From: Spirochaetia bacterium | GTDB lineage: Bacteria > Spirochaetota > UBA4802 > UBA5550 | DNA length: 64,000 nt | Direction: 5' to 3' | Assembly (NCBI GenBank): GCA_009885955.1 | Contig: VFJS01000043.1 | Location: forward strand, 1-64,000 | In this document: piece after piece, positions 1 through 64,000 of the stretch | Layout: the number at the start of each line of letters is the position of its first letter | Position numbering within the stretch: the stretch's first letter is position 1 | Position numbers and translations under genes: made by a program | The notes under the pieces: generated by a model | Told to the model about the DNA's origin: nothing | Databases searched by the model: none | Seen by the model: only the letters and a program-made list of their open reading frames with translations

Positions 1-79
1 GTGTTCACTTTCGTTACGGCCTGCGAACTGATTCAAAAAGCTTCAACCTTTCCCGTCACCGGTCAGGTTGTTTTATCAT

Positions 80-160
80 CTCCCGAGTGAAAGACCAATT
101 ACTCGTGTCGGATTTCCACCGACTGGTATTTTCAGCACCTCGTGGCGCACCGGAGACACG
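80..160. repeat. Dispersed repeat, family C, copy 1
   Basis: About 78 bp containing GAAAGACCAATTACTCG and TTTCCACCGACTGGTAT. A diverged copy in the same orientation lies at about 35842-35920. The sequence has no coding signal. The rest of positions 1-220 shows no gene that I can support. Confidence 0.6.
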
Positions 161-220
161 GAGAAATAGAGAAATAGGATTGAATGATATAAATATAAAC
201 GTCCCGGGCTGAATCCAGGC

Positions 221-688
221 TTACATGCTTATCCTGAAATTTACCACTCTCGGGTGCACAAGTTTTTCGAAATCGGCATATTTCATTTTTATCAGCTCAG
301 TATGGGTCCCGGCATTAAAGACAATTTCATCGTCTTCTGCAAGATCCCCGGATACCAGTTCTTCCATGCCGTAGAGAGTTCCGAAAGGCGGCATGGCTCC
401 CGGTTCGCAGTCCCTGAAGGCATTGATGAATTCATTCTCAGTTGCCAGATCAACTTCCTCAGTGCCGTAGAGGTTTCTGAGCGCCCTGAAATTTACCTTC
501 TGGTTTGCAGTGGTAACTACCATTACCAGCTTCCCCATGACCCTGACTATGACACATTTTGCCATTTCCCTGCCTGGAATGTGGGCGGCATGGGCCGTCA
601 TCTGGGCTGAATATGATGTCGGATGCCTGATAACATCATATTTTACACCGTTCTTTTTTAAAAATTCAACGATTTTATGACCTTTCAT
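221..688 (-). CDS. YbaK/ProX-type aminoacyl-tRNA deacylase-like protein
   Basis: The protein of about 155 residues has the length and pattern of the YbaK/aminoacyl-tRNA deacylase domain. Members hydrolyse mischarged aminoacyl-tRNAs in trans, in the cytoplasm. Visible hallmarks are an N-terminal segment with a His-Pro-Thr-Ser stretch, a central KCVIVRVMGK strand, a VNFRALRN helix and the late GAMPPFG loop followed by FNAGTHTELIKM, all typical of this fold. The frame is open upstream to 847, but the start at MKGHK is preferred because an AGGAGGG ribosome site lies just before it and homology begins there. The gene stands alone. Which amino acid it edits cannot be told from the sequence. Confidence 0.8.
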   Translation of the reverse strand: MKGHKIVEFLKKNGVKYDVIRHPTSYSAQMTAHAAHIPGREMAKCVIVRVMGKLVMVVTTANQKVNFRALRNLYGTEEVDLATENEFINAFRDCEPGAMPPFGTLYGMEELVSGDLAEDDEIVFNAGTHTELIKMKYADFEKLVHPRVVNFRISM

Positions 689-856
689 ACATACCCTCCT
701 GTATGACGGATACCGGGTCATAATCAAATCCCCCCTGGCAACACTGAAGTAACAGCCGGCAAAAAAAATGTACGGGAAGACTGGAACCTGCCCGGCACCC
801 CAACTGATGTACATGATAAATATATCAACATGCGGATAAAAAGTCAAAAAAATTAG

Positions 857-1124
857 TCAATGCCCTCCTTCACCGGAATCATCGGAATGGTGATCCCGGA
901 GGTTCAGGACATTTAAATTCACAGGGATTTTAGAAACTGAAAACCCTTTCTGCCGGGCTGTGCCGAGCGATAGACCCTGTCATCGAGCCTGTAAATATTT
1001 TTCAGGGCCGGTGATTCAATCTGCCGGCCCCACTTTTCCGGCCTCGGGCCTGCCTCTTCAGAGTACAGGGGACTCAGAAACAGCGCAAAAACAGGGAAAG
1101 CAGTAACCTGGCTTGAATATTCAT
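857..1124 (-). pseudogene. Decayed dual-specificity/tyrosine phosphatase-like gene
   Basis: A ribosome site GGAGGATAGT precedes an ATG at 1124 that opens a signal peptide (MNIQARLLLSLF). The frame then breaks near a run of five A (plus strand, about 1086-1091) and continues in another frame with RPEKWGRQIES and NIYRLDDRVYRSAQPG. That segment resembles the start of secreted dual-specificity phosphatase-like proteins (N-x-Y-x-V-x-x-x-L-Y-R-S-x-Q-P). A second frameshift precedes VLNLRDHHSDD, and a stop follows before any CX5R catalytic loop. The catalytic part is therefore missing. The first break is in a homopolymer and could be a sequencing error, but the second break and the truncation indicate real decay. 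Confidence 0.65.
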
Positions 1125-1645
1125 ACTATCCTCCATCATATCATATACTTTTCAGCTGAAACTGCAAAGCACCCGGTACATCCTTTTTCTTCATCTGGAT
1201 TACAAAGATCCAAGTGTACTTCAAAGCCTGCATCCTCAAAAGTTTCAACTTTACAAAATATTTTCTTCTCTGGTCATTTGGATATCTTTTCTAAAAAATG
1301 TATTTATAAATAATGATTCTGATGATTTTGTCAAGATAAATAATTTCCAGTCGCCTATACCAGCATTTCCGATACCGGGAACATTCAACCGAAGTCCCGA
1401 AAGTCCATTAATAATTCTTGACAGGAGACAAAGACTGTGATATTGATATTCATTAATCCGCCTTGGTGGGCCGGTTTGACAATTGCAGATATAATTAACA
1501 ATACTGGATGAAAGGAGAATTCATAATGCCTGTGCTGCACCGACTTGCATCCTCCATGGGAACGAGGAGTGAAACCCCTAACCAGAAACTTGCCAGGGTG
1601 CGAAAACTCGCAAAAATTTGGGAAAATGAAAGATAAAAAAACGAA
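1125..1645. other. Intergenic region without recognisable gene
   Basis: About 520 bp between the phosphatase fossil and the sensor gene. It is A+T-rich in its first half. Short open frames on both strands have no family resemblance. A GAAAG sequence just before 1646 is a plausible weak ribosome site for the sensor gene. I see no hairpin terminator or operator that I would defend. Confidence 0.4.
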
Positions 1646-2791
1646 ATGGATAATATTAAATCTGTTATATCATCAGGGGATATCCTTATTGTCGATGATG
1701 TCATCTCCAATCTTGATCTTCTTGAAGCCGTTTTGCTTGATGCCGGATATAAGACTAGATGCACACATAGTGGTGAATCCGCCCTGATAATAGCAGAAAC
1801 TCTCCCCATAGAATTAATTCTCCTGGATATTAAAATGGATGGCATGGACGGTTTTGAAACCTGCCGCCATTTAAAGGAGAACATTGCCACAAGAGATATA
1901 CCCGTGATTTTCATAAGCGCAATGGGAGATGAGATGGAAAAAATTGCCGGATTTGAATCCGGAGGTATTGATTACATAACAAAACCCTTTTTCACAGGCG
2001 AAGTTCTATCGCGGGTAAATGCTCATCTTAATGCGAGCAGGGCCAGGGCATATCTGGACAGACAGATCAAAGAAAGAACAGAGGACCTCCGCAAAATAAA
2101 CAAGGAGCTCATTTCAGAAATAAAGGTGCGGAAAGAGGCTGAGAAATCTCTGAAAATAATGCTCAATGAGAAGACAACACTCATCAAGGAGCTTCACCAC
2201 AGGGTTAAAAATAACATGCAGGTGATATCAAGCATGCTTCAACTCCAACTTGATACGCTTTCCGGTGAAAAGGAGAGAGAATTCTTCCTGGATTTCACAA
2301 ACAGGATAGAAGCCATGGCCATAGCCCATGAATCGATGTATCAGTCGGATCTCGTTTCAAATATAAAAATTAAAGGATTAATAAACAGCCTTATTGATTA
2401 TTACGGGATGGCATTCAAAATTAATGACCTCAAAGATAAAACGGAAATACATACCGATGATGCTTTCCTCAGCCTCAGCGAGGCAGTACCATGCGCCATA
2501 ATCATTAACGAGCTTATGACCAATTCAATAAAGCATACATTTATTAATGATGGCCTGGACCATGTATCAGTATCTTTTAAAAGTGACAACCTGGGATCAT
2601 ATATCCTTGAGGTAAGTGACAACGGCAATGGGTTGCCGGACAATATCAGCTTCCATAAGCCCAGAAGCCTGGGGATTCTGTTAGTCAATGTACTAACAAA
2701 GCAACTCAAAGGAAAAATTGAATATATAAACAGCGGGAAGGGGACGACAGTCCGGATTAAGTTCCCGGAAAAAAATCAGTACACAAAATGA
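1646..2791 (+). CDS. Hybrid response regulator/histidine kinase (HisKA_2 type)
   Basis: A 381-residue cytoplasmic signalling protein. Residues about 11-130 form a receiver domain, with acidic DD near residue 17, phospho-acceptor Asp in LLDIKMDG (about D61) and the KPF lysine near residue 115. A coiled-coil linker follows (about 135-180). A HisKA_2-type dimerisation domain starts with [19 protein letters not shown] (about 190), where the His is the likely phospho-site. The C-terminus is an ATPase domain with N-box [10 protein letters not shown] and G-boxes DNGNGLP and SLGILLV. There are no membrane segments, so the input must come by phosphotransfer to the receiver domain. No partner output regulator is adjacent. 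Confidence 0.9.
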
Positions 2792-2832
2792 AAATGAAAG
2801 GGTATCCCCTGGGATACATGAATCTGCAGCTG

Positions 2833-4464
2833 TTACAGCGTGTCAAACTCGACAAGGACAAAAGTCCGGGCATCCACCCATACTGTGAATTCATTATAGT
2901 TTCCCCCGTCTGCTGCTGTTACCGTTGTAATGGAAACAGTGTCCATGAGGGGCTGAATAACTGATGCATCAATAGTATAGGAATTGGTCCCGTTTACGCC
3001 GGCTGCCACAGTCCCGGCCGATATTGGAGGGGAGTATACATTGGCATTCATCAATGTGGGAGCCCCATTGACGCGGAGGGTAATGGTCTGGTTCACGTCA
3101 GAGTCGTTGGTTATGATAGCATAACTCTTTCCTGAAACCTGCCCTGCCAGGGCAACTACATCGTTAGCCGATGACGTGCCGTCAAGGCATATGTCTTCTT
3201 TACAGACCTGGACATTAAAAAGCGTACCTCCGCTGAGCCTGGAATGGGCCCAGAAACTCCAGGCGCTGGGTCGGATAGATACCGTGCCCGGCAGGCCGGC
3301 ATCCACGGCAAAAAGCGACATGGGGGTGACCCCTGAAAAAAAATGCGCGGCCCCGATCCCGAAAGAGGGGTTCTGCATGACTGTGAGCATGCCGCTGGAG
3401 AAAGACTGCACCTGCTGATTTCCAAAAAAGGAATCGCCGCAGCTGGAGCCGAGGCCGATGTTCCATTCGGAAATATGCATCGGTTTTCCTGTAAGCCCCT
3501 GGGCATTAATTTTCGCGCGTACATTTGTGAAGAATGTTTCATCCGATGCAAGGGAGGCCGAACCGCACTGATCGTAGCGGTGGACTGAAAAAAAATCGAG
3601 CCTCCCCGGGGTGACCCCTGATACAAACCCGCTTGCCGAGCTTGTGCTGACCAGGGATTTTTCCAGGTAATTTGTCGTAAACCCGGGCCCGCCGATTACA
3701 ACCGTTGTACTGGCTGCCGCTGCAGCGATGCGCACCCGGTCCACGGTGTCGCTGAATAGCTGAAAAAAATCAGTTTTCGAACCGGCCCAAAACATGCCGT
3801 CGGGCTCATTAAAGACCTCCACATGGGATATGGCCGGCATGGCCACGGAACTGGCGAAGGTCCCGAAGGTACCGGTCAGATGCCTGTATACATTGGCCGC
3901 AACCCTTGCCCAGCTTCCCGGATCCCCGGTGTCATTGGCACTGTTATAGCCGTGCCCGAGCCGGAGATAGACCTTTGCGCCGGAACCGGAAACAGCTGAA
4001 AGGTCCTGGTAAAGAAAAGAAAAATCATAGTTTGATATGGTATCGATATTTGCAGGATTCTTCACTGTCCATTTTATATGGCTGGGTCCCGTTCCTGTTA
4101 CAGAACAGCTTGTTACGGTGACCGGTGTGCTGCTGGAGATATCTACGATATCAGCATCTTTATAAATATCGCAGAGATCCACGTGAAGCCGCACCATGGT
4201 GATGCCGAATGCCTGGTACAGCTGCCCTACGTTATAGTAGTTCCCGGAACCCACGGTGTCTGTCATATACGGGGGCTTGTTCACACCGAACAGGTCCTGT
4301 ACAGCGCCGGTGCTGTTATTAAAATCAACGGTTACCATAAGATTTGCTCCAGGATTTGTTCCCGATGCCGGGGTGCTGACAGAACCGCAGGCAATAAAAA
4401 AAAATATCTGCATGAAAAAAATGGATTGCCATGCTGTTTCAAAAATAAATTTATTTATATCCAT
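2833..4464 (-). CDS. Secreted glycoside hydrolase (clan GH-A, GH39-like) lipoprotein
   Basis: The 543-residue protein opens with a signal sequence ending in a lipobox (FIACGS), so it is probably anchored in the outer membrane or exported as a lipoprotein. The body resembles beta-xylosidase-like GH39/GH-A barrels. HVEVFNEPDG carries the expected acid/base Glu after Asn, and HISEWNIG carries a plausible nucleophile Glu. The last 100 or so residues look like the beta-sandwich that follows the barrel in this clan. The substrate is unknown. Its start overlaps the 3' end of the START-domain fossil by about 14 nt, so the two were probably co-transcribed. Confidence 0.75.
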   Translation of the reverse strand: MDINKFIFETAWQSIFFMQIFFFIACGSVSTPASGTNPGANLMVTVDFNNSTGAVQDLFGVNKPPYMTDTVGSGNYYNVGQLYQAFGITMVRLHVDLCDIYKDADIVDISSSTPVTVTSCSVTGTGPSHIKWTVKNPANIDTISNYDFSFLYQDLSAVSGSGAKVYLRLGHGYNSANDTGDPGSWARVAANVYRHLTGTFGTFASSVAMPAISHVEVFNEPDGMFWAGSKTDFFQLFSDTVDRVRIAAAAASTTVVIGGPGFTTNYLEKSLVSTSSASGFVSGVTPGRLDFFSVHRYDQCGSASLASDETFFTNVRAKINAQGLTGKPMHISEWNIGLGSSCGDSFFGNQQVQSFSSGMLTVMQNPSFGIGAAHFFSGVTPMSLFAVDAGLPGTVSIRPSAWSFWAHSRLSGGTLFNVQVCKEDICLDGTSSANDVVALAGQVSGKSYAIITNDSDVNQTITLRVNGAPTLMNANVYSPPISAGTVAAGVNGTNSYTIDASVIQPLMDTVSITTVTAADGGNYNEFTVWVDARTFVLVEFDTL

Positions 4465-4751
4465 TTTCCAACGCCATTTTCCTTAAATTATCAAGAGTTT
4501 TATAGGGGCTCTGCGTGCTCGTTTTGTTCGCAAGCCATTCGGGCAGCATTCCGCCGAGATTGAGTTTTATCATCCACCCTGCTTATCTCTTCGCCGTGAA
4601 TGCAATCCGTGACCCGGAGGGGCTGGGATTTGGTAAATATCTGTATTCCGCCCTTGTCTATGACAAGCCTCCAGTCATCTGAAACAGCAGGAAAGGATAT
4701 TGATATCATAAGCCAGGGACATATCAGTAATATTAATGATTTTTTTCTCAT
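4451..4751 (-). pseudogene. START-domain protein with internal deletion and frameshift
   Basis: The 5' part encodes a signal peptide (MRKKSLILLICPW) followed by DDWRLVIDKGGIQIFTKS, the beginning of bacterial secreted START-domain proteins (W-x-L-x-x-D-x-x-G-I-x-V-x-T). After about 55 residues the homology jumps, in a different frame, to LPEWLANK and SPYKTLDNLRKMA, which is the normal C-terminal end of the same family. Roughly 110-130 central residues of the domain are gone. The junction lies close to 4560-4575. A single deletion not divisible by three explains both the size loss and the frame change. Confidence 0.7.
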
Positions 4752-4956
4752 AGGGAAATTGTATTCCAATGGATAATTTTCACAGGCCATTCCATTAAAT
4801 GATGCATAAAAAAATTTGAGTCTATTGTTACTCAACCGCCCTGACTATCCCATAGTCAATCATTTTTTCTCTAAACCTTCATGGAATCAATGAATCAAAC
4901 CATGCAAGATATTCCTTGACTTTTTTTTTAAATGGAAAACTTTGTCCTATTATTGC

Positions 4957-4962
4957 TATAAT
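4957..4962 (+). promoter_or_regulatory. Probable -10 element upstream of bioB
   Basis: TATAAT lies 38 nt before the bioB ATG in A+T-rich DNA. The hexamer at -35 is weak. No BirA-type operator palindrome was seen. Confidence 0.4.
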
Positions 4963-4999
4963 AAAATAATAAATTTGATAAAATTCAGGTGTCCCCGCT

Positions 5000-5977
5000 A
5001 TGGATAGATTTTACCGCATTGCACAGGATATACTCAAGGGATATGAAATAACCTTTCCCGAGGCCCAATCTTTGATGGAAACGGCTGACAAAGACGTCCT
5101 CAGCCTTGTTTTTGCAGCCAATACCATCCGTGAGCATTTCACGGGGAAATTTGTGGATCTCTGCTCTATCATCAATGCAAAGTCGGGAAACTGCAGCGAA
5201 AACTGCTCCTTCTGCGCACAGTCGTCGCACCACAAGACTGAAATAAAAAAGTACCCGCTCCTTGACAGCAATGCCATCATAGCAAGGTCACGGGAGGTAT
5301 ATGCCTCGGGTATCAAACACTTCGGAATTGTAATCGCAGGGAAGGGCGTGACGCCGAATGACTTCACCAGGGTAGTGGAAACCGTTTCCATTATTAAGGG
5401 CGAGATAAAGGAGAGCCAGACCATAGACTGCGGCCTGGGCCTTCTCACTCCGGCTCAGGCCGGGGAATTACGGGATGCCGGCGCCGGAATTTACAACCAC
5501 AACCTGGAATGCTCCAGGTCCTACTTTCCCGAGATGTGCACAACGCACACCTACGATGAAAGGGTTGAGACCATACGGAATGCCCACGAGGCCGGACTCC
5601 TCACCTGAGTCGGCTGCATATTCGGGCTCGGCGAGTCTGACAAGCAGCGGGTGGAAGTGGCATTTGAAATAAAAAACCTGTGTACAACGGCTGCCATCCC
5701 GCTTAATTTCCTGAACCAGATAGAAGGGACCAGGACCTACGGCCGCCCCAAACTGAGGCCCCTTGAAGTCCTGAAAATCATCTCCGTATTCCGGTTCATC
5801 TTCCCGGACAGGAAGCTCCGCATGGGCGGCGGCCGCGAAGTCAACCTCCGTGACCTGCAGCCCCTCATGTTTCTTGCGGGAATCAACGCCACGATTACGG
5901 GCAACTACCTCACCACTACGGGCAAGGATACCGGGGAGGATATGAGGATGATCAGTGACCTGGGGCTGGAGGTTTGA
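5000..5977 (+). CDS. bioB: Biotin synthase with in-frame UGA (probable selenocysteine 203)
   Basis: Radical SAM enzyme that inserts sulfur into dethiobiotin, the last step of biotin synthesis, in the cytoplasm. The frame runs 325 codons, close to the usual 320-350, with one internal UGA at 5606-5608 (codon 203) and a normal UGA stop at 5975-5977. C65-x3-C69-x2-C72 binds the radical SAM 4Fe-4S cluster. YNHNLE and GGGREVNLRDLQP are diagnostic BioB motifs. UGA 203 aligns with the Cys of the family motif C-S-G-x-I-x-G-(L/M) (E. coli Cys188, an auxiliary-cluster ligand); here the motif reads U-V-G-C-I-F-G-L. Cys97 of E. coli is Gly109 here and Cys128 is shifted to C144, so this is not a classical 2Fe-2S type I enzyme. 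It resembles the anaerobe type II BioB described with an auxiliary 4Fe-5S cluster. The alternative reading is a Cys-to-UGA nonsense mutation. Confidence 0.85.
5613..5648 (+). promoter_or_regulatory. Candidate bacterial SECIS hairpin in bioB
   Basis: Immediately after the UGA at 5606-5608 and a 4-nt spacer, GCTGC (5613-5617) pairs with GCAGC (5644-5648). An asymmetric internal loop (ATAT / CAA) follows. An upper 8-bp stem TCGGGCTC (5622-5629) pairs with GAGTCTGA (5633-5640), including two G-U pairs, and is closed by a GGC triloop. The apical loop begins 22 nt after the UGA and starts with G. Both properties match the published bacterial SECIS pattern of loop distance about 16-37 nt and G among the first loop bases. 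Confidence 0.7.
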
Positions 5978-5992
5978 ACTCTCCCCGCTCTG

Positions 5993-6013
5993 TGCGTTCG
6001 CAGACGCATTTTT
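5993..6013 (+). terminator. Possible terminator after bioB
   Basis: A short hairpin TGCGT / ACGCA with a 6-nt loop is followed by TTTTT. The stem is only 5 bp, so it may be weak. It ends 36 nt after the bioB stop. Confidence 0.4.
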
Positions 6014-6140
6014 ACACCTCAAGTCCTCCTGCCTGACACCTCTCGCAATTGGGCGAGGGCTCAGTATGCAAAATTTAATATGACAGAACCGGTTGAGACC
6101 CGAATATTAATCAATCACCATATCATGATGTACAAAAAAT

Positions 6141-6440
6141 TCACCTCCCCGATTTAAGCAACCGGATTGCTTTCAGTACATTTTTCTCATCAACAAGCTG
6201 ATCGGTAACATACCTGTGTAGGATACTCGCAATAAAAGTCTGATAAGGCAGACCTTCCATTGCTGATTTTTCCCTTAATTTTTCCAGATCAAAAGCATTT
6301 ATCCTGATATTTATGTTTTTAACTTTTTTTGCATTATCGATAATTGATTCAATTCGTTTGCGTTTTGACCCTGAAACGGGCTGATATGATGATGAAGAGG
6401 CCTCTATTTCCTTCTCAACATTATCAAGTTTTGTTTTCAT
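6141..6440 (-). CDS. CopG/BrnA-like antitoxin
   Basis: A 99-residue protein with a flexible, charged N-terminus and a C-terminal ribbon-helix-helix-like region: NINIRINAFDLEKLREKSAMEGLPYQ gives a short beta strand followed by two helices. It lies downstream of, and overlaps by 4 nt (ATGA), the BrnT-like gene, which is the toxin-first order normal for brnTA systems. It would neutralise the toxin and repress the shared promoter. The family call rests on pattern and position. Confidence 0.7.
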   Translation of the reverse strand: MKTKLDNVEKEIEASSSSYQPVSGSKRKRIESIIDNAKKVKNINIRINAFDLEKLREKSAMEGLPYQTFIASILHRYVTDQLVDEKNVLKAIRLLKSGR

Positions 6441-6700
6441 GATTTGTCTCCGTATATTTTATGAAATTTTCTGCTTGGAAATATTGTTTTAAGAATAATA
6501 TTATTATTCTTATCGATCATAAAAGGAACCGCATACGTATAATCATCATAAGGTATAATAAATAGAAATTGATCCTTTCTGGATTTGTTTTCTAAAATGT
6601 CATAATATTTTTTTTCAAGAATAATTTCTGAAATTAAATCAAATGATAGATTTCTATTTTCAATGAGTCTTATATTTTTTTCCGGATCCCATAAAATCAT
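6437..6700 (-). CDS. BrnT-like ribonuclease toxin
   Basis: An 87-residue protein with the BrnT layout: DPEKNIRLIENRNLSFDLI at the N-terminus (family pattern D-P-x-K-x-x-x-N/L-I-x-x-R-x-x-S-F), then a central strand pair and a terminal IILKTIFPSRKFHKIYG matching the Arg/Lys-rich end of the fold. Family members cleave RNA and are held by the downstream antitoxin. It is first in a two-gene operon and is isolated from other toxin loci in the window. The region 6701-6888 holds no gene and is A+T-rich. Confidence 0.75.
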   Translation of the reverse strand: MILWDPEKNIRLIENRNLSFDLISEIILEKKYYDILENKSRKDQFLFIIPYDDYTYAVPFMIDKNNNIILKTIFPSRKFHKIYGDKS

Positions 6701-6888
6701 TCTGACAATATATTACATTTAATATACAATGTCAACATGTTTATCAGTAAATGCCTTCATTATCTATACAATTTCCTTCACTGAAAAATGCTGATAGAAG
6801 ACAGCACTATTCCGTCCAAATAGCCTTTGCGTAGAAATGGCTTGATTAATTATATCTGTTTCACTAATCTGGCTATGAGATAGGTACT

Positions 6889-7779
6889 ATGAAAAAAAAC
6901 CTGATACAGCCGGTCAGCATAAGCATTGCAGCCATACTCTTCCTTATCGCAATTACCGCATGCTCCAAAAAGGGAGAGGCGGGAAAAACCAAACCCGTTG
7001 AGACAAGGCTGAAGGTAACCACCTATAACGTGCATTTCTTCCAGGCAGGGTACGAGCCGGTAAAAAAAACCATCAATGACATTAAGCCCGACGTCATAGC
7101 CCTCCAGGAGGTGCTTCTTGTACAGGGGAGGAACTACGCCGCAAACCTGTCGAAGGACCTTTCCTATCACCACATTTCCAGTACTCCCTATGTGAGCTAT
7201 GACAATATTAAATGGGTCCTCTCATTTCTGTCAATCTACCCGATAAAAAAATGGAGCGAGACAAGGCTCGGGGAATACAGAAGAGCATTACAGATAACAA
7301 TCGACTGCGGCGGGAAGGAGGTAAACCTCGTAACCATGCACCTGACCCCCTTTACCTGGTCCGATAAAAACCTGCTCCAGGCAAACCGGAACATGGCCAT
7401 GCTCAGGAAAAGAGAAATTAATGATCTCCTGAAATGGAGCGGAAAACCTGAATCGGCTGTGATCCTCCTGGGAGATTTCAACAGCCTCCCCTTCATGGAC
7501 GAGCTTGCGCCCATTGTTGAGGCAGGGTACAAAAATATCATCCGGGAAATAGGGAACACCGTGAACGGCACGTTTAAACTGGAAACATGGGTAAAAACCG
7601 CGATAAAAAGGAACATGCCGGGATTTCCTGTGCCCGACGATATCATGCTCGATTATATACTCGTTTCCGATGGTGTGAAACCACTAAGCATAGAAACCCT
7701 GGAATCAAAATCTTCAGACCACCTTCCTCTCTCAGCTGAGGTGCTGATCACTGAAAAAACAGATCGCCGGCCTGATTGA
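6889..7779 (+). CDS. Endonuclease/exonuclease/phosphatase-family lipoprotein
   Basis: A 296-residue exported protein. The signal peptide ends in the lipobox ITACS. The rest is an EEP fold: TYNVHF at the start, DVIALQEV with the metal-binding Glu, VTMHLTPF, the LLGDFNSLPF motif with catalytic Asp/Asn, and terminal SSDHLPL with the catalytic Asp-His pair. The family covers nucleases, sphingomyelinases and inositol-phosphatases, so the substrate is open; its export favours a phosphodiester outside the cytoplasm. Only 1 nt separates its stop from the hslO start, so the two are probably co-transcribed. Confidence 0.85.
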   Translation: MKKNLIQPVSISIAAILFLIAITACSKKGEAGKTKPVETRLKVTTYNVHFFQAGYEPVKKTINDIKPDVIALQEVLLVQGRNYAANLSKDLSYHHISSTPYVSYDNIKWVLSFLSIYPIKKWSETRLGEYRRALQITIDCGGKEVNLVTMHLTPFTWSDKNLLQANRNMAMLRKREINDLLKWSGKPESAVILLGDFNSLPFMDELAPIVEAGYKNIIREIGNTVNGTFKLETWVKTAIKRNMPGFPVPDDIMLDYILVSDGVKPLSIETLESKSSDHLPLSAEVLITEKTDRRPD

Positions 7780-7780
7780 A

Positions 7781-8659
7781 ATGAGCGAAGACAGGATATC
7801 AAGAATAATCTGCGACAGCCTCAACCTGCGGGCATATACTGTGGTCACAAAAAACTGCGTAAGCGAAATTACCGGCATCCATAGGACCACACCGAATGGT
7901 ACCTATGCCCTTGGCAGGGCCATAAATGCAACGGTTCTCCTCAGCGCAATGCTTAAACCGGAATCGGACCAGAATATCACGGTGAAATTCACCGGGAACG
8001 GCCCCATGAAGGAGGTCCAGGTACAGGCCGATGCCAGGGGCAATGTCAGAGGATATATCATCAACCCGGCCGTGGATCTCGCTTCGGACATCAAGGGGAT
8101 CAGCTTCTCAAAATCCATTGGAGCAGGATTTCTGACAGTCACCAGGGACCTGGGATTAAAAGAGCCCTACAGCAGCGTCATGCCCCTTGAGTCCGGCGAA
8201 GTGGCCCTGGACATTGCATACTACCTTACCATGTCGGAGCAGATTCCATCGGCGCTCATTCTGGGACTTAATGTGGGTACGGTTGGAGAAATCACCTCAT
8301 CCGGGGGAATCCTCATCCAAACACTCCCCGGTACAACCGAAGATACCCTGGATATTGTGGAGAAAAACATCCACTCAATGAAAAAATCCCTCGGGGATAT
8401 GCTCGAAGATAATATCGGCATCTACGAAATCCTCTCTGGCATCTTCGGAAACGCCCCGATGAACATACTGTCGGGCATTCCGGTAAGCCACTCTTGCAGA
8501 TGCAGCCGGGAGCTCATGATGAACATAGTCAGCAGCCTGGACAAAAAAGATGCTGCAGAAATGGCAGGCAGCGGCCCGGGACTGGAGATCTCCTGTACCT
8601 TCTGTAAAAAGGCTTACCTGTTCACGATGGATGATTTGAAGAAGGCCGGGATAGTATAA
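7781..8659 (+). CDS. hslO: Hsp33 redox-regulated chaperone
   Basis: A 292-residue cytoplasmic holdase, the normal length. The C-terminal zinc site is complete: HSCRCSRE supplies C-x-C and CTFC supplies C-x-x-C. In Hsp33 these four Cys bind zinc when reduced and form disulfides under oxidative stress, which activates the chaperone. The N-terminal domain shows TPNGTYALGRAINATVLLSAMLK, a typical Hsp33 segment. It follows the EEP lipoprotein by 1 nt. Confidence 0.95.
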   Translation: MSEDRISRIICDSLNLRAYTVVTKNCVSEITGIHRTTPNGTYALGRAINATVLLSAMLKPESDQNITVKFTGNGPMKEVQVQADARGNVRGYIINPAVDLASDIKGISFSKSIGAGFLTVTRDLGLKEPYSSVMPLESGEVALDIAYYLTMSEQIPSALILGLNVGTVGEITSSGGILIQTLPGTTEDTLDIVEKNIHSMKKSLGDMLEDNIGIYEILSGIFGNAPMNILSGIPVSHSCRCSRELMMNIVSSLDKKDAAEMAGSGPGLEISCTFCKKAYLFTMDDLKKAGIV

Positions 8660-8671
8660 AAATAATCATCC

Positions 8672-9460
8672 TTATTTTTCAATAAGCCTGGTAATGTTCT
8701 CCGTTGTGCCGTTTCCATTTATTGTTGCGATGATTCCATTGATGCCGGGGTTCCCCTTGGCCACCCTGTATTTAATCTTAGTCTGCGTAAGAAATTTCAC
8801 TATGGAGTCGTCCTTGTCCATTCCTATTACCGAATCGAAAGCCCCGGTCATCCCTATGTCCGTTATGTAACCGGTACCTCCCGGAAGGATTGTCTCGTCG
8901 GAGGTTTGCACATGGGTGTGTGTCCCGAAGATGCACGAGGCCCTGCCGTCAACATACCATCCTAAGGCCTTTTTTTCCGAAGTGGCCTCGGCGTGAAAAT
9001 CAATGATGATGATATCGGCCTTTGTATTCACTTCCTCATAGATCTGATCGAATTTCCTGAAGGGGCAGTCTATCGGGGTCATGTGAACCCTCCCCTGAAG
9101 GTTTATGACACAGATATTTATCCCCCTGTACTTGTATATGTTGAAGCCTCTGCCCCTGTTGGATTCGGGGAAGTTGGCCGGGCGGATGAGCGACTTCTCA
9201 TCGTCAATAATCTTGAGAATGTCGCTCTTGTCCCATATATGGTTGCCGGTGGTTATGACGTTGACGCCCATGGAGAGGAGTTCATACACCCCTTCGGGCG
9301 TTATGGATATTCCGCCCGAAGCATTCTCCCCGTTGGCTATCACGAAATCAATCTTGTTTATTTCTATTATGCCCTGAAGCTTTGAACTCAGTATGTTCCT
9401 GCCGGTGCGGCCCACGATGTCGCCAATGGCAAGGATCCGTACCTTGTGTTTACTTGGCAT
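8672..9460 (-). CDS. ymdB: YmdB-type metallophosphoesterase (TIGR00282)
   Basis: A 262-residue cytoplasmic enzyme. Metal-binding motifs are ILAIGDIVGRTGR, NGENASGG, TTGNHIWD, IIIDFHAEATSEK and GTHTHVQTSD. In Bacillus the family hydrolyses 2',3'-cyclic nucleotides and acts together with RNase Y. Its first codons overlap the end of rny by 11 nt, so the two are translationally coupled, which agrees with a joint RNA-turnover role. Confidence 0.93.
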   Translation of the reverse strand: MPSKHKVRILAIGDIVGRTGRNILSSKLQGIIEINKIDFVIANGENASGGISITPEGVYELLSMGVNVITTGNHIWDKSDILKIIDDEKSLIRPANFPESNRGRGFNIYKYRGINICVINLQGRVHMTPIDCPFRKFDQIYEEVNTKADIIIIDFHAEATSEKKALGWYVDGRASCIFGTHTHVQTSDETILPGGTGYITDIGMTGAFDSVIGMDKDDSIVKFLTQTKIKYRVAKGNPGINGIIATINGNGTTENITRLIEK

Positions 9461-10985
9461 ATTCGACCACTCGTTTCTCCCGTATAAGGGTTACCCTTAT
9501 AATGCCCGGATACTTGAGCTCAGACTCTATCTTCGTAGCAATTTCCCTGGCCATGTCGTTGGCCCTCTCATCGCTCACCAGCTGGTTGTCCACAATAACC
9601 CTGAGCTCCCTTCCGGCCTGTATGGCAAAGCACTTCTCCACCCCCTTGAAGGTGGTTGCAATATTTTCCAGGTTTTCAAGCCTCTTGAGATAGGTATCCA
9701 GAGACTCGCGTCTTGCACCGGGCCTTGATGCTGATATGGCATCGGCAACCTGCACAAGCACCGCTTCAAAGGACTCGGGGTCCTTATCGTTATGATGCGA
9801 GGCAATGGCGTTCACGCATTTCTCGTTCTCTCCGAACTGCTTCGCCATCTCTGAACCAACCAGCGCATGGGCCCCTTCGCCCTCAACAACACTCCCCTTT
9901 CCTATATCATGGAGGAGTCCGGCCCTCTTCGCGAGGCCGACATCAAGCTTCAGCTCGCCTGCCATAATACCTGCCAGGTTCGCAACGTCAATGCTGTGTG
10001 AAAGGACATTCTGGCCGTAACTGGATCTGAACTTCAGCTTGCCGATATACTGGAGGGCATCCTTGTTGAAACCCGGGATACCGAGCTGGTAAGAGGCCTT
10101 TTCCCCCTCTTCAAGCATCATCTCATCGATCTCCTTGGTTACCCTTGCCACCACCTCTTCTATCCGGGCCGGATGGATCCTGCCGTTCTGAATGAGCCTT
10201 TCCAGGGAGAGACGCGCCACCTCCCTCCGTACCGGGTCAAATCCGGAAATTACGACAACCTCCGGTGTATCGTCGATGATCATATCCACACCGGTAAGGT
10301 TCTCAAGGGTCCTGATATTACGCCCTTCCCTTCCGATTATCCTCCCCTTCATTTCGTCCGAAGGGAGGGAGACCGTGGTTATGGTTGTCTCCGAGGTGTA
10401 GTCCGAGGCATTTCTCTGGATGGCAGATATGATAATCTCCTTCGACTTCTTATCGGCTATCCTCCTTGCCTCTTCCTCGATCTTGTTTATTATTTTTGAA
10501 GATTCAAAGCGGACTTCATTTTCAAGATTTTTCAGGAGGATAGTCTTGGCCTCATCAGAAGTCATGCCGGAAATTCTCTCAAGCTCCTTTCTGTGCCTTT
10601 CGAACTCCTTCCTGAGCTCCTCCTCCTTCTCGACCTGCTCCTGGTCCTTCAGCTTTATTATCTTTTCCTGCTTCTCGATCTGATCAACTTTCCTGTCGAT
10701 AAGCTCCTCTTTCTGCACCAGCCGTTTTTCCGAGACCTGCACCTCCTGGCGCCTTTCCCGCACCTCCTTCTCAAATACATTCTTCTCTTTAAGAAGCTGA
10801 TCCTTGGCCTCAAGGAGCAGTTCCTTGCGCTTGTTCTCCGCCTCCTTAACGGCGTCTTTTATTATTCTATGTGATTTTGCTTCTGCTGAATTTAACTTAA
10901 TTCTCCCCAGATAAGCCCTGACGGCATAGCCAATGATACCTGTCACTGGGAGAGCAATTATAAGGATTATGGTTTCAAGTGCCAT
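9450..10985 (-). CDS. rny: Ribonuclease Y
   Basis: A membrane-tethered endoribonuclease that starts mRNA decay. The start MALETIILIIALP (10985) is used because GGAGG lies just before it. Order of parts: one N-terminal membrane helix, a long charged coiled coil (about residues 25-200), a KH domain with the IIGREGRNIR loop (about 215-260), and an HD domain with HSIDVANLAG and LLHDIGK (about 325-420). The length of 511 matches the family. It overlaps ymdB downstream. Positions 10986-11085 are intergenic. Confidence 0.95.
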   Translation of the reverse strand: MALETIILIIALPVTGIIGYAVRAYLGRIKLNSAEAKSHRIIKDAVKEAENKRKELLLEAKDQLLKEKNVFEKEVRERRQEVQVSEKRLVQKEELIDRKVDQIEKQEKIIKLKDQEQVEKEEELRKEFERHRKELERISGMTSDEAKTILLKNLENEVRFESSKIINKIEEEARRIADKKSKEIIISAIQRNASDYTSETTITTVSLPSDEMKGRIIGREGRNIRTLENLTGVDMIIDDTPEVVVISGFDPVRREVARLSLERLIQNGRIHPARIEEVVARVTKEIDEMMLEEGEKASYQLGIPGFNKDALQYIGKLKFRSSYGQNVLSHSIDVANLAGIMAGELKLDVGLAKRAGLLHDIGKGSVVEGEGAHALVGSEMAKQFGENEKCVNAIASHHNDKDPESFEAVLVQVADAISASRPGARRESLDTYLKRLENLENIATTFKGVEKCFAIQAGRELRVIVDNQLVSDERANDMAREIATKIESELKYPGIIRVTLIREKRVVEYAK

Positions 10986-11085
10986 GCAAAACCTCCCTTC
11001 TCCCATAAAATTAAAGTTAGGGGGCCATTAAAAAAAGTATTTAATGGGCCGATCCCTGCAGGGTTGAGGTCTATTGCCCCATGCC

Positions 11086-11571
11086 CTATTTGCCGGAGAA
11101 TTTTTCTTTGATCTGGTTTTGCACGAATTGGGGGACTAATGAGGATAAATCACCGTGGCACGATGCCACTTCTTTTATTATTTTTGACGATATTGCCATA
11201 TTCTCTTCCCTGGCCATCAGAAAAACCGTATCGATTCCCGGATACAATTTTCTGTTAACTGAATCAATTGATTTTTCATATTCAAAATCCGCAACTGATC
11301 TCAGGCCTCTGACAATTGATGATACATTATTTTTTTTACAGTAATCAACAAGCAACCCGTCAAAAGAAACAAATTCTATGCTGCCTTTAATATCACTACA
11401 GCAAGTTTCTAAAATGTTTATTCTCTCATTAATTGTAAACAATCCGACTTTTGTGCTGTTTTTAGCCACAGCCACTATTAGCTTATCAAAAAGTCTATTG
11501 GCTCTCCTGATAATATCAAGATGACCATTTGTCAAGGGATCAAAAGATCCCGGAAATATGCCAATTCGCAT
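11086..11571 (-). CDS. coaD: Phosphopantetheine adenylyltransferase
   Basis: A 161-residue cytoplasmic enzyme that makes dephospho-CoA from 4'-phosphopantetheine and ATP, the fourth step of CoA synthesis. It has the GSFDPLTNGHLDII nucleotidyl-transferase motif (T/HxGH type) at the N-terminus, VRGLRSVADFEYE in the middle and ISSKIIKEVASCHGDLSSLVP at the end, all standard for CoaD. The strand and position behind rny fit a housekeeping cluster. Confidence 0.96.
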   Translation of the reverse strand: MRIGIFPGSFDPLTNGHLDIIRRANRLFDKLIVAVAKNSTKVGLFTINERINILETCCSDIKGSIEFVSFDGLLVDYCKKNNVSSIVRGLRSVADFEYEKSIDSVNRKLYPGIDTVFLMAREENMAISSKIIKEVASCHGDLSSLVPQFVQNQIKEKFSGK

Positions 11572-11735
11572 AAAACCCCGTAATTCTCCAACATTTTTAT
11601 AAAATTATAATATTCATCATTTTGTCAAGAAGTAATTTAGCAAAATAGACAAAAAGTTGTTTTTTGATAAAAACAATCTTGACATTATGGACTTTCACCT
11701 GAAAGTCCGGGACAACAAAATTATTAAGAAAATAT

Positions 11736-11873
11736 TGCCACAGAGGCACAGAGACACGGAGAAATGTTAATAATTAATAAAATTAAAAATGTTGATATAT
11801 TAAAAATAAAAAGAATTACTATTTTAAAATTCTATACTACTCTGAGCCTCTGTGTCTCTGTGGCTGATTTTAA
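11736..11873. repeat. MITE-like element with about 24-bp terminal inverted repeats
   Basis: GCCACAGAGGCACAGAGAC at the left end is mirrored by an inverted copy reading CTGTGTCTCTGTGGC at the right end, flanking about 85 bp of A+T-rich DNA. Related single arms occur at about 49272-49300 and 51465-51490, and weakly at 40216-40250. The A+T-rich gap upstream (11572-11735) shows nothing else. Confidence 0.65.
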
Positions 11874-11905
11874 CAGTTTATTCATCCAATACAAGGAGTG
11901 CAACC

Positions 11906-12325
11906 ATGAAATCCTTAACCGAACACCTCACCTTTGAGACAAAATCACGAAGGGAATATATCAACATTACTGGGAATGTAGAAAACCTGGTAAAAAAAAG
12001 CGGGATAAAAGAAGGGCTATGCCTTGTCAATGCCATGCACATAACGGCTTCGGTATATATCAACGATGCAGAAGGGGGGCTGATACAGGACTTTGACGAC
12101 TTCCTTGAAAAGCTTGCACCCCATGAACCGGTAAGCGCTTACAGGCACAACAGGACAGGTGAAGACAACGGCGACGCCCATATCAAGAGGACCATCATGG
12201 GCCGCGAGGTTGTTGTTGCCGTGACAAAAGGCGAGCTCGATTTCGGCCCATGGGAACAGATCTACTATGCCGAATTTGACGGAAAGAGGCCCAAACGGGT
12301 TCTTGTGAAAATAATCGGGGAATGA
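11906..12325 (+). CDS. yjbQ: YjbQ-family protein (UPF0047)
   Basis: A 139-residue protein. The ATG at 11906 is chosen because AAGGAG lies 8 nt upstream; the frame is open further up but enters the repeat element. Family hallmarks are [41 protein letters not shown] (H-x-x-x-x-N-x-D-A-H metal-like site) and [14 protein letters not shown]-type ending, here [14 protein letters not shown]. Members can complement thiamin-phosphate synthase weakly in E. coli, but the true function is unsettled. It precedes tatD by 62 nt on the same strand. Confidence 0.9.
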
Positions 12326-12387
12326 ACGGCATTTTCAACGCATGAATGTGCCGGCTTACCGAATGATACCGCGGAAAAAACTGCGCA

Positions 12388-13158
12388 ATGAAAATAATTG
12401 ATGCCCACTGCCACCTTGAGAGCCGTGAATTCGACGGAATGCTCGATTCAATTATCAGCGATGCCTGCAAAGCCGGCGTAGTTAAACTTATAACATCATC
12501 CATCACCCCGTCCCAGTGGGAAATCTCACGGGCCATAGCTCTCAAATATCCGGCTGTGGAATTCGCCCTTGGTGTGCATCCCTGGTACGGGTCCCTTACC
12601 GACCTGGCAGATATTGAAAACCTGAAACATTCCCGGGACATGGGCGCAGTGGCAATAGGCGAGATAGGGCTGGACCGGAAGGTGGATTCGCCCCCGTTCG
12701 GCGTACAGCTCCGGATCTTTGAACGGCAGCTTGAAATAGCCAGGGACCTCAACCTCCCGGTAATCCTTCACTGCAGGGGCGCCTTTAACGAACTCATGGC
12801 ATCCATCAAAAAAATAGGCATGCCTGTGGCCGGAGGCATTATCCACTCCTTTGCCGGGAGCATGGAGATTGCCCGGGACCTCATGAGATACGGCCTCTCC
12901 TTTTCCCTGGGGGGGATATTAACCTACCGGCGCAACAATAAACGGGCCAGGATGCTCAACCTCATTTATCCTGATAATCTCCTCCTTGAAACCGACAGCC
13001 CGGACATCCCTCCGGTACAGTGCATGGGGAGGCCCAATGTTCCGGCAAATATTGTCTACAATTTACATGGAGCGGCGGAAATTCTCGGTGTCACTGAGGA
13101 AGAAGTGGCCCTGAATACCACGAAAAACGCTGTACGGATTTTCAGGTTAACCATATAA
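12388..13158 (+). CDS. tatD: TatD-family metal-dependent hydrolase
   Basis: A 256-residue TIM-barrel enzyme with IDAHCHLES (metal HxH), FALGVHPWY, AIGEIGLD (metal Glu), VILHCRGA, GGIIHSFAGS and LLLETDSPD. Members are cytoplasmic 3'-5' DNA/RNA exonucleases or deoxyribonucleases linked to repair and RNA quality control. All metal ligands expected for the family are present, so the enzyme should be active. It probably forms an operon with yjbQ. Confidence 0.9.
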   Translation: MKIIDAHCHLESREFDGMLDSIISDACKAGVVKLITSSITPSQWEISRAIALKYPAVEFALGVHPWYGSLTDLADIENLKHSRDMGAVAIGEIGLDRKVDSPPFGVQLRIFERQLEIARDLNLPVILHCRGAFNELMASIKKIGMPVAGGIIHSFAGSMEIARDLMRYGLSFSLGGILTYRRNNKRARMLNLIYPDNLLLETDSPDIPPVQCMGRPNVPANIVYNLHGAAEILGVTEEEVALNTTKNAVRIFRLTI

Positions 13159-13239
13159 CAGACGCCCGGCTAAAAATATTTGCTCACGGATTCATACGGA
13201 TAACTGCGGATTTATCACATGGTGATAAAATGATTGTTA

Positions 13240-13385
13240 TATTTATTATCCCCCTAATCTCTCTTTCCCATCTCCCTATCCCCATTTCTTATATTCCAGG
13301 TAGGTGAAAATTTGTAAAATATCTAAGGAGATGGGGGGATAAAAAAATGTGATAGGGAGATATAATATGGGGTAAGGAAATTCCC
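13240..13385. repeat. Dispersed repeat, family A (GGGGATA/TATCCCC type)
   Basis: Alternating CCCATCTCCCTATCCCC and GGAGATGGGGGGATAAAA, GTGATAGGGAGATA segments form imperfect inverted repeats. The same blocks recur at about 18510-18672, 19835-19875 and 22849-23115. There is no open frame. The element may fold as a large hairpin in RNA from either strand. Confidence 0.65.
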
Positions 13386-13456
13386 GTGCGGAATAGAAGC
13401 TATTCGTGTCCCGCCGGCTTAATGCACGAAGGCATGAAACCGGCGGCAGGGTATTA

Positions 13457-14146
13457 TCAGTAGTTGGCCGATTTCTTAAGAAATTCAAGCATGGTTGAAT
13501 CGGAATCCTTCATCGACTTATAATATGATGATGCGGTGAAAAGGAGTATATCATAGAACAGTGAAAGATGGGGCACAAGGAAAGTCTGCTTTATTTCATT
13601 TCTGAGCGGCGAAGCCGTGTTGTTTTTCACATCTGCAAATTTTTTCTTATCCATGAGCACCTTCCCTTTATAGGTATGGGTAAAGATAATATCATTTGTA
13701 TCAGGGGTCTGGGGAGACGGGTCTACAATGTCCACGACGTTTTCATCGCCTGAATCAAAATTCTTTTCAAAAATCCGTGATTCGATCTTTGATACGGTCT
13801 CGCCGTTTGTGTAAATAACAATCTTCTTGGTCCTGACCCCGGTTGCCTTGTTGGAGAACTTGTCATCCCTTATAAATGAGTGCTTTTCAATTTCTATGAA
13901 ATCGGGGCCCAGATTATAGTTTGTCTGAAAGGGGAGCACCTTGATGTCAGTGGTCTTCAGCAGGTCATATTTTTTTATTAAAGCTGCCAGACTCTTATTC
14001 AGATTGAAAATCTGCTGGTCCAGCTCGTTGCTCTGCTTGTCGAGCATTTCCGATGTGAGCTTGTAGTCCTTGCTGTCATCCTGTGCGGATATTGCCGCAG
14101 AAAAAATCAGCACCATTGCGAAAAATAGAGATATATTTCTTATCAT
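13457..14146 (-). CDS. Exported protein of unknown function
   Basis: About 229 residues starting with a signal peptide (MIRNISLFFAMVLIFSAAISAQ). The start at 14146 is chosen because GGGGAG lies just upstream. The mature part begins with a coiled-coil-like stretch (SEMLDKQSNELDQQIFNLNKSLAALIKKYD) and then a beta-rich domain. It resembles no family that I can name. It is probably periplasmic. It is divergent from the RR gene at 14507, with 360 bp between them, A+T-rich and without recognisable sites. Confidence 0.7.
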   Translation of the reverse strand: MIRNISLFFAMVLIFSAAISAQDDSKDYKLTSEMLDKQSNELDQQIFNLNKSLAALIKKYDLLKTTDIKVLPFQTNYNLGPDFIEIEKHSFIRDDKFSNKATGVRTKKIVIYTNGETVSKIESRIFEKNFDSGDENVVDIVDPSPQTPDTNDIIFTHTYKGKVLMDKKKFADVKNNTASPLRNEIKQTFLVPHLSLFYDILLFTASSYYKSMKDSDSTMLEFLKKSANY

Positions 14147-14506
14147 ATTCAACTCCCCAAAAAAATTATTTTCCTGCTTCCCGAGGGCGTCTCTGAGTAT
14201 CAGCCCTGTAATCACTATATAGATTTTCGTAATAATGTAACATTTTTAATACAAATATTTTTTATCAGATCACTGAAAACTGCAATCGTACAAGGGACAA
14301 CCTGAAAATATGGCCATTTTACCCGGTTTAATCCTGAAAACATGCCCGAAAACTGCCTGGAAAAAGATTGTACCACGCTGAAACATGCTGATTGATAGTC
14401 AAGCTATCAAAAAATAAATAATAAGTCAACAATATAAGGAAAGGGTCTTTAAAATTATCCTTGCCAAAAAAAACAAGTTCAATATGATTCGAATTTAAAA
14501 TTATGG

Positions 14507-15466
14507 ATGCGTTTAATGAATAATATTCTAATAATAGATTTTTCCATATACAGGGATTCACTGGCTAAAATTCTCGGCAGTGAAGGGTATAATCTCATTA
14601 TATGCGAATCGGCCTTTGAAGCCATGAAAAAACTGAACGCCTATGAAATAGACCTGGTCGTTTCCGAAGTGGAACTTCCAGGGGATAATGCCTTTGACCT
14701 CTATAATTATATGGCCAGGAATTATCCCTATATCCCTGTAATAATGACAACTGACAAGAACATAGACGGATTTTTCAACGAGATATTTCAGGAGGGGATT
14801 GGGAATGTGCTTTGCAAACCGGTAAAAAAAGACGAACTGCTGAACCTTGCTGAAAAACTGATAACCAAGAAAAACATCTTCGGGCTGAACAACTACATGG
14901 ACGACATTATCGAGATAAAAAAAATTACCATAACCAGTTCAATACAGATTAAAAAAGCCATAACCATGCTCATAGGGGAGCTGGAAAAATGGGGATTTAA
15001 AATAAAGGAGAAGATCGCTCTGACCCTTGTCCTCAACGAAATTGTGATAAATGCCATATACCATGCCCATGGCCATACCGAAGAGAAGCTGGCAAGGAAA
15101 TCGATTGAGCTCGAGGACGGTGAATTCGTGGATATATTCTTCGCGAAAAACAGGAAGGGATACGGTGTTGCCATAGATGACTATAACGGCAGGCTCTCAA
15201 AGATGAGGATCCTGGAGAGCATAAACAAGGTGGTGGAGCAGGAAAACCTGATTATACGCGCTGCAGAGACGGGCGAGGATGTTTCCGATTATATATCGGA
15301 GACCGGGAGGGGAATAGACTTCGTCAGAAAGCTTTCAGGGGAATACTATTTCATCATAAAGAAGGATGTGCGGACTGAAATAATATTCATTGTGGATGAA
15401 ACGCTGATAAGCGATGATTGCATAAACTACTCTTCTCTTAAAATTATTGAGGATACCTCGGAATGA
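14507..15466 (+). CDS. Response regulator with GHKL ATPase/anti-sigma-like output domain
   Basis: A 319-residue cytoplasmic protein. Residues about 1-120 form a receiver-like domain: ILIIDFS replaces the usual DD pair, E in VVSEVELPG stands where the phospho-Asp is expected, and CKPVKK keeps the Lys. The missing Asp suggests that classical phosphorylation is lost. Residues about 150-300 are an HATPase_c fold of the serine-kinase anti-sigma type, with LVLNEIVINAIYHAH as N-box and ETGRGIDFVRKLSG as G-box. That domain type usually binds anti-anti-sigma factors, linking it to partner-switching; a SpoIIE phosphatase exists elsewhere in the window (52560-54719). Confidence 0.8.
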   Translation: MRLMNNILIIDFSIYRDSLAKILGSEGYNLIICESAFEAMKKLNAYEIDLVVSEVELPGDNAFDLYNYMARNYPYIPVIMTTDKNIDGFFNEIFQEGIGNVLCKPVKKDELLNLAEKLITKKNIFGLNNYMDDIIEIKKITITSSIQIKKAITMLIGELEKWGFKIKEKIALTLVLNEIVINAIYHAHGHTEEKLARKSIELEDGEFVDIFFAKNRKGYGVAIDDYNGRLSKMRILESINKVVEQENLIIRAAETGEDVSDYISETGRGIDFVRKLSGEYYFIIKKDVRTEIIFIVDETLISDDCINYSSLKIIEDTSE

Positions 15467-15498
15467 TAACATGGAATAAAGAACAAGACCTGTCCCAA

Positions 15499-15939
15499 TT
15501 ACAAATAATCGAGATCAGCTAAATCTTTAGGGCGGCCTGCAGCTGTCTTGTTTCTTTTTAAATCATTAAGAGATATTATATTTACTTCAATTCCATCGAT
15601 TTCAGTAATAATTCTGTCCTTATAACACTCATCAAATTCTACTCCTGAAATTGACGTCAATATTTCTATCAATTGAGGTTTCACCCCCATCCTGATTATC
15701 GATTCCGGATTTTCAAAAAGGCCGGGCCGTAATTCTTCCGATTGAAATCCAAACTCCCGGATGACTTCAACGATTCTAATAGAATTTTCCCTTGAATTTT
15801 TGACCCATAGATCCATATCCATAGTCATGCGGGGATATCCATGATATGAAACCGCATAACCGCCAACAAGTAAATATTGGATATTATGGCTTTTTAATAA
15901 TTTCAAAAACTCGAGGAAATCCCTGTGCATTGCCGTCAT
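15499..15939 (-). CDS. Nucleotidyltransferase, probable toxin-antitoxin type
   Basis: A 146-residue protein with the nucleotidyltransferase signature LLVGGYAVSYHGYPRMTMDMDLWV: a Gly-Gly then D-x-D metal site. This matches the DUF6036/AbiEii-like group that is often paired with a small partner gene. The true start may be the Met at 15930. It overlaps the small upstream gene on the same strand by roughly 50 nt. Possible activity is transfer of a nucleotide to RNA or protein, but the substrate is not visible from sequence. Confidence 0.75.
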   Translation of the reverse strand: MTAMHRDFLEFLKLLKSHNIQYLLVGGYAVSYHGYPRMTMDMDLWVKNSRENSIRIVEVIREFGFQSEELRPGLFENPESIIRMGVKPQLIEILTSISGVEFDECYKDRIITEIDGIEVNIISLNDLKRNKTAAGRPKDLADLDYL

Positions 15940-16066
15940 AATAATTCTGCCTCAAATTTTCAGTAATCTCCAGCCGTTCAATAGGAGATAATGACCGATA
16001 ATATTCCCTGTCTTCTCTCTCTGCTTCCTCAAAAGATGTATATATTTTTATCACTGTTTTATTCAT
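15884..16066 (-). CDS. Small partner of the nucleotidyltransferase
   Basis: A 60-residue, strongly charged protein. It starts MNKTVIKIYTSFEEAEREDREYYRSLSPIERLE, a pattern found in small genes located directly before this class of nucleotidyltransferase. The 3' end overlaps the nucleotidyltransferase start. I infer an antitoxin or partner role from position only. Confidence 0.6.
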   Translation of the reverse strand: MNKTVIKIYTSFEEAEREDREYYRSLSPIERLEITENLRQNYYDGNAQGFPRVFEIIKKP

Positions 16067-16300
16067 AATAATGGAGCCTTTAAATACATTAATTTTTTCA
16101 CTTTTTTATTTTATATGAAAACATATATCAAGTCAACATATATTTTTACAAGATGATGAGGTCACTGATATAGAAAGTCATGAAAATACTGAAAAAAACC
16201 TTAACCTTTTCGTGGAATTCGTGCCTTTCGTGGTTCATCTTTTTGTAAAAATTCCGGTGCAAACAGCGATAATTGAAATGTAAGTTTAACCATTCTGCCG

Positions 16301-17455
16301 TCAGTACAGATGCCAGGCCTTTTTCTCTTTCAGAAATTTCTCCTCGTCCTCCTTCCAGGAATCTGCAATGGCATCAAGGGGTTCTCCCCTCTCCACCATC
16401 TCCCGTATGGCAGAACCACCCGTCAGCAGGTCAAAGGTGGGATGTGCGCTGTTGAATTCGTACACTCCGTAGAGAAATTTCATCTCTTCACAGAGGTCAG
16501 ATAGTGCCTTTGTCAGTGCAACACCAGCGGCAAAGGGCCTGAACGCGTCCCTGTCCGTGACATGGATGAAAACACCTCCGGCATTTTCACCGGCAAACTT
16601 GTGGAATGCCGGCATGAAATAAAGGGGCCTGAAGACGACGCCGCCGAGCCCGTATGACCTGAGCCTCTCTGCCAGTTCATAGGGGTCCACATAGGGGGCG
16701 CCCACGATTTCAAAGGGCCTCGTTGTCCCCCTCCCCTCAGAGGCATTGAGCCCTTCAAAGAGGCATGCTCCCGGATAAACGGCAGCGGTTGATGTTGACG
16801 GCATGTTGGGTGACGGCGGGATCCAGGTGAGGCCGGTATCCTCAAAGGCCATGCCCCTCTCCCACCGATCCATGGTGATAATTTTGAGTTCCATATCCAG
16901 GCCGTAAAAGTCCCTGGCGAAAAGCGCCAGTTCACCGGCGGTGAGCCCATGCCTCACAGGCACCGGCAGGATTCCCACGAAAGACTCAAAGTCCTTTTCC
17001 AGAACCGGCCCCTCCACTGTCACCCCTCCCAGGGGATTGGGCCGGTCAAGGACGATAAATTCCATGCCCAGTGCCGATGCCGCCTTCATGGCAAATACCA
17101 TTGTATTGACATAGGTGTAATACCTGGATCCCACGTCCTGGATGTCAAAGACAAGTGTGTCGATACCTGCAAGGCATTCCTTCACGGGAAACAGTGAGTC
17201 ATAACTGCTGCCGTACAGGCTTACCACTTCGATATGAATTCCGGGCTGATGTAAAACGGGCACCTGATCCTGAAGTGTGCTGAACAGGCCATGCTCCGGT
17301 GAAAAAATTTTTAAAAGTTTAAGCCCCTTTTCATGAAACAGATCCCAGCTGTATCTTAATCCATGAACCGAGGACTGATTGGCTATGAGGCCGATACTTC
17401 TGCCCCTGTATTTTCCGGCATCTGCTATGAACTTTGAAAGCCCGGTCTGCACCAT
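16301..17455 (-). CDS. DUF1343 protein, NamZ-like exo-N-acetylmuramidase
   Basis: About 384 residues of the DUF1343 family, whose characterised member NamZ removes terminal MurNAc from peptidoglycan fragments. Motifs include GLIANQSSV, FSPEHGLF, LVFDIQDVGSRYYTY, FIVLDRPNPLGG, VRHGLTAGELALF, WIPPSPNMPS and EGRGTTRPFEIVGAP. The start at MVQTGLS (17455) is a guess; the frame is open to 17494. No clear export signal is seen with this start, unlike many relatives. A MurU-like nucleotidyltransferase gene lies 5 kb away, which would suit MurNAc recycling. Positions 16067-16300 hold only A+T-rich sequence and a CGTGG-type short inverted repeat. Confidence 0.85.
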   Translation of the reverse strand: MVQTGLSKFIADAGKYRGRSIGLIANQSSVHGLRYSWDLFHEKGLKLLKIFSPEHGLFSTLQDQVPVLHQPGIHIEVVSLYGSSYDSLFPVKECLAGIDTLVFDIQDVGSRYYTYVNTMVFAMKAASALGMEFIVLDRPNPLGGVTVEGPVLEKDFESFVGILPVPVRHGLTAGELALFARDFYGLDMELKIITMDRWERGMAFEDTGLTWIPPSPNMPSTSTAAVYPGACLFEGLNASEGRGTTRPFEIVGAPYVDPYELAERLRSYGLGGVVFRPLYFMPAFHKFAGENAGGVFIHVTDRDAFRPFAAGVALTKALSDLCEEMKFLYGVYEFNSAHPTFDLLTGGSAIREMVERGEPLDAIADSWKEDEEKFLKEKKAWHLY

Positions 17456-17685
17456 AATAAAACCGCCAATATCTGAGATTTTCAAAATATACAAATCATA
17501 CGTATCAAAAATATACTGTTTCCATTGACAGTCAATACATAATTTCCAGGTTTATTTAAGCTGAATATGAAAAATAATTATTGTTTTATACATCCATGTC
17601 AACGCATCAAAACCTGTTGACATGGAGAACCAGCGATATATAATGATAAATTATGGGATAGACATCCATGTGAAAGGAGCTTTAT

Positions 17686-18459
17686 ATGAAAAAAAACCGG
17701 ATCAGATATATTTCTCTATTCCTGTTAACACTCTCCCCGGTTATCATAACAGGAAAATCTGAAGGTCCATCTGTTCCTCCCAGGGAGGCACTAGTACGTC
17801 TCAGGGAGGGAAATATCAGATTTATAAACAATAAAAGGAACTATCCCCATATGGACAGCGGGAGGAGGGAACACACCTCTAAACACGGGCAGAACCCCTT
17901 TGCCTCGGTCCTGAGCTGTTCCGATTCACGGGTACCGGTAGAGCATGTCTTTGATGCCGGCATAGGGGACCTCTTTGTCATCAGGGTGGCAGGGAACGTA
18001 AGCGACAACGATGAGATCGCCTCCATTGAATACGGGGTGGAGCACCTGGGCACGGCCCTCCTGGTTGTCCTGGGCCATAGCTCCTGCGGTGCGGTGACCG
18101 CGGTTACCCGCGGGGACAAAGTCCACGGCAGTCTTAAACAGCTACTTGACAACATCACGCCGGCAGTCATAAAAGCTAAAAAAAAGCTGGGGGAAAAATT
18201 TTCCGAGGACCTGGTTGCGGAATCGATTAAATTGAATGTATGGCAGTCCATCGAGTCGCTCTACCGGGGGAGCCCTTCCATTGTCAAATTTGTGAGGGAC
18301 AAAAAACTCAAGGTCATCGGCGGGCTCTATCATATACACACCGGCGCCGTTGAATGGATGGGCGAACACCCGTCACAGGCCGAGCTCCTGCGCGAACTTG
18401 ATTTTATTTTCAAAAAAACTCAAGAGCCCCGGCAGAGCTGGATATCAGGAATTTTCTGA
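17686..18459 (+). CDS. Exported beta-class carbonic anhydrase
   Basis: A 257-residue protein with an N-terminal signal peptide (MKKNRIRYISLFLLTLSPVIITG), so it is likely periplasmic. Zinc site: C and D-x-R in SCSDSRVPVE, and H-x2-C in GHSSCGAV. The core is the normal beta-carbonic anhydrase, converting CO2 and bicarbonate. A ribosome site AAAGGAG precedes the start. It stands alone between a namZ-like gene and a repeat element. Export of a beta-type enzyme occurs in several Gram-negative bacteria and may supply CO2 or control periplasmic pH. Confidence 0.92.
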   Translation: MKKNRIRYISLFLLTLSPVIITGKSEGPSVPPREALVRLREGNIRFINNKRNYPHMDSGRREHTSKHGQNPFASVLSCSDSRVPVEHVFDAGIGDLFVIRVAGNVSDNDEIASIEYGVEHLGTALLVVLGHSSCGAVTAVTRGDKVHGSLKQLLDNITPAVIKAKKKLGEKFSEDLVAESIKLNVWQSIESLYRGSPSIVKFVRDKKLKVIGGLYHIHTGAVEWMGEHPSQAELLRELDFIFKKTQEPRQSWISGIF

Positions 18460-18509
18460 TACCGGGAGTGATGAGATCTCATGTGAAAATGGGCTAACTT
18501 CTACCTGCA

Positions 18510-18672
18510 TTTTATGTGTAAGATATAGGAGATGGGGAGATAGATGAGATATGGAGATGGGAAATTATTGTAGTGTACATTAGAAATATCTTATCTGATT
18601 TTTTTTTGCATTATTTATCCCCATATCTCTAACATCCCCTTATCCCCCGTTCTTACACATTTGTGGTAGGAT
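18510..18672. repeat. Dispersed repeat, family A, with outer inverted arms
   Basis: GTGTAAGATATAGGAGATGGGGAGATA on the left mirrors the right side, which reads TATCCCCCGTTCTTACAC, so the element ends in an imperfect inverted pair about 160 bp apart. Its inner blocks (CCCCATATCTCT) match the other family A loci. Confidence 0.6.
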
Positions 18673-18725
18673 GTGATGTTGGTATGAAAGAAAACTCAAA
18701 TAATACTGCTGGTTCCCTTCACGGT

Positions 18726-19523
18726 TTAAAACCAGGCCGAAATACCGATGGTAGGCTCGATGATGTTCTGAAATCCGGTTACCTTGTCGCCGGCATTGTC
18801 AAAGACTATGGAAACACCCAGGTTTAAAATGACGCCGCTTGTGAGGATGAACTTGAATCCCAGTTCATTTCCATACCTGTACCCGATAGAGTCCTTGAGG
18901 GTTGAGTTTTTGCTCGCCCCGGCGAATATTATTGTGTACACGCATATATCCTCGGCCCTGTTAAGCGGGAAGATGAACTGGGGCCCTATTCCCGCATTGT
19001 AGCTCGTGACATTACTCGTGAGGTTGATTACCGCGGCACCTTTCAGCCAGATGGCCACATTGGGGTGTACAAAATAGCTCATCATCGGGTAAATCTTGAT
19101 GATGGTATTGTTGTCCGATGAGTTGCTTTCCAGCCCCTTGGACTGGTATGAAAGAAAACCGCCAAGTTCAAAGGTCTTTTCAGCAAGGTAACGCTTTCCT
19201 TTGATCTTTATCGCGTCCTCAATCTCCTCACGGATGATCTGCCGTATATCCCTGATGAATTTACTCTTGTCAATCTTCTTCTTGCTTGCCTTTCTCTCCT
19301 TGTTCATGCTGTCATCGATCTCATCCCTCACTGCCCCCCTCACCTCATCCATGACATCCTCATTCTCTCCGGTCCGTATCTCCGAAAGAGGGCGGTCCCT
19401 GTTCACTTTCCGTTCCCTGATCTCCATGTATTCTTCATAACTCTTTTCAGCGGAAGTGGTGTAACTGCCGGACAGCAGAAAGAATATGCTCAAGGCGCAG
19501 CAGAATCTGTAAAATGTGCTCAT
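18726..19523 (-). CDS. Probable outer-membrane beta-barrel protein with helical N-terminal domain
   Basis: About 265 residues. The start at 19523 is selected because GGAGATCGGA directly precedes it. A signal peptide (MSTFYRFCCALSIFFLLSG) is followed by a Lys/Arg/Glu-rich helical stretch (about residues 30-115) and then amphipathic strands such as FELGGFLSYQSKGLE, AAVINLTSN and GNELGFKFIL, ending in an aromatic residue (ISAWF), as porin-like barrels do. The family is not recognised. The helical part may form a periplasmic coiled coil. Confidence 0.65.
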   Translation of the reverse strand: MSTFYRFCCALSIFFLLSGSYTTSAEKSYEEYMEIRERKVNRDRPLSEIRTGENEDVMDEVRGAVRDEIDDSMNKERKASKKKIDKSKFIRDIRQIIREEIEDAIKIKGKRYLAEKTFELGGFLSYQSKGLESNSSDNNTIIKIYPMMSYFVHPNVAIWLKGAAVINLTSNVTSYNAGIGPQFIFPLNRAEDICVYTIIFAGASKNSTLKDSIGYRYGNELGFKFILTSGVILNLGVSIVFDNAGDKVTGFQNIIEPTIGISAWF

Positions 19524-19682
19524 TCCGATCTCCTTCTGGATTTTCATTGAAATTATCGTCAGGAAAAATGAATTTTTGTAGGAAACTTTTTTCCGCCATA
19601 CAACTTTTCCTCCTTTAAATACTGGAAATGGTGCAATTATGTTCAATAAGCCGATGATTCGGGCTGAAGTTATTTATCGGAG

Positions 19683-19770
19683 GCAGAAGTATTTTTGCTC
19701 AGAGTAAAAAGTATTTTTGCTCAGAGTAAAAAATAATTCATGCTCAGAGAAAAAAACTCAAAGTAAAAAT
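19683..19770. repeat. Short tandem repeat, about 25-bp unit
   Basis: AAGTATTTTTGCTCAGAGTAA occurs twice in direct tandem, followed by a degenerate third unit (TTCATGCTCAGAG) and a fourth remnant (CTCAAAGTAAAAAT). The 19650-20000 interval is otherwise A+T-rich, with a family A fragment (CCCCATATATCC) near 19850. Confidence 0.6.
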
Positions 19771-20009
19771 ATACATAATTATGTAATTGCATATCAATAT
19801 TTTGTAAATAGTCTAAAAAAAATTTTGATAAATCTCCTTATCTCATCTATCCCCATATATCCTGAATCTTACACCTGAATCTGATTATAGAAATAAACTC
19901 CAATCACAGGATAATATAAAAGCGGGCAAAAATTCTGATTTTTAAAGGCACCCTCAATTAAAGATTGAAGAATTGGGATTCACCAATCGATTATATATAT
20001 GTACCAATA

Positions 20010-20105
20010 CGAAAAGACAGGGCTGCAGGTATCTCTGCGGAAACTGCCCTTTTCGGTACCCCGTGTACAGTTGACGGGAACCACTATGGGGAGCCGGAAT
20101 TTTAA
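20010..20105 (+). ncRNA. Possible structured 5' leader (unclassified)
   Basis: Between about 20010 and 20105 the G+C content rises sharply inside A+T-rich DNA. CTGCAG pairs with CTGCGG across a 6-nt loop. Farther on, CCCG can pair with CGGG, and CGG-x-ACCCC can instead pair with GGGGA-x-CCG, which gives two mutually exclusive stems. It ends just before the start of the OmpA-family gene at 20128. I compared it from memory with common riboswitch consensuses (c-di-GMP, ZTP, fluoride, THF) and found no match. Confidence 0.3.
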
Positions 20106-20127
20106 TTTTTACCGGCTGATAAAATAG

Positions 20128-21990
20128 ATGTACGGAAATAAAAAAAATATCCTGATTTTTATCCTGGCCTTTGCGGTTTTATCAACCCCCTTTATTATTA
20201 ATGAACTTAGCGGACAATACATCTACCCCATAGAAATATCCGGCCTGATTAACATGAAATTTCCTATCAACACCCCGGGGGACGATTTCTCTCCCACCTT
20301 AACTTCAGATGGAAAAATTATGCTGTTCAATTCCAAGGGGCTCAACGACAAATCAAGCCACATTTATGCAAGCAGGTTCCTTGACGGGAGATGGACAACA
20401 CCGGTGGCTTTTGACGAAATAAATTCAAAATATGACAATGATGAAACGCCCTTTATCAGTCCGGATGGAAACATGATTATTTTTTCCTCTGACCGTGAAG
20501 GAAGCATGAGGCCCGACACGTCATTCTACGGCGAGGAACGGATTACCTACGATCTCTACTTCTCAAAAAAAGTTGATGGGAAGTGGACAAAACCCGAAAG
20601 GCTTCCCGGAGATGTGAATACGATAGAAAACGAAAGGTCGCCGTCGCTGAGCCAGGACATGACGACGCTCTACTACACCCGGTGGCCCTTTAAAAACATA
20701 AAAAAGGCTGCTATCATGCAGGCAACATTTAAAAACGGAATGTACACCGATGTGAGGGAGCTCCCGTCGCCGGTGAATACGGGAAATTACGAAATTGCAA
20801 TTTCCCCCTCGTACAAGAGGCCTGGATTTTATTTTTCATCGAGAAGGCCCAAGGGACTGGGCGGCTGGGACGTCTACTTTGCCTACTTTATCAACGGCCA
20901 GTTCTCCAAGGTGGTAAACATGGGCCCGGAAATAAACTCCGACAGCAACGAACTCTTCTTCACTGAAGTGGGGGACAAAATTTATTTCTGTTCCAACAGG
21001 GAGGGGGGAGCGGGCCTCTATGACATATATACGGCAGACATAAAAAAAATCAACATAGAAGATTATCCGGTAATAAAAGAGAAAAACGGCAGGGATAAGG
21101 CAACTGATAAGGAAAAAATTAAGGATGATGATAAAAAAGATAAAACAGGCGGAGAGTCAAAACAGGTAAACAAAGAGATAAAACCTGTCAAGACAGAAGA
21201 CAAAACCGCTGAGACCCGGGAAAAGACAGTTAAATCAGACAGGGAGATCATCCAGAAATCCACGGCAACGGATACTAAGCTCAATGTGAAAGTTGTGAAG
21301 AGACAGGAAGAGATACCCCTCTCTGTGAAAATTAATATCTCGCAGATGGATTCCGACGACCAGGACCGTAAAGAGCTGGAATCCCTTACCAGGAAGAGCG
21401 ACAGCAACGGCGTGATCCTCATAACGCCAAAAGACGATGCCAGGTGGATAGTGCTCAAGCCGGCCCAGGGCGGATACAAGCCCTTCAGGAAAATAGTCAA
21501 AATTGAGAAGGGAAAAACCCAGGACATTCTTCTGGAACTCACTCCTCTGCCTCCTGTGATCATCCCGAAAAAGAAGGCCCCGGTCACTGAGACCAGGGAG
21601 AAACAGGAAAGCCATATCGATGACGACAGCAGGTTCACATTAAAACCGATCTATTTCGCTTTCAACTCTTCGGAAATTAAGCTCCAGGAATATCCTTATG
21701 TGCACAGGGTAATCAACTATCTCAGGAAAAACAAATCAGTGCGGCTTAAAATTGCTGGCCACTCAGACAGATTCGGGACAAAAGAAAATAACGAGGAGGT
21801 CAGCATAGGCAGGGCAAAGACCGTTAGAGACTACCTGGTGAAACTGGGGATAGAGCCCGAAAGGCTTGAGATATCCGGAATGGGTTCGGCCTACCCTTCG
21901 TCCTTAAATGGAAGGGGAAAGTTTCCCGATTACAACAGACGAGTGGAGTTCAAGACAATCGACAGCCTGCTGCCTAACGGATATGACTGA
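20128..21990 (+). CDS. OmpA-family protein with PD40 beta-propeller repeats
   Basis: A 620-residue envelope protein. An N-terminal hydrophobic segment (about 8-24) acts as signal peptide or anchor. Residues about 45-320 contain WD40-like PD40 repeats (DDFSPTLTSDGKIMLFNS, DDETPFISPDGNMIIFSSDREG, ERSPSLSQDMTTLYYTR, SNELFFTE...IYFCSNREGGAG). A Lys/Glu/Asp-rich linker follows (about 325-385), then a small domain, and an OmpA peptidoglycan-binding domain (about 510-612) with IAGHSDRFGTKENNEEVSIGRAKTVRDYL. It probably links the outer membrane to the cell wall. Its 3' end overlaps the convergent nucleotidyltransferase gene by 17 bp. Confidence 0.88.
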   Translation: MYGNKKNILIFILAFAVLSTPFIINELSGQYIYPIEISGLINMKFPINTPGDDFSPTLTSDGKIMLFNSKGLNDKSSHIYASRFLDGRWTTPVAFDEINSKYDNDETPFISPDGNMIIFSSDREGSMRPDTSFYGEERITYDLYFSKKVDGKWTKPERLPGDVNTIENERSPSLSQDMTTLYYTRWPFKNIKKAAIMQATFKNGMYTDVRELPSPVNTGNYEIAISPSYKRPGFYFSSRRPKGLGGWDVYFAYFINGQFSKVVNMGPEINSDSNELFFTEVGDKIYFCSNREGGAGLYDIYTADIKKINIEDYPVIKEKNGRDKATDKEKIKDDDKKDKTGGESKQVNKEIKPVKTEDKTAETREKTVKSDREIIQKSTATDTKLNVKVVKRQEEIPLSVKINISQMDSDDQDRKELESLTRKSDSNGVILITPKDDARWIVLKPAQGGYKPFRKIVKIEKGKTQDILLELTPLPPVIIPKKKAPVTETREKQESHIDDDSRFTLKPIYFAFNSSEIKLQEYPYVHRVINYLRKNKSVRLKIAGHSDRFGTKENNEEVSIGRAKTVRDYLVKLGIEPERLEISGMGSAYPSSLNGRGKFPDYNRRVEFKTIDSLLPNGYD

Positions 21991-22732
21991 TCCCGGTATT
22001 ATCATATACCCTCTTCATGAGTTCGCTCCCCCTCTTCTTTAAAAATATATCAGCGCTCTTAAGCGAATCCAGAGTCCCCACATCCATCCAGAACCCGCGG
22101 TGGATATGTGCTCCCAGCGTAAAGTCCCTTATGAGGCCTGTATAGCCTGTCTCCACAATTCCCGAATAGCCGTCATGCAGGTATTTGAAAATTAGGGGAG
22201 AAAAGATTCCGGCACCCATGTAGTCGTACTCCATCGGGAGTCCGGTATGCAGCAGATTATTGAAATCTGCCACAGTACCGTTTTTCACCGCTGTTGTTGC
22301 CTTCGCCCCTGGTTCCCCCTCTTCGATAAGGCAGGCAATTCCCTGGGTACCCGATGCGGCATACCGGTCTATCAAATCCGGGAGAAAGATGTCCGATATT
22401 GAGTCGCAGTTCATGAGTATGAAATCATCGCCATTCAAAAATTTTTCACAGCGCTTGAGCCCGCCCCCGGTTCCCAGGATATTCTCTTCTATCGAAAAAT
22501 TTACCTCAATTCCGAAATTCCGGTTATCGCTGAAAAATTGTATAATCTTCTCATGGAGGTAGTGGAGGTTGCAAGTGACACTGGAGATGCCGGCCTCTTT
22601 CAAGAGGGCAATGGAATAGCATATCGCAGGTATCCCTGCCACCGTTACCAGGGGTTTCGGCACTGTTTCTGTCAGAGGTTTCAGCCTCTCTCCAAAACCT
22701 GCTGCAAATATAAAGCCCTTCATTTTAGTCAT
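21974..22732 (-). CDS. Sugar-1-phosphate nucleotidyltransferase (MurU/RmlA-like)
   Basis: A 252-residue cytoplasmic enzyme. FIFAAGFGERLKPLTETVPKPL is the nucleotide-binding signature of NTP_transferase enzymes. ENILGTGGGL and LMNCDS with the metal Asp are present, and WMDVGT closes the fold. Such proteins activate a sugar-1-phosphate with UTP or GTP. MurU (MurNAc-1-P uridylyltransferase) is a plausible identity given the namZ-like gene nearby, but mannose-1-phosphate enzymes look similar and cannot be excluded. Confidence 0.82.
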   Translation of the reverse strand: MTKMKGFIFAAGFGERLKPLTETVPKPLVTVAGIPAICYSIALLKEAGISSVTCNLHYLHEKIIQFFSDNRNFGIEVNFSIEENILGTGGGLKRCEKFLNGDDFILMNCDSISDIFLPDLIDRYAASGTQGIACLIEEGEPGAKATTAVKNGTVADFNNLLHTGLPMEYDYMGAGIFSPLIFKYLHDGYSGIVETGYTGLIRDFTLGAHIHRGFWMDVGTLDSLKSADIFLKKRGSELMKRVYDNTGISHIR

Positions 22733-22848
22733 CTCCGGAATTTATAAAATATTTTCAAGGATGAATTTTAATCAACAAATGAAACAGATAAAAAAAAATC
22801 ACAATTTTCTATTTTTTACCCCTGTTAAACATCAATTTTTTCCACTTT

Positions 22849-23115
22849 CTTCATCTCCCTTATCCCCTTTTAAACATCAATTTTTTAAAGGGAGATAAGG
22901 GGATAAGAAAATGTGATAGGGAGATTAAATTTAATTTAATTCTTCATCATCCCCATATCTCTCTATCTTCATCTCCCCAATCCCCATTAAAACATCTATT
23001 TTTTAATGGGAGATGCGGGGATAAGAAAATGTGATGGGGAGATAAGATTTAATTGAATTCTTCATCATCCCCATATCTCTCTATCTTCATCTCCCCTATC
23101 CCCCATTCTTACCCA
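22849..23115. repeat. Tandem family A repeat, about 118-bp period
   Basis: CTTCATCTCCC recurs at about 22849, 22967 and 23085, framing two near-identical units plus a partial third. Each unit contains a local inverted pair (for example TTAAAGGGAGATAAGG facing CTTATCCCCTTTTAA) and the block GATAAGAAAATGTGATAGGGAGAT. It sits downstream of the convergent ends of the SpoIID-fusion gene and upstream of the nucleotidyltransferase. It has no coding potential. Confidence 0.75.
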
Positions 23116-25176
23116 TTAACGGGTTGGTGTAATCTCAGATAAAAGGATGAGTTTCCCCCACTGGGCAGCAAGGTGGCCGGTTCCATCCCTCAGGACCACG
23201 ACGACCCCGAGGTTATTGTATCCCCCAAGGAACATGCCGTAACTCAGGGGCCTGTTTGTGCCGTCAATAACAGTGGATGTCTTCCCCCACATTCCGTCGA
23301 AATTCCTGCCCAGTTTCTCCCTCATCTCTTCAGTGAAATCGGAAAGATACCTCTTCTTCAAAGAAGCCGATTCCTCTGATGGGTACCTGGCTGTACCGCC
23401 GGTAAAGCTCTTCAAAAGCCCCTTCATGATGGAAAGCCTGAAGTTGAGGCCCGGGCCCTGTCCCTGAACCGCATCACCGCCCGGCCCATGGCCGCTGCCC
23501 GGGTCGATGATGCCTGCAATCTTAATGAGGTCCGCAACTGTCACTGTTATGCGAAAGTCTGTGCCCGAAAGCATTCCGGCCCATTCTCCAGCATCCTTTA
23601 CTTCCGGGAGGGTGTTTGCCATTCCCAGGGCCCTGCAGAGGCCTGAATAGAACTTATTGAAACCGGCAGATGTTATTTTGTCATGGAGGGAGGCGAACCA
23701 GAGATTGCATGAATTTGCCAGGGCCTCCTCAATACCCTGGCTTCCGTGGCCCTTTAATTTCCAGCATTTACCGGAAATATTGCCTCCCTTCCCGGTACAG
23801 ACATACCGGTAATCAGTGAAAAGGTCCTGGCGCTCCCTGGCAAGATATTGGGCCAGGATCAATTTCCAGAGAGAACCGGGAGGGACCCTCCTCTTTTCCA
23901 TGGCAGCAGGCCTGCTTTTTATAATTCCCCCTGTTTCCCTGTTGAAAACAGCAAAACTTATACCCGGAAATTCGGCCGGGTCCCGGGCAGTGCTGTTCAG
24001 TATAATATCCGGATAATAGTGGTAAAGAATTTCCGCTCTTGAAAAACCCTGCCGGGAGAGCTCCAGGGCGCCGTGCTGGCAGAGGCCGACACCATGGCCC
24101 AGCCCCTCGCCTTTAAAGAGGATGAGTTCGCCCGACCCCCCTCCTTTTGATACTGTAAAATTATTGCTTTTAATAAAATTCCATCCCTTTTCCCTGTTCA
24201 CCGCAAGCCTGAATGTTTCAGGCGGGAAAGCCCGCCTCCGTTCTCCGGCCGTTAGGACAAGAGTCATATTCTCCCTGTCATATTTGAGTACTGCCTTTTC
24301 ATCCCAAAGGGTAAGAAATTCACCCGCCACTATCTTCAAGAGTCCTGAACTCTCAATGCTTCTCTCCCAGGATGAATCGGGGCCTTTACAGAGCACTTGG
24401 CTGAATCGATACAGCCTGTCGTTCACTCCCGGGTTCTGCGCTTTTCCCGTTGTGAATATCCTGGAATCAAAAGTAGTCCCACCGCACCTGGAATGGAAGA
24501 GCAGCTCCTGCTTTAAGCTCTCTCCATCAATGAACCACGCCTGATCCCTGTCCCGGGCAGCACCTTTGCCAGGTTCAGGCCTCCCCCGGTAGACCTGGCA
24601 GTGGGTGAGATCGCAGAAATCATATCCCTGGTGAGTTTTTTTTATACTTCTGCTTATACCCCGCGCATGGATCACATCTGCAAGGGCTGATACAGCCTCC
24701 ATCTCATCGAGCCGCCTGCCGCCGTATTCCGCCCATGCAGAATCACGGGCATATCGTCCCCTATCCTCCATTACGGTTATCGATGCCTTTCCGCCTGAGC
24801 TGATGATATTCATCGGAAGGGGGTAAACCCTGGTATCGCCGGGCAGCTTCACCCTGACGTAACCGGAATCGATGGTACCGGGTATATCAAGATTAAGGGT
24901 CCCGGGAAGTATCCCCCCATCATACTCAATATTTAAAAGCCCGTCAGCCATGGAGAGTTTTAAAAATTTACTCTGGATTACCCTGCCGCTCACGGAATCC
25001 CTCATCCCCTGTGCTGACTGGAAATGAAATGTTATTGTGTCCAGCATCCCCTCGTGCATCACCCTGAGGTGTTTCGAGAGGATGTTGATGGCCAGCGAAT
25101 CGCCGCCAGCCAGCATCGGCCGTGAAAAGGCCGTGAAAAAAATAATAATGATTAAGGTATTCCTGAACCTTCCCAT
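23116..25176 (-). CDS. SpoIID/LytB domain fused to a penicillin-binding transpeptidase-like domain
   Basis: A 686-residue exported protein with an N-terminal signal peptide. Residues about 90-400 are SpoIID/LytB-like, including EMEAVSALADVIHARG, CDLTHCQVYRG and the closing GEGLGHGVGLCQHGALELSRQG with the YYP end. SpoIID enzymes are glycan hydrolases (lytic transglycosylases) or amidase enhancers. The remainder (about 405-680) carries the three transpeptidase motifs: SLWK (SxxK) in PPGSLWKL, SCN (SxN) in ANSCNLWF, and KTS in WGKTSTV. One polypeptide could therefore cut and cross-link peptidoglycan, or bind it without activity. It shares one base (TAATG) with the end of the alpha-2-macroglobulin gene, so the two are coupled. 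Confidence 0.85.
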   Translation of the reverse strand: MGRFRNTLIIIIFFTAFSRPMLAGGDSLAINILSKHLRVMHEGMLDTITFHFQSAQGMRDSVSGRVIQSKFLKLSMADGLLNIEYDGGILPGTLNLDIPGTIDSGYVRVKLPGDTRVYPLPMNIISSGGKASITVMEDRGRYARDSAWAEYGGRRLDEMEAVSALADVIHARGISRSIKKTHQGYDFCDLTHCQVYRGRPEPGKGAARDRDQAWFIDGESLKQELLFHSRCGGTTFDSRIFTTGKAQNPGVNDRLYRFSQVLCKGPDSSWERSIESSGLLKIVAGEFLTLWDEKAVLKYDRENMTLVLTAGERRRAFPPETFRLAVNREKGWNFIKSNNFTVSKGGGSGELILFKGEGLGHGVGLCQHGALELSRQGFSRAEILYHYYPDIILNSTARDPAEFPGISFAVFNRETGGIIKSRPAAMEKRRVPPGSLWKLILAQYLARERQDLFTDYRYVCTGKGGNISGKCWKLKGHGSQGIEEALANSCNLWFASLHDKITSAGFNKFYSGLCRALGMANTLPEVKDAGEWAGMLSGTDFRITVTVADLIKIAGIIDPGSGHGPGGDAVQGQGPGLNFRLSIMKGLLKSFTGGTARYPSEESASLKKRYLSDFTEEMREKLGRNFDGMWGKTSTVIDGTNRPLSYGMFLGGYNNLGVVVVLRDGTGHLAAQWGKLILLSEITPTR

Positions 25177-28100
25177 TATTTAGGCTGGACCATGATGACC
25201 GCAGGAGCAGACCAGCCCTGGACCGACGGCTCATACATGCACTCCATCCTGGATGGCCTCACCATGAATTTTCCCGGAAGCTCTGCCCGTAAAATATAGG
25301 CCACTTCATAGACCGTCCCTTTTATCAGGCTGTTGAAGAAAAAAATCATGCGGTTGTCGCGAAGCTCCTCCCTCACATGGGGCCGGTAACTGTCATAAGG
25401 GTTCCGGTTGATGACCTCGAACCCCGACGGCAGGTAGTCCTCGAGCACCAGGTATTCAAAATCCTCGGTGGCCGTGAATTTCACTTTCACGAGGAGTTCA
25501 TCGCCTACGTTTATCTTCCGTGATCCGTCAATCGCACCGGGGACAAGGTACTCGTTTCTGTTCATGTCTCTGACCCTGGTTATCGCCGCAAAGGAACGGT
25601 GAATCGCTAAACCGTTTGAGAGCTTCGATAAACTTTTCTCTTCGCTCCTGAATATGGAAAGAAATCCCGATGGCTTGAAGGAGATGGTCCCGTGCAGGGT
25701 GACGTCAAAGTTGGCGTCGCTCCCGGCATTCCCCTCGGCCGTTATCTTATAGGGGCCCTTTTTCATCACCGCAGTCAGAGGGATCCTTTTCACCAGGTCG
25801 TCGCTTTTATGCAACTCGCCTGCACTGTAACGAATCGTGGCCATCTTCTCGCCGTTGAGTTTAAAATCGACAGAAGCGCTCTCCCCTGCAACACCGCCTG
25901 AAATTTTAAGATACTGGGACATGGAAATTATCACGGCTGCCGTCTGCTTGGTTGTGTACCATGAATCGTCGCGCCCCCTTTTGGCGAGTGAGCGGACAAT
26001 CTGTCCAGCCAGGGGCGACCTGTCACCTGATTCCACCAGGGCCGAGAGGACATGGGCCGTTATCTCCGTATCGCTGCCGGGCCACCCCCAATTCTGGCTC
26101 CCGGTGCTGTTCCAGTATATCCCCCTGTCGTCCTTCTTCTGAAGCGACCTGAGCCTTTCTGACGCGACGGCCTTACGGGCATCCAGGGAAACAAGTATGT
26201 TTTTGAATTCGCCGGAGTTTTTATTCTTCGGAGGAGTCAGGGCAGACAATGCTTTAAGCGTGAAAGCAAGCATGTAGGGGTTCTGGTCCTTCCGATCTTC
26301 TATAAATTTCAAGGCACTGTCACTCCATCCCCCCTTCAGGGACAGGATATAAAGGAGAAAGGCCTTTGCATCGGGATCGTCCATGCCAGTCTCATTGAGC
26401 ATCCTTCTTACGGCAAGTATCCCTTTTTTCACCGTCTCTTTGCTCACAGGGTATCGGTATTTTTCCGCCAGGTGGAGCGTATACATGGCATATCCGGTGA
26501 CAAAACCATTTCCACGGTCACCTGCCCACCATCCCCAGGAGCCGTCATCATTCTGGCTGCTCTCCAGTTTGGATATGCCGGAAGCTGCCATATCCGGAAG
26601 CGCGGAGGCAAGTTTTTCATCGATGAGATGTCCCATCTTCTTTTCCATTAAAAGTTCATGGAGCGCAAGTACCGGGATGAATCTGTTTATCGTCTGTTCA
26701 ACGCAGCCGTAAGGGTAGTCTGTGAGAAACTTCACCGCCTTGAGCATCTGCATCACCGGAGATGGATTCAGGGACACCACCAGTGTGTCCGGGACAAAGC
26801 TGAAATCACCGGTCTCTTTGAGCGGCTGAAGGTCAACGCTCCTGTTGCTCACCATATCACCATAACCGTAAAACTTGTACAGGGATCCCCTCTTCTCCAC
26901 GGGAACGGCAACCTTCAGCCCGTCCCTTGCATCCCTGTCTGCAATGGCCTTCATCTGAAGATCAACGGTGCTGGATCCTGAAGGGACCTGGTAATCGTAG
27001 TACAGCCTGGCTGAACCGTATCCAGGCAGGCTTATGCCCCCCAGGGTATCGGACTTGAGTGCCCTGCCGTTCGCCGAAAGATCCATGTCAACCTTTGCCA
27101 GTCCCCGTTCCGTGTTGCTGTTGACAATGGCGATGAGGCTGATGTCGTCGCCTTCCACCATGAATCGCGGCCTCCCTATCCTGGCTACCAGGTCCTGGGT
27201 CACAAGAAAATTTCTCTTCTTCTCGCCCACCCGGCCGATCATGTCGTGCCCCCTGGCTGTCAGCCTCCACGTGGTCAGGTTGTCGGGGACATCAAAGCTT
27301 ACGGAAGCTTTCCCCGATCCATCGGTACGGATTGTGCCCTTCCAGAATGCGGTGTCCATGAACTTCTCACGTATCTTCACCTTGCTCTCCTTTCCTGCGC
27401 CGGCAAGTATGGTAATGGGGAAAGAGTATCCGGTGAGTACCCAGTTGGAGATCCTTGAATAGAAAAAGTCCTGCATCTTCGGGGTGTGATCGGGCCTGAT
27501 CTGATAGATCGATTCATCAACCGCCGAAAGGGAGAGGTCGGCCTTTAACGGCCCCCCTTTCTCATCGGTCACTTTTATGTGTATCACGGTCTTTTCCCCG
27601 GGCATGTACCTCTCCCTGTCGGGCTCGACATTGATCCTGAGCCCCGTGTCAACAACCGGAAGGGACACATTAGACGTTACGGTGAACAGGGCGCGCTTCT
27701 GCTGCATTGACGCGGTGATGAAAAAGTTCGGGGCATAATCCCCTTTGACATCAATTTCCACAGGCATCACGTTCCCCTTCATCCTCACAACTTCCGAATG
27801 ATAGATATCCTTGCCTTCAACGGTGAGCAGTACATGGCCGTCGGCAAAGCGGGATTTTATGAGGCAGGTGAGCTTCCCGGGTTTTTCCATGATTGCGCTG
27901 TTTACAGTAAGCTCAAGGTTTTTGAAGCGCGACTCCATTGTGCCCCCGGCATGGTTATAGATCCATACGACCCTGGATGCGGTGATGGAGTTTGTCCTGC
28001 TGTCGGACCCGGTGACAACAATGTCGAACTCGCCGAAATCGGAAAAATTAAGAGGCAGGTTGATAACGGCCGTCCCCTTTGAATCTGTTTCCGTTTTTGT

Positions 28101-30566
28101 TGAAAAAAAAGGCCTGCTGTCGTGAACGTATATGCGCTGATAGGGCTTCCAGATGTACCTGAAAAGGGATATGCTCACCTTAGCGCTCATGGGCCTGCCC
28201 GTGTGGGTCAGGGTCCTCAGTGTCACCTCCTTCTTCTCATTGCCGGCAAAAAAATTCCTCCCGGGCTCTATCTTTATGTAGTACTCGCCGCGGCCTACCC
28301 TGACGCTGCCCATGGAGGTGATGCTGACATTCGATTTATCCACTACCGTGGCCTCCAGGGTAATCTCCCGGTCATAGGGAAAATTCCCGGAATGAAGCGA
28401 CAGGGTTGCGATTCCGTTGTCATCGAGGTACTTCTCCCCCTCGAGTTTCAGCTTCCGGTAGTCCCTCCCTTCATCATTCTCATCCTCCTCCCACCAGTAG
28501 TTCGTGTCGCTGTCACGGAGCCTGGTCTCGTAGAACCTGAATTTCACCAGGGCATTTTTTATCGGGGCCCCGAAAAAATATTTCCCCTCTACCTTGAATT
28601 CGGCACTGTCGCCGTTTATGAAGTATTCCTTTGAAGGGGTGATGTCGATCTTGAACTCCGGCTTCCGGTACTGCTCAACATAGAACCGGCCGCTCCCATA
28701 GAGGCTGTCATAAGCGGGCCCAACTTTTATCTCGTGCATTCCCAGGGAGCCTTCGGGATCAATGTCTATGCTTCCGTCCGCCGTGCCCCAGTCGTCCATG
28801 GCAAAGGAGCCGTCGCCTATATCCTTCGATGTCTCGCGGTTGATAACCTGGTAATGTACTGTTTCATCGGACATGGGAACGAAGCGCTGCTCCCGCTTCT
28901 TGCCGATTATCTTGAAATAGACCCTGTCGCCTGCCCGGTACACCGGCCTGTCAGTGTAGACCATGTACCTGTTCTTCTCCTTCTGAAAGGCCGAAGGGGA
29001 ACCGGTATTGCATATGGCGTAGCTGCCGTCCTTCCCCATGGCAAGGATAGAGAGGAGCCTGTCCGATTTCATCTGATTGATGTAAAGTCCGTCCCTCCCG
29101 GTGATCCCGTTGGCGATGATATTAATCGGGAGGTCCTCGATCCTCTGCGGCTGGACTGTTTCGCCGCCGCTGCTGTTTTTCTTTTTCGGTGCAGGTGTTG
29201 AGTCGAATACGGCAAGGGATGCGCCCTCAACCGGGAGGCCTGTCACGAGGTCGGTGACATATGCCATGACCCTGTACTGCGATCTCTTTGCCACGATCCC
29301 CACCGATGTTACGGTGAAATATTTCCTGTCGATTACGTTACCCGCTCCCCTGGCCTCAATGCAGTAGCCGCCAGTGGGCAGCGGCACCTTTATGTCCAGG
29401 GTCTGGTACCTCCACTGGTACGGCTTAAAATCCTGGATCGTTTCGTCCCATGATGCGGCTATCTTGAAATTCTCCCTGGCAGGATCAATGTCATTGGGAT
29501 TGGATTTTCCCTTGAGAAATGTTTCAATGGGAACTTTATATATTACCGCCTTTATAGTCTCAAGCCTGAATGTCCGCAGGTTGAATGACAGACTGTTTCC
29601 CGGCGAGAAGGTATACCGGTAGGTATATATGTTGACCTCGGGCTTTTTCGGAGAAACGGCGAAGTCCACATCCCTGTATTCCGAGCCTTCCTTTATCATG
29701 ATGATCCTTGGGTCGAGCTTGTAAAACCCTTCATGATAGACCTCAAGGCTGTACCTGCCGGGCTTGAGATCGGTTATCTGGTAGCCTCCGTCATGGTAAG
29801 TCACCGATGAATGGGTAAACTTGCCCTTGGCTGATACGCTCACGTTGATGGCCGGGGCATTAAGACCTTCAATTTCAATTTTCCCCGAAAGGGTTGACGG
29901 CCGGTACAGAAGCATCGGCAGGGTGAATGTCTCGCCCCTTTTAATATTCATAATGCTGGCGTTCTCCTGTATAAAGCCTGGTTTATTAAAGGTGATATTA
30001 AATGGAGACTGGGGGAGCTTGTTAAAGGAATACCTCCCGTCCATCCCCGACTTCGTGACCAGCGGCTTCCTTGTGTATGAGGAATACTCATCGCTGTATC
30101 CCATCTGCAGCCTCACCTCTACTCCGTCCAGGGGCCTGCCTCCGCTGTCAGATATGGTACCGGACAGGATGGCCTCCCTCTCAATGAAAATATCATGTGT
30201 GCCGGGCGATACGGTTCCGCCTGATCGATAATTGACATACCCATCGGCCTCGATCTCTATAATGTAATTAAGGTGGGGGATGAAGTCCCTGACCTCAAAC
30301 TTTCCGGCTGAATCCGTTTTTAACAGGTAATAGCCCACACCCAGGTTGGCGTTTTTGATCTCAATCCTGGCGCCTGGGACGGGCTTTTTCGTTGTACTGT
30401 CATACACCGTACCCTTGATGGAATCGGCCTTCTTTAGATCCGGCGTCTCACCGGCTGAATAGACCTTCTCCTTCCTCCCTTCCTGCCTCAGAGACTGGCC
30501 GGAGCATGATACCGCAAGCGCGGCTAATATTACAACTGGAATGAACTTGAGAAATCCTCTCGCCAT
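25176..30566 (-). CDS. Bacterial alpha-2-macroglobulin (thioester type) lipoprotein
   Basis: A very large (1796-residue) envelope protein. The signal peptide ends in a lipobox (AVSCSGQ). Three carboxypeptidase-regulatory-like beta domains follow (SIKGTVYDSTTKKPVPGARIEI, AILSGTISDSGGRPLDGVEVRL and STLSGKIEIEGLNAPAINVSV; about residues 45-310). Then come macroglobulin domains (YMVYTDRPVYRAGDRVYFK), the bait region, WKGTIRTDGSGKASVSFDVPDNLTTWRLTARG, and the thioester YPYGCVEQTINRF with GCxEQ. Bacterial A2M traps foreign proteases in the periplasm and is usually encoded with PBP1C; here the neighbour is a SpoIID-transpeptidase fusion. It lies 12 nt downstream of the AMMECR1-like gene. Confidence 0.93.
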   Translation of the reverse strand: MARGFLKFIPVVILAALAVSCSGQSLRQEGRKEKVYSAGETPDLKKADSIKGTVYDSTTKKPVPGARIEIKNANLGVGYYLLKTDSAGKFEVRDFIPHLNYIIEIEADGYVNYRSGGTVSPGTHDIFIEREAILSGTISDSGGRPLDGVEVRLQMGYSDEYSSYTRKPLVTKSGMDGRYSFNKLPQSPFNITFNKPGFIQENASIMNIKRGETFTLPMLLYRPSTLSGKIEIEGLNAPAINVSVSAKGKFTHSSVTYHDGGYQITDLKPGRYSLEVYHEGFYKLDPRIIMIKEGSEYRDVDFAVSPKKPEVNIYTYRYTFSPGNSLSFNLRTFRLETIKAVIYKVPIETFLKGKSNPNDIDPARENFKIAASWDETIQDFKPYQWRYQTLDIKVPLPTGGYCIEARGAGNVIDRKYFTVTSVGIVAKRSQYRVMAYVTDLVTGLPVEGASLAVFDSTPAPKKKNSSGGETVQPQRIEDLPINIIANGITGRDGLYINQMKSDRLLSILAMGKDGSYAICNTGSPSAFQKEKNRYMVYTDRPVYRAGDRVYFKIIGKKREQRFVPMSDETVHYQVINRETSKDIGDGSFAMDDWGTADGSIDIDPEGSLGMHEIKVGPAYDSLYGSGRFYVEQYRKPEFKIDITPSKEYFINGDSAEFKVEGKYFFGAPIKNALVKFRFYETRLRDSDTNYWWEEDENDEGRDYRKLKLEGEKYLDDNGIATLSLHSGNFPYDREITLEATVVDKSNVSITSMGSVRVGRGEYYIKIEPGRNFFAGNEKKEVTLRTLTHTGRPMSAKVSISLFRYIWKPYQRIYVHDSRPFFSTKTETDSKGTAVINLPLNFSDFGEFDIVVTGSDSRTNSITASRVVWIYNHAGGTMESRFKNLELTVNSAIMEKPGKLTCLIKSRFADGHVLLTVEGKDIYHSEVVRMKGNVMPVEIDVKGDYAPNFFITASMQQKRALFTVTSNVSLPVVDTGLRINVEPDRERYMPGEKTVIHIKVTDEKGGPLKADLSLSAVDESIYQIRPDHTPKMQDFFYSRISNWVLTGYSFPITILAGAGKESKVKIREKFMDTAFWKGTIRTDGSGKASVSFDVPDNLTTWRLTARGHDMIGRVGEKKRNFLVTQDLVARIGRPRFMVEGDDISLIAIVNSNTERGLAKVDMDLSANGRALKSDTLGGISLPGYGSARLYYDYQVPSGSSTVDLQMKAIADRDARDGLKVAVPVEKRGSLYKFYGYGDMVSNRSVDLQPLKETGDFSFVPDTLVVSLNPSPVMQMLKAVKFLTDYPYGCVEQTINRFIPVLALHELLMEKKMGHLIDEKLASALPDMAASGISKLESSQNDDGSWGWWAGDRGNGFVTGYAMYTLHLAEKYRYPVSKETVKKGILAVRRMLNETGMDDPDAKAFLLYILSLKGGWSDSALKFIEDRKDQNPYMLAFTLKALSALTPPKNKNSGEFKNILVSLDARKAVASERLRSLQKKDDRGIYWNSTGSQNWGWPGSDTEITAHVLSALVESGDRSPLAGQIVRSLAKRGRDDSWYTTKQTAAVIISMSQYLKISGGVAGESASVDFKLNGEKMATIRYSAGELHKSDDLVKRIPLTAVMKKGPYKITAEGNAGSDANFDVTLHGTISFKPSGFLSIFRSEEKSLSKLSNGLAIHRSFAAITRVRDMNRNEYLVPGAIDGSRKINVGDELLVKVKFTATEDFEYLVLEDYLPSGFEVINRNPYDSYRPHVREELRDNRMIFFFNSLIKGTVYEVAYILRAELPGKFMVRPSRMECMYEPSVQGWSAPAVIMVQPK

Positions 30567-30578
30567 GGTTTACTCCTT

Positions 30579-31256
30579 TTATCTCGGTTTTATGCCGGGT
30601 TTCTCTCCGGCCTCCTGTATGGTTACTGCCCGGAACATGGAAATATTCATAATCACTTTTTTATCCATGGACCGTTCCAGATATGAATGAGTCTTCATCT
30701 CTGCCGGTACAAAGAGCGCGCTCTCTCCGCTCTCGTAGGTTATCATGACACCATAATTCGTGATATCAACAGACCCCAGCCCTTCAGCCTGGAGCGGCAT
30801 GGAAGCCACAGTCACGACTATTACGGTTTCTTTAAGCTCCTCTATCCCAAGGGGTATGTGCCTCGGGTCGTATCTCAGCGCGCCCTTTAAATACTCTTTC
30901 AGGACTGATTCCAGGCGGTCAGAGGAGTGGTGGAATGCCCCGTAGCAGCCCCTCACCTTCCCCTTTTTTATCAGGGTGATAAAAAGGCCGAGCCTTCCGT
31001 AAAACGGCGGGGCATCACCGGCCGCTGATTCCATGGATTGATCAGCGGCCCTCTCATGGCCCAGTTCCTTCCAGGCCTGGCCCCTGAGCCAGGCCGTTAA
31101 AAGAGCACCCTTCCCGGTTTCAGCATACTCAATCCATCTTTCAAAAAAATCATCCCCGGGAATGGCCATGCCATGGAAGTCCTGTGATAAAACAAACAGT
31201 AGACAAATTATTGTCGTGCCGGCTTTGAACCGCAAAAAAAATTTCCTCCCGGTCAT
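30579..31256 (-). CDS. Exported AMMECR1-like domain protein
   Basis: A 225-residue protein with a signal peptide (TTIICLLFVLSQDFHG). The central part KVRGCYGAFHHSSDRLESVLKEY and RYDPRHIPLGIEELKETVIVV follows the AMMECR1 pattern (R-G-C-I-G-x-F, then D-P-R-F-x-P, E-L). That domain is normally cytoplasmic, so export is unusual. It is the second gene of the VanW-AMMECR1-A2M-SpoIID operon, with 3 nt to the upstream gene. The biochemical role of the AMMECR1 domain is not settled. Confidence 0.75.
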   Translation of the reverse strand: MTGRKFFLRFKAGTTIICLLFVLSQDFHGMAIPGDDFFERWIEYAETGKGALLTAWLRGQAWKELGHERAADQSMESAAGDAPPFYGRLGLFITLIKKGKVRGCYGAFHHSSDRLESVLKEYLKGALRYDPRHIPLGIEELKETVIVVTVASMPLQAEGLGSVDITNYGVMITYESGESALFVPAEMKTHSYLERSMDKKVIMNISMFRAVTIQEAGEKPGIKPR

Positions 31257-31259
31257 AGG

Positions 31260-31979
31260 CTATTCAATAAATACAGGGGGATAAAAGTCCCTGTACAGGA
31301 GGGAACTCTCTATGAAGCTGTTCTCCCTGAATTTTTTTCTGTACACATGGATCATGATTCCGGGCCTCACCCTGCCGGAATCCTCCCCGATGGGAAGCTG
31401 CACCTCTTCCGATTCGGTATCTATAACATAACTGTAGATGAGCTTCTTCTCGCCGTATATGATAGCTGTGATGTTCTTGTCGTTCATATCCGCGCGGATG
31501 ACAATCCGCTGGTCATGGGGGTTGGTGATACGCAGATCCTTCTTCCCGTACTTGATCGTGGCATCGAGCCCTGGCGGAACATAGGTCACCGGCTGGAAAT
31601 GCCTGTGGCGTTCGGCAATTGTCAGGCCGGCCATGAGGAACGCGTTGAACAGGGTTGAGGAAACCTGGCAGAGCCCTCCCCCCGGCTCCATGCGCGCGCC
31701 GTCCCTGTAGAGAACCAGCCCGTCGGCAAAACCGTTCTTTGCCGAGCCCTCGCCCACGGTATCATTGAAGGAGAAGCTTTTCTTCGGCGCGATCATGACT
31801 CCGTTCAGCCTGTTGCATGCCATAATAATGTTCTGTTTCACATCTGCAGGCTGGTCCGCCACAGAGGTTGAGAAGGATGCCAGGATCAGGTAGGTTTCGC
31901 CGGAAACCGGGGCGGTTTGTAGAAAAAATAGGGACAAAATATTTGCTGATATAAGGATTATTTTTATAAAAGGCCTCAT
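31260..31979 (-). CDS. VanW-family exported protein
   Basis: About 239 residues beginning with the signal peptide MRPFIKIILISANILSLFFLQ. The frame is open to 32039, but homology and the signal start at 31979. VanW-family motifs are KSFSFNDTVGEG, GGGLCQVSSTLFNAFLMAGL, IAERHRHFQPVTYVPPGLDAT and KYGKKDLRITNPHD. VanW proteins occur in cell-wall and vancomycin-resistance clusters, but their activity is unproven. It is first in the four-gene envelope operon. Confidence 0.88.
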   Translation of the reverse strand: MRPFIKIILISANILSLFFLQTAPVSGETYLILASFSTSVADQPADVKQNIIMACNRLNGVMIAPKKSFSFNDTVGEGSAKNGFADGLVLYRDGARMEPGGGLCQVSSTLFNAFLMAGLTIAERHRHFQPVTYVPPGLDATIKYGKKDLRITNPHDQRIVIRADMNDKNITAIIYGEKKLIYSYVIDTESEEVQLPIGEDSGRVRPGIMIHVYRKKFRENSFIESSLLYRDFYPPVFIE

Positions 31980-32248
31980 GATCCTCCCTGCAGTGTTGTC
32001 ATTAACATGATAATAACAACAAAATAGGTCAATTTTCAATAATTATTTCATGCCAGGGATATTTTTTCTCATAAAACCAATGAATTTTTCTTATAGAAAA
32101 TCAGAATAAAACTAAAAAAGTCCTGTTCTTATAAAAGGGGATTTGTAATATTTGCAGAATTATACAGGAAAACACTTACTGATTTTTACATTGAATAGTA
32201 CCGTTTTCGGGTAAAAAAATATAAAGAATTTGAGGAGGTTACATACAT

Positions 32249-32881
32249 ATGTCAATGGTAGATAAAACATGCAGGGATTTTATTGAGGTTCTGGCATCGA
32301 AGCATGCAGTTCCCGGCGGCGGCGGTGCAGCGGCCATGGGCGGCGCAATCGGGATGGCCCTGTCCAACATGGTGGGGAACCTCACCGTAGGCAAAAAAAA
32401 ATATGCCGATGTGGAAGGCGAGGTGAAAGTATTAATCGAAAAGGGCGATAAGATCATAACAGACCTTGAGCGCCTGGTGGACAAGGATGCCGAGGTCTTC
32501 GAGCCTCTGTCAAAGGCTTACGGCCTGCCGAAAGACACGCCGGAGCAGACAAAATTCAGGGATGAAACCATGGAAAAGTGCTGCAAGGTGGCCTGCTCCG
32601 TCCCCATGGACATCATGCGGGCGGCTTATGAAGGGATCAAAATTCACGCGAGGATGGGCCAGATCGGCTCCATGCTGGCCATCTCCGATGTTGCCTGCGG
32701 AGTGGTATTCCTGAAATCGGCCCTCATCTCGGGCAGCCTGAACGTTATCATCAATATTAATTCAATAAATGACCAGGCCTTTGTGAAGGCGACGAAGGAT
32801 GAGATGGACCGCCTCCTGGCCGAGGGGACCAAAAGCGCAGACGAGACATTGAACCTGGTCATCAAAAAACTTACGAAATAA
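32249..32881 (+). CDS. fchA: Methenyltetrahydrofolate cyclohydrolase / cyclodeaminase
   Basis: A 210-residue protein of the cyclodeaminase/cyclohydrolase family: [42 protein letters not shown] at the N-terminus and helical remainder. It interconverts methenyl- and formyl-THF (or deaminates formimino-THF). It is 7 nt upstream of folD and shares its operon; ribosome site GAGGAGG precedes the start by 10 nt. The pairing with folD suggests one-carbon flow in an anaerobe. The 210 bp upstream (32040-32248) hold no gene. Confidence 0.9.
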
Positions 32882-32888
32882 GGAGAAC

Positions 32889-33752
32889 ATGAATATGGCA
32901 GAACGATTAGCCGGAAAAGCCGTCGCTGATGCGATGAAAGAGGAATTGTCCAAAAAAGTCGCCGGGTTGAAGGCAAAGGGGATTACCCCCACCCTGGGCA
33001 TCGTCCGTGTGGGTGCCCGCCCCGATGACCTGTTCTATGAAGGCGGAGCCAAGAAAACCTGTGAATCCATAGGAATGGCGTATGAAGTATTTGAATACTC
33101 CGCAGACATTGACCAGGCTGCCTTTGAGAAAGCTTTAACTGATGTGGGCGCAAATAAAAAAATCAACGGCATCCTGATGTTCGCTCCCCTGCCGAAACAT
33201 CTGGACGAGCGGAAAATCAGGTCCCTTATCCCGGTGGAAAAAGATGTGGACTGCATGACCCTGGGGAGCGCGGCGAAAGTTTTTGCCGATGATTTAACCG
33301 GTTTCCCCCCGTGTACGCCTACTGCTTGCATGGATATGCTGAAATTTTACAATATCCCGCTGAAAGGAAAAAAAGCCGTAGTCCTCGGGCGTTCACTGGT
33401 TGTGGGAAAACCGGTAGCCATACTTCTCCTCAGGGAGCATGCCACGGTCACCATCTGCCATTCCAGGACGGAAAACCTGGCTGCCGTATGCGCCGATGCC
33501 GATGTACTCATTGCTGCCGTGGGAAAGGCGAAAATGGTGAAGGCAAACTTCGTGAAGCCAGGGCAGACGGTCATAGATGTAGGAATCAACGCAGACCCTG
33601 ATAACCCGGGGAAATACGTGGGCGATGTTGACTATGCCGAGGTTGAGCCCATTGTCAGCAGGATTTCTCCCGTGCCGGGCGGCGTCGGTTCTGTGACAAC
33701 GGTTGTCCTCTGCAAGCAGACCATCATGGCCTGTGAAATGCAGAATAAGTAG
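32889..33752 (+). CDS. folD: Methylene-THF dehydrogenase/cyclohydrolase
   Basis: A 287-residue bifunctional enzyme that oxidises methylene-THF and hydrolyses methenyl-THF. Typical segments are [12 protein letters not shown], a central VDCMTLGS and [11 protein letters not shown], then the Rossmann motif [26 protein letters not shown]-type segment (VTICHSRT) and [16 protein letters not shown] near the end. The classical catalytic Tyr/Lys region reads [17 protein letters not shown], slightly diverged from the usual S-x-x-Y-V-x-x-K. AGGAG lies 5 nt before ATG. It is followed by a clear terminator. Confidence 0.93.
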
Positions 33753-33766
33753 GTGACCTCACCCCC

Positions 33767-33800
33767 TGCCCCCTCTCCCAATGTGAGAGGGGGTTTATTT
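33767..33800 (+). terminator. Rho-independent terminator after folD
   Basis: CCCCTCTC pairs with GAGAGGGG around a short loop and is followed by TTTATTT. It lies within 50 nt of the folD stop. Confidence 0.75.
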
Positions 33801-34300
33801 CATAAACTTTTCTCATGTACCGTACTCTATCAGGGTCGAGTATTTATTGGATCTCCTGTCCACACACGGCATTAAGGCCCCCTGCCTGTCACTATGACTG
33901 CGCTCAGAGAGCGCAGGTGGCCGGTAGTTCATGGAGCAAAAAAGCCGGCCGTTGAGCGGAGCCGAAACGACCGGCTATCCAGGAGAAAACTTAATGGTGC
34001 AGGAATTTACGCGTATAAATGAAAAAAAGCAAATCTATGCACTCTGCCTTAAAATTTGCAAACTCTATATTACTACAATATTTCAATGCAATCAAAAAAC
34101 AGAAATAGGACTACTGCTTATTTTTCGCATTTTCTCCAAAAAAACAGTACAATTTCGTCTAATGTAATTGTTGATTCATCGCAGAGAACAATCGCCAGGA
34201 GAGTGTAAATAGTCCCAATTTTTCATTAAGGTGCTTTAAAATCTAATGAATTTCTAGATTTTTAGTGATTATTTTGACTTTTTACACACCTCCTGAAATC
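33801..34300. other. Intergenic stretch with hairpins and repeat fragments
   Basis: CTGCGCTC/GAGCGCAG forms an 8-bp stem near 33900. AGCCGG pairs with CCGGCT near 33945-33980 around the common sequence GTTGAGCGGAGCCGAAAC. From about 34015 a partial copy of repeat family B begins (GCAAATCTATGCACTCTGCC). I see no gene; the open frame at 33931-34167 spans these repeats and shows no homology. Confidence 0.5.
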
Positions 34301-34305
34301 CTCGC

Positions 34306-34578
34306 TTACTTCACAAACTTTCCGTTTTGGATCTTCAACTTCGCGTCCTTTTCGGCATTAACCTTGTGACCGTCAATTTCAAAGCTGCAAAAAGAATATC
34401 CACAGAGTCCATACACCGTTCCGTTTGGTCCAATTTTGTGATTCGAAATGCTAAGGTTACCCTCTCCCTGAACTTTTATCGTATATGCCTTATTATCCTG
34501 ATTGATGACATCAGTTGCCTGTGCCTCCACTATGAACAGAAACAGTGCCGCAGCCACTATCAAATTAATTTTTCTCAT
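34306..34578 (-). CDS. Small exported DUF3060-like protein
   Basis: A 90-residue protein with signal peptide MRKINLIVAAALFLFIVEAQA. The mature part (DNKAYTIKVQGEGNLSISNHKIG...) is beta-rich and like DUF3060 periplasmic proteins. Two Cys in YGLCGYSFCSFEID may form a disulfide. AGGAGATAAC precedes the ATG. Function unknown; it stands alone. Confidence 0.7.
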   Translation of the reverse strand: MRKINLIVAAALFLFIVEAQATDVINQDNKAYTIKVQGEGNLSISNHKIGPNGTVYGLCGYSFCSFEIDGHKVNAEKDAKLKIQNGKFVK

Positions 34579-34823
34579 TTTGTTATCTCCTATTGTTTTT
34601 CTTTAAATTAAATCCAGCCAGACCCAGAGTTCAACAACCACCCGCCCCAAGTATCAGCCGAAGTTGTCTCCTCGATAGTTTATATAATTTTAATTATGCC
34701 GCTATTTTTTGTCTATCATTTTTTATTTTTACCGGATTGAGAGTGACTTCTGTCACCCTTTGCCATCGTCTTGTATTTCGCGACCGTCATTCAGGAAGCA
34801 AGGCATATGCAGTTTTAATATAT

Positions 34824-34985
34824 GGAATCTGCAGAAATAAATAATAAAAACAGCTCGCGGAAAACGTTAAAAAACCAGAAGGTATTTTATACAACACCAT
34901 TCAAGAGACAGAATGAACTATATCAGAAACTGCATTATCATGACAAATAAGCAAATTTATGCAATCTGCCTTAAAATTTTCTTAT
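34824..34985. repeat. Dispersed repeat, family B, copy 1
   Basis: Blocks GGAATCTGCAGAAATAAAT, GGAAAACGTTAAAAA, CAAGAGACAGAAT and TTATGCAATCTGCCTTAAAAT. The same order of blocks recurs at 49312-49440, 50265-50390 and 50952-51105, always next to toxin-antitoxin genes. The interval 34600-34823 has no recognisable gene. Confidence 0.7.
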
Positions 34986-35023
34986 TTATTCATACAGATT
35001 CCTATGTATATTTCGGAGAAAAT

Positions 35024-35244
35024 TTATTTCAACAATGCATTGAGCTCTTCAGGTGTAATCTGACTCTGGCGCAATATGGAGCGTAGCACCTGCTGATTGA
35101 GATCTCCTGGATGATTCGGGACAGTTACAAGCAGGTTCCCGCGCTTAAATTGATATGACTCCCCTTCTGACATACCTCGTGAAAACCTGTTTTCATCAGC
35201 ACGGCAATTATCTCTCGTGGTTTAAGAATGGGAAGCTTAGGCAT
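35024..35244 (-). pseudogene. Frameshifted hicA toxin gene
   Basis: The ATG at 35244 opens MPKLPILKPREIIAVLMKTGF and then QKGSHI, the HicA double-stranded RNA-binding fold, and the frame then ends early in a TAA. One base lower, the rest of HicA continues as FKRGNLLVTVPNHPGDLNQQ and LRSILRQSQITPEELNALL. Adding one base near 35150 restores a complete 73-residue HicA including the catalytic His in GSH. A recent single-base deletion, or a sequencing error, is likely. Confidence 0.75.
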
Positions 35245-35395
35245 GTACCCTGATTTCTACATCCACTTTAAATTTAAAAACATGTATTGTTTCTGCGGGG
35301 ATAAAATTTCGCGGATCTTCGGAAGGTGGCACCGGGCGCAGGTATGGAAGCCCATCTTCTTCCCATATAATGCCTGTAAATACAAACATTTCCAT
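35237..35395 (-). pseudogene. Truncated HicB-like antitoxin remnant
   Basis: A 52-codon frame starting MEMFVFTGIIWEEDG, similar to the first strands of partial-RNase-H HicB antitoxins, and ending AETIHVFKFKVDVEI, similar to their last strand. The central 30 or so residues that carry the usual P-x-x-x-G-x-x-x-Q-G-D/H-T segment are missing. It overlaps the hicA start by 8 nt, as in an intact hicBA pair. It may alternatively be a distinct small antitoxin. Confidence 0.5.
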
Positions 35396-35399
35396 CAAT

Positions 35400-36010
35400 G
35401 TGCTCCAATCGCCATTAAGATTATTTTATTTTATAATACTCATTGCGCAGGCTGGGCATTATGTCAATAATTTATTTTTTTCTATCCAGGAAAGTCCTGC
35501 GGCAAAAATGAAAAAAAATAACATCCGGGCCATGAAAGAATAAATGTCCATAGTCATTGTTGAAAAATGTTTTTGATTTGTCCCCCTATCTACCCATTTC
35601 TTATACCGGAATGTACCCGTCAGCTTCGCATGGCTTACTTCTGTAATCTGGCTGTTATGAAAATTGCCAGTCAGGCTGTCTTATCGTATCACGAATGAGA
35701 ATAAAAAAAATTATCTCACGCAAAGTTCGCTAAGATCGCAAAGAGAATACCTATTCCATTCTTCTCCGCGCCCTCTGCGCTCTCTGTGAGCGAATTCTTT
35801 TTTATTTCTCATAGAGTTTACAGAGATCACATCCCTTTCCCAGGGGAAAGACCATTTACTCACGTCGTATTTCCACCGACTTGTATATTCAACGCCTCGT
35901 AGTGCACCGGATACGTTCGAATATGAAGGGATTATTTTTATCAGTGTTTATCCTTCCAAATCCCTAAGCAAATATTTTCGTATTAAATGAACAGCTACAA
36001 GTAAAAAATA
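35400..36010. other. Non-coding stretch with repeat copies
   Basis: It contains the block ATTATCTCACGCAAAG...CGCTAAGATCGCAAAGAG near 35715-35745 facing CTCTGCGCTCTCTGTGAGC near 35770-35790 (an imperfect inverted pair), and repeat family C copy 2 at about 35842-35920. No gene is supported. Confidence 0.5.
35842..35920. repeat. Dispersed repeat, family C, copy 2
   Basis: GGGAAAGACCATTTACTC, GTATTTCCACCGACTTGTAT and GTGCACCGGATAC match the copy at 80-160 with about one mismatch in six bases. Confidence 0.6.
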
Positions 36011-36011
36011 T

Positions 36012-36057
36012 TTGACATATATTGCAATATTCATTACTTTTATTTAAAGTAATGAAT
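36012..36057 (+). promoter_or_regulatory. Promoter with overlapping 12-bp palindromic operator
   Basis: TTGACA (36012-36017), a 17-bp spacer and TACTTT (36035-36040) form a promoter. ATTCATTACTTT (36029-36040) and AAAGTAATGAAT (36046-36057) are perfect inverted arms of 12 bp separated by 5 bp, so the palindrome covers the -10 box. This is where the antitoxin encoded just downstream would bind to repress its own operon. Confidence 0.75.
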
Positions 36058-36076
36058 ATAATAAAAGTAGGGTTTT

Positions 36077-36307
36077 ATGGCAACAACAGTAAAAATAACG
36101 GGGAAAGGCCAGGTCACCATTCCAAAGCATATCAGAAAACTTCTCGGGTCAGATGTCGTTGAATTCATGGTTAAGGGGGGTGACATCCTCATTAAACCGG
36201 TAAACAGCGTGGGAGGCGCGCTCAATTCTTACGCAAAGAGTCACAAAAACTTTAATGAAATACGTGATACAGCCTGGGAAGAGGCAGTTCGCGGCAGAAA
36301 TAAATGA
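36077..36307 (+). CDS. AbrB/MazE-type antitoxin (VapB-like)
   Basis: A 76-residue protein. The N-terminal half, TTVKITGKGQVTIPKHIRKLLG, is a swapped-hairpin AbrB DNA-binding domain. The C-terminal tail should wrap the PIN toxin encoded next; their genes overlap by 4 nt (ATGA). The strong palindrome at 36029-36057 is its probable operator. Confidence 0.88.
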   Translation: MATTVKITGKGQVTIPKHIRKLLGSDVVEFMVKGGDILIKPVNSVGGALNSYAKSHKNFNEIRDTAWEEAVRGRNK

Positions 36308-36687
36308 CGGTTTTACCCGATACCAATACCATTCTCCGCTATCTCCTGAAAGACAACGAAAACCATTATATAGCCGCAGAGATATTGTTTGAAAAAGTCA
36401 GGACCGGAGGAACGAAGGCCCTTATCCTGGAGAGCGTACTTGTGGAATGTGTGTATGTCCTGGTGAAATATTATAAGGTCCCAAGGAAAGAGACCGCGGA
36501 TAAACTACAAAAACTGCTCCATTATAAGGGAATAGAAAATATCGATAAATCTGAACTTTTAAATGCCCTGCAAATTTATGGAGAAAAAAATATAGATATA
36601 GTAGACTGTATTCTCCATTCAAAAATAAAAAACCATTCAAATAGAAAACTGTTTACTTTTGATGAAAAACTTTTAAAATTAAAGTAG
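36304..36687 (+). CDS. PIN-domain ribonuclease toxin (VapC-like)
   Basis: A 127-residue protein. LPDTNTILRYLLKDN carries the first acidic metal ligand of PIN nucleases; E in LVECVYVL, D in NIDIVDCILHS and D in FTFDEKLLKL give the remaining acidic residues. The family cuts tRNA or rRNA. It overlaps the AbrB antitoxin. The gene appears intact, unlike the hicBA pair 1 kb upstream. Confidence 0.88.
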   Translation: MTVLPDTNTILRYLLKDNENHYIAAEILFEKVRTGGTKALILESVLVECVYVLVKYYKVPRKETADKLQKLLHYKGIENIDKSELLNALQIYGEKNIDIVDCILHSKIKNHSNRKLFTFDEKLLKLK

Positions 36688-36702
36688 GAAAACCAGCCCT
36701 CC

Positions 36703-37593
36703 CTACAGGTCCTTTTTGCTGATAACCTTGTTCAGCGGATATTCGATTATCCCGTCGGCGCCGGCCTCGATAAGTTTGGGAATTATCTCCCTCACCACTT
36801 CCTCTTCTATGACCGATTCAACTGAAAGCCAGTCGGAGTTATGGAGCTTCGATACCGTCGGGGCAGTGAGGCTCGGGATTATTTTTATTACCTGGTCGAT
36901 ATCTTTTTCAGGGACATTCATCTTTATCCCGACAAGATTTTCCGCATTCAGCGCGCCCCTCAGGAGAAGGGATATCTGCTGTATCTTGGACTTCTTCCAG
37001 TGGTCTTTCATGCTGTTTTTGTTCACCGCGAGTTTTGTATTGGTTTCAAGCAGGGTATGAATTATCTTGAGCCCGTGGGCCTTGATTGTATTGCCGGTTT
37101 CGGTCACCTCAACAATTGCATCAACAAGACCCTCCACAACCTTTGCCTCCGTGGCGCCCCAGGAGAACTCCACGGAAACAGGAATACCCCTGTCGGCAAA
37201 ATATCTCTTGGTAAAATTAACAAGCTCCGTGGATATGGTCTTTCCGCTGCAGTCATTGATGGTTGAAATGGGCGAGTTTTCAGGCACGGCAAGGACCCAC
37301 TTGGCTTTTTTTGTGCTTACCTTTGAGTAGACAAAATCAGACAGTATCTCCACATCGGACTGGTTTTCCAATATCCAGTCCAGGCCGGTGAGCCCCACAT
37401 CAAGGACACCGCTCTCAATATACCTTGCCATCTCCTGTGCCCGGATGAGGGAGCATTCTATTTCACTGTCGTCTATGGAGGGGAAGTAATTCCTTGAAGA
37501 GAGGCTTATCTTCCATCCCGCCTTTTTAAAAAGATCTATCGTGGCCTTTTCCAGGCTCCCCTTCGGTATACCCAGCTTTATTTTTCTGCTCAT
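36703..37593 (-). CDS. hisG: ATP phosphoribosyltransferase, long form
   Basis: A 296-residue enzyme for the first step of histidine synthesis (ATP + PRPP). Start [23 protein letters not shown], phosphate-loop-like [17 protein letters not shown], and a C-terminal HisG_C regulatory domain (about 215-290) with [22 protein letters not shown]. The long form is feedback-inhibited by His and needs no HisZ. It overlaps hisI upstream by 4 nt. Confidence 0.95.
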
Positions 37594-37973
37594 TTCGAAT
37601 CTCCATAAACTTTATCCGGATCAAAGACCCGCTCCCCGTCAACCGCGAGTTCCCCGTTTCTGACAACCCGGTAGAAACAGCTCACATGGCCCGTATGGCA
37701 GGCAGCCTTCCCCACCTGTTTTATTTTTATAAGGACACAGTCATTGTCGCAGTCTACCCGTATCTCCCGTATCTCCTGAACGTTACCGGACGTTTCACCC
37801 TTTTTCCAGAGCTTGTTCCTGGACCTGCTCCAGTAGTGGACAATTCCTGTCTCCATGGTGAGCTTCCAGGAATCCCTGTTGGCATAGGCCATCATGAGCA
37901 CCTCACCGGTCTCAGAGTCCTGGGCTATAATTGGTATCAACCCGCCCTGCTTGTCAAAATCGAGTTCTATCAT
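37590..37973 (-). CDS. hisI: Phosphoribosyl-AMP cyclohydrolase
   Basis: A 127-residue enzyme for the third step of histidine synthesis. Hallmarks are [58 protein letters not shown] and [12 protein letters not shown], with the Cys and Asp zinc/magnesium ligands. There is no fused HisE domain. The operon order is hisI-hisG; other his genes are outside the window. Confidence 0.95.
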
Positions 37974-38126
37974 GGGAAAACACTCCGCAAATTGGTATCA
38001 TACATTCAAAAGTCAGGATGATAAAGGGATACTTCAGCCCGACAAACATCTGAAAGGACAATTTTTTGATTTAGATAAAATATATCAAGCAAAATAAAAA
38101 TTCCCGTTTTCGAATGCTCTGAAGAG

Positions 38127-38885
38127 TCATGCTTTTTCTGCGATTACAAGCATTTCAAAATCCTCATGGGTGACGGATCTCTTTCTGCTGAAATCACCGG
38201 GTGCACAGCCGAAAATCCCGATGTCCCTGAACTGAAGTCCCTTTAAAAGCCATGTTATTTCGCTCGGGGCATAATATCTTTCGCTGCAGTTTATCCTGGA
38301 TATCTTTCCTGAATCATCGGTAAAATCCACAATGGAATTGTCCCTGAAGGTGAGGAGGTCAAAGGTGTTAACGAGGGACTCAACCTGCCCCTGGCCGGCG
38401 TTTACGAAATCCCTGACTGAATGGAAAAGCGGATACAGGGCGTTGAGGGTGGTAAAAATAATCTTCCCTCCGCTCATAAGAGACCGGGCTGCGTTATCAA
38501 GAATGTGATAATTCATCTCGTCAGTCTCCATAAGGGGAAAGGCGCCTTCGCAGATCATGATTACCAGGGCAAACTCCCCGCTGTAGTTCAGTTCCCTGGC
38601 ATCGCACCGTATGAACTGCGGAGGATGTTCAAGGTTACTGGCCTTGCTGCGGGCCATGGAGAGCTGCGCTTCGGAGAGATCAATCCCGGTGACTCGGTAG
38701 CCCCTCCTGGCAAGTTCAATGGAGTGCCTTCCTGTTCCGCATCCCACATCGAGGATGGACCATTTTTTATTGAAGCGAATCTCCTCCTCAATGAAATTTA
38801 CTTCAGGCAATGTCCCTGAAGTAAAAGATTCCCTGTCATAGGACCGGGCATAATTCATAAAGAGCTCTTCGTACCACTGTTTCAT
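38127..38885 (-). CDS. SAM-dependent methyltransferase
   Basis: A 252-residue class I methyltransferase. WSILDVGCGTGRHSIELARRGYRVTGIDLSEAQL contains the glycine-rich SAM loop and the acidic Asp that binds the ribose. The substrate is unknown. 20 nt separate it from the preceding small coiled-coil gene on the same strand, and the group 38127-40152 probably is one operon. Confidence 0.88.
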   Translation of the reverse strand: MKQWYEELFMNYARSYDRESFTSGTLPEVNFIEEEIRFNKKWSILDVGCGTGRHSIELARRGYRVTGIDLSEAQLSMARSKASNLEHPPQFIRCDARELNYSGEFALVIMICEGAFPLMETDEMNYHILDNAARSLMSGGKIIFTTLNALYPLFHSVRDFVNAGQGQVESLVNTFDLLTFRDNSIVDFTDDSGKISRINCSERYYAPSEITWLLKGLQFRDIGIFGCAPGDFSRKRSVTHEDFEMLVIAEKA

Positions 38886-38905
38886 AAATTTTTACCCATG
38901 CCTTC

Positions 38906-39226
38906 TCAGCTGTTATCAGAATATGAACTGCTCCCCGTAGTGCTTACATCATCGGAATCTGATTCATCATCTCCATCCAAATCCTGATCCTTTTTTCTGA
39001 GAATATCCAGGAACTGCCTGTGCAATGATTTTGCCTGGTTCAAGCTTCCCGCCTCTCTGATTTGTCCTGCGAAATTTTCAGCCGTACCTGCAAGTTCGTC
39101 ATTATCCGCCTGCCGGTACCTGTCGGCATACCTTTCCACGGAATCGGCAAGTTCAAGAATCATTTCTCTTTCCTTTACAAGATTCCCGTAACCTAACTTT
39201 GATATGATATAATCAAAGAATCCCAT
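38906..39226 (-). CDS. Small helical protein with acidic tail
   Basis: A 106-residue protein. Residues about 15-80 are a charged helix (VKEREMILELADSVERYADRYRQADNDELAGTAENFAGQIREA); the last 25 are Asp/Ser-rich. It is 2 nt after the glycosyltransferase-like gene and 20 nt before the methyltransferase. No family recognised. Confidence 0.7.
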   Translation of the reverse strand: MGFFDYIISKLGYGNLVKEREMILELADSVERYADRYRQADNDELAGTAENFAGQIREAGSLNQAKSLHRQFLDILRKKDQDLDGDDESDSDDVSTTGSSSYSDNS

Positions 39227-39228
39227 AA

Positions 39229-40152
39229 TTAACCTCCATCTTCTTTTCTTATGGTGAAATATTCTTCAGCCCATCTATGCAAATCAGGCTTAACCGTGGC
39301 CCATTCCCACAGCCCGGAGCCGCTGATTTTTATGTCTTCGTAGGGGTTGAATTTTAATTTTGCCAGTTCATGGTTTCTTATGACATATTTTCTGTCTTCC
39401 ATTTCTCCATGCCACAGGTGAAAAATATTGCCGGAAATGCTGCCTATGCCGCCCCTGACAGAGGGGTATATCTTTTTTGCCCAATCGGAAAGATGACGTT
39501 GATGAATTTTATTCCCGTTCATCATTCTTTCTATGCATTTCGATTCCCAATCACCTGCGAAAACATGGGACATGATATGATCTCCGCTCCCGGCAATATT
39601 ACAATCATACAATCCGAATTCCGACAACAACCCGGACCTTGCTGCCCATGCAAAACCGGTATGGCCATGCCGGTCAAAATTGCCATTAAGAAAATAGTTC
39701 GGCTTTTCACGGTAAACCGATGCAAAGGAATTCCACGTCTCGCCGGACATGGACGGGTCAGTTATACCCCTTGGCATCCGGTAAACCATGGAAAAGGGCT
39801 GTACAACCGGATATTCCTTTAATTTTTCCACAGTTTCCAGCGCCCATTCAGGATTTTCAAACAAAATATCCCCGTCAAGCCAGGCAATACCTGAAAAACT
39901 TCCTGAATACTTCTTAATCAAAATATTGAGAAGCCTTTCCTTCTGCCACATTACAGCATCCCCTGAAATAATCTCAACATTTTTAAATTCGGCAAGTTCA
40001 GGTTTTTGTCCCGGAAATACAAGTTCAATGCCTCTGAATGCTATGCCCTGTTTTTCAAGGCTATCTGAAAATATCCTGAAATTATGCACCCGTGAAATAT
40101 AATTACAATGGTTATAATGACAGGTGATGGCAAGTAAACCGGATTTATTCAT
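39229..40152 (-). CDS. Glycosyltransferase-like protein (GT-A fold)
   Basis: A 307-residue cytoplasmic protein. IAWLDGDILFENPEWAL provides a D-x-D metal motif like those of GT-A glycosyltransferases, and LFHLWHGEMEDRKY-type C-terminal His residues (HLWHGEMEDR) fit this fold. Donor and acceptor are unknown. It heads the group of three minus-strand genes, and a two-way terminator lies upstream at 40284-40310. Confidence 0.65.
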   Translation of the reverse strand: MNKSGLLAITCHYNHCNYISRVHNFRIFSDSLEKQGIAFRGIELVFPGQKPELAEFKNVEIISGDAVMWQKERLLNILIKKYSGSFSGIAWLDGDILFENPEWALETVEKLKEYPVVQPFSMVYRMPRGITDPSMSGETWNSFASVYREKPNYFLNGNFDRHGHTGFAWAARSGLLSEFGLYDCNIAGSGDHIMSHVFAGDWESKCIERMMNGNKIHQRHLSDWAKKIYPSVRGGIGSISGNIFHLWHGEMEDRKYVIRNHELAKLKFNPYEDIKISGSGLWEWATVKPDLHRWAEEYFTIRKEDGG

Positions 40153-40283
40153 GGTATCTCTATTGATTTTATTATTTCTGTAACTGCCTGAATCCTTGAA
40201 AAAAAACGGGACACATAATTATTCTTCTGTGTCTCTGCGCCTCTGCAACAAAATTTGATATTCTTTTCCGGTATATAAAAAAA

Positions 40284-40310
40284 AAAGCGCCTTTCGGGCG
40301 CTCTTTTTAT
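40284..40310. terminator. Rho-independent terminator for the cytochrome/NrfD operon
   Basis: AGCGCC pairs with GGCGCT around TTTCG, with a long A run on one side and TTTTT on the other, so it can work in either direction. On the minus strand it follows nrfD by about 33 nt. Confidence 0.8.
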
Positions 40311-40342
40311 TGGTTAACCTATTTAATATTCAAATTTCCCAT

Positions 40343-41536
40343 CTACTTTTTATTGTCATCCCCTGTATCAACGGGAAAAACATTCTTAAAGGTGGGGAGA
40401 ATTTTTAACATAATTGTCAATGCTATAAAGGGAAGGATCATTATTATAATCGAAGCCCCCACTCCCTCCTTCTCAAAAAAGTGAGGTATATACTCCTTGA
40501 ATCCCCTCATGCTCTTTGAAAAGGTCTGGCCTCCGATAACAACATTCCAGCGCATTGCAAAGACCTGCATCATGAGAAGAAGCGCCGCAATGAATGTCAA
40601 TGTATTCCGCACCCTTTCATGGAGGAACTTGTCCAGAATGACGACAACCATGAGAAGAATGAAGGGAATAAGGGATCCCATGATCATCTGGATGCCAATG
40701 AAAGAAATGGAGAGCTGGTTCGATAAAAGGGGCTTTATAATCTCCCACTCTTCGGCCTGTTTGTAGCTAAGGCTGATAATCTCGAGTACCTCAAGGGTAA
40801 CAGTCATAATGAGGAAAAGCCATAGCCAGCGGGCAAGCGATGCCAGGCACTTCTGGTCAATGATCCAGCCGGAGTATTTCATGATAACCTGGTACATGAT
40901 CACCAGGAGGGCAATGCCGGAAACCACGGCAGAGAAAAGAAAAATTATCGGCATAAGCGGTGTGGACCACCATGGATTGGCTTTGATGGCGCCAAAAAGA
41001 AAGCCTACATACCCGTGCAGCATGCATGCCGCAGGTATGCCAATTGCGGCAAAAATCTTGATGAGCTTGCGATCAAGATCCAGCGCCTCTTTTGAAGTGT
41101 TGTATACGCCTAATGCAAGTGTCTTAAAAAAAAGACGCTTGAACCCTGTAGTATTCCGGGCAGATTCTATTATATCAACACGGTATACCAGCCACACTTC
41201 AATGATCAATATGACCAGGTATCCTGCGTAAAGAATGCCGAATCCCGCCATGGCCGATGAGAAGTTGGGAGTTATGATAATACTCATCGCCCTTTCAGGA
41301 TGGCCCAGGTGGTTGAGAAGCGGCACCGTTGCAAACAGCATGAACGCCAGGGATGTTAAAAGTGCAAACCTTGCTATGGGCTTGAATTCATCCCTGTTGA
41401 ATACATGGTAGAGCGAAGAAACGATAAAAGCTCCGGCAACCAGCCCGGTTATGTATGGATAGAGAACCACCATAAGGCTCCAGTCCACATGGAAATCATT
41501 TGGAAAAAGAAAATTCATTATTTCGTTGCCGTGCAT
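40343..41536 (-). CDS. NrfD/PsrC-type integral membrane quinol subunit
   Basis: A 397-residue protein with about nine or ten hydrophobic helices (VVLYPYITGLVAGAFIVSSLYHVF, LLTSLAFMLFATVPLL, LYAGYLVILIIEVWLVYRV, and on). It has the NrfD pattern PLLNHLGHPERAMSIIITPNFSSAMAGFG near helix 3. NrfD subunits take electrons from quinol and pass them to an Fe-S partner, sometimes coupled to proton movement. It is the last gene of the 43366-40343 operon, 2 nt after the Fe-S gene. No molybdopterin or other catalytic subunit is encoded beside it. Confidence 0.9.
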   Translation of the reverse strand: MHGNEIMNFLFPNDFHVDWSLMVVLYPYITGLVAGAFIVSSLYHVFNRDEFKPIARFALLTSLAFMLFATVPLLNHLGHPERAMSIIITPNFSSAMAGFGILYAGYLVILIIEVWLVYRVDIIESARNTTGFKRLFFKTLALGVYNTSKEALDLDRKLIKIFAAIGIPAACMLHGYVGFLFGAIKANPWWSTPLMPIIFLFSAVVSGIALLVIMYQVIMKYSGWIIDQKCLASLARWLWLFLIMTVTLEVLEIISLSYKQAEEWEIIKPLLSNQLSISFIGIQMIMGSLIPFILLMVVVILDKFLHERVRNTLTFIAALLLMMQVFAMRWNVVIGGQTFSKSMRGFKEYIPHFFEKEGVGASIIIMILPFIALTIMLKILPTFKNVFPVDTGDDNKK

Positions 41537-41538
41537 AA

Positions 41539-42399
41539 TTATCTAACCTCCATATCCAAACCTAAATACTTGACCTGCGGGATCGTGAGCATCTCAGGCC
41601 TCAAAACCTGTACCCTTTCCGTTGAGATGATCATCCGTATGGGGTCATCGGGCTTTGTCATGTCGCCGAACTTACGTGTGCCCGTGGGGCAGGCATGAAC
41701 GCATGCAGGGTCATAACCCTTAGTTATTCTATGGTAACACCAGAAACATTTGTCAGCAACGTGTTTATCAGGATGCATGAACCTGCTGCTGTAGGGGCAT
41801 GCCTGTATGCAGTAGCCGCACCCGATACACCTCTTCTGGTCAATCAGCTGGACCTGGTCAGGTGAAAAATATGAAGCCCCCACCGGGCAGACCTGGCTGC
41901 ATGGAGACTTCTTGCAGTGGTTGCATATCTTCGGGATAAAAAAAGTCTTGGTGACCTTGCTATACGATTCAGGCTGAAATCCATTCAGTCCCCCTTCCGG
42001 AGAATCAATGAGCGCCCCCCTGCCTTCCAGTATGTGATATCTCTCCACCCAGGTCCGGTTGAACTTGTCCGGCACCTTATTCTCAATCTTACATGCCCTT
42101 ACGCACATCCCGCATCCGATACATTTATTTGTGTCAATAAGATATATCCATGCATGATTGAACGGATCATAATCCTGTTCAGTATGCTTCGGTTTTGTAT
42201 CTGTATTGCTTCCTCCGCTGGAATCCTTTTTTTCAACCTTGGTATTATCCTTGCCTGCTGCCTTTGCTTCAGCCTCTGTAACAAACCGTCCGAAGATGGA
42301 ACTTCCCACCATGAAGGTAAAGGATGCGCTCATGTATGCCAGGAACTCGCTCCTGGTCATCGATTTTTCTTTATCTTTGATTTCTTTATTATCATCCAT
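41539..42399 (-). CDS. Ferredoxin-type 4x[4Fe-4S] electron-transfer subunit (NrfC/DsrO-like)
   Basis: A 286-residue protein. An N-terminal exported segment with SMTRSEFLAYMSASFTFMVG resembles a weak Tat-like or Sec signal without the twin Arg. Four cysteine clusters follow: CIGCGMCVRACKIE, CNHCKKSPCSQVCP, CIGCGYCIQACPY and CFWCYHR...CVHACP, giving four cubane sites. It would pass electrons between the NrfD-type membrane subunit and the multiheme cytochrome c. It is flanked by both, with gaps of 2 and 46 nt. Confidence 0.92.
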   Translation of the reverse strand: MDDNKEIKDKEKSMTRSEFLAYMSASFTFMVGSSIFGRFVTEAEAKAAGKDNTKVEKKDSSGGSNTDTKPKHTEQDYDPFNHAWIYLIDTNKCIGCGMCVRACKIENKVPDKFNRTWVERYHILEGRGALIDSPEGGLNGFQPESYSKVTKTFFIPKICNHCKKSPCSQVCPVGASYFSPDQVQLIDQKRCIGCGYCIQACPYSSRFMHPDKHVADKCFWCYHRITKGYDPACVHACPTGTRKFGDMTKPDDPIRMIISTERVQVLRPEMLTIPQVKYLGLDMEVR

Positions 42400-42445
42400 A
42401 ATTTATCTCTTCCTTAAAAATTTAACACGTATATTTCCCCGGGTC

Positions 42446-42931
42446 TTATTCAGGTTTGGGGGAATGGGGGTTATGGCACTGAATGCACACATTCTCTTCA
42501 AGTGACGTTCCCTGATCCTTCAAGTGGTCCACGATATCCACCTGGGGAAGGACATGGGCCCTTGCAACAAGCTTCTGATGGCACCGTGCGCAATTCTTCC
42601 ATGATTTTAACGCCGGCATAACGGCTATCTTCTTGTTGTCCCTGGAAACATGCTCAGTTATGGGCCCGTGACAGTTCATGCAGGGTACATTTTTATGTTT
42701 GGAATAAATTTTTTTATTTGTATTCTGTTTATGGCATACTATACAGGAATCATTTCTGGTACCCTGCCAAATCATCGGTATCTCCATCTGTTCTTTCAGA
42801 TTATCCGCCCTGTAATTTCCATACTTGCCGAATGAATCAGGAACAAACAGCCTGAGCACTATGATTATTGTCGATATGACAAATATCAGCAGAAGCGCAA
42901 GCCTGAAAATATGTTTTGCATATCTCATCAA
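42446..42931 (-). CDS. Membrane-anchored tetraheme cytochrome c
   Basis: A 161-residue protein with one N-terminal membrane helix (IFRLALLLIFVISTIIIVLRLF) and four CXXCH heme motifs: CIVCH, CMNCH, CARCH and CIQCH. Additional His residues (for example HKNV, HVSR, HVLPQVD, HLKD) can supply second axial ligands. It shares an operon with the Fe-S and NrfD genes, as in Nrf- or DsrJOP-type modules. Confidence 0.9.
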   Translation of the reverse strand: MMRYAKHIFRLALLLIFVISTIIIVLRLFVPDSFGKYGNYRADNLKEQMEIPMIWQGTRNDSCIVCHKQNTNKKIYSKHKNVPCMNCHGPITEHVSRDNKKIAVMPALKSWKNCARCHQKLVARAHVLPQVDIVDHLKDQGTSLEENVCIQCHNPHSPKPE

Positions 42932-42988
42932 TTACCCCTTATTATTTTAAATTTTTTAAATGTATATCTGGATTTATTGGTTTCAATA

Positions 42989-43366
42989 CTATTTTTTTTT
43001 ATCGATATCTTCATTCTCAAATAACCATGTAAGGAAAGATTGTTTTTTCACAAGAAAATCACTGTCTGGTCCGGGCAGTTCCTCTTTTTCAAAGAGGAAC
43101 ATTAATGTATTCTTTTTCTTTTCTGACTTAACAGCAGGCTGTATAAACGGGAGCTCCTCTTTTTCCAGAAGCCATGAAATAAAGCCATGTTTTCTTTTTT
43201 TCTCAACAACAGTTGTTGATTGCCCAAGCTCCTCAGGGCTTATCAGAAATGCCGTGAAATTAATTTTTTTCGCCGGCCTGCCTGACTCAGGTTTACCAAG
43301 AGTTTCTCCTTCAAGTAAAACCTTTAAAAAATTCAATATGTTACTTTTTATTTCTGATAAATTCAT
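42989..43366 (-). CDS. Small protein with five copies of an F-x-x-W-L-x-E-x-E-E-L-like motif
   Basis: A 125-residue Lys/Glu-rich soluble protein with no export signal. The same short segment recurs: NFLKVLLEGETLG, FTAFLISPEELGQ, FISWLLEKEELPF, TLMFLFEKEELPG and FLTWLFENEDIDK, joined by basic linkers. Each looks like a short amphipathic helix followed by an acidic cap. It is the first gene of the cytochrome/NrfD operon, 57 nt before the cytochrome gene. No family recognised. It may be a scaffold that displays several identical docking peptides. Confidence 0.75.
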   Translation of the reverse strand: MNLSEIKSNILNFLKVLLEGETLGKPESGRPAKKINFTAFLISPEELGQSTTVVEKKRKHGFISWLLEKEELPFIQPAVKSEKKKNTLMFLFEKEELPGPDSDFLVKKQSFLTWLFENEDIDKKK

Positions 43367-43383
43367 ACTATGTATTTCATAAA

Positions 43384-43788
43384 AATAAATTCTATTTTTT
43401 ATGTTTAATGTAATGCATTATTTCAAAACGCAATATACAATAAAAAATTTATATGAATTAATGCAAGACTAAAAAAAAAATTAATATAATTTTCAATCAT
43501 CAATGTATCAAGTGAATAAAAAATAGTTTCAAAAAACAGAATACTGATATATATCGACCAACCAGTGTATGTAATTACACGTATATTCGTCGCATCTTAT
43601 TAATCCTGGTGCCAATAGAATACTAAATACATAATATTTATTTATCAAAAATTTTTTTATGACTGGAAAAATATATTATTTTTTTTGATTACACAGGCAG
43701 CCAAAAAATATTATTTTGAAAATTAGTATTGATAATTTATAATAAAAACCGTAATGTTGCCGCAGATACACATTCTGCAGCAAGTTAG
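43384..43788. other. A+T-rich divergent intergenic region
   Basis: Between the divergent genes at 43366 (minus) and 43789 (plus). It is over 75 percent A+T. TGTATGTAATTACACGTATA near 43565-43585 is a short imperfect palindrome that could be an operator. I see no gene. Confidence 0.4.
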
Positions 43789-44583
43789 ATGAGTAAAATG
43801 ATGCGGCACAAAAAAATAAAAAAATCAATTTCTGCAGCGATGATAATCATCATCTTTACCTGTTTTTTACCGGAAAACGCGCTGCCGGAGCGGAGCCTCC
43901 TGCTGCCCCTGGTATACCCCAACGGAACGGTAAGCACCGGCCAGCCCTGGATACTATGGAATGATATATATAATATGCGTGACAGAAGAACATACAGGAT
44001 CATATTCAGGGAAAAGGGAGGATCAGCAACGGACCAGGTGACCTACACCTTCATACCGGGAATCTTCTTCAAGTCCTATTATGCATGGCAGCTCCCCGCG
44101 CCGCTGAAGGGGATGTCCTACGACTATACCATTGAAATGCTCGTGAACAGCAAGCCGGAAAATTTAAGCTATAATGCAGTATACAAATATCCGATCATGG
44201 AGACATTCACCGTTGACACTGCACGGAAAAACAGCATCGACCGCCTTCCGCCCGAATACCTGATTAAATACAAGTTCATGGAGAAGGAGAACGGGCTCAT
44301 CAATGGATACAACTTCATCTTCTATGCCTCAAGCAGTACCCTCACTCTGGGCCTGGGTTTTCTATTCTACACGATTTTTAACTTCGGCACTGTGGCCGTA
44401 GTCCTGTCATGGATCTGCTTCGGCACATCACTTATGGGCTACACGGCAGCAGGTTATTACGGTTACCGATACATGGTTAAAAAGGGTGAGATGAATGAAA
44501 TCCTTAGAATGGGTGAGAATATCTCAATAAAGGGGATGAACAACGGGAAAAAAATGGATACAGGAATAGAGCTCTCATTCTGA
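43789..44583 (+). CDS. Exported membrane protein of unknown function
   Basis: A 264-residue protein. Signal peptide about residues 9-32 (ISAAMIIIIFTCFLPENALPE). The mature domain has YPNGTVSTGQPWILWNDIYNMR and YDYTIEMLVNSKPEN, typical of a periplasmic beta fold. Two hydrophobic segments near residues 185-230 anchor it to the membrane, and a short basic tail follows. It resembles no family that I recognise. It is convergent with the DUF457-like gene. Confidence 0.7.
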   Translation: MSKMMRHKKIKKSISAAMIIIIFTCFLPENALPERSLLLPLVYPNGTVSTGQPWILWNDIYNMRDRRTYRIIFREKGGSATDQVTYTFIPGIFFKSYYAWQLPAPLKGMSYDYTIEMLVNSKPENLSYNAVYKYPIMETFTVDTARKNSIDRLPPEYLIKYKFMEKENGLINGYNFIFYASSSTLTLGLGFLFYTIFNFGTVAVVLSWICFGTSLMGYTAAGYYGYRYMVKKGEMNEILRMGENISIKGMNNGKKMDTGIELSF

Positions 44584-44597
44584 CCTTTGCACAATGC

Positions 44598-45464
44598 CTA
44601 TTTATACCCCTGGACCTGCCTGAAAATGCTTATGAATATGGTCCTCCCTTTTAGAGTGATATTTTTTATCTCCACGGGGAGTTCATCTATTACATTTGCC
44701 TGATATTGATTCCACTTCAGTTCCCCTTCATACCTGCAGCCGGCAATATATTTGCCAATCCAGTAAAGAACCCCTCCATTAAAGAGAATGATCAATACAA
44801 AAAACGGAATGGCGATAAACCTCACTCTTACCAGGTCAAAAAACCTGCTTATGATAACAGCAGGCAGCGATAGTGCAGCTGCGCCAGCCAGTATCCACAT
44901 GATCTTGATGTCGTACCATCCGATGAGGGACCATCCACCGTTTCTTACGAACTGGCCCCCATCCTTCATGGGGAAAAAGAGGGGAATTCCTTTCCAAACG
45001 CTGGGCGGTTGAGGGAGATCACATAATAAATGTGAAGAACCGGAAATAAATGCAAAAAGTAAAAACAAAAAAAAATGTTTAGGAGAGATAGGGGCAATAA
45101 CATATTTCAAAATAATGACTTCTGATTTTTCTCCTGTCACTTTTTTATGAAAATATTTTAATAGATATTTCCAATAACCTGTGAATACTCTTATAAAAAC
45201 TGATAATAATGAGATGGATACGACTACGATACATGCCAGTACTGCCACACCAAGGAAGGAGTGAGTCACGCCCCTGTGCCCGATCATGGGATCAGTTGAT
45301 GTATATACCCCATAGAATGAATCAATATCGGGAATTATTGCCATTAAACCCATAATAAAAAAAATCTTTATATAGGTGTACCAGTTTTTTCTAAAAATAC
45401 CCATTAAACTATAGAATATATTTGCGCATGATATGCCTATGAGAAAATGTTCCGGAGGTGTCAT
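44598..45464 (-). CDS. YdjM/DUF457-family membrane-bound metal-dependent hydrolase
   Basis: A 288-residue protein with several membrane helices. MIPDIDSFYG and IGHRGVTHSFLGVAVL supply the family's D-x-D and H-R-G-x-T-H metal-site motifs, and SHLLCDLPQ the later H-x-x-x-D. The substrate is unknown; E. coli YdjM is LexA-regulated. It overlaps neither neighbour but lies 5 nt after the gene upstream (45470-46948) on the same strand. Confidence 0.8.
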   Translation of the reverse strand: MTPPEHFLIGISCANIFYSLMGIFRKNWYTYIKIFFIMGLMAIIPDIDSFYGVYTSTDPMIGHRGVTHSFLGVAVLACIVVVSISLLSVFIRVFTGYWKYLLKYFHKKVTGEKSEVIILKYVIAPISPKHFFLFLLFAFISGSSHLLCDLPQPPSVWKGIPLFFPMKDGGQFVRNGGWSLIGWYDIKIMWILAGAAALSLPAVIISRFFDLVRVRFIAIPFFVLIILFNGGVLYWIGKYIAGCRYEGELKWNQYQANVIDELPVEIKNITLKGRTIFISIFRQVQGYK

Positions 45465-45469
45465 ATATG

Positions 45470-46948
45470 CTACTTCAGCTCCTTCCGGGTGCCTGCACCG
45501 GTATCGTTCATCCAGTCATAGAGGGGCCTGTATATCCCGGCCGGCGCGCTCCCGGCAAAATATATGTCGGCATGGGCATAATCGTATAACCGGAGGAACC
45601 TGACCTTATCAATGGTAATACCGCTCTTGCCGAAAAACCACTGCAGTCCCGCCGGGACCGAGTCCCCCACATTGTTGGTACCGGTAAGGATATAGAACAC
45701 CGGGAGCCTGTTCTCCCTGTTCACAAAGACATTCATCTCAGGGCAGTTGAAGTCGCACTTCCCGAGCAAAAAGTAATCCAGGAGAACCTTCCTCGGGTAA
45801 AAATATTCCCAGAATGTCCCCTTTGAACTGTAGGCCCTTATGACACCGGCAAGGCTGGTCACATCGCCCCCCTTCAGGTCCGATACCCATTCCACGGGCT
45901 TCCCCATCTTTTCAGAGGGAGGGAGATCCGACGCAACGAAATTTCCGGACCTCAGGAGATAGGCGAAATCGCCCCGTACCCTGGCCGGGTACCTGTCTAT
46001 GTCAAGGTCGTACAGCCAGCCGACAAGCGCCATGTTGGTTATGCCCCTGGATAGTATCTCGGCCGGGAGTCTGAAGACTTCAGCTAAAGGGCTCTTCTCG
46101 CCGGGCTTCAGCCATGCCATGTGGATTGCCAGGTTATGGACCACAAGGGAGGGATAATACTTCATGTAGAGATGGTTCCCTTTCATGAGCTCCTCCTGCT
46201 GTTTTATGTTCCTGTCATTCCCTCTGAGATCATTCTGGATTGTCCCCCATTCCGGATTCTCATCGAGGAAGACCATCCCTTTCAGGTCCAATGAACCGAA
46301 ACCTGTTTTAAACCGGTAATTTGAATACATCATGACATATTCAACACCATCGGACCATCCTCCCATAAAGATATTTTTACTGAACTTCTTCGCCTCCTCC
46401 ACAACAGCCTTAACATCCTCCATCTGGACGTCAAGACCCCAGTGCCTTGTAAACTCCTCGGAACAGAGGATATAATTGGCGCTGGTATTCATCTTCTTAA
46501 GAAGCCTATCACGGCTTTTCGCATCCTTCACAAATTCATCCATATCCCTGGCAAGTCCGTCGCGATCCTCAACGAGGGACTGCCTCCTGTTCACCGACCA
46601 TACTTCGATATTTTTTCTCATGACCAGGTCCACGGCCATCCTTTCAAACCATGCGGTATCCGCGACATATCCTGACACCAGCACCAGGAGGGGCATATCC
46701 ATGTTCTTCTGGCCCTTCAGGCTGTATCGGATATACCCGACCCTGTTGAAGTCATCGGGTGTATTACGTTCACTGAACCCTTTTATTATCCTTTTTTCAA
46801 CAACCACTTCCAGCGGGTTTGCCGCATCACTCTTCCCGGCCGGATCCTTATCCGACGAACCGGTTTTTTTGCCGCAGTCCGAAAGGATCTGCACCGCAAG
46901 GAAAACCGGTAGAAATGCCAGTAGTTTCCATACATGCCTTTTTGTCAT
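45470..46948 (-). CDS. Alpha/beta-hydrolase-like lipoprotein
   Basis: A 492-residue exported protein whose signal sequence ends in a lipobox (ILSDCGKK). Segments such as PLLVLVSGYVADTAWFERMAVDLV (oxyanion-hole strand), NIFMGGWSDGVEYVMMY (nucleophile elbow G-x-S-x-G) and YDYAHADIYFAG (late His) match alpha/beta hydrolases. The substrate is unknown. It overlaps by 4 nt the upstream C39-like gene, so the two are coupled. Confidence 0.78.
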   Translation of the reverse strand: MTKRHVWKLLAFLPVFLAVQILSDCGKKTGSSDKDPAGKSDAANPLEVVVEKRIIKGFSERNTPDDFNRVGYIRYSLKGQKNMDMPLLVLVSGYVADTAWFERMAVDLVMRKNIEVWSVNRRQSLVEDRDGLARDMDEFVKDAKSRDRLLKKMNTSANYILCSEEFTRHWGLDVQMEDVKAVVEEAKKFSKNIFMGGWSDGVEYVMMYSNYRFKTGFGSLDLKGMVFLDENPEWGTIQNDLRGNDRNIKQQEELMKGNHLYMKYYPSLVVHNLAIHMAWLKPGEKSPLAEVFRLPAEILSRGITNMALVGWLYDLDIDRYPARVRGDFAYLLRSGNFVASDLPPSEKMGKPVEWVSDLKGGDVTSLAGVIRAYSSKGTFWEYFYPRKVLLDYFLLGKCDFNCPEMNVFVNRENRLPVFYILTGTNNVGDSVPAGLQWFFGKSGITIDKVRFLRLYDYAHADIYFAGSAPAGIYRPLYDWMNDTGAGTRKELK

Positions 46949-47868
46949 AATTGTTTCATATCCTTTTTAATATCTTTGATGATATACCCCGACCGGGAAT
47001 ATTCGCCCCCTTCAATGATGAAGGGTATGCTCTGCCTGTCAAAAAGATTGCAGCCATTCTTCGTGACTTTGCTGTAGACAGGCGTCAGGGTAAGCATACT
47101 GAAAGGGAGCGTCTCATGAATCTCAAATTCAAAAACATCTTCCACGGGGTCATAGGACTTAATCCCGGTTACCGTGCATGCATGTGCAAAAGTTAAATTG
47201 TTATACAGGACAGCTTTGGGGTATTTTTTTGAAGGCCCCATCCAGACCTGGGTATAGATGAAAACATGGTGCCCCTTTTTTACAAGATAAACCAGTTCGT
47301 CCATGTTTTTAATGGAATACCAACTGTACGTATCGCCGCTGCTGCCGTTTATTTTGACATTGATCTCATTTAGTATCCTGCCGGTGAGTGGAACACTTCC
47401 GGTATGGAGCCCCCACTGTTTCACAAAATCGATACCCCCCAGGTGTTTTATGAATTCCGGAATATCCCAGCTCCCCGGAATCATACCGGAAAATTTCATG
47501 GCATTCAGCCTGCCGCTGAATATGCAGTTTTCGGTATATTTGAGCCACGATATTGGAGAGAGGAGCTTTTCATTGGGGGGGACAATCCAGGTCTGAACGG
47601 TCCTGTCATATTTTTTCGGGTCTGAAACCATTTGAAGGCTTCTGACAGGCCTGTCGGCTATCGATTTCACTGCGCGTTCCTTTTCAATGACAGCCATTAT
47701 CCTGTGAATAGAAAAGATAACCAGCCATAGAACAAGCAGTGTCCCGGAAAAAACTGCAAAAGCCATGGAATATATCTTCAGGCATTTCTTTAATCCAGGT
47801 ATGGAAAAAAACCTGGAATGCACCTCTGCTGATGCTGTTAATCCGGATAAATCCTTTGGTTGGTTCAT
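46945..47868 (-). CDS. C39-like cysteine peptidase-family membrane protein
   Basis: A 307-residue protein. One membrane helix (about residues 33-57) precedes a likely periplasmic domain. Cys in TENCIFSGRLNAMKFSG may be the nucleophile and His in FAHACTVTGIKSYDP (about residue 225) the base, with Asp in the same loop; together these match the C39_2 type. The gene start is clear at MNQPKDL. It is the first gene of the 47868-44598 group. Confidence 0.6.
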   Translation of the reverse strand: MNQPKDLSGLTASAEVHSRFFSIPGLKKCLKIYSMAFAVFSGTLLVLWLVIFSIHRIMAVIEKERAVKSIADRPVRSLQMVSDPKKYDRTVQTWIVPPNEKLLSPISWLKYTENCIFSGRLNAMKFSGMIPGSWDIPEFIKHLGGIDFVKQWGLHTGSVPLTGRILNEINVKINGSSGDTYSWYSIKNMDELVYLVKKGHHVFIYTQVWMGPSKKYPKAVLYNNLTFAHACTVTGIKSYDPVEDVFEFEIHETLPFSMLTLTPVYSKVTKNGCNLFDRQSIPFIIEGGEYSRSGYIIKDIKKDMKQL

Positions 47869-47950
47869 TGTATATTACGCATGTTACCTATTCAGGCCGC
47901 TGAAAAAACCGGCTCCACGCCGATAATCTCCGGGATTAATTATCCGCAGT

Positions 47951-48355
47951 TCATTTAATCACAATCTCTGCCGAAATCTTCAGTTTAACAACAGACTCTG
48001 CAGGATCATTGGTATAGACCCTGATTATTTTTTCAACTTTTCCGAGACGGTCACTGGTATCGAATTTCACTTCCACTTTCCCCTCGCCGCCGGCCGGGAC
48101 CTCCTTATCTGAAAGGAGAGCTGCTGTGCAGCCTCACCCTGCATCTATCTCCCTTATATAGAGAGTTTCACCGCCCGTATTTTTAAAGATAAATACATGG
48201 GTAACCGTTTCTCCCTGTTTTATAACGCGGAAATCATGGCTCTTCTCCTTGAAAAATATCTGAGCCTCGCCGGCTGAGAGATATACCCCTGTTCCAAAAA
48301 CAGAAAGGATATAAGCGGCTATTATAATCATTTTAACCGGTCTGAACATAGTCAT
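47951..48355 (-). CDS. Exported DUF1573 protein with in-frame UGA (probable selenocysteine)
   Basis: The frame upstream of the UGA (48134-48136) encodes a signal peptide (VKMIIIAAYILSVFGTGVYLSAGEA) and the first half of a DUF1573 domain (FFKEKSHDFRVIKQGETVTHVFIFKNTGGETLYI). In the same frame below the UGA the rest follows: GCTAALLSDKEVPAGGEGKVEVKFDTSD, then VYTNDP and IVIK, ending in UGA at 47951-47953. DUF1573 has the conserved motif (S/A)-C-G-C-T; here it is G-U-G-C-T, with UGA for the first Cys. With the start at MTM (48355) it has 134 residues and U74; an earlier start at 48364 is possible. The role of DUF1573 is unknown, but a U-x-C redox or metal site in the periplasm is implied. A nonsense mutation is the alternative. 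Confidence 0.75.
48100..48119 (-). promoter_or_regulatory. Candidate SECIS hairpin in the DUF1573 gene
   Basis: Downstream of the UGA on the minus strand, UCUCCUU (48119-48113) pairs with AAGGAGG (48106-48100) around the loop UCAGAU. There are seven pairs, one of them G-U. The loop starts 22 nt after the UGA, the same as in bioB. The first two loop bases are U and C, so it does not meet the G rule of the usual consensus. A second small hairpin GCUGC/GCAGC lies directly after the UGA. Confidence 0.45.
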
Positions 48356-48561
48356 TTCTTTCATTCCCGAATATTCAAATCTTATCAGGTACAATATTAT
48401 TACAATCAAAAATAGTCAATAAAAATATCAAGGGGAAAATGCCCGCCTCATTGCCATAGTACATATGAAATTCCCTGAAACAAAATTACCGGGAAGGCAT
48501 ATATTTGATTTGACTCCCGGAAAAGCCGGAGTTAAGAATGAATGCCTGAAGGGATATTATA

Positions 48562-49263
48562 ATGAATGTAAAAATCCATGCCTTTTTGATTCTTGCTGTT
48601 GTTTCATCCCTCTGCTGCAGGCCCAGGCCCGACTGCAGTTCCATCACTATACCCGCTATCATTGAAGACCTGTCCATGCACAATGCCGCACGTACCGGGG
48701 ACATGCCTGGGCTGAAAAAACTTATCGATGCCAGCATGCCGGTCAACCGCATGGACAATTGGGGCTGGACTCCGCTGTTCCATTCGGCTATGAACGGCCA
48801 TTACGAATGCGCCCTTCTCCTCATCGAAGCCGGCGCATGCATAAATTTAAAAACGCCCAGAGGAGGCCATACCGCTCTCCATTATGCATCGGGCAACGGC
48901 TTTGAACAGATTGCCCTGCTCCTGGTTAAAAACGGGGCCGATCTGAATATAAAGGACAGCTATGATTATTCGCCCATTCATAATGCCGCATCGTGGAACC
49001 ACCTGGGAATTGCAAGGGCTCTTATAAGCAGAAAGGCAGATATCAATTCAAGGAATATCCGCGGCAGCACCCCGCTTCACATGGCAGTCTGGGAGGAACA
49101 TACCGATATGGCTAAACTGCTTATTGAAATGGGGGCTGATATTGCAATCACCGATCAGTGGAACAACTCTCCGGCAGACCTGGCCAGGATAAAAGGAAAC
49201 AGGGCCATCATGGACCTATTCCCGGCAAACAAAGATCTAAATAGTGAAAAGAAGTTAAAATGA
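48562..49263 (+). CDS. Ankyrin-repeat lipoprotein
   Basis: A 233-residue protein. The signal peptide ends in a lipobox (VVSSLCC). Five ankyrin repeats span about residues 40-220, each with the DxxGxTPLHxA pattern (for example GHTALHYASGNGFEQIALLLVKNGADLN, GSTPLHMAVWEEHTDMAKLLIEMGAD). Ankyrin repeats bind proteins; a partner is not apparent. AGGGATATTATA precedes the start. It is divergent from the DUF1573 gene. Confidence 0.88.
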   Translation: MNVKIHAFLILAVVSSLCCRPRPDCSSITIPAIIEDLSMHNAARTGDMPGLKKLIDASMPVNRMDNWGWTPLFHSAMNGHYECALLLIEAGACINLKTPRGGHTALHYASGNGFEQIALLLVKNGADLNIKDSYDYSPIHNAASWNHLGIARALISRKADINSRNIRGSTPLHMAVWEEHTDMAKLLIEMGADIAITDQWNNSPADLARIKGNRAIMDLFPANKDLNSEKKLK

Positions 49264-49271
49264 GACTTTCT

Positions 49272-49440
49272 AAGATGGCCACAGAGGCACAGAGACACGG
49301 AGTTAATATATAGGAAATTCTGCAGATTCATGATTAAAACAGACCCGGAAAACAGTTAAAACCAGCCTGTATTTCATAGATTATCCTCCCATGGGACAGA
49401 ATGAAATATTATCGGAAGTAAATTTTTTCATTTAGGAAAA
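49272..49440. repeat. Dispersed repeats: family D arm and family B copy 2
   Basis: GCCACAGAGGCACAGAGACACGG (49272-49300) matches the arm of the element at 11736. It is followed by a family B copy with TCTGCAGATTCATGATTAAA, CCCGGAAAACAGTTAAAACC and ATAGATTATCCTCCCATGG. Confidence 0.6.
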
Positions 49441-49514
49441 TCCCTTAATAAATGAGAAAAAAATATCCCGGAAATGATTATTTGTTCAACCAGTATGGGA
49501 CATAGAGCAGTTTA

Positions 49515-49775
49515 TTATCGATATACATCTTTTCTATCACGGACAGCAACAACATCCACGATAAATTCTTTATCATCTATTGAATAGAGAACACGATAAT
49601 CACCTATCCTTATTCTCCAAAGATTCTTGTTTCCCGTTAATTTTCTGCAACCCGCGGGCCTTGGCTGCAGAGATAAGTCTAGGATTTTATCAAAAATTCT
49701 ATTCACTATTTTTTCGTCCATCGACCCCAACTCTTTACGGGCAGAACGGGCAAATATAATTGCGTATTCAGTCAC
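49515..49775 (-). CDS. RelE/ParE-type toxin
   Basis: An 86-residue protein with the RelE fold: AIIFARSARKELGSMDEKIVNRIFDKI, then RPAGCRKLTGNKNLWRIRIGDYRVLYSID and a terminal VVAVRDRKDVYR. The RIGDYRVLY segment and Arg-rich tail are typical of ribosome-dependent mRNA interferases. It overlaps the antitoxin gene upstream by 8 nt. Confidence 0.9.
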   Translation of the reverse strand: MTEYAIIFARSARKELGSMDEKIVNRIFDKILDLSLQPRPAGCRKLTGNKNLWRIRIGDYRVLYSIDDKEFIVDVVAVRDRKDVYR

Positions 49776-49959
49776 GCAGTTTTCCCAACTTTTTAAGCTT
49801 TCTCCTTACTATCTCCAATGATTCCCTTGGCTCATCTGTACGCTCACTGGCAAGCAGGTTATCAAAAAAATCCTCCCAGAGATCGCCCAATTTTTTTAGA
49901 TCGATTTGTACTGCCACTTTGTTTCCTTTATCATCCATTACATATTGTATTCCCTGCAT
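49768..49959 (-). CDS. Antitoxin of the RelE-type pair
   Basis: A 63-residue acidic/basic protein (MQGIQYVMDDKGNKVAVQIDLKKLGDLWEDFFDNLL...) with AGGAG just before the ATG. It resembles Phd/RelB-like short antitoxins in which strand-turn-strand is followed by helices. Its place upstream of, and overlapping, a RelE toxin supports this. Confidence 0.8.
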   Translation of the reverse strand: MQGIQYVMDDKGNKVAVQIDLKKLGDLWEDFFDNLLASERTDEPRESLEIVRRKLKKLGKLRD

Positions 49960-49960
49960 C

Positions 49961-50173
49961 CTATGAACTCCTCATAACATACTTTACATAGCGGAAAGGC
50001 ATGTAATGCCCGATTATTTTCTCTGCCTTCAACATTTTTGCCATGGCCTGTTTACAATCAAAAGCAAGATAAAAATACCGCCCGCTCTTCAACACCGCTT
50101 TTGCGGATTTTAGGCCGTTAGATTTATTTTTTATCCATTCAAAGAATATATGCGCTAGGCTTACAATTGTCAA
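49961..50173 (-). pseudogene. HEPN-like domain fragment
   Basis: A 70-codon frame with WIKNKSNGLKSAKAVLKSGRYFYLAFDCKQAMAKMLKAEKI, resembling the first two helices of HEPN proteins (A-x-x-L-x-x-G-x-Y, then Q-A-x-E/A-K-x-L-K-A). A full HEPN domain has about 120 residues, so the rest is missing. The frame ends in TAG just before the antitoxin gene. A real small protein cannot be ruled out. Confidence 0.45.
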
Positions 50174-50264
50174 GAATATTTATTGGCATCTCTATCAATA
50201 AAATTTTTGACTTTGGAAACTGCTGAGAAAATAGAGTAAAAGAAAAGCCGAGAAGTCCAATGAT

Positions 50265-50390
50265 GATTAAAAAATACCTCATAGATTATCATCCCATGGT
50301 ACAGAATTAAATAGTATCGGAAGTAAATTTCATGTTAAAAAAGATTCATGCACTCTGCTATAAAATTGTGAAATTTAACGAATTTTGAGG
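50265..50390. repeat. Dispersed repeat, family B, copy 3
   Basis: CATAGATTATCATCCCATGG, AGTATCGGAAGTAAATTTC and TTCATGCACTCTGCTATAAAAT match blocks of the copies at 34824 and 49312. Confidence 0.65.
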
Positions 50391-50415
50391 CTAAAAGAAA
50401 GCAGTATTTTTTTCA

Positions 50416-50444
50416 TTGACGTTTTAGCGTTATAATGTTATATT
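50416..50444 (+). promoter_or_regulatory. Promoter of the RHH/RelE toxin pair
   Basis: TTGACG (50416-50421), a 17-bp spacer and TATATT (50439-50444) lie 28 nt before the antitoxin ATG. The spacer contains GTTTTAGCGTTATAATG, which may hold an operator half-site. Confidence 0.6.
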
Positions 50445-50471
50445 AGCAGTAATTAAATTAAGGAGAATATT

Positions 50472-50705
50472 ATGACCACCTTAAATAAACGCGCGACAAT
50501 ATATTTTGATCCGGAGATACATAAGGTGCTTAAAATTAAAGCAGCTGAAACATCCAGATCAATATCTGAAATAGTTGATGATGCCATTCGACTGGAATTG
50601 GCAGAGGATGAAGACGATCTTAGAGCGTTCAAAGAGAGAGCACATGAACCTTCTATTTCATTTGAAAAAGTATTAGCTAATTTGAAGAAAAATGGCAAAA
50701 TATAA
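50472..50705 (+). CDS. Ribbon-helix-helix antitoxin (RelB/DUF6290-like)
   Basis: A 77-residue protein. RATIYFDPEIHKVLKIKAAETSRSISEIVDDAIRLEL is a ribbon-helix-helix DNA-binding domain. The acidic C-terminus (AEDEDDLRAFKERAHEPSISFEKVLANLKKNGK) should bind the toxin. AAGGAG lies 7 nt before ATG. It overlaps the RelE gene by 14 nt. Confidence 0.88.
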   Translation: MTTLNKRATIYFDPEIHKVLKIKAAETSRSISEIVDDAIRLELAEDEDDLRAFKERAHEPSISFEKVLANLKKNGKI

Positions 50706-50967
50706 AATTGAAATTAAAAAAACCGCTGAAAAAGAATTAAATAAATTACCACGTAATGATCTAAAAAAAATAATTCAAAAAATTCAAAATTTAGCAGAGA
50801 ATCCCAGGCCTCCTGGTTGTAAAAAGTTGACTGGAGAAGAAAAATATAGAATCAGAAGTGGCAATTATAGAATATTATATATGATTGAAAATAATATTTT
50901 GATAATATATATCATAAAAATAGGTCACAGACGAGATGTTTATTTACATAGGAATCTGCAGAAATAA
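50692..50967 (+). CDS. RelE-type toxin
   Basis: A 91-residue protein with YKIEIKKTAEKELNKLPRNDLKKIIQKI, RPPGCKKLTGEEKYRIRSGNYRILYMIE and a terminal IIKIGHRRDVY, all usual for RelE/ParE. The 3' end runs into repeat copy 4. It is similar in pattern to the toxin at 49515 but clearly not a recent duplicate. Confidence 0.9.
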   Translation: MAKYKIEIKKTAEKELNKLPRNDLKKIIQKIQNLAENPRPPGCKKLTGEEKYRIRSGNYRILYMIENNILIIYIIKIGHRRDVYLHRNLQK

Positions 50968-51105
50968 ATGATAAAAACAGATCCCGGAAAACGTTAAAAA
51001 CCAGAATGAATTTCACACAGTCTCAATTCAAGAGACATATAGAATTATATCGGAATCAATTTTCATGGCAAATGAAAAAATTTATGCACACGGTCTTAAA
51101 AGTTA
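50952..51105. repeat. Dispersed repeat, family B, copy 4
   Basis: GGAATCTGCAGAAATAAATG, TCCCGGAAAACGTTAAAAA, TTCAAGAGACATATAGAAT and TTATGCACACGGTCTTAAAAG, in the same order as at 34824-34985. The first bases overlap the end of the RelE gene. Confidence 0.7.
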
Positions 51106-51490
51106 TTTTTTGATTTCCCTGTCAGCAAGGAATGAAAAAACAGTATCAGGCAACATAAAAGTTATACACTCCGGGCATTCTTCAGGGGCTTTTTCAAAAG
51201 ACTTCTGAATTGCCAGAGCCCAGGTTTTGCGGTCTATCTCTTTCAATTTTAAAAAGATTAACCACGAAAGGCTCGATCAGCACGAAAAAAAAATATTATT
51301 TTTCGAGTTTTTCGTGTTTTTCGTGGTTCAATTCTTTTCTGAGGTAAGACAAATTACTCGTGAGGGGGCGGGCGGTGCACTGAGCACTTCGGAATAGCTC
51401 AGTGTAGCACTTGTCGAAGCGGGTGAGGGCATTTTCTGTAAAAATAAATTCTGACCCCTCTTATCTGTGTCTCCGTGTCTCTGTGGCAAA
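51106..51490. other. Intergenic region with a gene remnant and an inverted repeat
   Basis: Minus strand 51108-51254 reads LKEIDRKTWALAIQKSF and EECPECITFMLPDTVFSFL without a start, perhaps the end of a lost gene. AACCACGAAA (about 51262) faces TTTCGTGGTT (about 51320) as an inverted repeat. A family D arm lies at 51465-51490. Confidence 0.4.
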
Positions 51491-51492
51491 AA

Positions 51493-52059
51493 TTATTTTT
51501 TTCTACTCTGCCTCGCCTCCATCTCCATTTTTGAATAAATGCAGCCGCAGTAATTCTGCCTGAAGAATCCATGGTTTCTGGAAAAATCCACCGATTTTCT
51601 GTACCCGTCGTTCTTTTTAAAATCAGATTCGATATATTCTATTCCATACTTTCTGCCGAATTCCAGTCCGACCCTGTTTATCACTGCCTGATCTTTATGG
51701 GGGCTCACTGTGAGGGTTGTTGCAACTGCATTAAAATCATTCTCTGACGCGAAACGGAATGCTGAATCAAGCCTGAAGGCGAAACATTCCCTGCACCTTT
51801 CTGACCTTTCGCCCAGGTGTTTGTATTCATCGACCCTGGAAGTCCACTCCCTGATATCGTAATCACCGGTTACCAGGCTGAGGCCCGACTCCAGGGTAAA
51901 TTTTTTCAGCTCTGATAGCCTTTTATCATATTCAGACACGGGCGCAATATTCGGATTATAAAAAAAAAGAGTTACATCATATTCCATGGAAAGAAGCGAA
52001 TTAACGAAACCGGAACATGGGGCGCAGCATGAATGTAAAAGAAGTTTCCTGTCTTTCAA
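51493..52059 (-). CDS. queH: Epoxyqueuosine reductase QueH
   Basis: A 188-residue protein of the DUF208/QueH family, which reduces epoxyqueuosine to queuosine in tRNA without cobalamin. Cys motifs are HSCCAPCS at the start, CRECFAFRLD in the middle and NYCGC at the end, matching the Fe-S and second metal ligands of QueH. YNPNIAPVSEYDKRL is also characteristic. It lies 5 nt after the gene upstream (52065-52409). Confidence 0.95.
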   Translation of the reverse strand: MKDRKLLLHSCCAPCSGFVNSLLSMEYDVTLFFYNPNIAPVSEYDKRLSELKKFTLESGLSLVTGDYDIREWTSRVDEYKHLGERSERCRECFAFRLDSAFRFASENDFNAVATTLTVSPHKDQAVINRVGLEFGRKYGIEYIESDFKKNDGYRKSVDFSRNHGFFRQNYCGCIYSKMEMEARQSRKK

Positions 52060-52064
52060 TAAAA

Positions 52065-52409
52065 CTATTTGAAATATTTATTAATAAAATCCGATAATTT
52101 TATGGTATTATCGGGGTTGGTCTTTTCGTCAAGCCAGAGGAGAAGCCTTGACCTGACGCCATCCTCACGGGAATAGATATGATGTATGACATATTTCGTT
52201 ATCTCATATTTCATATCTTCAAATATTGCCTCTGCGACGCTGAAATTCGACGGGCAGGGCCCTATTTTTTCACATATCACCGAAACAATTTCATGCTTGT
52301 CTATATCTCTGAGTTCATCCCTCCATGTATCGGCAAAAATGGAATCACATAGATCGATATCATCACGCCGCTCAAAGTTCTTTCTACGCTCTATTTTGCC
52401 AGGATACAT
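52065..52409 (-). CDS. Small protein of unknown function upstream of queH
   Basis: A 114-residue soluble protein (MYPGKIERRKNFERRDDIDLCDSIFADTWRDEL...). It is largely helical, with Cys residues at ICEKIGPCP. It shares an operon with queH. I do not recognise a family. The 150 bp before it (52410-52559) hold only A+T-rich sequence. Confidence 0.65.
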   Translation of the reverse strand: MYPGKIERRKNFERRDDIDLCDSIFADTWRDELRDIDKHEIVSVICEKIGPCPSNFSVAEAIFEDMKYEITKYVIHHIYSREDGVRSRLLLWLDEKTNPDNTIKLSDFINKYFK

Positions 52410-52559
52410 AATAAATCCCCCACTCTCTGACGAAGGCTCATAAAAAATTATAATTTAAAATACAAAAAAAAATGGGCAGAGTCAAGGAATGGTGTAAATT
52501 TATTTCAAAGCAGCGGAAAAAATAAGAACTTTACCTCCCCGGTTCGTTCACTTGAATCA

Positions 52560-54719
52560 TCAGTATATCTTAAAAATGAGCAGGAATACATCGGATTGAA
52601 GACTGGTAGTCCCCATGAACGCTCTGAATGACCTGTATATGGAATCGCTGATTTCATTCGGGCGCCTCCCCCTGCTTTCCCTGATGATGTTCCTTAACCT
52701 GACAAGGCCGAATTCGCCTCCATCCTCCCTCTTTGAGTTGATAAGGGATTTGGAAAAGAGTACGCCGATATCCTCCTTATTCATGTTAGTCCTGCCGGTG
52801 CCGTAAGTGGCGGACCCGTCAAACCCCAGGGGGATCCCCTCGGTGTCAAGGGTATCGAAATCGCTGCGCGCCACCCTGAAGATCTCAAGGGCTGGGAAGC
52901 CTGCATTGGAATAGAACAGCCTCATGTTGTCAAAATCGTAGTAGAAATAGTAGGACGTTACCAGGGAACCACCCCCCTTGCCATAATCATAGAGGACCTT
53001 GTTCAGGATCTGCATTACAAGATATGTCATGGGCGTCTCGGCAATACAGGACTGAAAGGCAGACCTGAGTATAACCGAGTAGATCGCGCTGTTTAATCCA
53101 ATCCCCGAAATATCCGTGGCAAGGACTCCGATTCCGCTGTTGCCGAAAGGTTTAAAATCAAAATAGTCCCCCCCTTCATCATAGCGCGGAATAATGAAAG
53201 ATCCAAATCTCATACCCCTGTGATAAGGAAGATTTGCCGGGGTTGTTTTTTTTAATATATCGTCAGAGAGCTCTTTTGTCCTGGTAACAAACTGCTCCTT
53301 CATCGCTTTTTCATAAAAAAATATGGTCGATATAATATCGTTCGATTTCTGATGAAACATGTTAATGAGTTCCATCTCCTTCTCAGAATACGACAGATCT
53401 TTTGCCTTAGGTCCCAGGCACAGGAGGCCGTAAAGCATTCGTTCATGAAATATCGGCAGGATAATCTCAATATCATTGCTCTCATAAAATCCGATGAGCT
53501 CATCCTTAACGGGATCAAGGCGTTCACCGCCGGAATATATCCCTTCCATGCTCAAAATTCCATGATTGAGAACAAACCACCTGATCAGCACCGCGGCCCT
53601 GTCGATTGGCGCAAGAACCACCGCTTTTGTTGTATCAATATTTCTATAATAGAGTAGTTCGTATTTTCTTGTTTTATCGATAAACCATAAAAACATGATA
53701 TTATGTAAAAAAAGCCCATCGTAAAGGGTATCAGCAGTCTTCTGGATAATATACTCAGCACTGCTTGTTCTTCCAGCTTCATCTAAAAATTTATCGATCT
53801 TGCTTTCAAATCTTTTAATCTTGACATTGAAAAGTGCGATTAATTTGGGGAGGATGAACATATTTATCAGAATAAAGAGTGATATGATAAGCATTGCGAT
53901 AAAATGAACCGGAAGTTCAGCCAGGGGCCAGGCTTTATTGTAATATAAATAGAGTATGGCAAAAATGGGTGCAAAAACAATTCCCATCATGATAGAGTAC
54001 ATGGCAATTCTGCTCAGCATATAGGGGAAATCCATAACGAAACTGCTCATGGATGCATAAAAAACCATGCTCACAAAGAATATTGCCGAAAAAGACAGGC
54101 CGATGCTTGTGAATTCAAAGGATTTTATAAGCTCGGCATAGGACAGCATCCCGAGCTGTAACATGGAACCCAGCAGCAGCCCGATGAAAAAATAAATAAG
54201 ATTCAACCTGATAATTTTTGTCTTGGCCACCATGTATTTTAATATGAGATTTACCAGACCATATATGAAACTTCCAATACCGATTCCGACAAAAATGTAA
54301 AATATCATCCCGTATTCCCTTACCAGGATGTTATCAATATCATCAAAATGTATCCTCTCTATGGCAATGTTGGTAAAGCCTGTAACACCACATGCGAGAA
54401 GAACAGACAAAAGAGAAAAAACTTCTGTGTATACCGGCATTGTTGTCCCTGATTTCGGATAAAACAGGGTAAACATAAGAAACGTCAGCGGGAACATGAC
54501 GGTGAACATGAATTCAAACCTGGCAAGGTTGATAAGATACGGTGAATTGGGAGATACGTTCATCATGTATTTTATGATAAGCAGGCAAAATATGACAAAA
54601 AACATATAAAATACGGAACGGTGCAGCTGATCCTCCCAGTCGCTCAACAGGGCGTAAAGAGACATAGACAGGATTAAAATGGAAGATATTATCAATGTTA
54701 TGAGGCTTAAAATATTCAT
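52560..54719 (-). CDS. Membrane-bound SpoIIE-type protein phosphatase with GAF-like sensor
   Basis: A 719-residue protein. Residues about 1-300 hold eight or nine membrane helices, like 7TM/histidine-kinase-N sensors. A GAF-like region (about 315-480) follows, with GLFLHNIMFLWFIDKTRKYELLYY. The C-terminus (about 490-715) is a PP2C/SpoIIE phosphatase: GMRFGSFIIPRYDEGGDYFDF and IGVLATDISGIGLNSAIYSVIL carry metal-binding Asp residues, and NAGFPALEIFR is present. It would dephosphorylate an anti-anti-sigma factor. The anti-sigma-like ATPase gene at 14507 is a possible distant partner. It is a single-gene unit. Confidence 0.88.
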   Translation of the reverse strand: MNILSLITLIISSILILSMSLYALLSDWEDQLHRSVFYMFFVIFCLLIIKYMMNVSPNSPYLINLARFEFMFTVMFPLTFLMFTLFYPKSGTTMPVYTEVFSLLSVLLACGVTGFTNIAIERIHFDDIDNILVREYGMIFYIFVGIGIGSFIYGLVNLILKYMVAKTKIIRLNLIYFFIGLLLGSMLQLGMLSYAELIKSFEFTSIGLSFSAIFFVSMVFYASMSSFVMDFPYMLSRIAMYSIMMGIVFAPIFAILYLYYNKAWPLAELPVHFIAMLIISLFILINMFILPKLIALFNVKIKRFESKIDKFLDEAGRTSSAEYIIQKTADTLYDGLFLHNIMFLWFIDKTRKYELLYYRNIDTTKAVVLAPIDRAAVLIRWFVLNHGILSMEGIYSGGERLDPVKDELIGFYESNDIEIILPIFHERMLYGLLCLGPKAKDLSYSEKEMELINMFHQKSNDIISTIFFYEKAMKEQFVTRTKELSDDILKKTTPANLPYHRGMRFGSFIIPRYDEGGDYFDFKPFGNSGIGVLATDISGIGLNSAIYSVILRSAFQSCIAETPMTYLVMQILNKVLYDYGKGGGSLVTSYYFYYDFDNMRLFYSNAGFPALEIFRVARSDFDTLDTEGIPLGFDGSATYGTGRTNMNKEDIGVLFSKSLINSKREDGGEFGLVRLRNIIRESRGRRPNEISDSIYRSFRAFMGTTSLQSDVFLLIFKIY

Positions 54720-54940
54720 AAAAATAACCTGTTCTATCCTGCACTGGATTATTCACGCATACCATAAGAATCGGAATATTCAGCGATAAAAATGATACAT
54801 TTGTTGTCCTGATTGCTTATTTAATCAGCATAGCAGGGATTATCAATCCGATTATCAGTTACATGGGGAGGATTCGTCATTTACAAGAAAAAAATTTATT
54901 TGTTAAATAAAAAAGGGAGGAATAAAAAACTGTTTATCAC

Positions 54941-55642
54941 TTATTTATAAACCCTGAACCTCACAGATTGTTTACTTGGATCCATCACCTTGTTGCCATC
55001 GCTTTGCAGCGGGATATCACCGGCGCCTACCTCCTCGATATTCTGCATGAGTTTATGCCTGGTTCCGGAATTTAAATGCCGGCTCATCGGGTCGGAATCG
55101 GCAACAATCCTGTATTTTATTTTATAAAATCCGCTGTTTTCCAGCTCCCTTGAAAGCCTGATAAATTTATGATATTCGATTTCGCCTTCCACATACTGAT
55201 CTGCAACTTCAAGGACCTTTCCTTTTAAATTACTTATCATCTTAACAACGAGCTCAGGCCCGGTTTTATCGGGAATCGTGAGGTTTCGGCTTTCGAGGTT
55301 TTTAGCCACTTCGCCTCTCCCCCTGAAAATGTCTGTCTGTATGGCAAAAATTCCGGCAATAACAAGGGCAGCAGCCATTGCCGGTACGGCTTTCAGAAAA
55401 GTCCTCTTCTTTGACCGGGATTTGGCAATGGTTACAGACCGCAGAGAAAGGCCCGGGAGATTATATTCTTCATTCCTGAGCATAGATACCAGAGTTATGG
55501 TCTTTTTAAGCCTGATAAATTCGGAATTGCACTCTTCACAGCAATTGAGGTGATCGCTGATATAGAGCCTCTCTTCCTCCTCATGAATCTGATCATCAAA
55601 AAAATCGGACATTTGACTGAAGATGATATGAGAATCGCTCAT
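54941..55642 (-). CDS. Anti-sigma factor with zinc-finger and membrane helix
   Basis: A 233-residue protein. HLNCCEECNSEFIRLKK near residues 30-45 is an H-x3-C-x2-C-type zinc-binding anti-sigma domain. A single membrane helix (about 85-110, AVPAMAAALVIAGIFAIQTD) and a periplasmic C-terminal domain follow. It overlaps the ECF sigma gene by 4 nt and would hold that factor at the membrane. The interval 54720-54940 is non-coding. Confidence 0.85.
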   Translation of the reverse strand: MSDSHIIFSQMSDFFDDQIHEEEERLYISDHLNCCEECNSEFIRLKKTITLVSMLRNEEYNLPGLSLRSVTIAKSRSKKRTFLKAVPAMAAALVIAGIFAIQTDIFRGRGEVAKNLESRNLTIPDKTGPELVVKMISNLKGKVLEVADQYVEGEIEYHKFIRLSRELENSGFYKIKYRIVADSDPMSRHLNSGTRHKLMQNIEEVGAGDIPLQSDGNKVMDPSKQSVRFRVYK

Positions 55643-56211
55643 ATTAAACCCCTGGAAAATAATCTATTCTTTAAAAATTCGCGGCCCCTGTGGATCCGCA
55701 CCTTTACATTGGACAGATTTATTTTTAGCAGCTGGGAAATCTCATTATAGGACATCCCTTCGATATCCCGCATGAGGAGTATCTCCCGGTAATCATCGGG
55801 AAGCTTATCTATCTCTTCCTTAACGATCCTTAAAGAATCACTGTTGATAATCTCATCTTCGGGTTTCTGCCTTTCATCAGGGAGCTGCAATTCATACTCA
55901 TCTTCCCCTCTGGCTATATTAATGGGTATGGTGTTATATCTGCGGCTCTTTTTATGATAATTTTTACAATAATTAACCATGATGCTGTACAGCCATGTTG
56001 AAAACTTCGACTCTCTTCTGAAGGAATTTAATGCTTCTATAGCCATGATAAATATATCCTGTGTAATATCCTGGGCTTCATCATAATTATAAAATTTTGA
56101 ATATACATATCTGAAGATCATGTTCTGATATTTCTTGATAATTTCAGAAAATGCCTCAGTATCACCTTTTAAAACTTTCTCTATTGTTTCAATGTCTTCA
56201 GTATGTGTCAT
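55639..56211 (-). CDS. ECF-family RNA polymerase sigma factor
   Basis: A 190-residue protein. Region 2 reads IIKKYQNMIFRYVYSKFYNYDEAQDITQDIFIMAIEAL (with the -10 recognition helix) and region 4 reads LPDDYREILLMRDIEGMSYNEISQLLKINLSNVKVRIHRGREFL. It is the first gene of the sigma/anti-sigma pair. It probably drives an envelope or stress regulon; the promoter it recognises is not evident. Confidence 0.94.
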   Translation of the reverse strand: MTHTEDIETIEKVLKGDTEAFSEIIKKYQNMIFRYVYSKFYNYDEAQDITQDIFIMAIEALNSFRRESKFSTWLYSIMVNYCKNYHKKSRRYNTIPINIARGEDEYELQLPDERQKPEDEIINSDSLRIVKEEIDKLPDDYREILLMRDIEGMSYNEISQLLKINLSNVKVRIHRGREFLKNRLFSRGLI

Positions 56212-56253
56212 ACAACCCTGTTGTTGTTACAATTTTACAGAAAAAAAATATAC

Positions 56254-57468
56254 TCAGCCGATTATTTTCAGGAATCTCCTCTTGCCAACCTTCATAATTC
56301 CGTCAAGGGGGAGGATAAATTCAAAATCTTCGCTTTCAATTTTACTTGAATTAAATGTGACTCCGCCGCCGCTGATGAGACGCCTCGCCTCGCCATTGGT
56401 TTTTGCCAGTCCGGCAATGACCAGCAGCTTCACTCCCCATATCCTGCCGTCTTTAGTCTCCCCGACCGGGACATGGAACTCATCAATGATATCGGGCCGG
56501 TCCCTGTTAACAAAAATTTTGGTGAATTCAGCCTCGGCCCTGTCCGCGGTATCCCTGTCATAGAACTGCGCGCATATCTCCTTTGCCAGCCTCACCTTGG
56601 CCTCCTTGGGATGAAGGGCCCCTGAGGCAACACTCTCCTTCATGGAACGGACCTCATCCATGGGGATATCGGTGACAATCTCAAAATAGTGGTACATCAG
56701 CTCATCTGATATGGACATGATCTTTCCAAAAATTTCCCGCGGCGGCTCATCTATACCCACGTAATTATTAAGGGATTTGCTCATCTTGTTCACGCCGTCC
56801 AGGCCGACAAGCAGCGGCATGGTGATAATGACCTGCGGCTCCTGCCCATACTCCTTCTGTAAATCTCTCCCCACCAGCAGGTTGAATTTCTGGTCTGTGC
56901 CGCCAAGCTCCACGTCGGCCTTGAGTGCCACAGAGTCATAGCCCTGGACCAGGGGGTACATGAATTCAAGCATTGAGATGGATTTTCCTGTGCGGTACCT
57001 CTCGGAAAAGTCGTCCCTTTCCAGCATCCTTGCCACATTGTATTTGGCTGTGAGCTCAAGGACGTCAGTAAATGTCATTCCGGCACACCATCGGGAGTTA
57101 AAGTCAACTACCGTCTTTTCCCTGTCCAGAATTTTAAAGAACTGGCGCTTGTAGGTCTCGGCATTTTCCATCACCTGCTCACGGGTGAGACGGTTGCGGG
57201 TCTCGCTCTTCCCCGATGGGTCTCCGATCATGCCGGTAAAGTCACCGATGAGAAAAACCACCCGGTGGCCCATGTCCTGAAAGTGCTTCATCTTCCGGAG
57301 GAGGACCGTATGCCCCAGGTGTATATCGGGAGCAGTGGGGTCGAATCCTGCCTTGATAGTGAGAGGGCTGTTGTTTTTTTCAGATATATCCAGCTTTCTC
57401 ATAAAGTCCTCAAGGGGGATAATCTCTTCGGTCCCTCTTTTGAGAAGCGTAAAATCATTTTTTATCAT
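56254..57468 (-). CDS. tyrS: Tyrosyl-tRNA synthetase
   Basis: A 404-residue class I synthetase. The HIGH motif appears as [11 protein letters not shown] and KMSKS as [33 protein letters not shown] is the tyrosine-binding segment. The C-terminus is an S4 RNA-binding domain ([21 protein letters not shown]). It is of the type with KMSKS found in many bacteria. Confidence 0.96.
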
Positions 57469-57524
57469 ATCTAACTCTTCCCGCCTTTGAATCCAAATTT
57501 AACAATAAATTCGTAACTGTTCTG

Positions 57525-57836
57525 TCACGATCGGTATTTTTTTTTATCATCGAAATCACCGCCGTCGTCGCCGTCTTCCATGTCATCCATGATGTCGTCA
57601 ATTTCGAAATCCGGGCCAAGCTCCTTTATGTAGTAGTACTGCGCAATTATGCCCACAAGCTCTTTTCTTGTATCGCCTGCCTCCTGTGAAGTGAAATTGC
57701 CGATGAAGATCGGCTTATCACCACCGGTCAGATAAACCTCAAAACCCGATGTCCCGTTCAGCTCAATAACCGGGCCCACGGCTGTCACCTTCGATATAAC
57801 AACGGCAATGTTTCCATAATCTACTATTGGCAGCAT
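57525..57836 (-). CDS. Conserved-looking small protein with acidic C-terminus
   Basis: A 103-residue protein. The N-terminal 75 residues (NIAVVISKVTAVGPVIELNGTSGFEVYLTGGDKPIFIGNF) look like a beta-rich PH-like or plasma-membrane-type fold. The last 25 are Asp-rich. It is upstream of tyrS on the same strand. No family recognised. The next 240 bp (57837-58075) are non-coding, with a GTCATTCC/GGAATGAC inverted repeat. Confidence 0.6.
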   Translation of the reverse strand: MLPIVDYGNIAVVISKVTAVGPVIELNGTSGFEVYLTGGDKPIFIGNFTSQEAGDTRKELVGIIAQYYYIKELGPDFEIDDIMDDMEDGDDGGDFDDKKKYRS

Positions 57837-58075
57837 ACTGTCCCCCTGTATTTAATGTATTGTAATTATCATTTGGATTCGTACATGTAGCGTCATTCCC
57901 CCGACCCCGCTTCCATGTGGGGAAACTTCAGCCGGAATGACAATCTTCTCATTAATGAACCGCTGGCGTATTCATTAATACCGGATATAAAAAAAATTTA
58001 GACTGTACGAAATTTTTTTAGACGGTCTGACCGGTTGGAATGATAAACATGCCCGCAGCAGTCAATTCCGCGGGT

Positions 58076-59179
58076 CTAATAAAATTCCTTCGTTTTAGAG
58101 CCGACCTCGTCACCCTCCAGCCTGGAAAACTCTTTTAATAGCTCCTTCTGCCTTGGAGTCAGCTTTTTAGGAACCTTTATATTTATTTTAACGAGCTGGT
58201 CGCCCCTGCCGTATGAGCCGAGATATGGTATCCCGTTCCCCTTCAGTCTGAATACCTGCCCGTTTTCAGTACCGGGCGGTATTTTCATCTTTGCCTTCCC
58301 CCCGGTAATTGTCGGAACTTCTATTTCGCCCCCAAGGCATGCCATGGGAAAGGTAATATCCATGATACAGGCGATATCGTTCCCATGCCGTTCAAAAATG
58401 GTATGTTTTGAAATATGAATTACCACATAGAGATCGCCCCTGGAGCCGCCGTTGGGGCCCTGCTCACCTTCATCGCTTATCTTGAGCCTGGAACCGGATT
58501 CCACACCGGCAGGTATCTTCACGGTGATCTTCCGCTTCTTGTTAATGAGGCCGGACCCCTTGCAGGTTTTGCACGGCGATTTTATTACCTTGCCGGCCCC
58601 CTTGCAGTTGTAACATGTCTGTGTGATGGAAAAGAACCCCTGGGTCTGCCTGACCTGGCCGGTGCCATTGCAGACAGAGCATACTGAAGGCTTTGTTCCG
58701 GCTGCTGAACCTGTCCCCTCGCAGCTGTCGCAGGCTTCATTTCTCGGAATTTCAATCTGGACATCCTTGCCGGTTGCCGCTTCTTCAAGGATAATCACAA
58801 GATCGTACTGCAAGTCCGAGCCCCTGCGGGGCTTATTGCTCCTGGCCCTGCCGCCCATGGAGCTGCCGAAAAATCCCTCAAATATATCGCCGATGTCGAA
58901 ATCCCCGAAAATGTCGGAGAAGTCGGCCTGTGTACCCTTGAAACCGTCAAAACCTGAGACGCCCGCGTGTCCGTACTTGTCATAGGATGCCCGTTTTTTC
59001 GGGTCCCTCAGAACCTCGTAGGCTTCGGTTGCCTCCTTGAATTTATCCTCAGATTCCGCATCGCCCTTGTTCTTGTCAGGATGATATTTCAGCGCAAGCT
59101 TCCTGTATGACTGCTTTAAATCTTTTTCCGATGCATTCTTCGGAATGCCAAGAATTTCATAGTAATCTCTCTTTGCCAA
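58076..59179 (-). CDS. dnaJ: Chaperone DnaJ
   Basis: A 367-residue co-chaperone. J domain with HPD in KYHPDKNK (residues 1-70), Gly/Phe-rich stretch (about 75-120), four zinc motifs [24 protein letters not shown] and CKTCKGSG, then the C-terminal substrate domain. It stimulates DnaK ATPase. It is the last gene of the hrcA-grpE-dnaK-dnaJ operon, 20 nt after dnaK. Confidence 0.97.
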
Positions 59180-59199
59180 TTTGCAACCTCACCAGTTAA

Positions 59200-61146
59200 C
59201 TATTTACCCTTTTTATCGTCATCAACCACTTCATAGTCAGCGTCATAGACCTTCTGCCCGTCGCCGGCACCGGCATCCTTCTGAGCCTTGCCGGGATCTC
59301 CTTCTTTGGATTCGCCGCCCCCCCCCGGGGATGTTTGCTGACCGGCCTTCTGCTGGTAGACCCTTTCCGCAAATTTATGCGATGCCTGCTCGAGCCTGGT
59401 CCTGGCTTCCTTGATGGCGGCTATGTTGCCTGTTTCCATCTCCTTTCTGAGTAAGACGATTTCCTTTTCAATATTCTCCTTTTCCGCAGGCTCCATCATG
59501 CTTTCATTGTCTTTCAGCATCTTCTCCAGGGAATATATCAGGGTGTCCGCTTCATTCTTTGCCTCGATCTCGGACTTGAACCTCTTGTCCTCTTCGGAAT
59601 GGACCTCGGCCTCTTTCACCATCTTGTTGATCTCTTCTTCTGAAAGCCCGCTCGATGACTCAATCCGTATCTTCTGTTCCTTACCTGTACCCAGGTCCTT
59701 TGCCGAAACATGGACAATTCCGTTGGCATCTATGTCGAAGGCTACCTCTATCTGAGGAAGCCCCCTGGGTGCCGGCGGTATGCCCACCAGGTCAAATCTG
59801 CCGAGCGTTCTATTCTGGGGAGCCAGCTCCCTTTCACCCTGCAGTACATGAATAGATACGGCAGGCTGGTTGTCCGATGCCGTGGAAAACACCTGGCTCT
59901 TCTTTGTCGGGATGGTGGTATTCCTTTCGATGAGCTTTGTCATGACCCCGCCCAGGGTTTCGATTCCCAGTGACAGCGGAGTGACATCGAGGAGGAGGAC
60001 ATCATGTACATCGCCTGCAAGGACTCCGCCCTGTATTGATGCGCCAAGCGCCACTACCTCATCGGGGTTCACACCCTTGTGGGGATCCTTCCCGAAAATA
60101 CGCTTCACGAGCTCCTGTACAGCCGGTATCCGTATGGAACCGCCTACAAGTATTACTTCATCAATGTCGCCAGGTGTGAACCCGGCATCCTCCAGGGCCC
60201 GAACGCACGGTTCTTTTGTGGACTCTATGAGGTCGTCGATTAACTGCTCAAGCTTAGCCCTTGTCAGGGATATGAGCATGTGTTTGGGCCCGTTCTGGTC
60301 CGCAGTCAAAAACGGAATATTAATATCGGTCTGCATCTTTGTGGAGAGCTCAATCTTGGCCTGTTCCGCGGCCTCTTTCAGCCTCTGCAGGGCCATCTTG
60401 TCGCTGGATACATCCACGCCAGTCTGCTTTTTGAATTCGCTTATGAGCCAGTTCATAATCCTCTGGTCAAAGTCATCACCGCCAAGGTGGGTGTTTCCAT
60501 TGGTGGATTTAACCTCGAATACGCCGTCGCCCAGCTCCAGTATTGAAATGTCGAACGTTCCGCCTCCAAGGTCGTACACGGCAATCTTCTCATTTTCCTT
60601 TGACTTGTCAAGGCCGTAGGCAAGCGCGGCAGCCGTTGGTTCGTTGATTATCCTTTCCACCTCAAGCCCGGCGATCCTTCCGGCATCCTTTGTGGCCTGT
60701 CTCTGTGCATCGTTGAAATATGCCGGTACGGTTATAACGGCCCTGGTTACCGGTTCACCAAGAAAATCTTCGGCAGTCTGTTTCATCTTCTGGAGAACCC
60801 GGGCGGAAATTTCCTGCGGCGTGAATTCACCTGCCACGGATTTTACCCTGACACCGTTGTTCCCGTCATCAATTATTGTATAAGGGACCATCTTCATCTC
60901 ATTGGTCACCTCGTTGTATTTTCTGCCCATGAACCGCTTTATTGATCTGATCGTGTTTTCCGGATTTGTTATTATCTGGTTTTTCGCAACCTGGCCCACA
61001 AACCTCTCGCCCTTATCGGTATACGCGACAATCGATGGCGTGGTCCTCTGCCCTTCAGAGTTCGGGATTACTATCGGTTCTCCGCCGCTCATCACAGCCA
61101 CACAGGAATTTGTAGTTCCCAGGTCGATTCCAATTATTTTACTCAT
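59200..61146 (-). CDS. dnaK: Chaperone DnaK (Hsp70)
   Basis: A 648-residue chaperone starting [19 protein letters not shown]; an in-frame upstream extension to 61212 is unlikely to be translated. The ATPase domain holds [29 protein letters not shown] and [12 protein letters not shown]-type ([12 protein letters not shown]). The substrate domain and a Gly/Lys-rich tail follow, ending VVDDDKKGK. It folds proteins with DnaJ and GrpE. Confidence 0.98.
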
Positions 61147-61290
61147 TTTTTTACCTCTTAAAATTTTTTTCCTGTCCAGGCCTGTACCCGGCGCCCTATT
61201 GTACGGCGCCATCCGCCCGTTAACAATTGTTATGTATAAACATACCGCCTTACGGCTGATTATTTCTCACTTCCAATATCTGTTTCATTT

Positions 61291-62088
61291 TTATTCATCC
61301 GCTGAATTACCTTTCACTTTCTCATCCTCCTGTTTCGATGGCTTGGTCACTTTAACCTTTGAAGTCCGTATGACCATATCGTCTATCGTGAAGCCTTTCT
61401 GGTGCACTTTAGTCACCGTATCGGATTGAAAATCACCTGACATCTCAATTTCCACGCACTCATGAAAATTAGGATCAAAAGGCTTGCCCATGGCATCAAT
61501 CTCTACTATTCCGAATTTATTGAGAAGATCCTGGATTCGCTTCGATATGAGAGTAACACCGTGCACAAAGGAGTCGTGGGAATTTTCCAGGGTCTCCCCC
61601 TCTTTTATGCTTGCCGATGATTCTATGGCGCGAAGGAGGTCATCATCTATTGCAATGATCTCAACAGCGAATTCCTTTACGGCATATTTTTTATTCTGTT
61701 CGAGCTGCTTCTGGTTTCTCTTCTTATAATTATCGAAATCCGCCTGCCGCCGCTGAATAAGATCCTTTATTGAATCTATCTCCCTGTTCAGCTTCTGTAT
61801 CTCGTCGTCTTTCCCGCAGATTTCACTCTTCAATTTTTCGATAAAATCATCGGTGCTGCCGTCAACAGGCATTTTTTTTTCCTTTGTCCGCCGTTCCCTG
61901 GCCCTCCTCTCTATCCCTATACCATTCAGGGGATCCTTTCCATCAACGCTGGAGGGATTGCCCGTATTGTCTTCAGCATCATTCTCCATGGCATTTCTAT
62001 TATTCTCATCGGAACCCGTATTCCTGATAACCGTATCTTCATCATTTCTGGTATTCATTGCTGCCTGCTCCGAATTTCTATTTATCAT
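61291..62088 (-). CDS. grpE: Nucleotide exchange factor GrpE
   Basis: A 265-residue protein, long for GrpE (usually 180-200), because of an N-terminal acidic/Asn-rich extension of about 75 residues. The coiled coil (LKSEICGKDDEIQKLNREIDSIKDLIQRRQADFDNYKKRN) and the wing domain GVTLISKRIQDLLNKFGIVEIDAMGKPFDPNFHECVE are standard. It releases ADP from DnaK. It lies between hrcA and dnaK. Confidence 0.95.
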   Translation of the reverse strand: MINRNSEQAAMNTRNDEDTVIRNTGSDENNRNAMENDAEDNTGNPSSVDGKDPLNGIGIERRARERRTKEKKMPVDGSTDDFIEKLKSEICGKDDEIQKLNREIDSIKDLIQRRQADFDNYKKRNQKQLEQNKKYAVKEFAVEIIAIDDDLLRAIESSASIKEGETLENSHDSFVHGVTLISKRIQDLLNKFGIVEIDAMGKPFDPNFHECVEIEMSGDFQSDTVTKVHQKGFTIDDMVIRTSKVKVTKPSKQEDEKVKGNSADE

Positions 62089-62103
62089 AATCGTCTCTTT
62101 AGT

Positions 62104-63159
62104 TTATTTTGACATCTGTGTAAGCAGATCCGACACAATCCGCCCTGAATATTCAACAAGGGGCACCACCCTGTCATAATCCATCCTTGTGGGCCCGATA
62201 ACCCCCAGGACACCCACATTTTTATTGCCTATCTTGTATGCCGTTGTGACCAGGCTGCAGCCATTCACCTTATCATCGATAATTTCGCCGCCTATGAGTG
62301 TCTTCACGCCGTCAATACTCATGGACATCTCCATAATGCCCCTGAGAATATTTTTTTCTTCAATAATATTGAGAAGGCTGTTAAGCCTGTTTTCCTCCAC
62401 CATTTCCGGAATCCTGAGAAGATTTTCAATACCGTCTATGCAGAGCTCAGACTCGGAATTTTCGTTGAAGGCAAGCTGGGCAATGTCCAGCGCTGTGCCG
62501 GTCTTGAAGCTGGTCTCCTGCCTGCCCCTCAGCTCGCTGAAAAGGCTCTCCTTGATTACACTGAGTGAGTATCCGCAAAATTCCGATGTGAGATATTTTG
62601 AGAAGTCATAAAGATTATCCTGGGTAACGTTAGTCGATATGGTTATCTTTTTGTTAATAACCGTCCCGGTCCTTGTTACCAGTATCAGGAGAATCTGATT
62701 GTTGTCAAGGCTCACGAGTTCTATCCTTTTTACAACGGTAAAATCGAGCCTTGGCGTAAGAACAATGCCGGCGAGCTTTGAAATGTGAGAGAGCATCTTT
62801 GTTATGGATGAGAATATCTTGTCAAGCTGGAGCTCCCTCTTTAAGTATTCCTCATTTATGGAAAGCTCCTTGCCGTAGGTGTAGCTGTAGTTTTCAAGAA
62901 GTGAATTAACATAATATCTGTACCCCTTGTCAGTGGGGATCCTTCCTGCCGATGTATGGGGCTGCATCAGGAAACCCATGTTTTCAAGATCGAACATGAT
63001 ATTTCTCATGGTTGCAGGAGATATGGAGAAGGAATATTTCTGAACAAATGACCGTGAACCTACCGGTTTTCTTGTTTCAATATAATCATGGACTATAGTA
63101 GAGAGAACAGCCGATTCCCTTTCATCCAATGGCCTTTCATTTATAGGGTCAAAAGTCAA
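62104..63159 (-). CDS. hrcA: Heat-inducible repressor HrcA
   Basis: A 351-residue repressor. Winged-helix N-terminus with SFSISPATMRNIMFDLENMGFLMQPHTSAGRIPTDKGYRYYV. It binds CIRCE and is folded by GroEL, so free GroEL adjusts the heat-shock set point. It is first in the operon, directly downstream of a CIRCE element, which means autorepression. Confidence 0.97.
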   Translation of the reverse strand: MTFDPINERPLDERESAVLSTIVHDYIETRKPVGSRSFVQKYSFSISPATMRNIMFDLENMGFLMQPHTSAGRIPTDKGYRYYVNSLLENYSYTYGKELSINEEYLKRELQLDKIFSSITKMLSHISKLAGIVLTPRLDFTVVKRIELVSLDNNQILLILVTRTGTVINKKITISTNVTQDNLYDFSKYLTSEFCGYSLSVIKESLFSELRGRQETSFKTGTALDIAQLAFNENSESELCIDGIENLLRIPEMVEENRLNSLLNIIEEKNILRGIMEMSMSIDGVKTLIGGEIIDDKVNGCSLVTTAYKIGNKNVGVLGVIGPTRMDYDRVVPLVEYSGRIVSDLLTQMSK

Positions 63160-63217
63160 ATTTAATATCCAGTTTTAAATAAATAATAATATATTAAATA
63201 TTTATCAATTTTTTGTT

Positions 63218-63245
63218 ATTAGCACTCATTATCAACGAGTGCTAA
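63218..63245 (-). promoter_or_regulatory. CIRCE operator
   Basis: TTAGCACTC, nine bases and GAGTGCTAA: a perfect CIRCE. The pairing continues outward to 15-bp arms (TTGTTATTAGCACTC facing GAGTGCTAATAACAA). It lies between the promoter and hrcA. Coordinates may be off by one base. Confidence 0.95.
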
Positions 63246-63249
63246 TAAC

Positions 63250-63278
63250 AAAGTATTTAAAAAAAGCCTCAGAGTCAA
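63250..63278 (-). promoter_or_regulatory. Sigma-70-like promoter of the hrcA operon
   Basis: On the minus strand TTGACT, a 17-bp spacer and TACTTT lie just upstream of CIRCE. The same -10 sequence, TACTTT, is used in the AbrB/PIN promoter at 36012-36040. Confidence 0.7.
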
Positions 63279-63307
63279 GGCAAAAAAACAAAATATATCT
63301 AAATTAT

Positions 63308-63958
63308 CTAATTTTTTACTTTTTTCTTATCCTGCGCCGCATCTTCAGCTTCCAGGTTCTGCTTTAGGGCATCTATTGTCACTTTCAGCTTATTTGCCTC
63401 ATCGGATTCACTGAAAAGAACATGTATCTTTCTCAATGCCGAGAGGAGCCCAATGGATTGGGTCAGATCATCCCTCGCTTTTCCAGACAGCTCATATTTA
63501 GACCTGTACTGCTTTGCAGCTTCGGTTAAACCGTCTTTGCACATCTGCATCATCTCTTTCCTTTCATAATAAAAGGGAGTCCGTGGGTCCCGTAACTTGG
63601 CAATATCGGAAAAACTGGTGATGTTCTTCGTTATTATGGCCACCCTGGCCTGGAGCTCCACAAAAGACCATTTCCACTTGGAGCTCTCACCTACCTTGAA
63701 CCTTAAATCATTAAAGACATCATGGATCTTTCTCACAAGTTCCAGAATCTGCTGGGGGTTGAAGTGGGTGATTTTGACAAGATAAGTGTCATTCTCTTTC
63801 AAAGACCGGTCTATATCGCTTCCAACCACGTTCTCCATGGTCTGAAGCACCTTGTAGAACTCCTTCCTTGCTTCATTCAGAATTTTTTCATTTTTTATAC
63901 CGAGCATTTCAAGGGAGAGGTCATTGATCTTGATATATGATGTGATAATTTTCATCAT
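63308..63958 (-). CDS. Helical cytoplasmic protein of unknown function
   Basis: A 216-residue soluble protein without export signal (MMKIITSYIKINDLSLEMLGIKNEKILNEARKEFYKVLQTMENVVG...). It appears almost entirely alpha-helical with a Lys/Asp-rich tail. It lies upstream of, and in the same direction as, the heat-shock operon but is separated from it by the CIRCE promoter. I do not recognise a family. Confidence 0.7.
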   Translation of the reverse strand: MMKIITSYIKINDLSLEMLGIKNEKILNEARKEFYKVLQTMENVVGSDIDRSLKENDTYLVKITHFNPQQILELVRKIHDVFNDLRFKVGESSKWKWSFVELQARVAIITKNITSFSDIAKLRDPRTPFYYERKEMMQMCKDGLTEAAKQYRSKYELSGKARDDLTQSIGLLSALRKIHVLFSESDEANKLKVTIDALKQNLEAEDAAQDKKKVKN

Positions 63959-64000
63959 GATGCAGGATTTTTCAATGTCATAGTAGGGATCTATATTCGG

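Follow-up and report, generated by a model that had tools for sequence, protein, structure and literature searches.

The window analysed here, a 64,000-nucleotide stretch of a Spirochaetia genome (positions 1 to 64,000 of contig VFJS01000043.1), contains a bioB gene whose product is very probably a functional biotin synthase of the anaerobic type (type II-like), with the UGA at codon 203 decoded as selenocysteine (Sec). This reading draws on the combination of an intact frame, the location of the UGA at an invariant cysteine, a SECIS-like hairpin, a full set of Sec genes, other selenoproteins in the genome, the presence of bioA, bioF and bioD, and the single BioB.

An intact biotin synthase gene with an internal UGA codon

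The relevant features of the gene, all on the forward strand, are the following:

5000–5977, forward: bioB, biotin synthase, 325 codons with an internal TGA (translation, profile matches, Foldseek)
5192–5215, forward: radical SAM motif C65-x3-C69-x2-C72, invariant in the alignment
5426–5431, forward: Asp143-Cys144, in and beside the column of the E. coli auxiliary-cluster ligand Cys128 (alignment)
5537–5539, forward: Cys180 (MCTT), shared by 26 of 35 homologues, a possible additional ligand of the cluster (alignment)
5606–5608, forward: UGA codon 203, predicted Sec, in the column of E. coli BioB Cys188 (alignment)
5613–5648, forward: bSECIS-like hairpin with a 5-bp lower stem, an internal loop, an 8-bp upper stem and the apical loop GGC at 5630–5632 (folding)
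5615–5617, forward: Cys206 (UGC), in place of the Gly of 31 of 35 homologues, which makes the site U-x-x-C (alignment, folding)

Translation agrees with the original prediction of a single intact 325-codon frame with codon 203 as its sole internal UGA: the frame yields 325 residues followed by a terminal TGA and is free of frameshifts. Read through the TGA, the product matches the bioB equivalog model TIGR00433 with 366 bits (cut-off 225) and contains the Radical_SAM (PF04055) and BATS (PF06968) domains, the latter (residues 234–324) lying entirely past the TGA. The AlphaFold model, with Cys placed at position 203, adopts the BioB fold with a mean pLDDT of 95.7. The best Foldseek match of this model is the Veillonella parvula biotin synthase 8vdw (TM 0.96, 44% identity), followed by B. 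obeum 8vcw and then by E. coli 1r30; the first two are structures of type II biotin synthase. The closest BioB homologues are only 44–46% identical.

Two other elements were observed in the window. A fragment of a Group II intron (D1-D4-4, Rfam RF02003) lies at the window edge (9–125, reverse strand), and two short overlapping ORFs 3' of bioB, on the opposite strand (6141–6700, reverse), look like a putative BrnT/BrnA-type toxin-antitoxin pair.

The UGA codon occupies a conserved cluster-ligand position

Two alignments, with 31 and 35 homologues, show Cys in the codon 203 column of every other BioB, including that of E. coli (C188), and the sequence around codon 203 reads U203-V-G-C206; thus, the UGA does lie at the conserved cluster-ligand cysteine, in the U-x-x-C arrangement, as originally predicted. 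A stop codon can arise in bioB by 93 single-base routes, of which 19 produce TGA and 4 produce TGA at an invariant Cys.

The auxiliary-cluster site differs from that of the homologues in other respects as well. Gly109 occupies the column of E. coli Cys97, and the column of Cys128 contains Asp143 with Cys144 adjacent, which agrees with the earlier observation that Gly replaces Cys97 and that C144 is shifted relative to Cys128; 34 of the 35 homologues keep Cys in column 143. The column of Arg279 corresponds to E. coli Arg260. Among the 50 well-conserved columns (those in which at least 88% of the homologues agree), BioB deviates at four, namely, 143 (C to D), 145 (S to G), 206 (G to C) and 240, and the first three of these belong to the auxiliary-cluster site. 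In the alignment, this clustering is unlike the scatter expected of decay. Taken together, Asp143/Cys144, the added Cys206 and Cys180 suggest, at the sequence level, a rebuilt cluster site. The UGC codon of Cys206 belongs to the lower stem of the hairpin (5' arm), so part of the Cys206 change could serve the RNA. Besides 144 and 206, cysteines 171 (5510–5512) and 228 (5681–5683) are absent from the aligned homologues.

These features bear on the possibility that the UGA is a recent nonsense mutation (TGC or TGT to TGA), so that bioB would have turned into a pseudogene only recently, or would be a null allele confined to the strain, in an organism that imports biotin. The loss of the Cys128-column residue is compatible with such decay; however, conserved columns are retained on both sides of the TGA, and the coding bias persists 3' of it.

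A SECIS-like hairpin follows the UGA

The 45 nucleotides starting with the TGA fold with an energy of -18.2 kcal/mol, with a spacing of 21 nt between the UGA and the loop. The hairpin satisfies every rule for bacterial SECIS elements given in PMC13188914 (loop of 3–9 nt with a G in the first two positions, upper stem of 4–16 bp, spacing of 16–37 nt and MFE of -7.5 or lower). These rules are loose, being passed by about 15% of all codons and by about one-third of synonymous recodings, so that a pass alone is no evidence, and the argument rests on stability under recoding and on a common plan. The stability of the bioB hairpin is matched by 0.26% of synonymous recodings under genome-like codon usage and by 1.0% under the usage of bioB itself (p about 0.003–0.01), and none of the 35 Cys-containing homologues has a hairpin of equal stability at the same place. 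With respect to the plan, a formate dehydrogenase hairpin of the same genome is similar to that of bioB, with a lower stem of 3 bp, an upper stem of 8 bp, the loop GTC and a spacing of 19, and the SelD hairpin, the energy of which is not unusual by itself, has the identical loop GGC and a spacing of 17. Judging by these predicted folds, the UGA is followed by a SECIS-like hairpin that resembles the genome's own SECIS hairpins.

The coincidence of a stop located precisely at an invariant Cys (4 of the 93 routes) with an unusually stable hairpin at the SECIS position (p 0.003–0.01) renders the nonsense mutation improbable. The same coincidence argues against a one-base sequencing or assembly error that would conceal a true TGC, TGT or TGG codon. 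A single-base event would suffice for such an error, and the assembly is a draft of 117 contigs, but an error in the codon can create neither the hairpin, which is made of bases outside the codon, nor the changes at Cys206 and Asp143/Cys144. We consider such an error very improbable, even more so than a mutation.

The genome encodes the selenocysteine machinery and other selenoproteins

The source genome (4.77 Mb, 117 contigs, 98.35% complete) was searched for the four Sec genes, as proposed along with the original prediction, and all four were found, so that the objection of missing Sec machinery fails. The tRNA-Sec scores 70.9 bits, well over the cut-off, and was confirmed by ARAGORN, with the anticodon UCA; selA (492 bits), selB (308 bits) and selD (365 bits) all exceed their cut-offs. 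The selA and selB genes are neighbours on contig C112, which also carries selD. The other candidate selenoprotein genes, the first three elsewhere in the genome and the last in the window, are:

C112:58989 (L075): SelD, in-frame TGA in GSG-U-ASK, with a bSECIS-like hairpin
C12:62206 (L092) and C7:98048 (L087): two enzymes of the formate dehydrogenase type with Sec, both followed up by a bSECIS-like hairpin in the gene
47951–48415, reverse: DUF1573-type selenoprotein gene, TGA at 48136–48134 in DAG-U-GCTA (OS_HP2 match, U-G-C-T motif)

Thus, at least three standard selenoproteins, SelD and the two molybdopterin enzymes of the formate dehydrogenase type (TGA in IEHQARI-U-HSSTV and IDHCARL-U-HAPTV), have an internal TGA where one is expected. 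The product of the reverse-strand gene in the window scores 92.3 bits against the OS_HP2 (seleno)protein model NF041425, under the cut-off of 100, and its assignment to DUF1573, a family listed among selenoproteins in the literature, is based on the U-G-C motif rather than on a Pfam match. The minimum-energy hairpin of this gene has no G among the first two nucleotides of its loop, and its putative SECIS may be atypical.

Given the Sec machinery and the other TGA-containing selenoprotein genes, one of them in the window, this organism very probably recodes UGA as Sec, also in genes of the contig studied here. This full Sec system also weighs against a nonsense mutation in bioB. Reading of the UGA as another amino acid, in particular tryptophan (code 4/25), or leaky readthrough has no specific support: UGA terminates ordinary genes here, bioB included, the homologous column is Cys rather than Trp, and the same codon occurs in the canonical Sec motifs of SelD and formate dehydrogenase. 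We therefore reject UGA as tryptophan and give this class of explanations a negligible probability.

bioB is the only biotin synthase gene of a genome with bioA, bioF and bioD

The bioD, bioF and bioA genes form a cluster on contig C9, and bioB is located elsewhere; the bioF match is strong yet under the strict cut-off (388 vs 426). A second BioB was looked for in the same genome, and none was found. A nonsense mutation would thus have struck the only BioB of a genome with intact bioA, bioF and bioD, which speaks against it.

A different possibility is that the UGA does encode Sec, but in an enzyme that derives from BioB and has a different function, such as a different sulfur insertion or cluster repair. 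The separation of bioB from the bioAFD cluster, the auxiliary-site residues, which are unlike both type I and the homologue consensus, and the identity of just 44–46% to the nearest homologue are all compatible with this explanation. We nevertheless regard it as unlikely: the score of 366 bits is far over the equivalog cut-off of 225, the protein is the sole BioB alongside bioA, bioF and bioD, and, away from the cluster site, it keeps the conserved positions.

The tetranucleotide profile of the window correlates at 0.93–0.97 with those of the sel and bio contigs of the genome, compared to 0.35–0.73 with short loci of other genomes, a contrast that is approximate because these loci are short. 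A binning error is disfavoured by this agreement in composition between the window and the sel and bio contigs.

Relationship to known systems and proposed role of the selenocysteine

Type II biotin synthases of anaerobes contain a [4Fe-5S] auxiliary cluster, according to Lachowicz et al. 2024 (cited in PMC11099021). The BioB described here resembles these enzymes in its fold (TM 0.96 with 8vdw and 0.93 with 8vcw), the radical SAM motif, the BATS domain, the lack of Cys in the Cys97 column, and the presence of Cys55 and Cys180, as in most of the aligned homologues. It differs from them in the Sec codon at the Cys188 column, in Asp143/Cys144 where 34 of 35 homologues have Cys143, and in Cys206 instead of Gly. 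The original prediction held that the missing type I ligands fit a type II enzyme; the loss of Cys97 does fit, whereas the loss of the Cys128-column residue is atypical. Because nearly all homologues have Cys where this protein has Asp143, we denote it type II-like rather than a proven type II member.

The type I enzyme of E. coli (1r30) carries a [2Fe-2S] auxiliary cluster on Cys97, Cys128, Cys188 and Arg260 (PMC11099021). The same reaction is expected for the protein studied here, judging from its sequence, and the columns of Sec203 and Arg279 correspond to Cys188 and Arg260; in contrast, the three Cys ligand columns are here occupied by Gly109, Asp143 and the predicted Sec203.

Radical SAM selenoproteins are already known, namely, rSAM_SeCys (TIGR04167) and TrsS (NF045646) (PMC13188914). 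They share with BioB the location of Sec inside a radical SAM protein, but the BioB product matches neither of these two models, and the families are different. Sec is also known in Fe-S proteins, including HesB-like, CopZ-type 2Fe-2S and PRK07118-type proteins (PMC13188914); these similarly handle or carry Fe-S clusters, but, unlike BioB, none is a sulfur-inserting enzyme with a cluster as the source of the product sulfur. Since Sec in radical SAM and Fe-S proteins has precedents, a Sec-containing BioB counts as a novel selenoprotein family and BioB variant, not as a new kind of system. The earlier statement that no such BioB had been described still stands for the literature searched: the 2026 catalogue of prokaryotic selenoproteins has no entry for BioB and no mention of biotin, and no selenium-containing biotin synthase was found in the literature searched.

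The chemistry of biotin synthase involves a SAM-derived radical, and attack on the Fe-S cluster, whose sulfur the enzyme uses up, and the rebuilding of this cluster have long been debated. The sulfur comes from the auxiliary cluster of the enzyme itself (PMC11099021). In the mechanism that we propose for the Sec-containing BioB, SelB bound to the hairpin would deliver Sec-tRNA to the UGA, and Sec203 would stand in for the Cys ligand of the auxiliary Fe-S cluster that donates sulfur in the conversion of dethiobiotin to biotin, with the neighbouring Cys206 and the reshaped Asp143/Cys144 partner site adjusting to Sec203. The selenolate would most likely tune how stable the cluster is, its redox potential, or the way in which it releases and reloads sulfur; as a second possibility, a U203–C206 selenenylsulfide pair could aid cluster rebuilding or reloading. 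Only tentatively do we suggest that the sulfur-donating cluster is directly ligated by Sec203, which would take part, with Cys206, in sulfur release or reloading and so change the way BioB loses and regains sulfur, for example, by letting it complete more turnovers than the E. coli enzyme, which consumes itself. Selenoproteins are mostly thiol-redox enzymes; if the reading is correct, they would extend to a vitamin-forming sulfur-insertion enzyme, and a cluster ligand that naturally contains selenium would offer spectroscopy an intrinsic probe (77Se, Se K-edge) and allow the role of that ligand to be tested directly.

TGA-containing bioB genes are rare

In the phylum of the source organism, 134 of 393 genomes encode BioB, as do about 97 of 398 genomes in Bacillota (the phylum to which the Lachnospiraceae record L044 belongs) and 193 of 395 genomes in Bacteroidota (that of the Bacteroidales record L043). 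Among the matches listed, from approximately 390–420 BioB-bearing genomes of the three phyla, no other BioB has an internal TGA; a second one was found neither in the same order (46 genomes) nor in the collections of genome contigs and viral contigs (10 viral BioB). At codon 203, the aligned homologues have Cys (35 of 35), and no UGA other than that of the window occurs there among the matches listed. The trait therefore appears to be rare, and the TGA-containing BioB is known here from one genome. In the selenoprotein field, a TGA-containing homologue elsewhere is a supporting filter and not an absolute requirement; the lack of one among these matches is a point in favour of a nonsense mutation.

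The occurrence of broken BioB copies is another such point. The sole other internal stop among the listed matches of the genome search is a TAG in a second BioB copy of a genome from the Bacillota sample (G752:C39:5018–5929). This genome also encodes an intact BioB, and the TAG-containing copy is likely a pseudogene, unless TAG is recoded there. One BioB in the viral collection (L100) contains two stops but has Cys at the codon 203 column.

Follow-up and report, generated by a model that had tools for sequence, protein, structure and literature searches.

The window, the 64,000-nucleotide stretch of a Spirochaetia bacterium contig analysed here, contains a small DUF1573 gene on the minus strand with an in-frame UGA (47951-48364, probable ATG start at 48364, stop UGA at 47953-47951). 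Between 48409 and 47951, this minus-strand frame was interrupted by a single internal stop, the TGA at 48136-48134, before the terminal TGA. When this stop was read through, the product matched Pfam PF07610 with 89.1 bits over residues 53-148, above the membership threshold of 26.1 bits, and the match crossed the stop. An earlier note on this DNA had described a DUF1573 domain split by one UGA (48134-48136) with both halves in the same frame, and this description was borne out. The range given in the note extends to 48409; the TTG found there is only a mechanical start of the open reading frame, and the gene probably starts at ATG 48364, with ATG 48355 and 48349 as plausible alternatives. The UGA occupies the first position of a U-G-C-T motif, where it would be read as selenocysteine, and the TGC codon of the partner cysteine lies at 48128-48130 (minus strand) and was invariant across 30 aligned sequences.

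The N-terminus of the window's DUF1573 protein is hydrophobic, and, judging by its sequence, the protein is probably exported. A lipobox was present in many relatives, which are presumably lipid-anchored, and absent from the window's member. In the mature window protein, the U-x-C pair holds the sole cysteine. A weak terminator-like hairpin followed by a T run was found 3' of the gene by a consensus scan only (47908-47924, minus strand). Further 3', at 44598-47868 on the minus strand, are genes for a 307-aa protein, a 492-aa probable lipoprotein and a YdjM-like protein; for the first two, Pfam yielded no match up to E 1. The 307-/492-aa pair likewise follows the UGA gene in one relative (G006), where the third gene agrees by length and place only.

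A second in-frame UGA (5606-5608) was observed in the bioB gene of the window (4982-5977, plus strand; TIGR00433, 366 bits), in the context GLLT-U-VGCIFGLGES. This UGA probably corresponds to Cys188 of E. coli BioB, a ligand of the [2Fe-2S] cluster. The RNA 3' of this codon folded well (z -3.06 versus a synonymous null), and none of the 18 other above-cut-off bioB matches in relatives had an in-frame UGA. The earlier note had counted a second UGA-for-Cys replacement in an unrelated family of the window; this is most likely the one in bioB, and it is real too. Part of a group II intron (RF02003, 54 bits) also lies on the minus strand of the window, at 9-125.

A PF07610 profile search of 59 genomes, including that of the window, found DUF1573 genes interrupted in frame by a UGA in 32. 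In all the copies read, the UGA lay at the identical cysteine codon, the first of the CGCT motif as the earlier note had proposed, and was followed by Gly-Cys in all except one decaying copy. Since 32 of the 59 genomes have such a gene, always with the UGA at that cysteine, its position is not due to chance. The note had called for a search of relatives for DUF1573 genes with UGA in this motif, and they thus proved to be numerous. It had also named loss of frame in the downstream half as grounds for refutation; the frame was kept, and dN/dS 3' of the UGA was 0.11-0.44 across the 25 closest pairs, a sign of purifying selection and hence of a downstream half that is both translated and retained. 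When 393 genomes sampled from the phylum were searched, nearly all matches at E 1e-12 belonged to the family and order of the window's genome.

Forms with cysteine in place of the UGA were found at the glgX-linked locus described below in three genomes (G001, G007 and G031) and elsewhere in the genome in three others (G008, G017 and G056). On a tree of the family, the Sec and Cys labels needed about four changes, and the deep forks were poorly supported. One glgX-linked copy, G045b (L078; G045:C234:4108-4425), had UGR for UGC and a second in-frame TGA and is probably a decaying selenoprotein gene. Moreover, a separate clade of UGA-containing DUF1573 genes was observed (L074-L083; G020:C22, G031:C175, G032, G033:C76, G040 and G045:C89; tree support 100/100), which is without glgX linkage and coexists with a glgX-linked copy in G020, G031, G033 and G045.

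The earlier note would have abandoned its reading had the genome lacked selenocysteine machinery. The set proved to be complete: the window's genome encodes a tRNA-Sec (70.9 bits, anticodon TCA), selA (492 bits) adjoining selB (295 bits) on contig C112, and selD (365 bits), which has an in-frame UGA of its own. A tRNA-Sec of at least 69.9 bits was found in all 32 genomes with a UGA-containing DUF1573 gene, and one above 60 bits in 8 of the 27 genomes without such a gene (Fisher p 1.6e-9 for co-occurrence, not corrected for kinship).

A putative SECIS hairpin region lies directly 3' of the UGA (48101-48133, minus strand), with an apical stem CTCCTT/AAGGAG at 48118-48101. To evaluate folding, the 42 bases 3' of the UGA were compared with random synonymous versions of each gene's own sequence. 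The window hairpin had a minimum free energy of -15.1, versus a synonymous mean of -8.9 (z -2.42). Sec genes folded beyond this null (mean z -1.95, n = 25), whereas their Cys homologues exhibited no extra folding (mean z +0.21, n = 8); the Mann-Whitney p of 2.5e-5 for this comparison is too small, because the sequences are related. When 65 bases of the window gene were compared with their own dinucleotide shuffles, z reached only an unremarkable -0.67. The register of the stem differed between genes, RNAalifold across relatives gave no useful consensus, and covariation counted in two fixed registers across relatives was not clearly above controls in either. The hairpin is likely, rather than proven, to be a SECIS element, because folding against the synonymous null was good but fixed-register covariation was not seen and the shuffle z was small.

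The next downstream gene was glgX (TIGR02100) in 26 of the 36 Sec loci. In the window's genome, homologues of glgX lie on contigs other than that of the DUF1573 gene; for this reason we rejected the operon as a clue to function and claim no functional link with glgX.

A structure model computed from 30 aligned sequences (pLDDT 91.9) exhibited an Ig-like beta-sandwich, with U-G-C at residues 53-55 of the model, between strands 44-50 and 56-60. Foldseek matched it to a Porphyromonas protein of unknown function (PDB 2qsv), to HYDIN-type domains and to PDB 2e6j, and no thioredoxin-like fold was among the best matches. A sequence search of the PDB with the DUF1573 protein returned no match, and we found no paper assigning an activity to a DUF1573 protein.

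Taken together, these data lead us to regard the product of the window gene, with high confidence, as a small selenoprotein that is exported and belongs to the DUF1573/OS_HP2 family, a confidence that does not extend to its chemistry. SelB and Sec-tRNA(UCA) would decode the UGA at 48134-48136 as selenocysteine, with the assistance of the hairpin directly downstream. The product would be a single Ig-like (HYDIN/PapD-like) beta-sandwich domain bearing Sec-Gly-Cys in a loop before a strand, and its N-terminal signal would export it. A nonsense mutation or sequencing error, leaving a pseudogene or the N-terminal half alone, could also place a UGA in the frame, and G045b, with its UGR and second UGA, is one relative copy that does appear to be decaying. 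The identical UGA codon in 32 genomes and the purifying selection 3' of it strongly disfavour this explanation, and according to the model a truncated product would be without about half of the beta-sandwich; we consider it very improbable. Even less credence is due to a genome-wide reassignment of UGA to Trp, Gly or Cys. UGA would indeed be a sense codon at the DUF1573 site under such a code; however, 15 of the 43 large ORFs in the window terminate at TGA, as does the DUF1573 gene itself. TGA thus serves as a normal stop there, and UGA is therefore not reassigned. The full Sec machinery in the genome and the cysteine of homologues at the UGA site also argue against reassignment.

The role of the U-G-C motif is less certain. 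Given that the window protein is a selenoprotein, a redox role seems somewhat favoured, soft-metal binding clearly less probable, and any other role rather improbable. As a redox centre, the U-x-C pair would be a thiol/selenol site cycling via a selenenylsulfide, which would form between the neighbouring U and C because the mature protein has no other cysteine. The rival, in which the motif coordinates a soft metal such as copper or mercury, is somewhat unlikely, although an exported beta-sandwich with a CxC-type pair fits metal delivery and no thioredoxin-like fold was among the structural matches. Against it, the invariant columns of the 30 aligned sequences revealed no evident conserved metal ligands besides U and C, and selenocysteine is mostly found at redox sites. 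With somewhat less than even probability, exported and in many cases lipid-anchored DUF1573 selenoproteins would form a Spirochaetota branch that spans the order and constitutes an unrecognised extracytoplasmic selenol system for redox or metal chemistry, missed by current annotation. Its loci would be of several kinds: those linked to glgX, those of the window's type and those of a third clade.

DUF1573 selenoproteins have been known since about 2007, and the window gene is a further example rather than a new kind. PMC9312934 and PMC13188914 list members with UGC in tables that refer to a 2007 study of an Olavius symbiont; in the GOS survey (PMC2398784), OS_HP2 corresponds to pfam07610, with a UxC motif, two Sec sequences and 354 Cys homologues. 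The family, for which few Sec members such as these two had been recorded, now has a set of 36 sequences, and at one locus Sec and Cys have been exchanged naturally; what the CGCT motif of DUF1573 does thereby becomes testable. Searches of viral contigs found no relative of the DUF1573 selenoprotein, and those of plasmids returned distant matches only, all below 60% identity.

The closest known system is OS_HP2, represented by the NCBIfam model NF041425. The window gene shares with it the domain and the position of Sec at the first cysteine of CGC, Sec decoding being predicted for the window gene. Scores against this model were 92.3 bits for the window protein (86.3 in the genome search) and 65-95 bits for the eleven members of the Spirochaetota branch tested (the window protein and ten relatives), all below the cut-off of 100, which suggests that genes of this type would remain split at the UGA under the current cut-off. 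What is new is this Spirochaetota branch below the cut-off, together with its usual position directly upstream of glgX, a linkage absent from the window gene. The DUF1573 Cys proteins of Bacteroidota and other groups, with distant matches in Bacteroides and Parabacteroides, have the same domain, and Cys forms occupy the glgX locus of three relatives too; they differ in having Cys for Sec and in the RNA 3' of the codon, which exhibited no special folding in the eight tested. The Ig domains of the HYDIN/VesB/PapD-like group (PF22544, 57 bits; PDB 2qsv and 2e6j) are not selenoproteins, and their resemblance to the window protein is one of fold alone.
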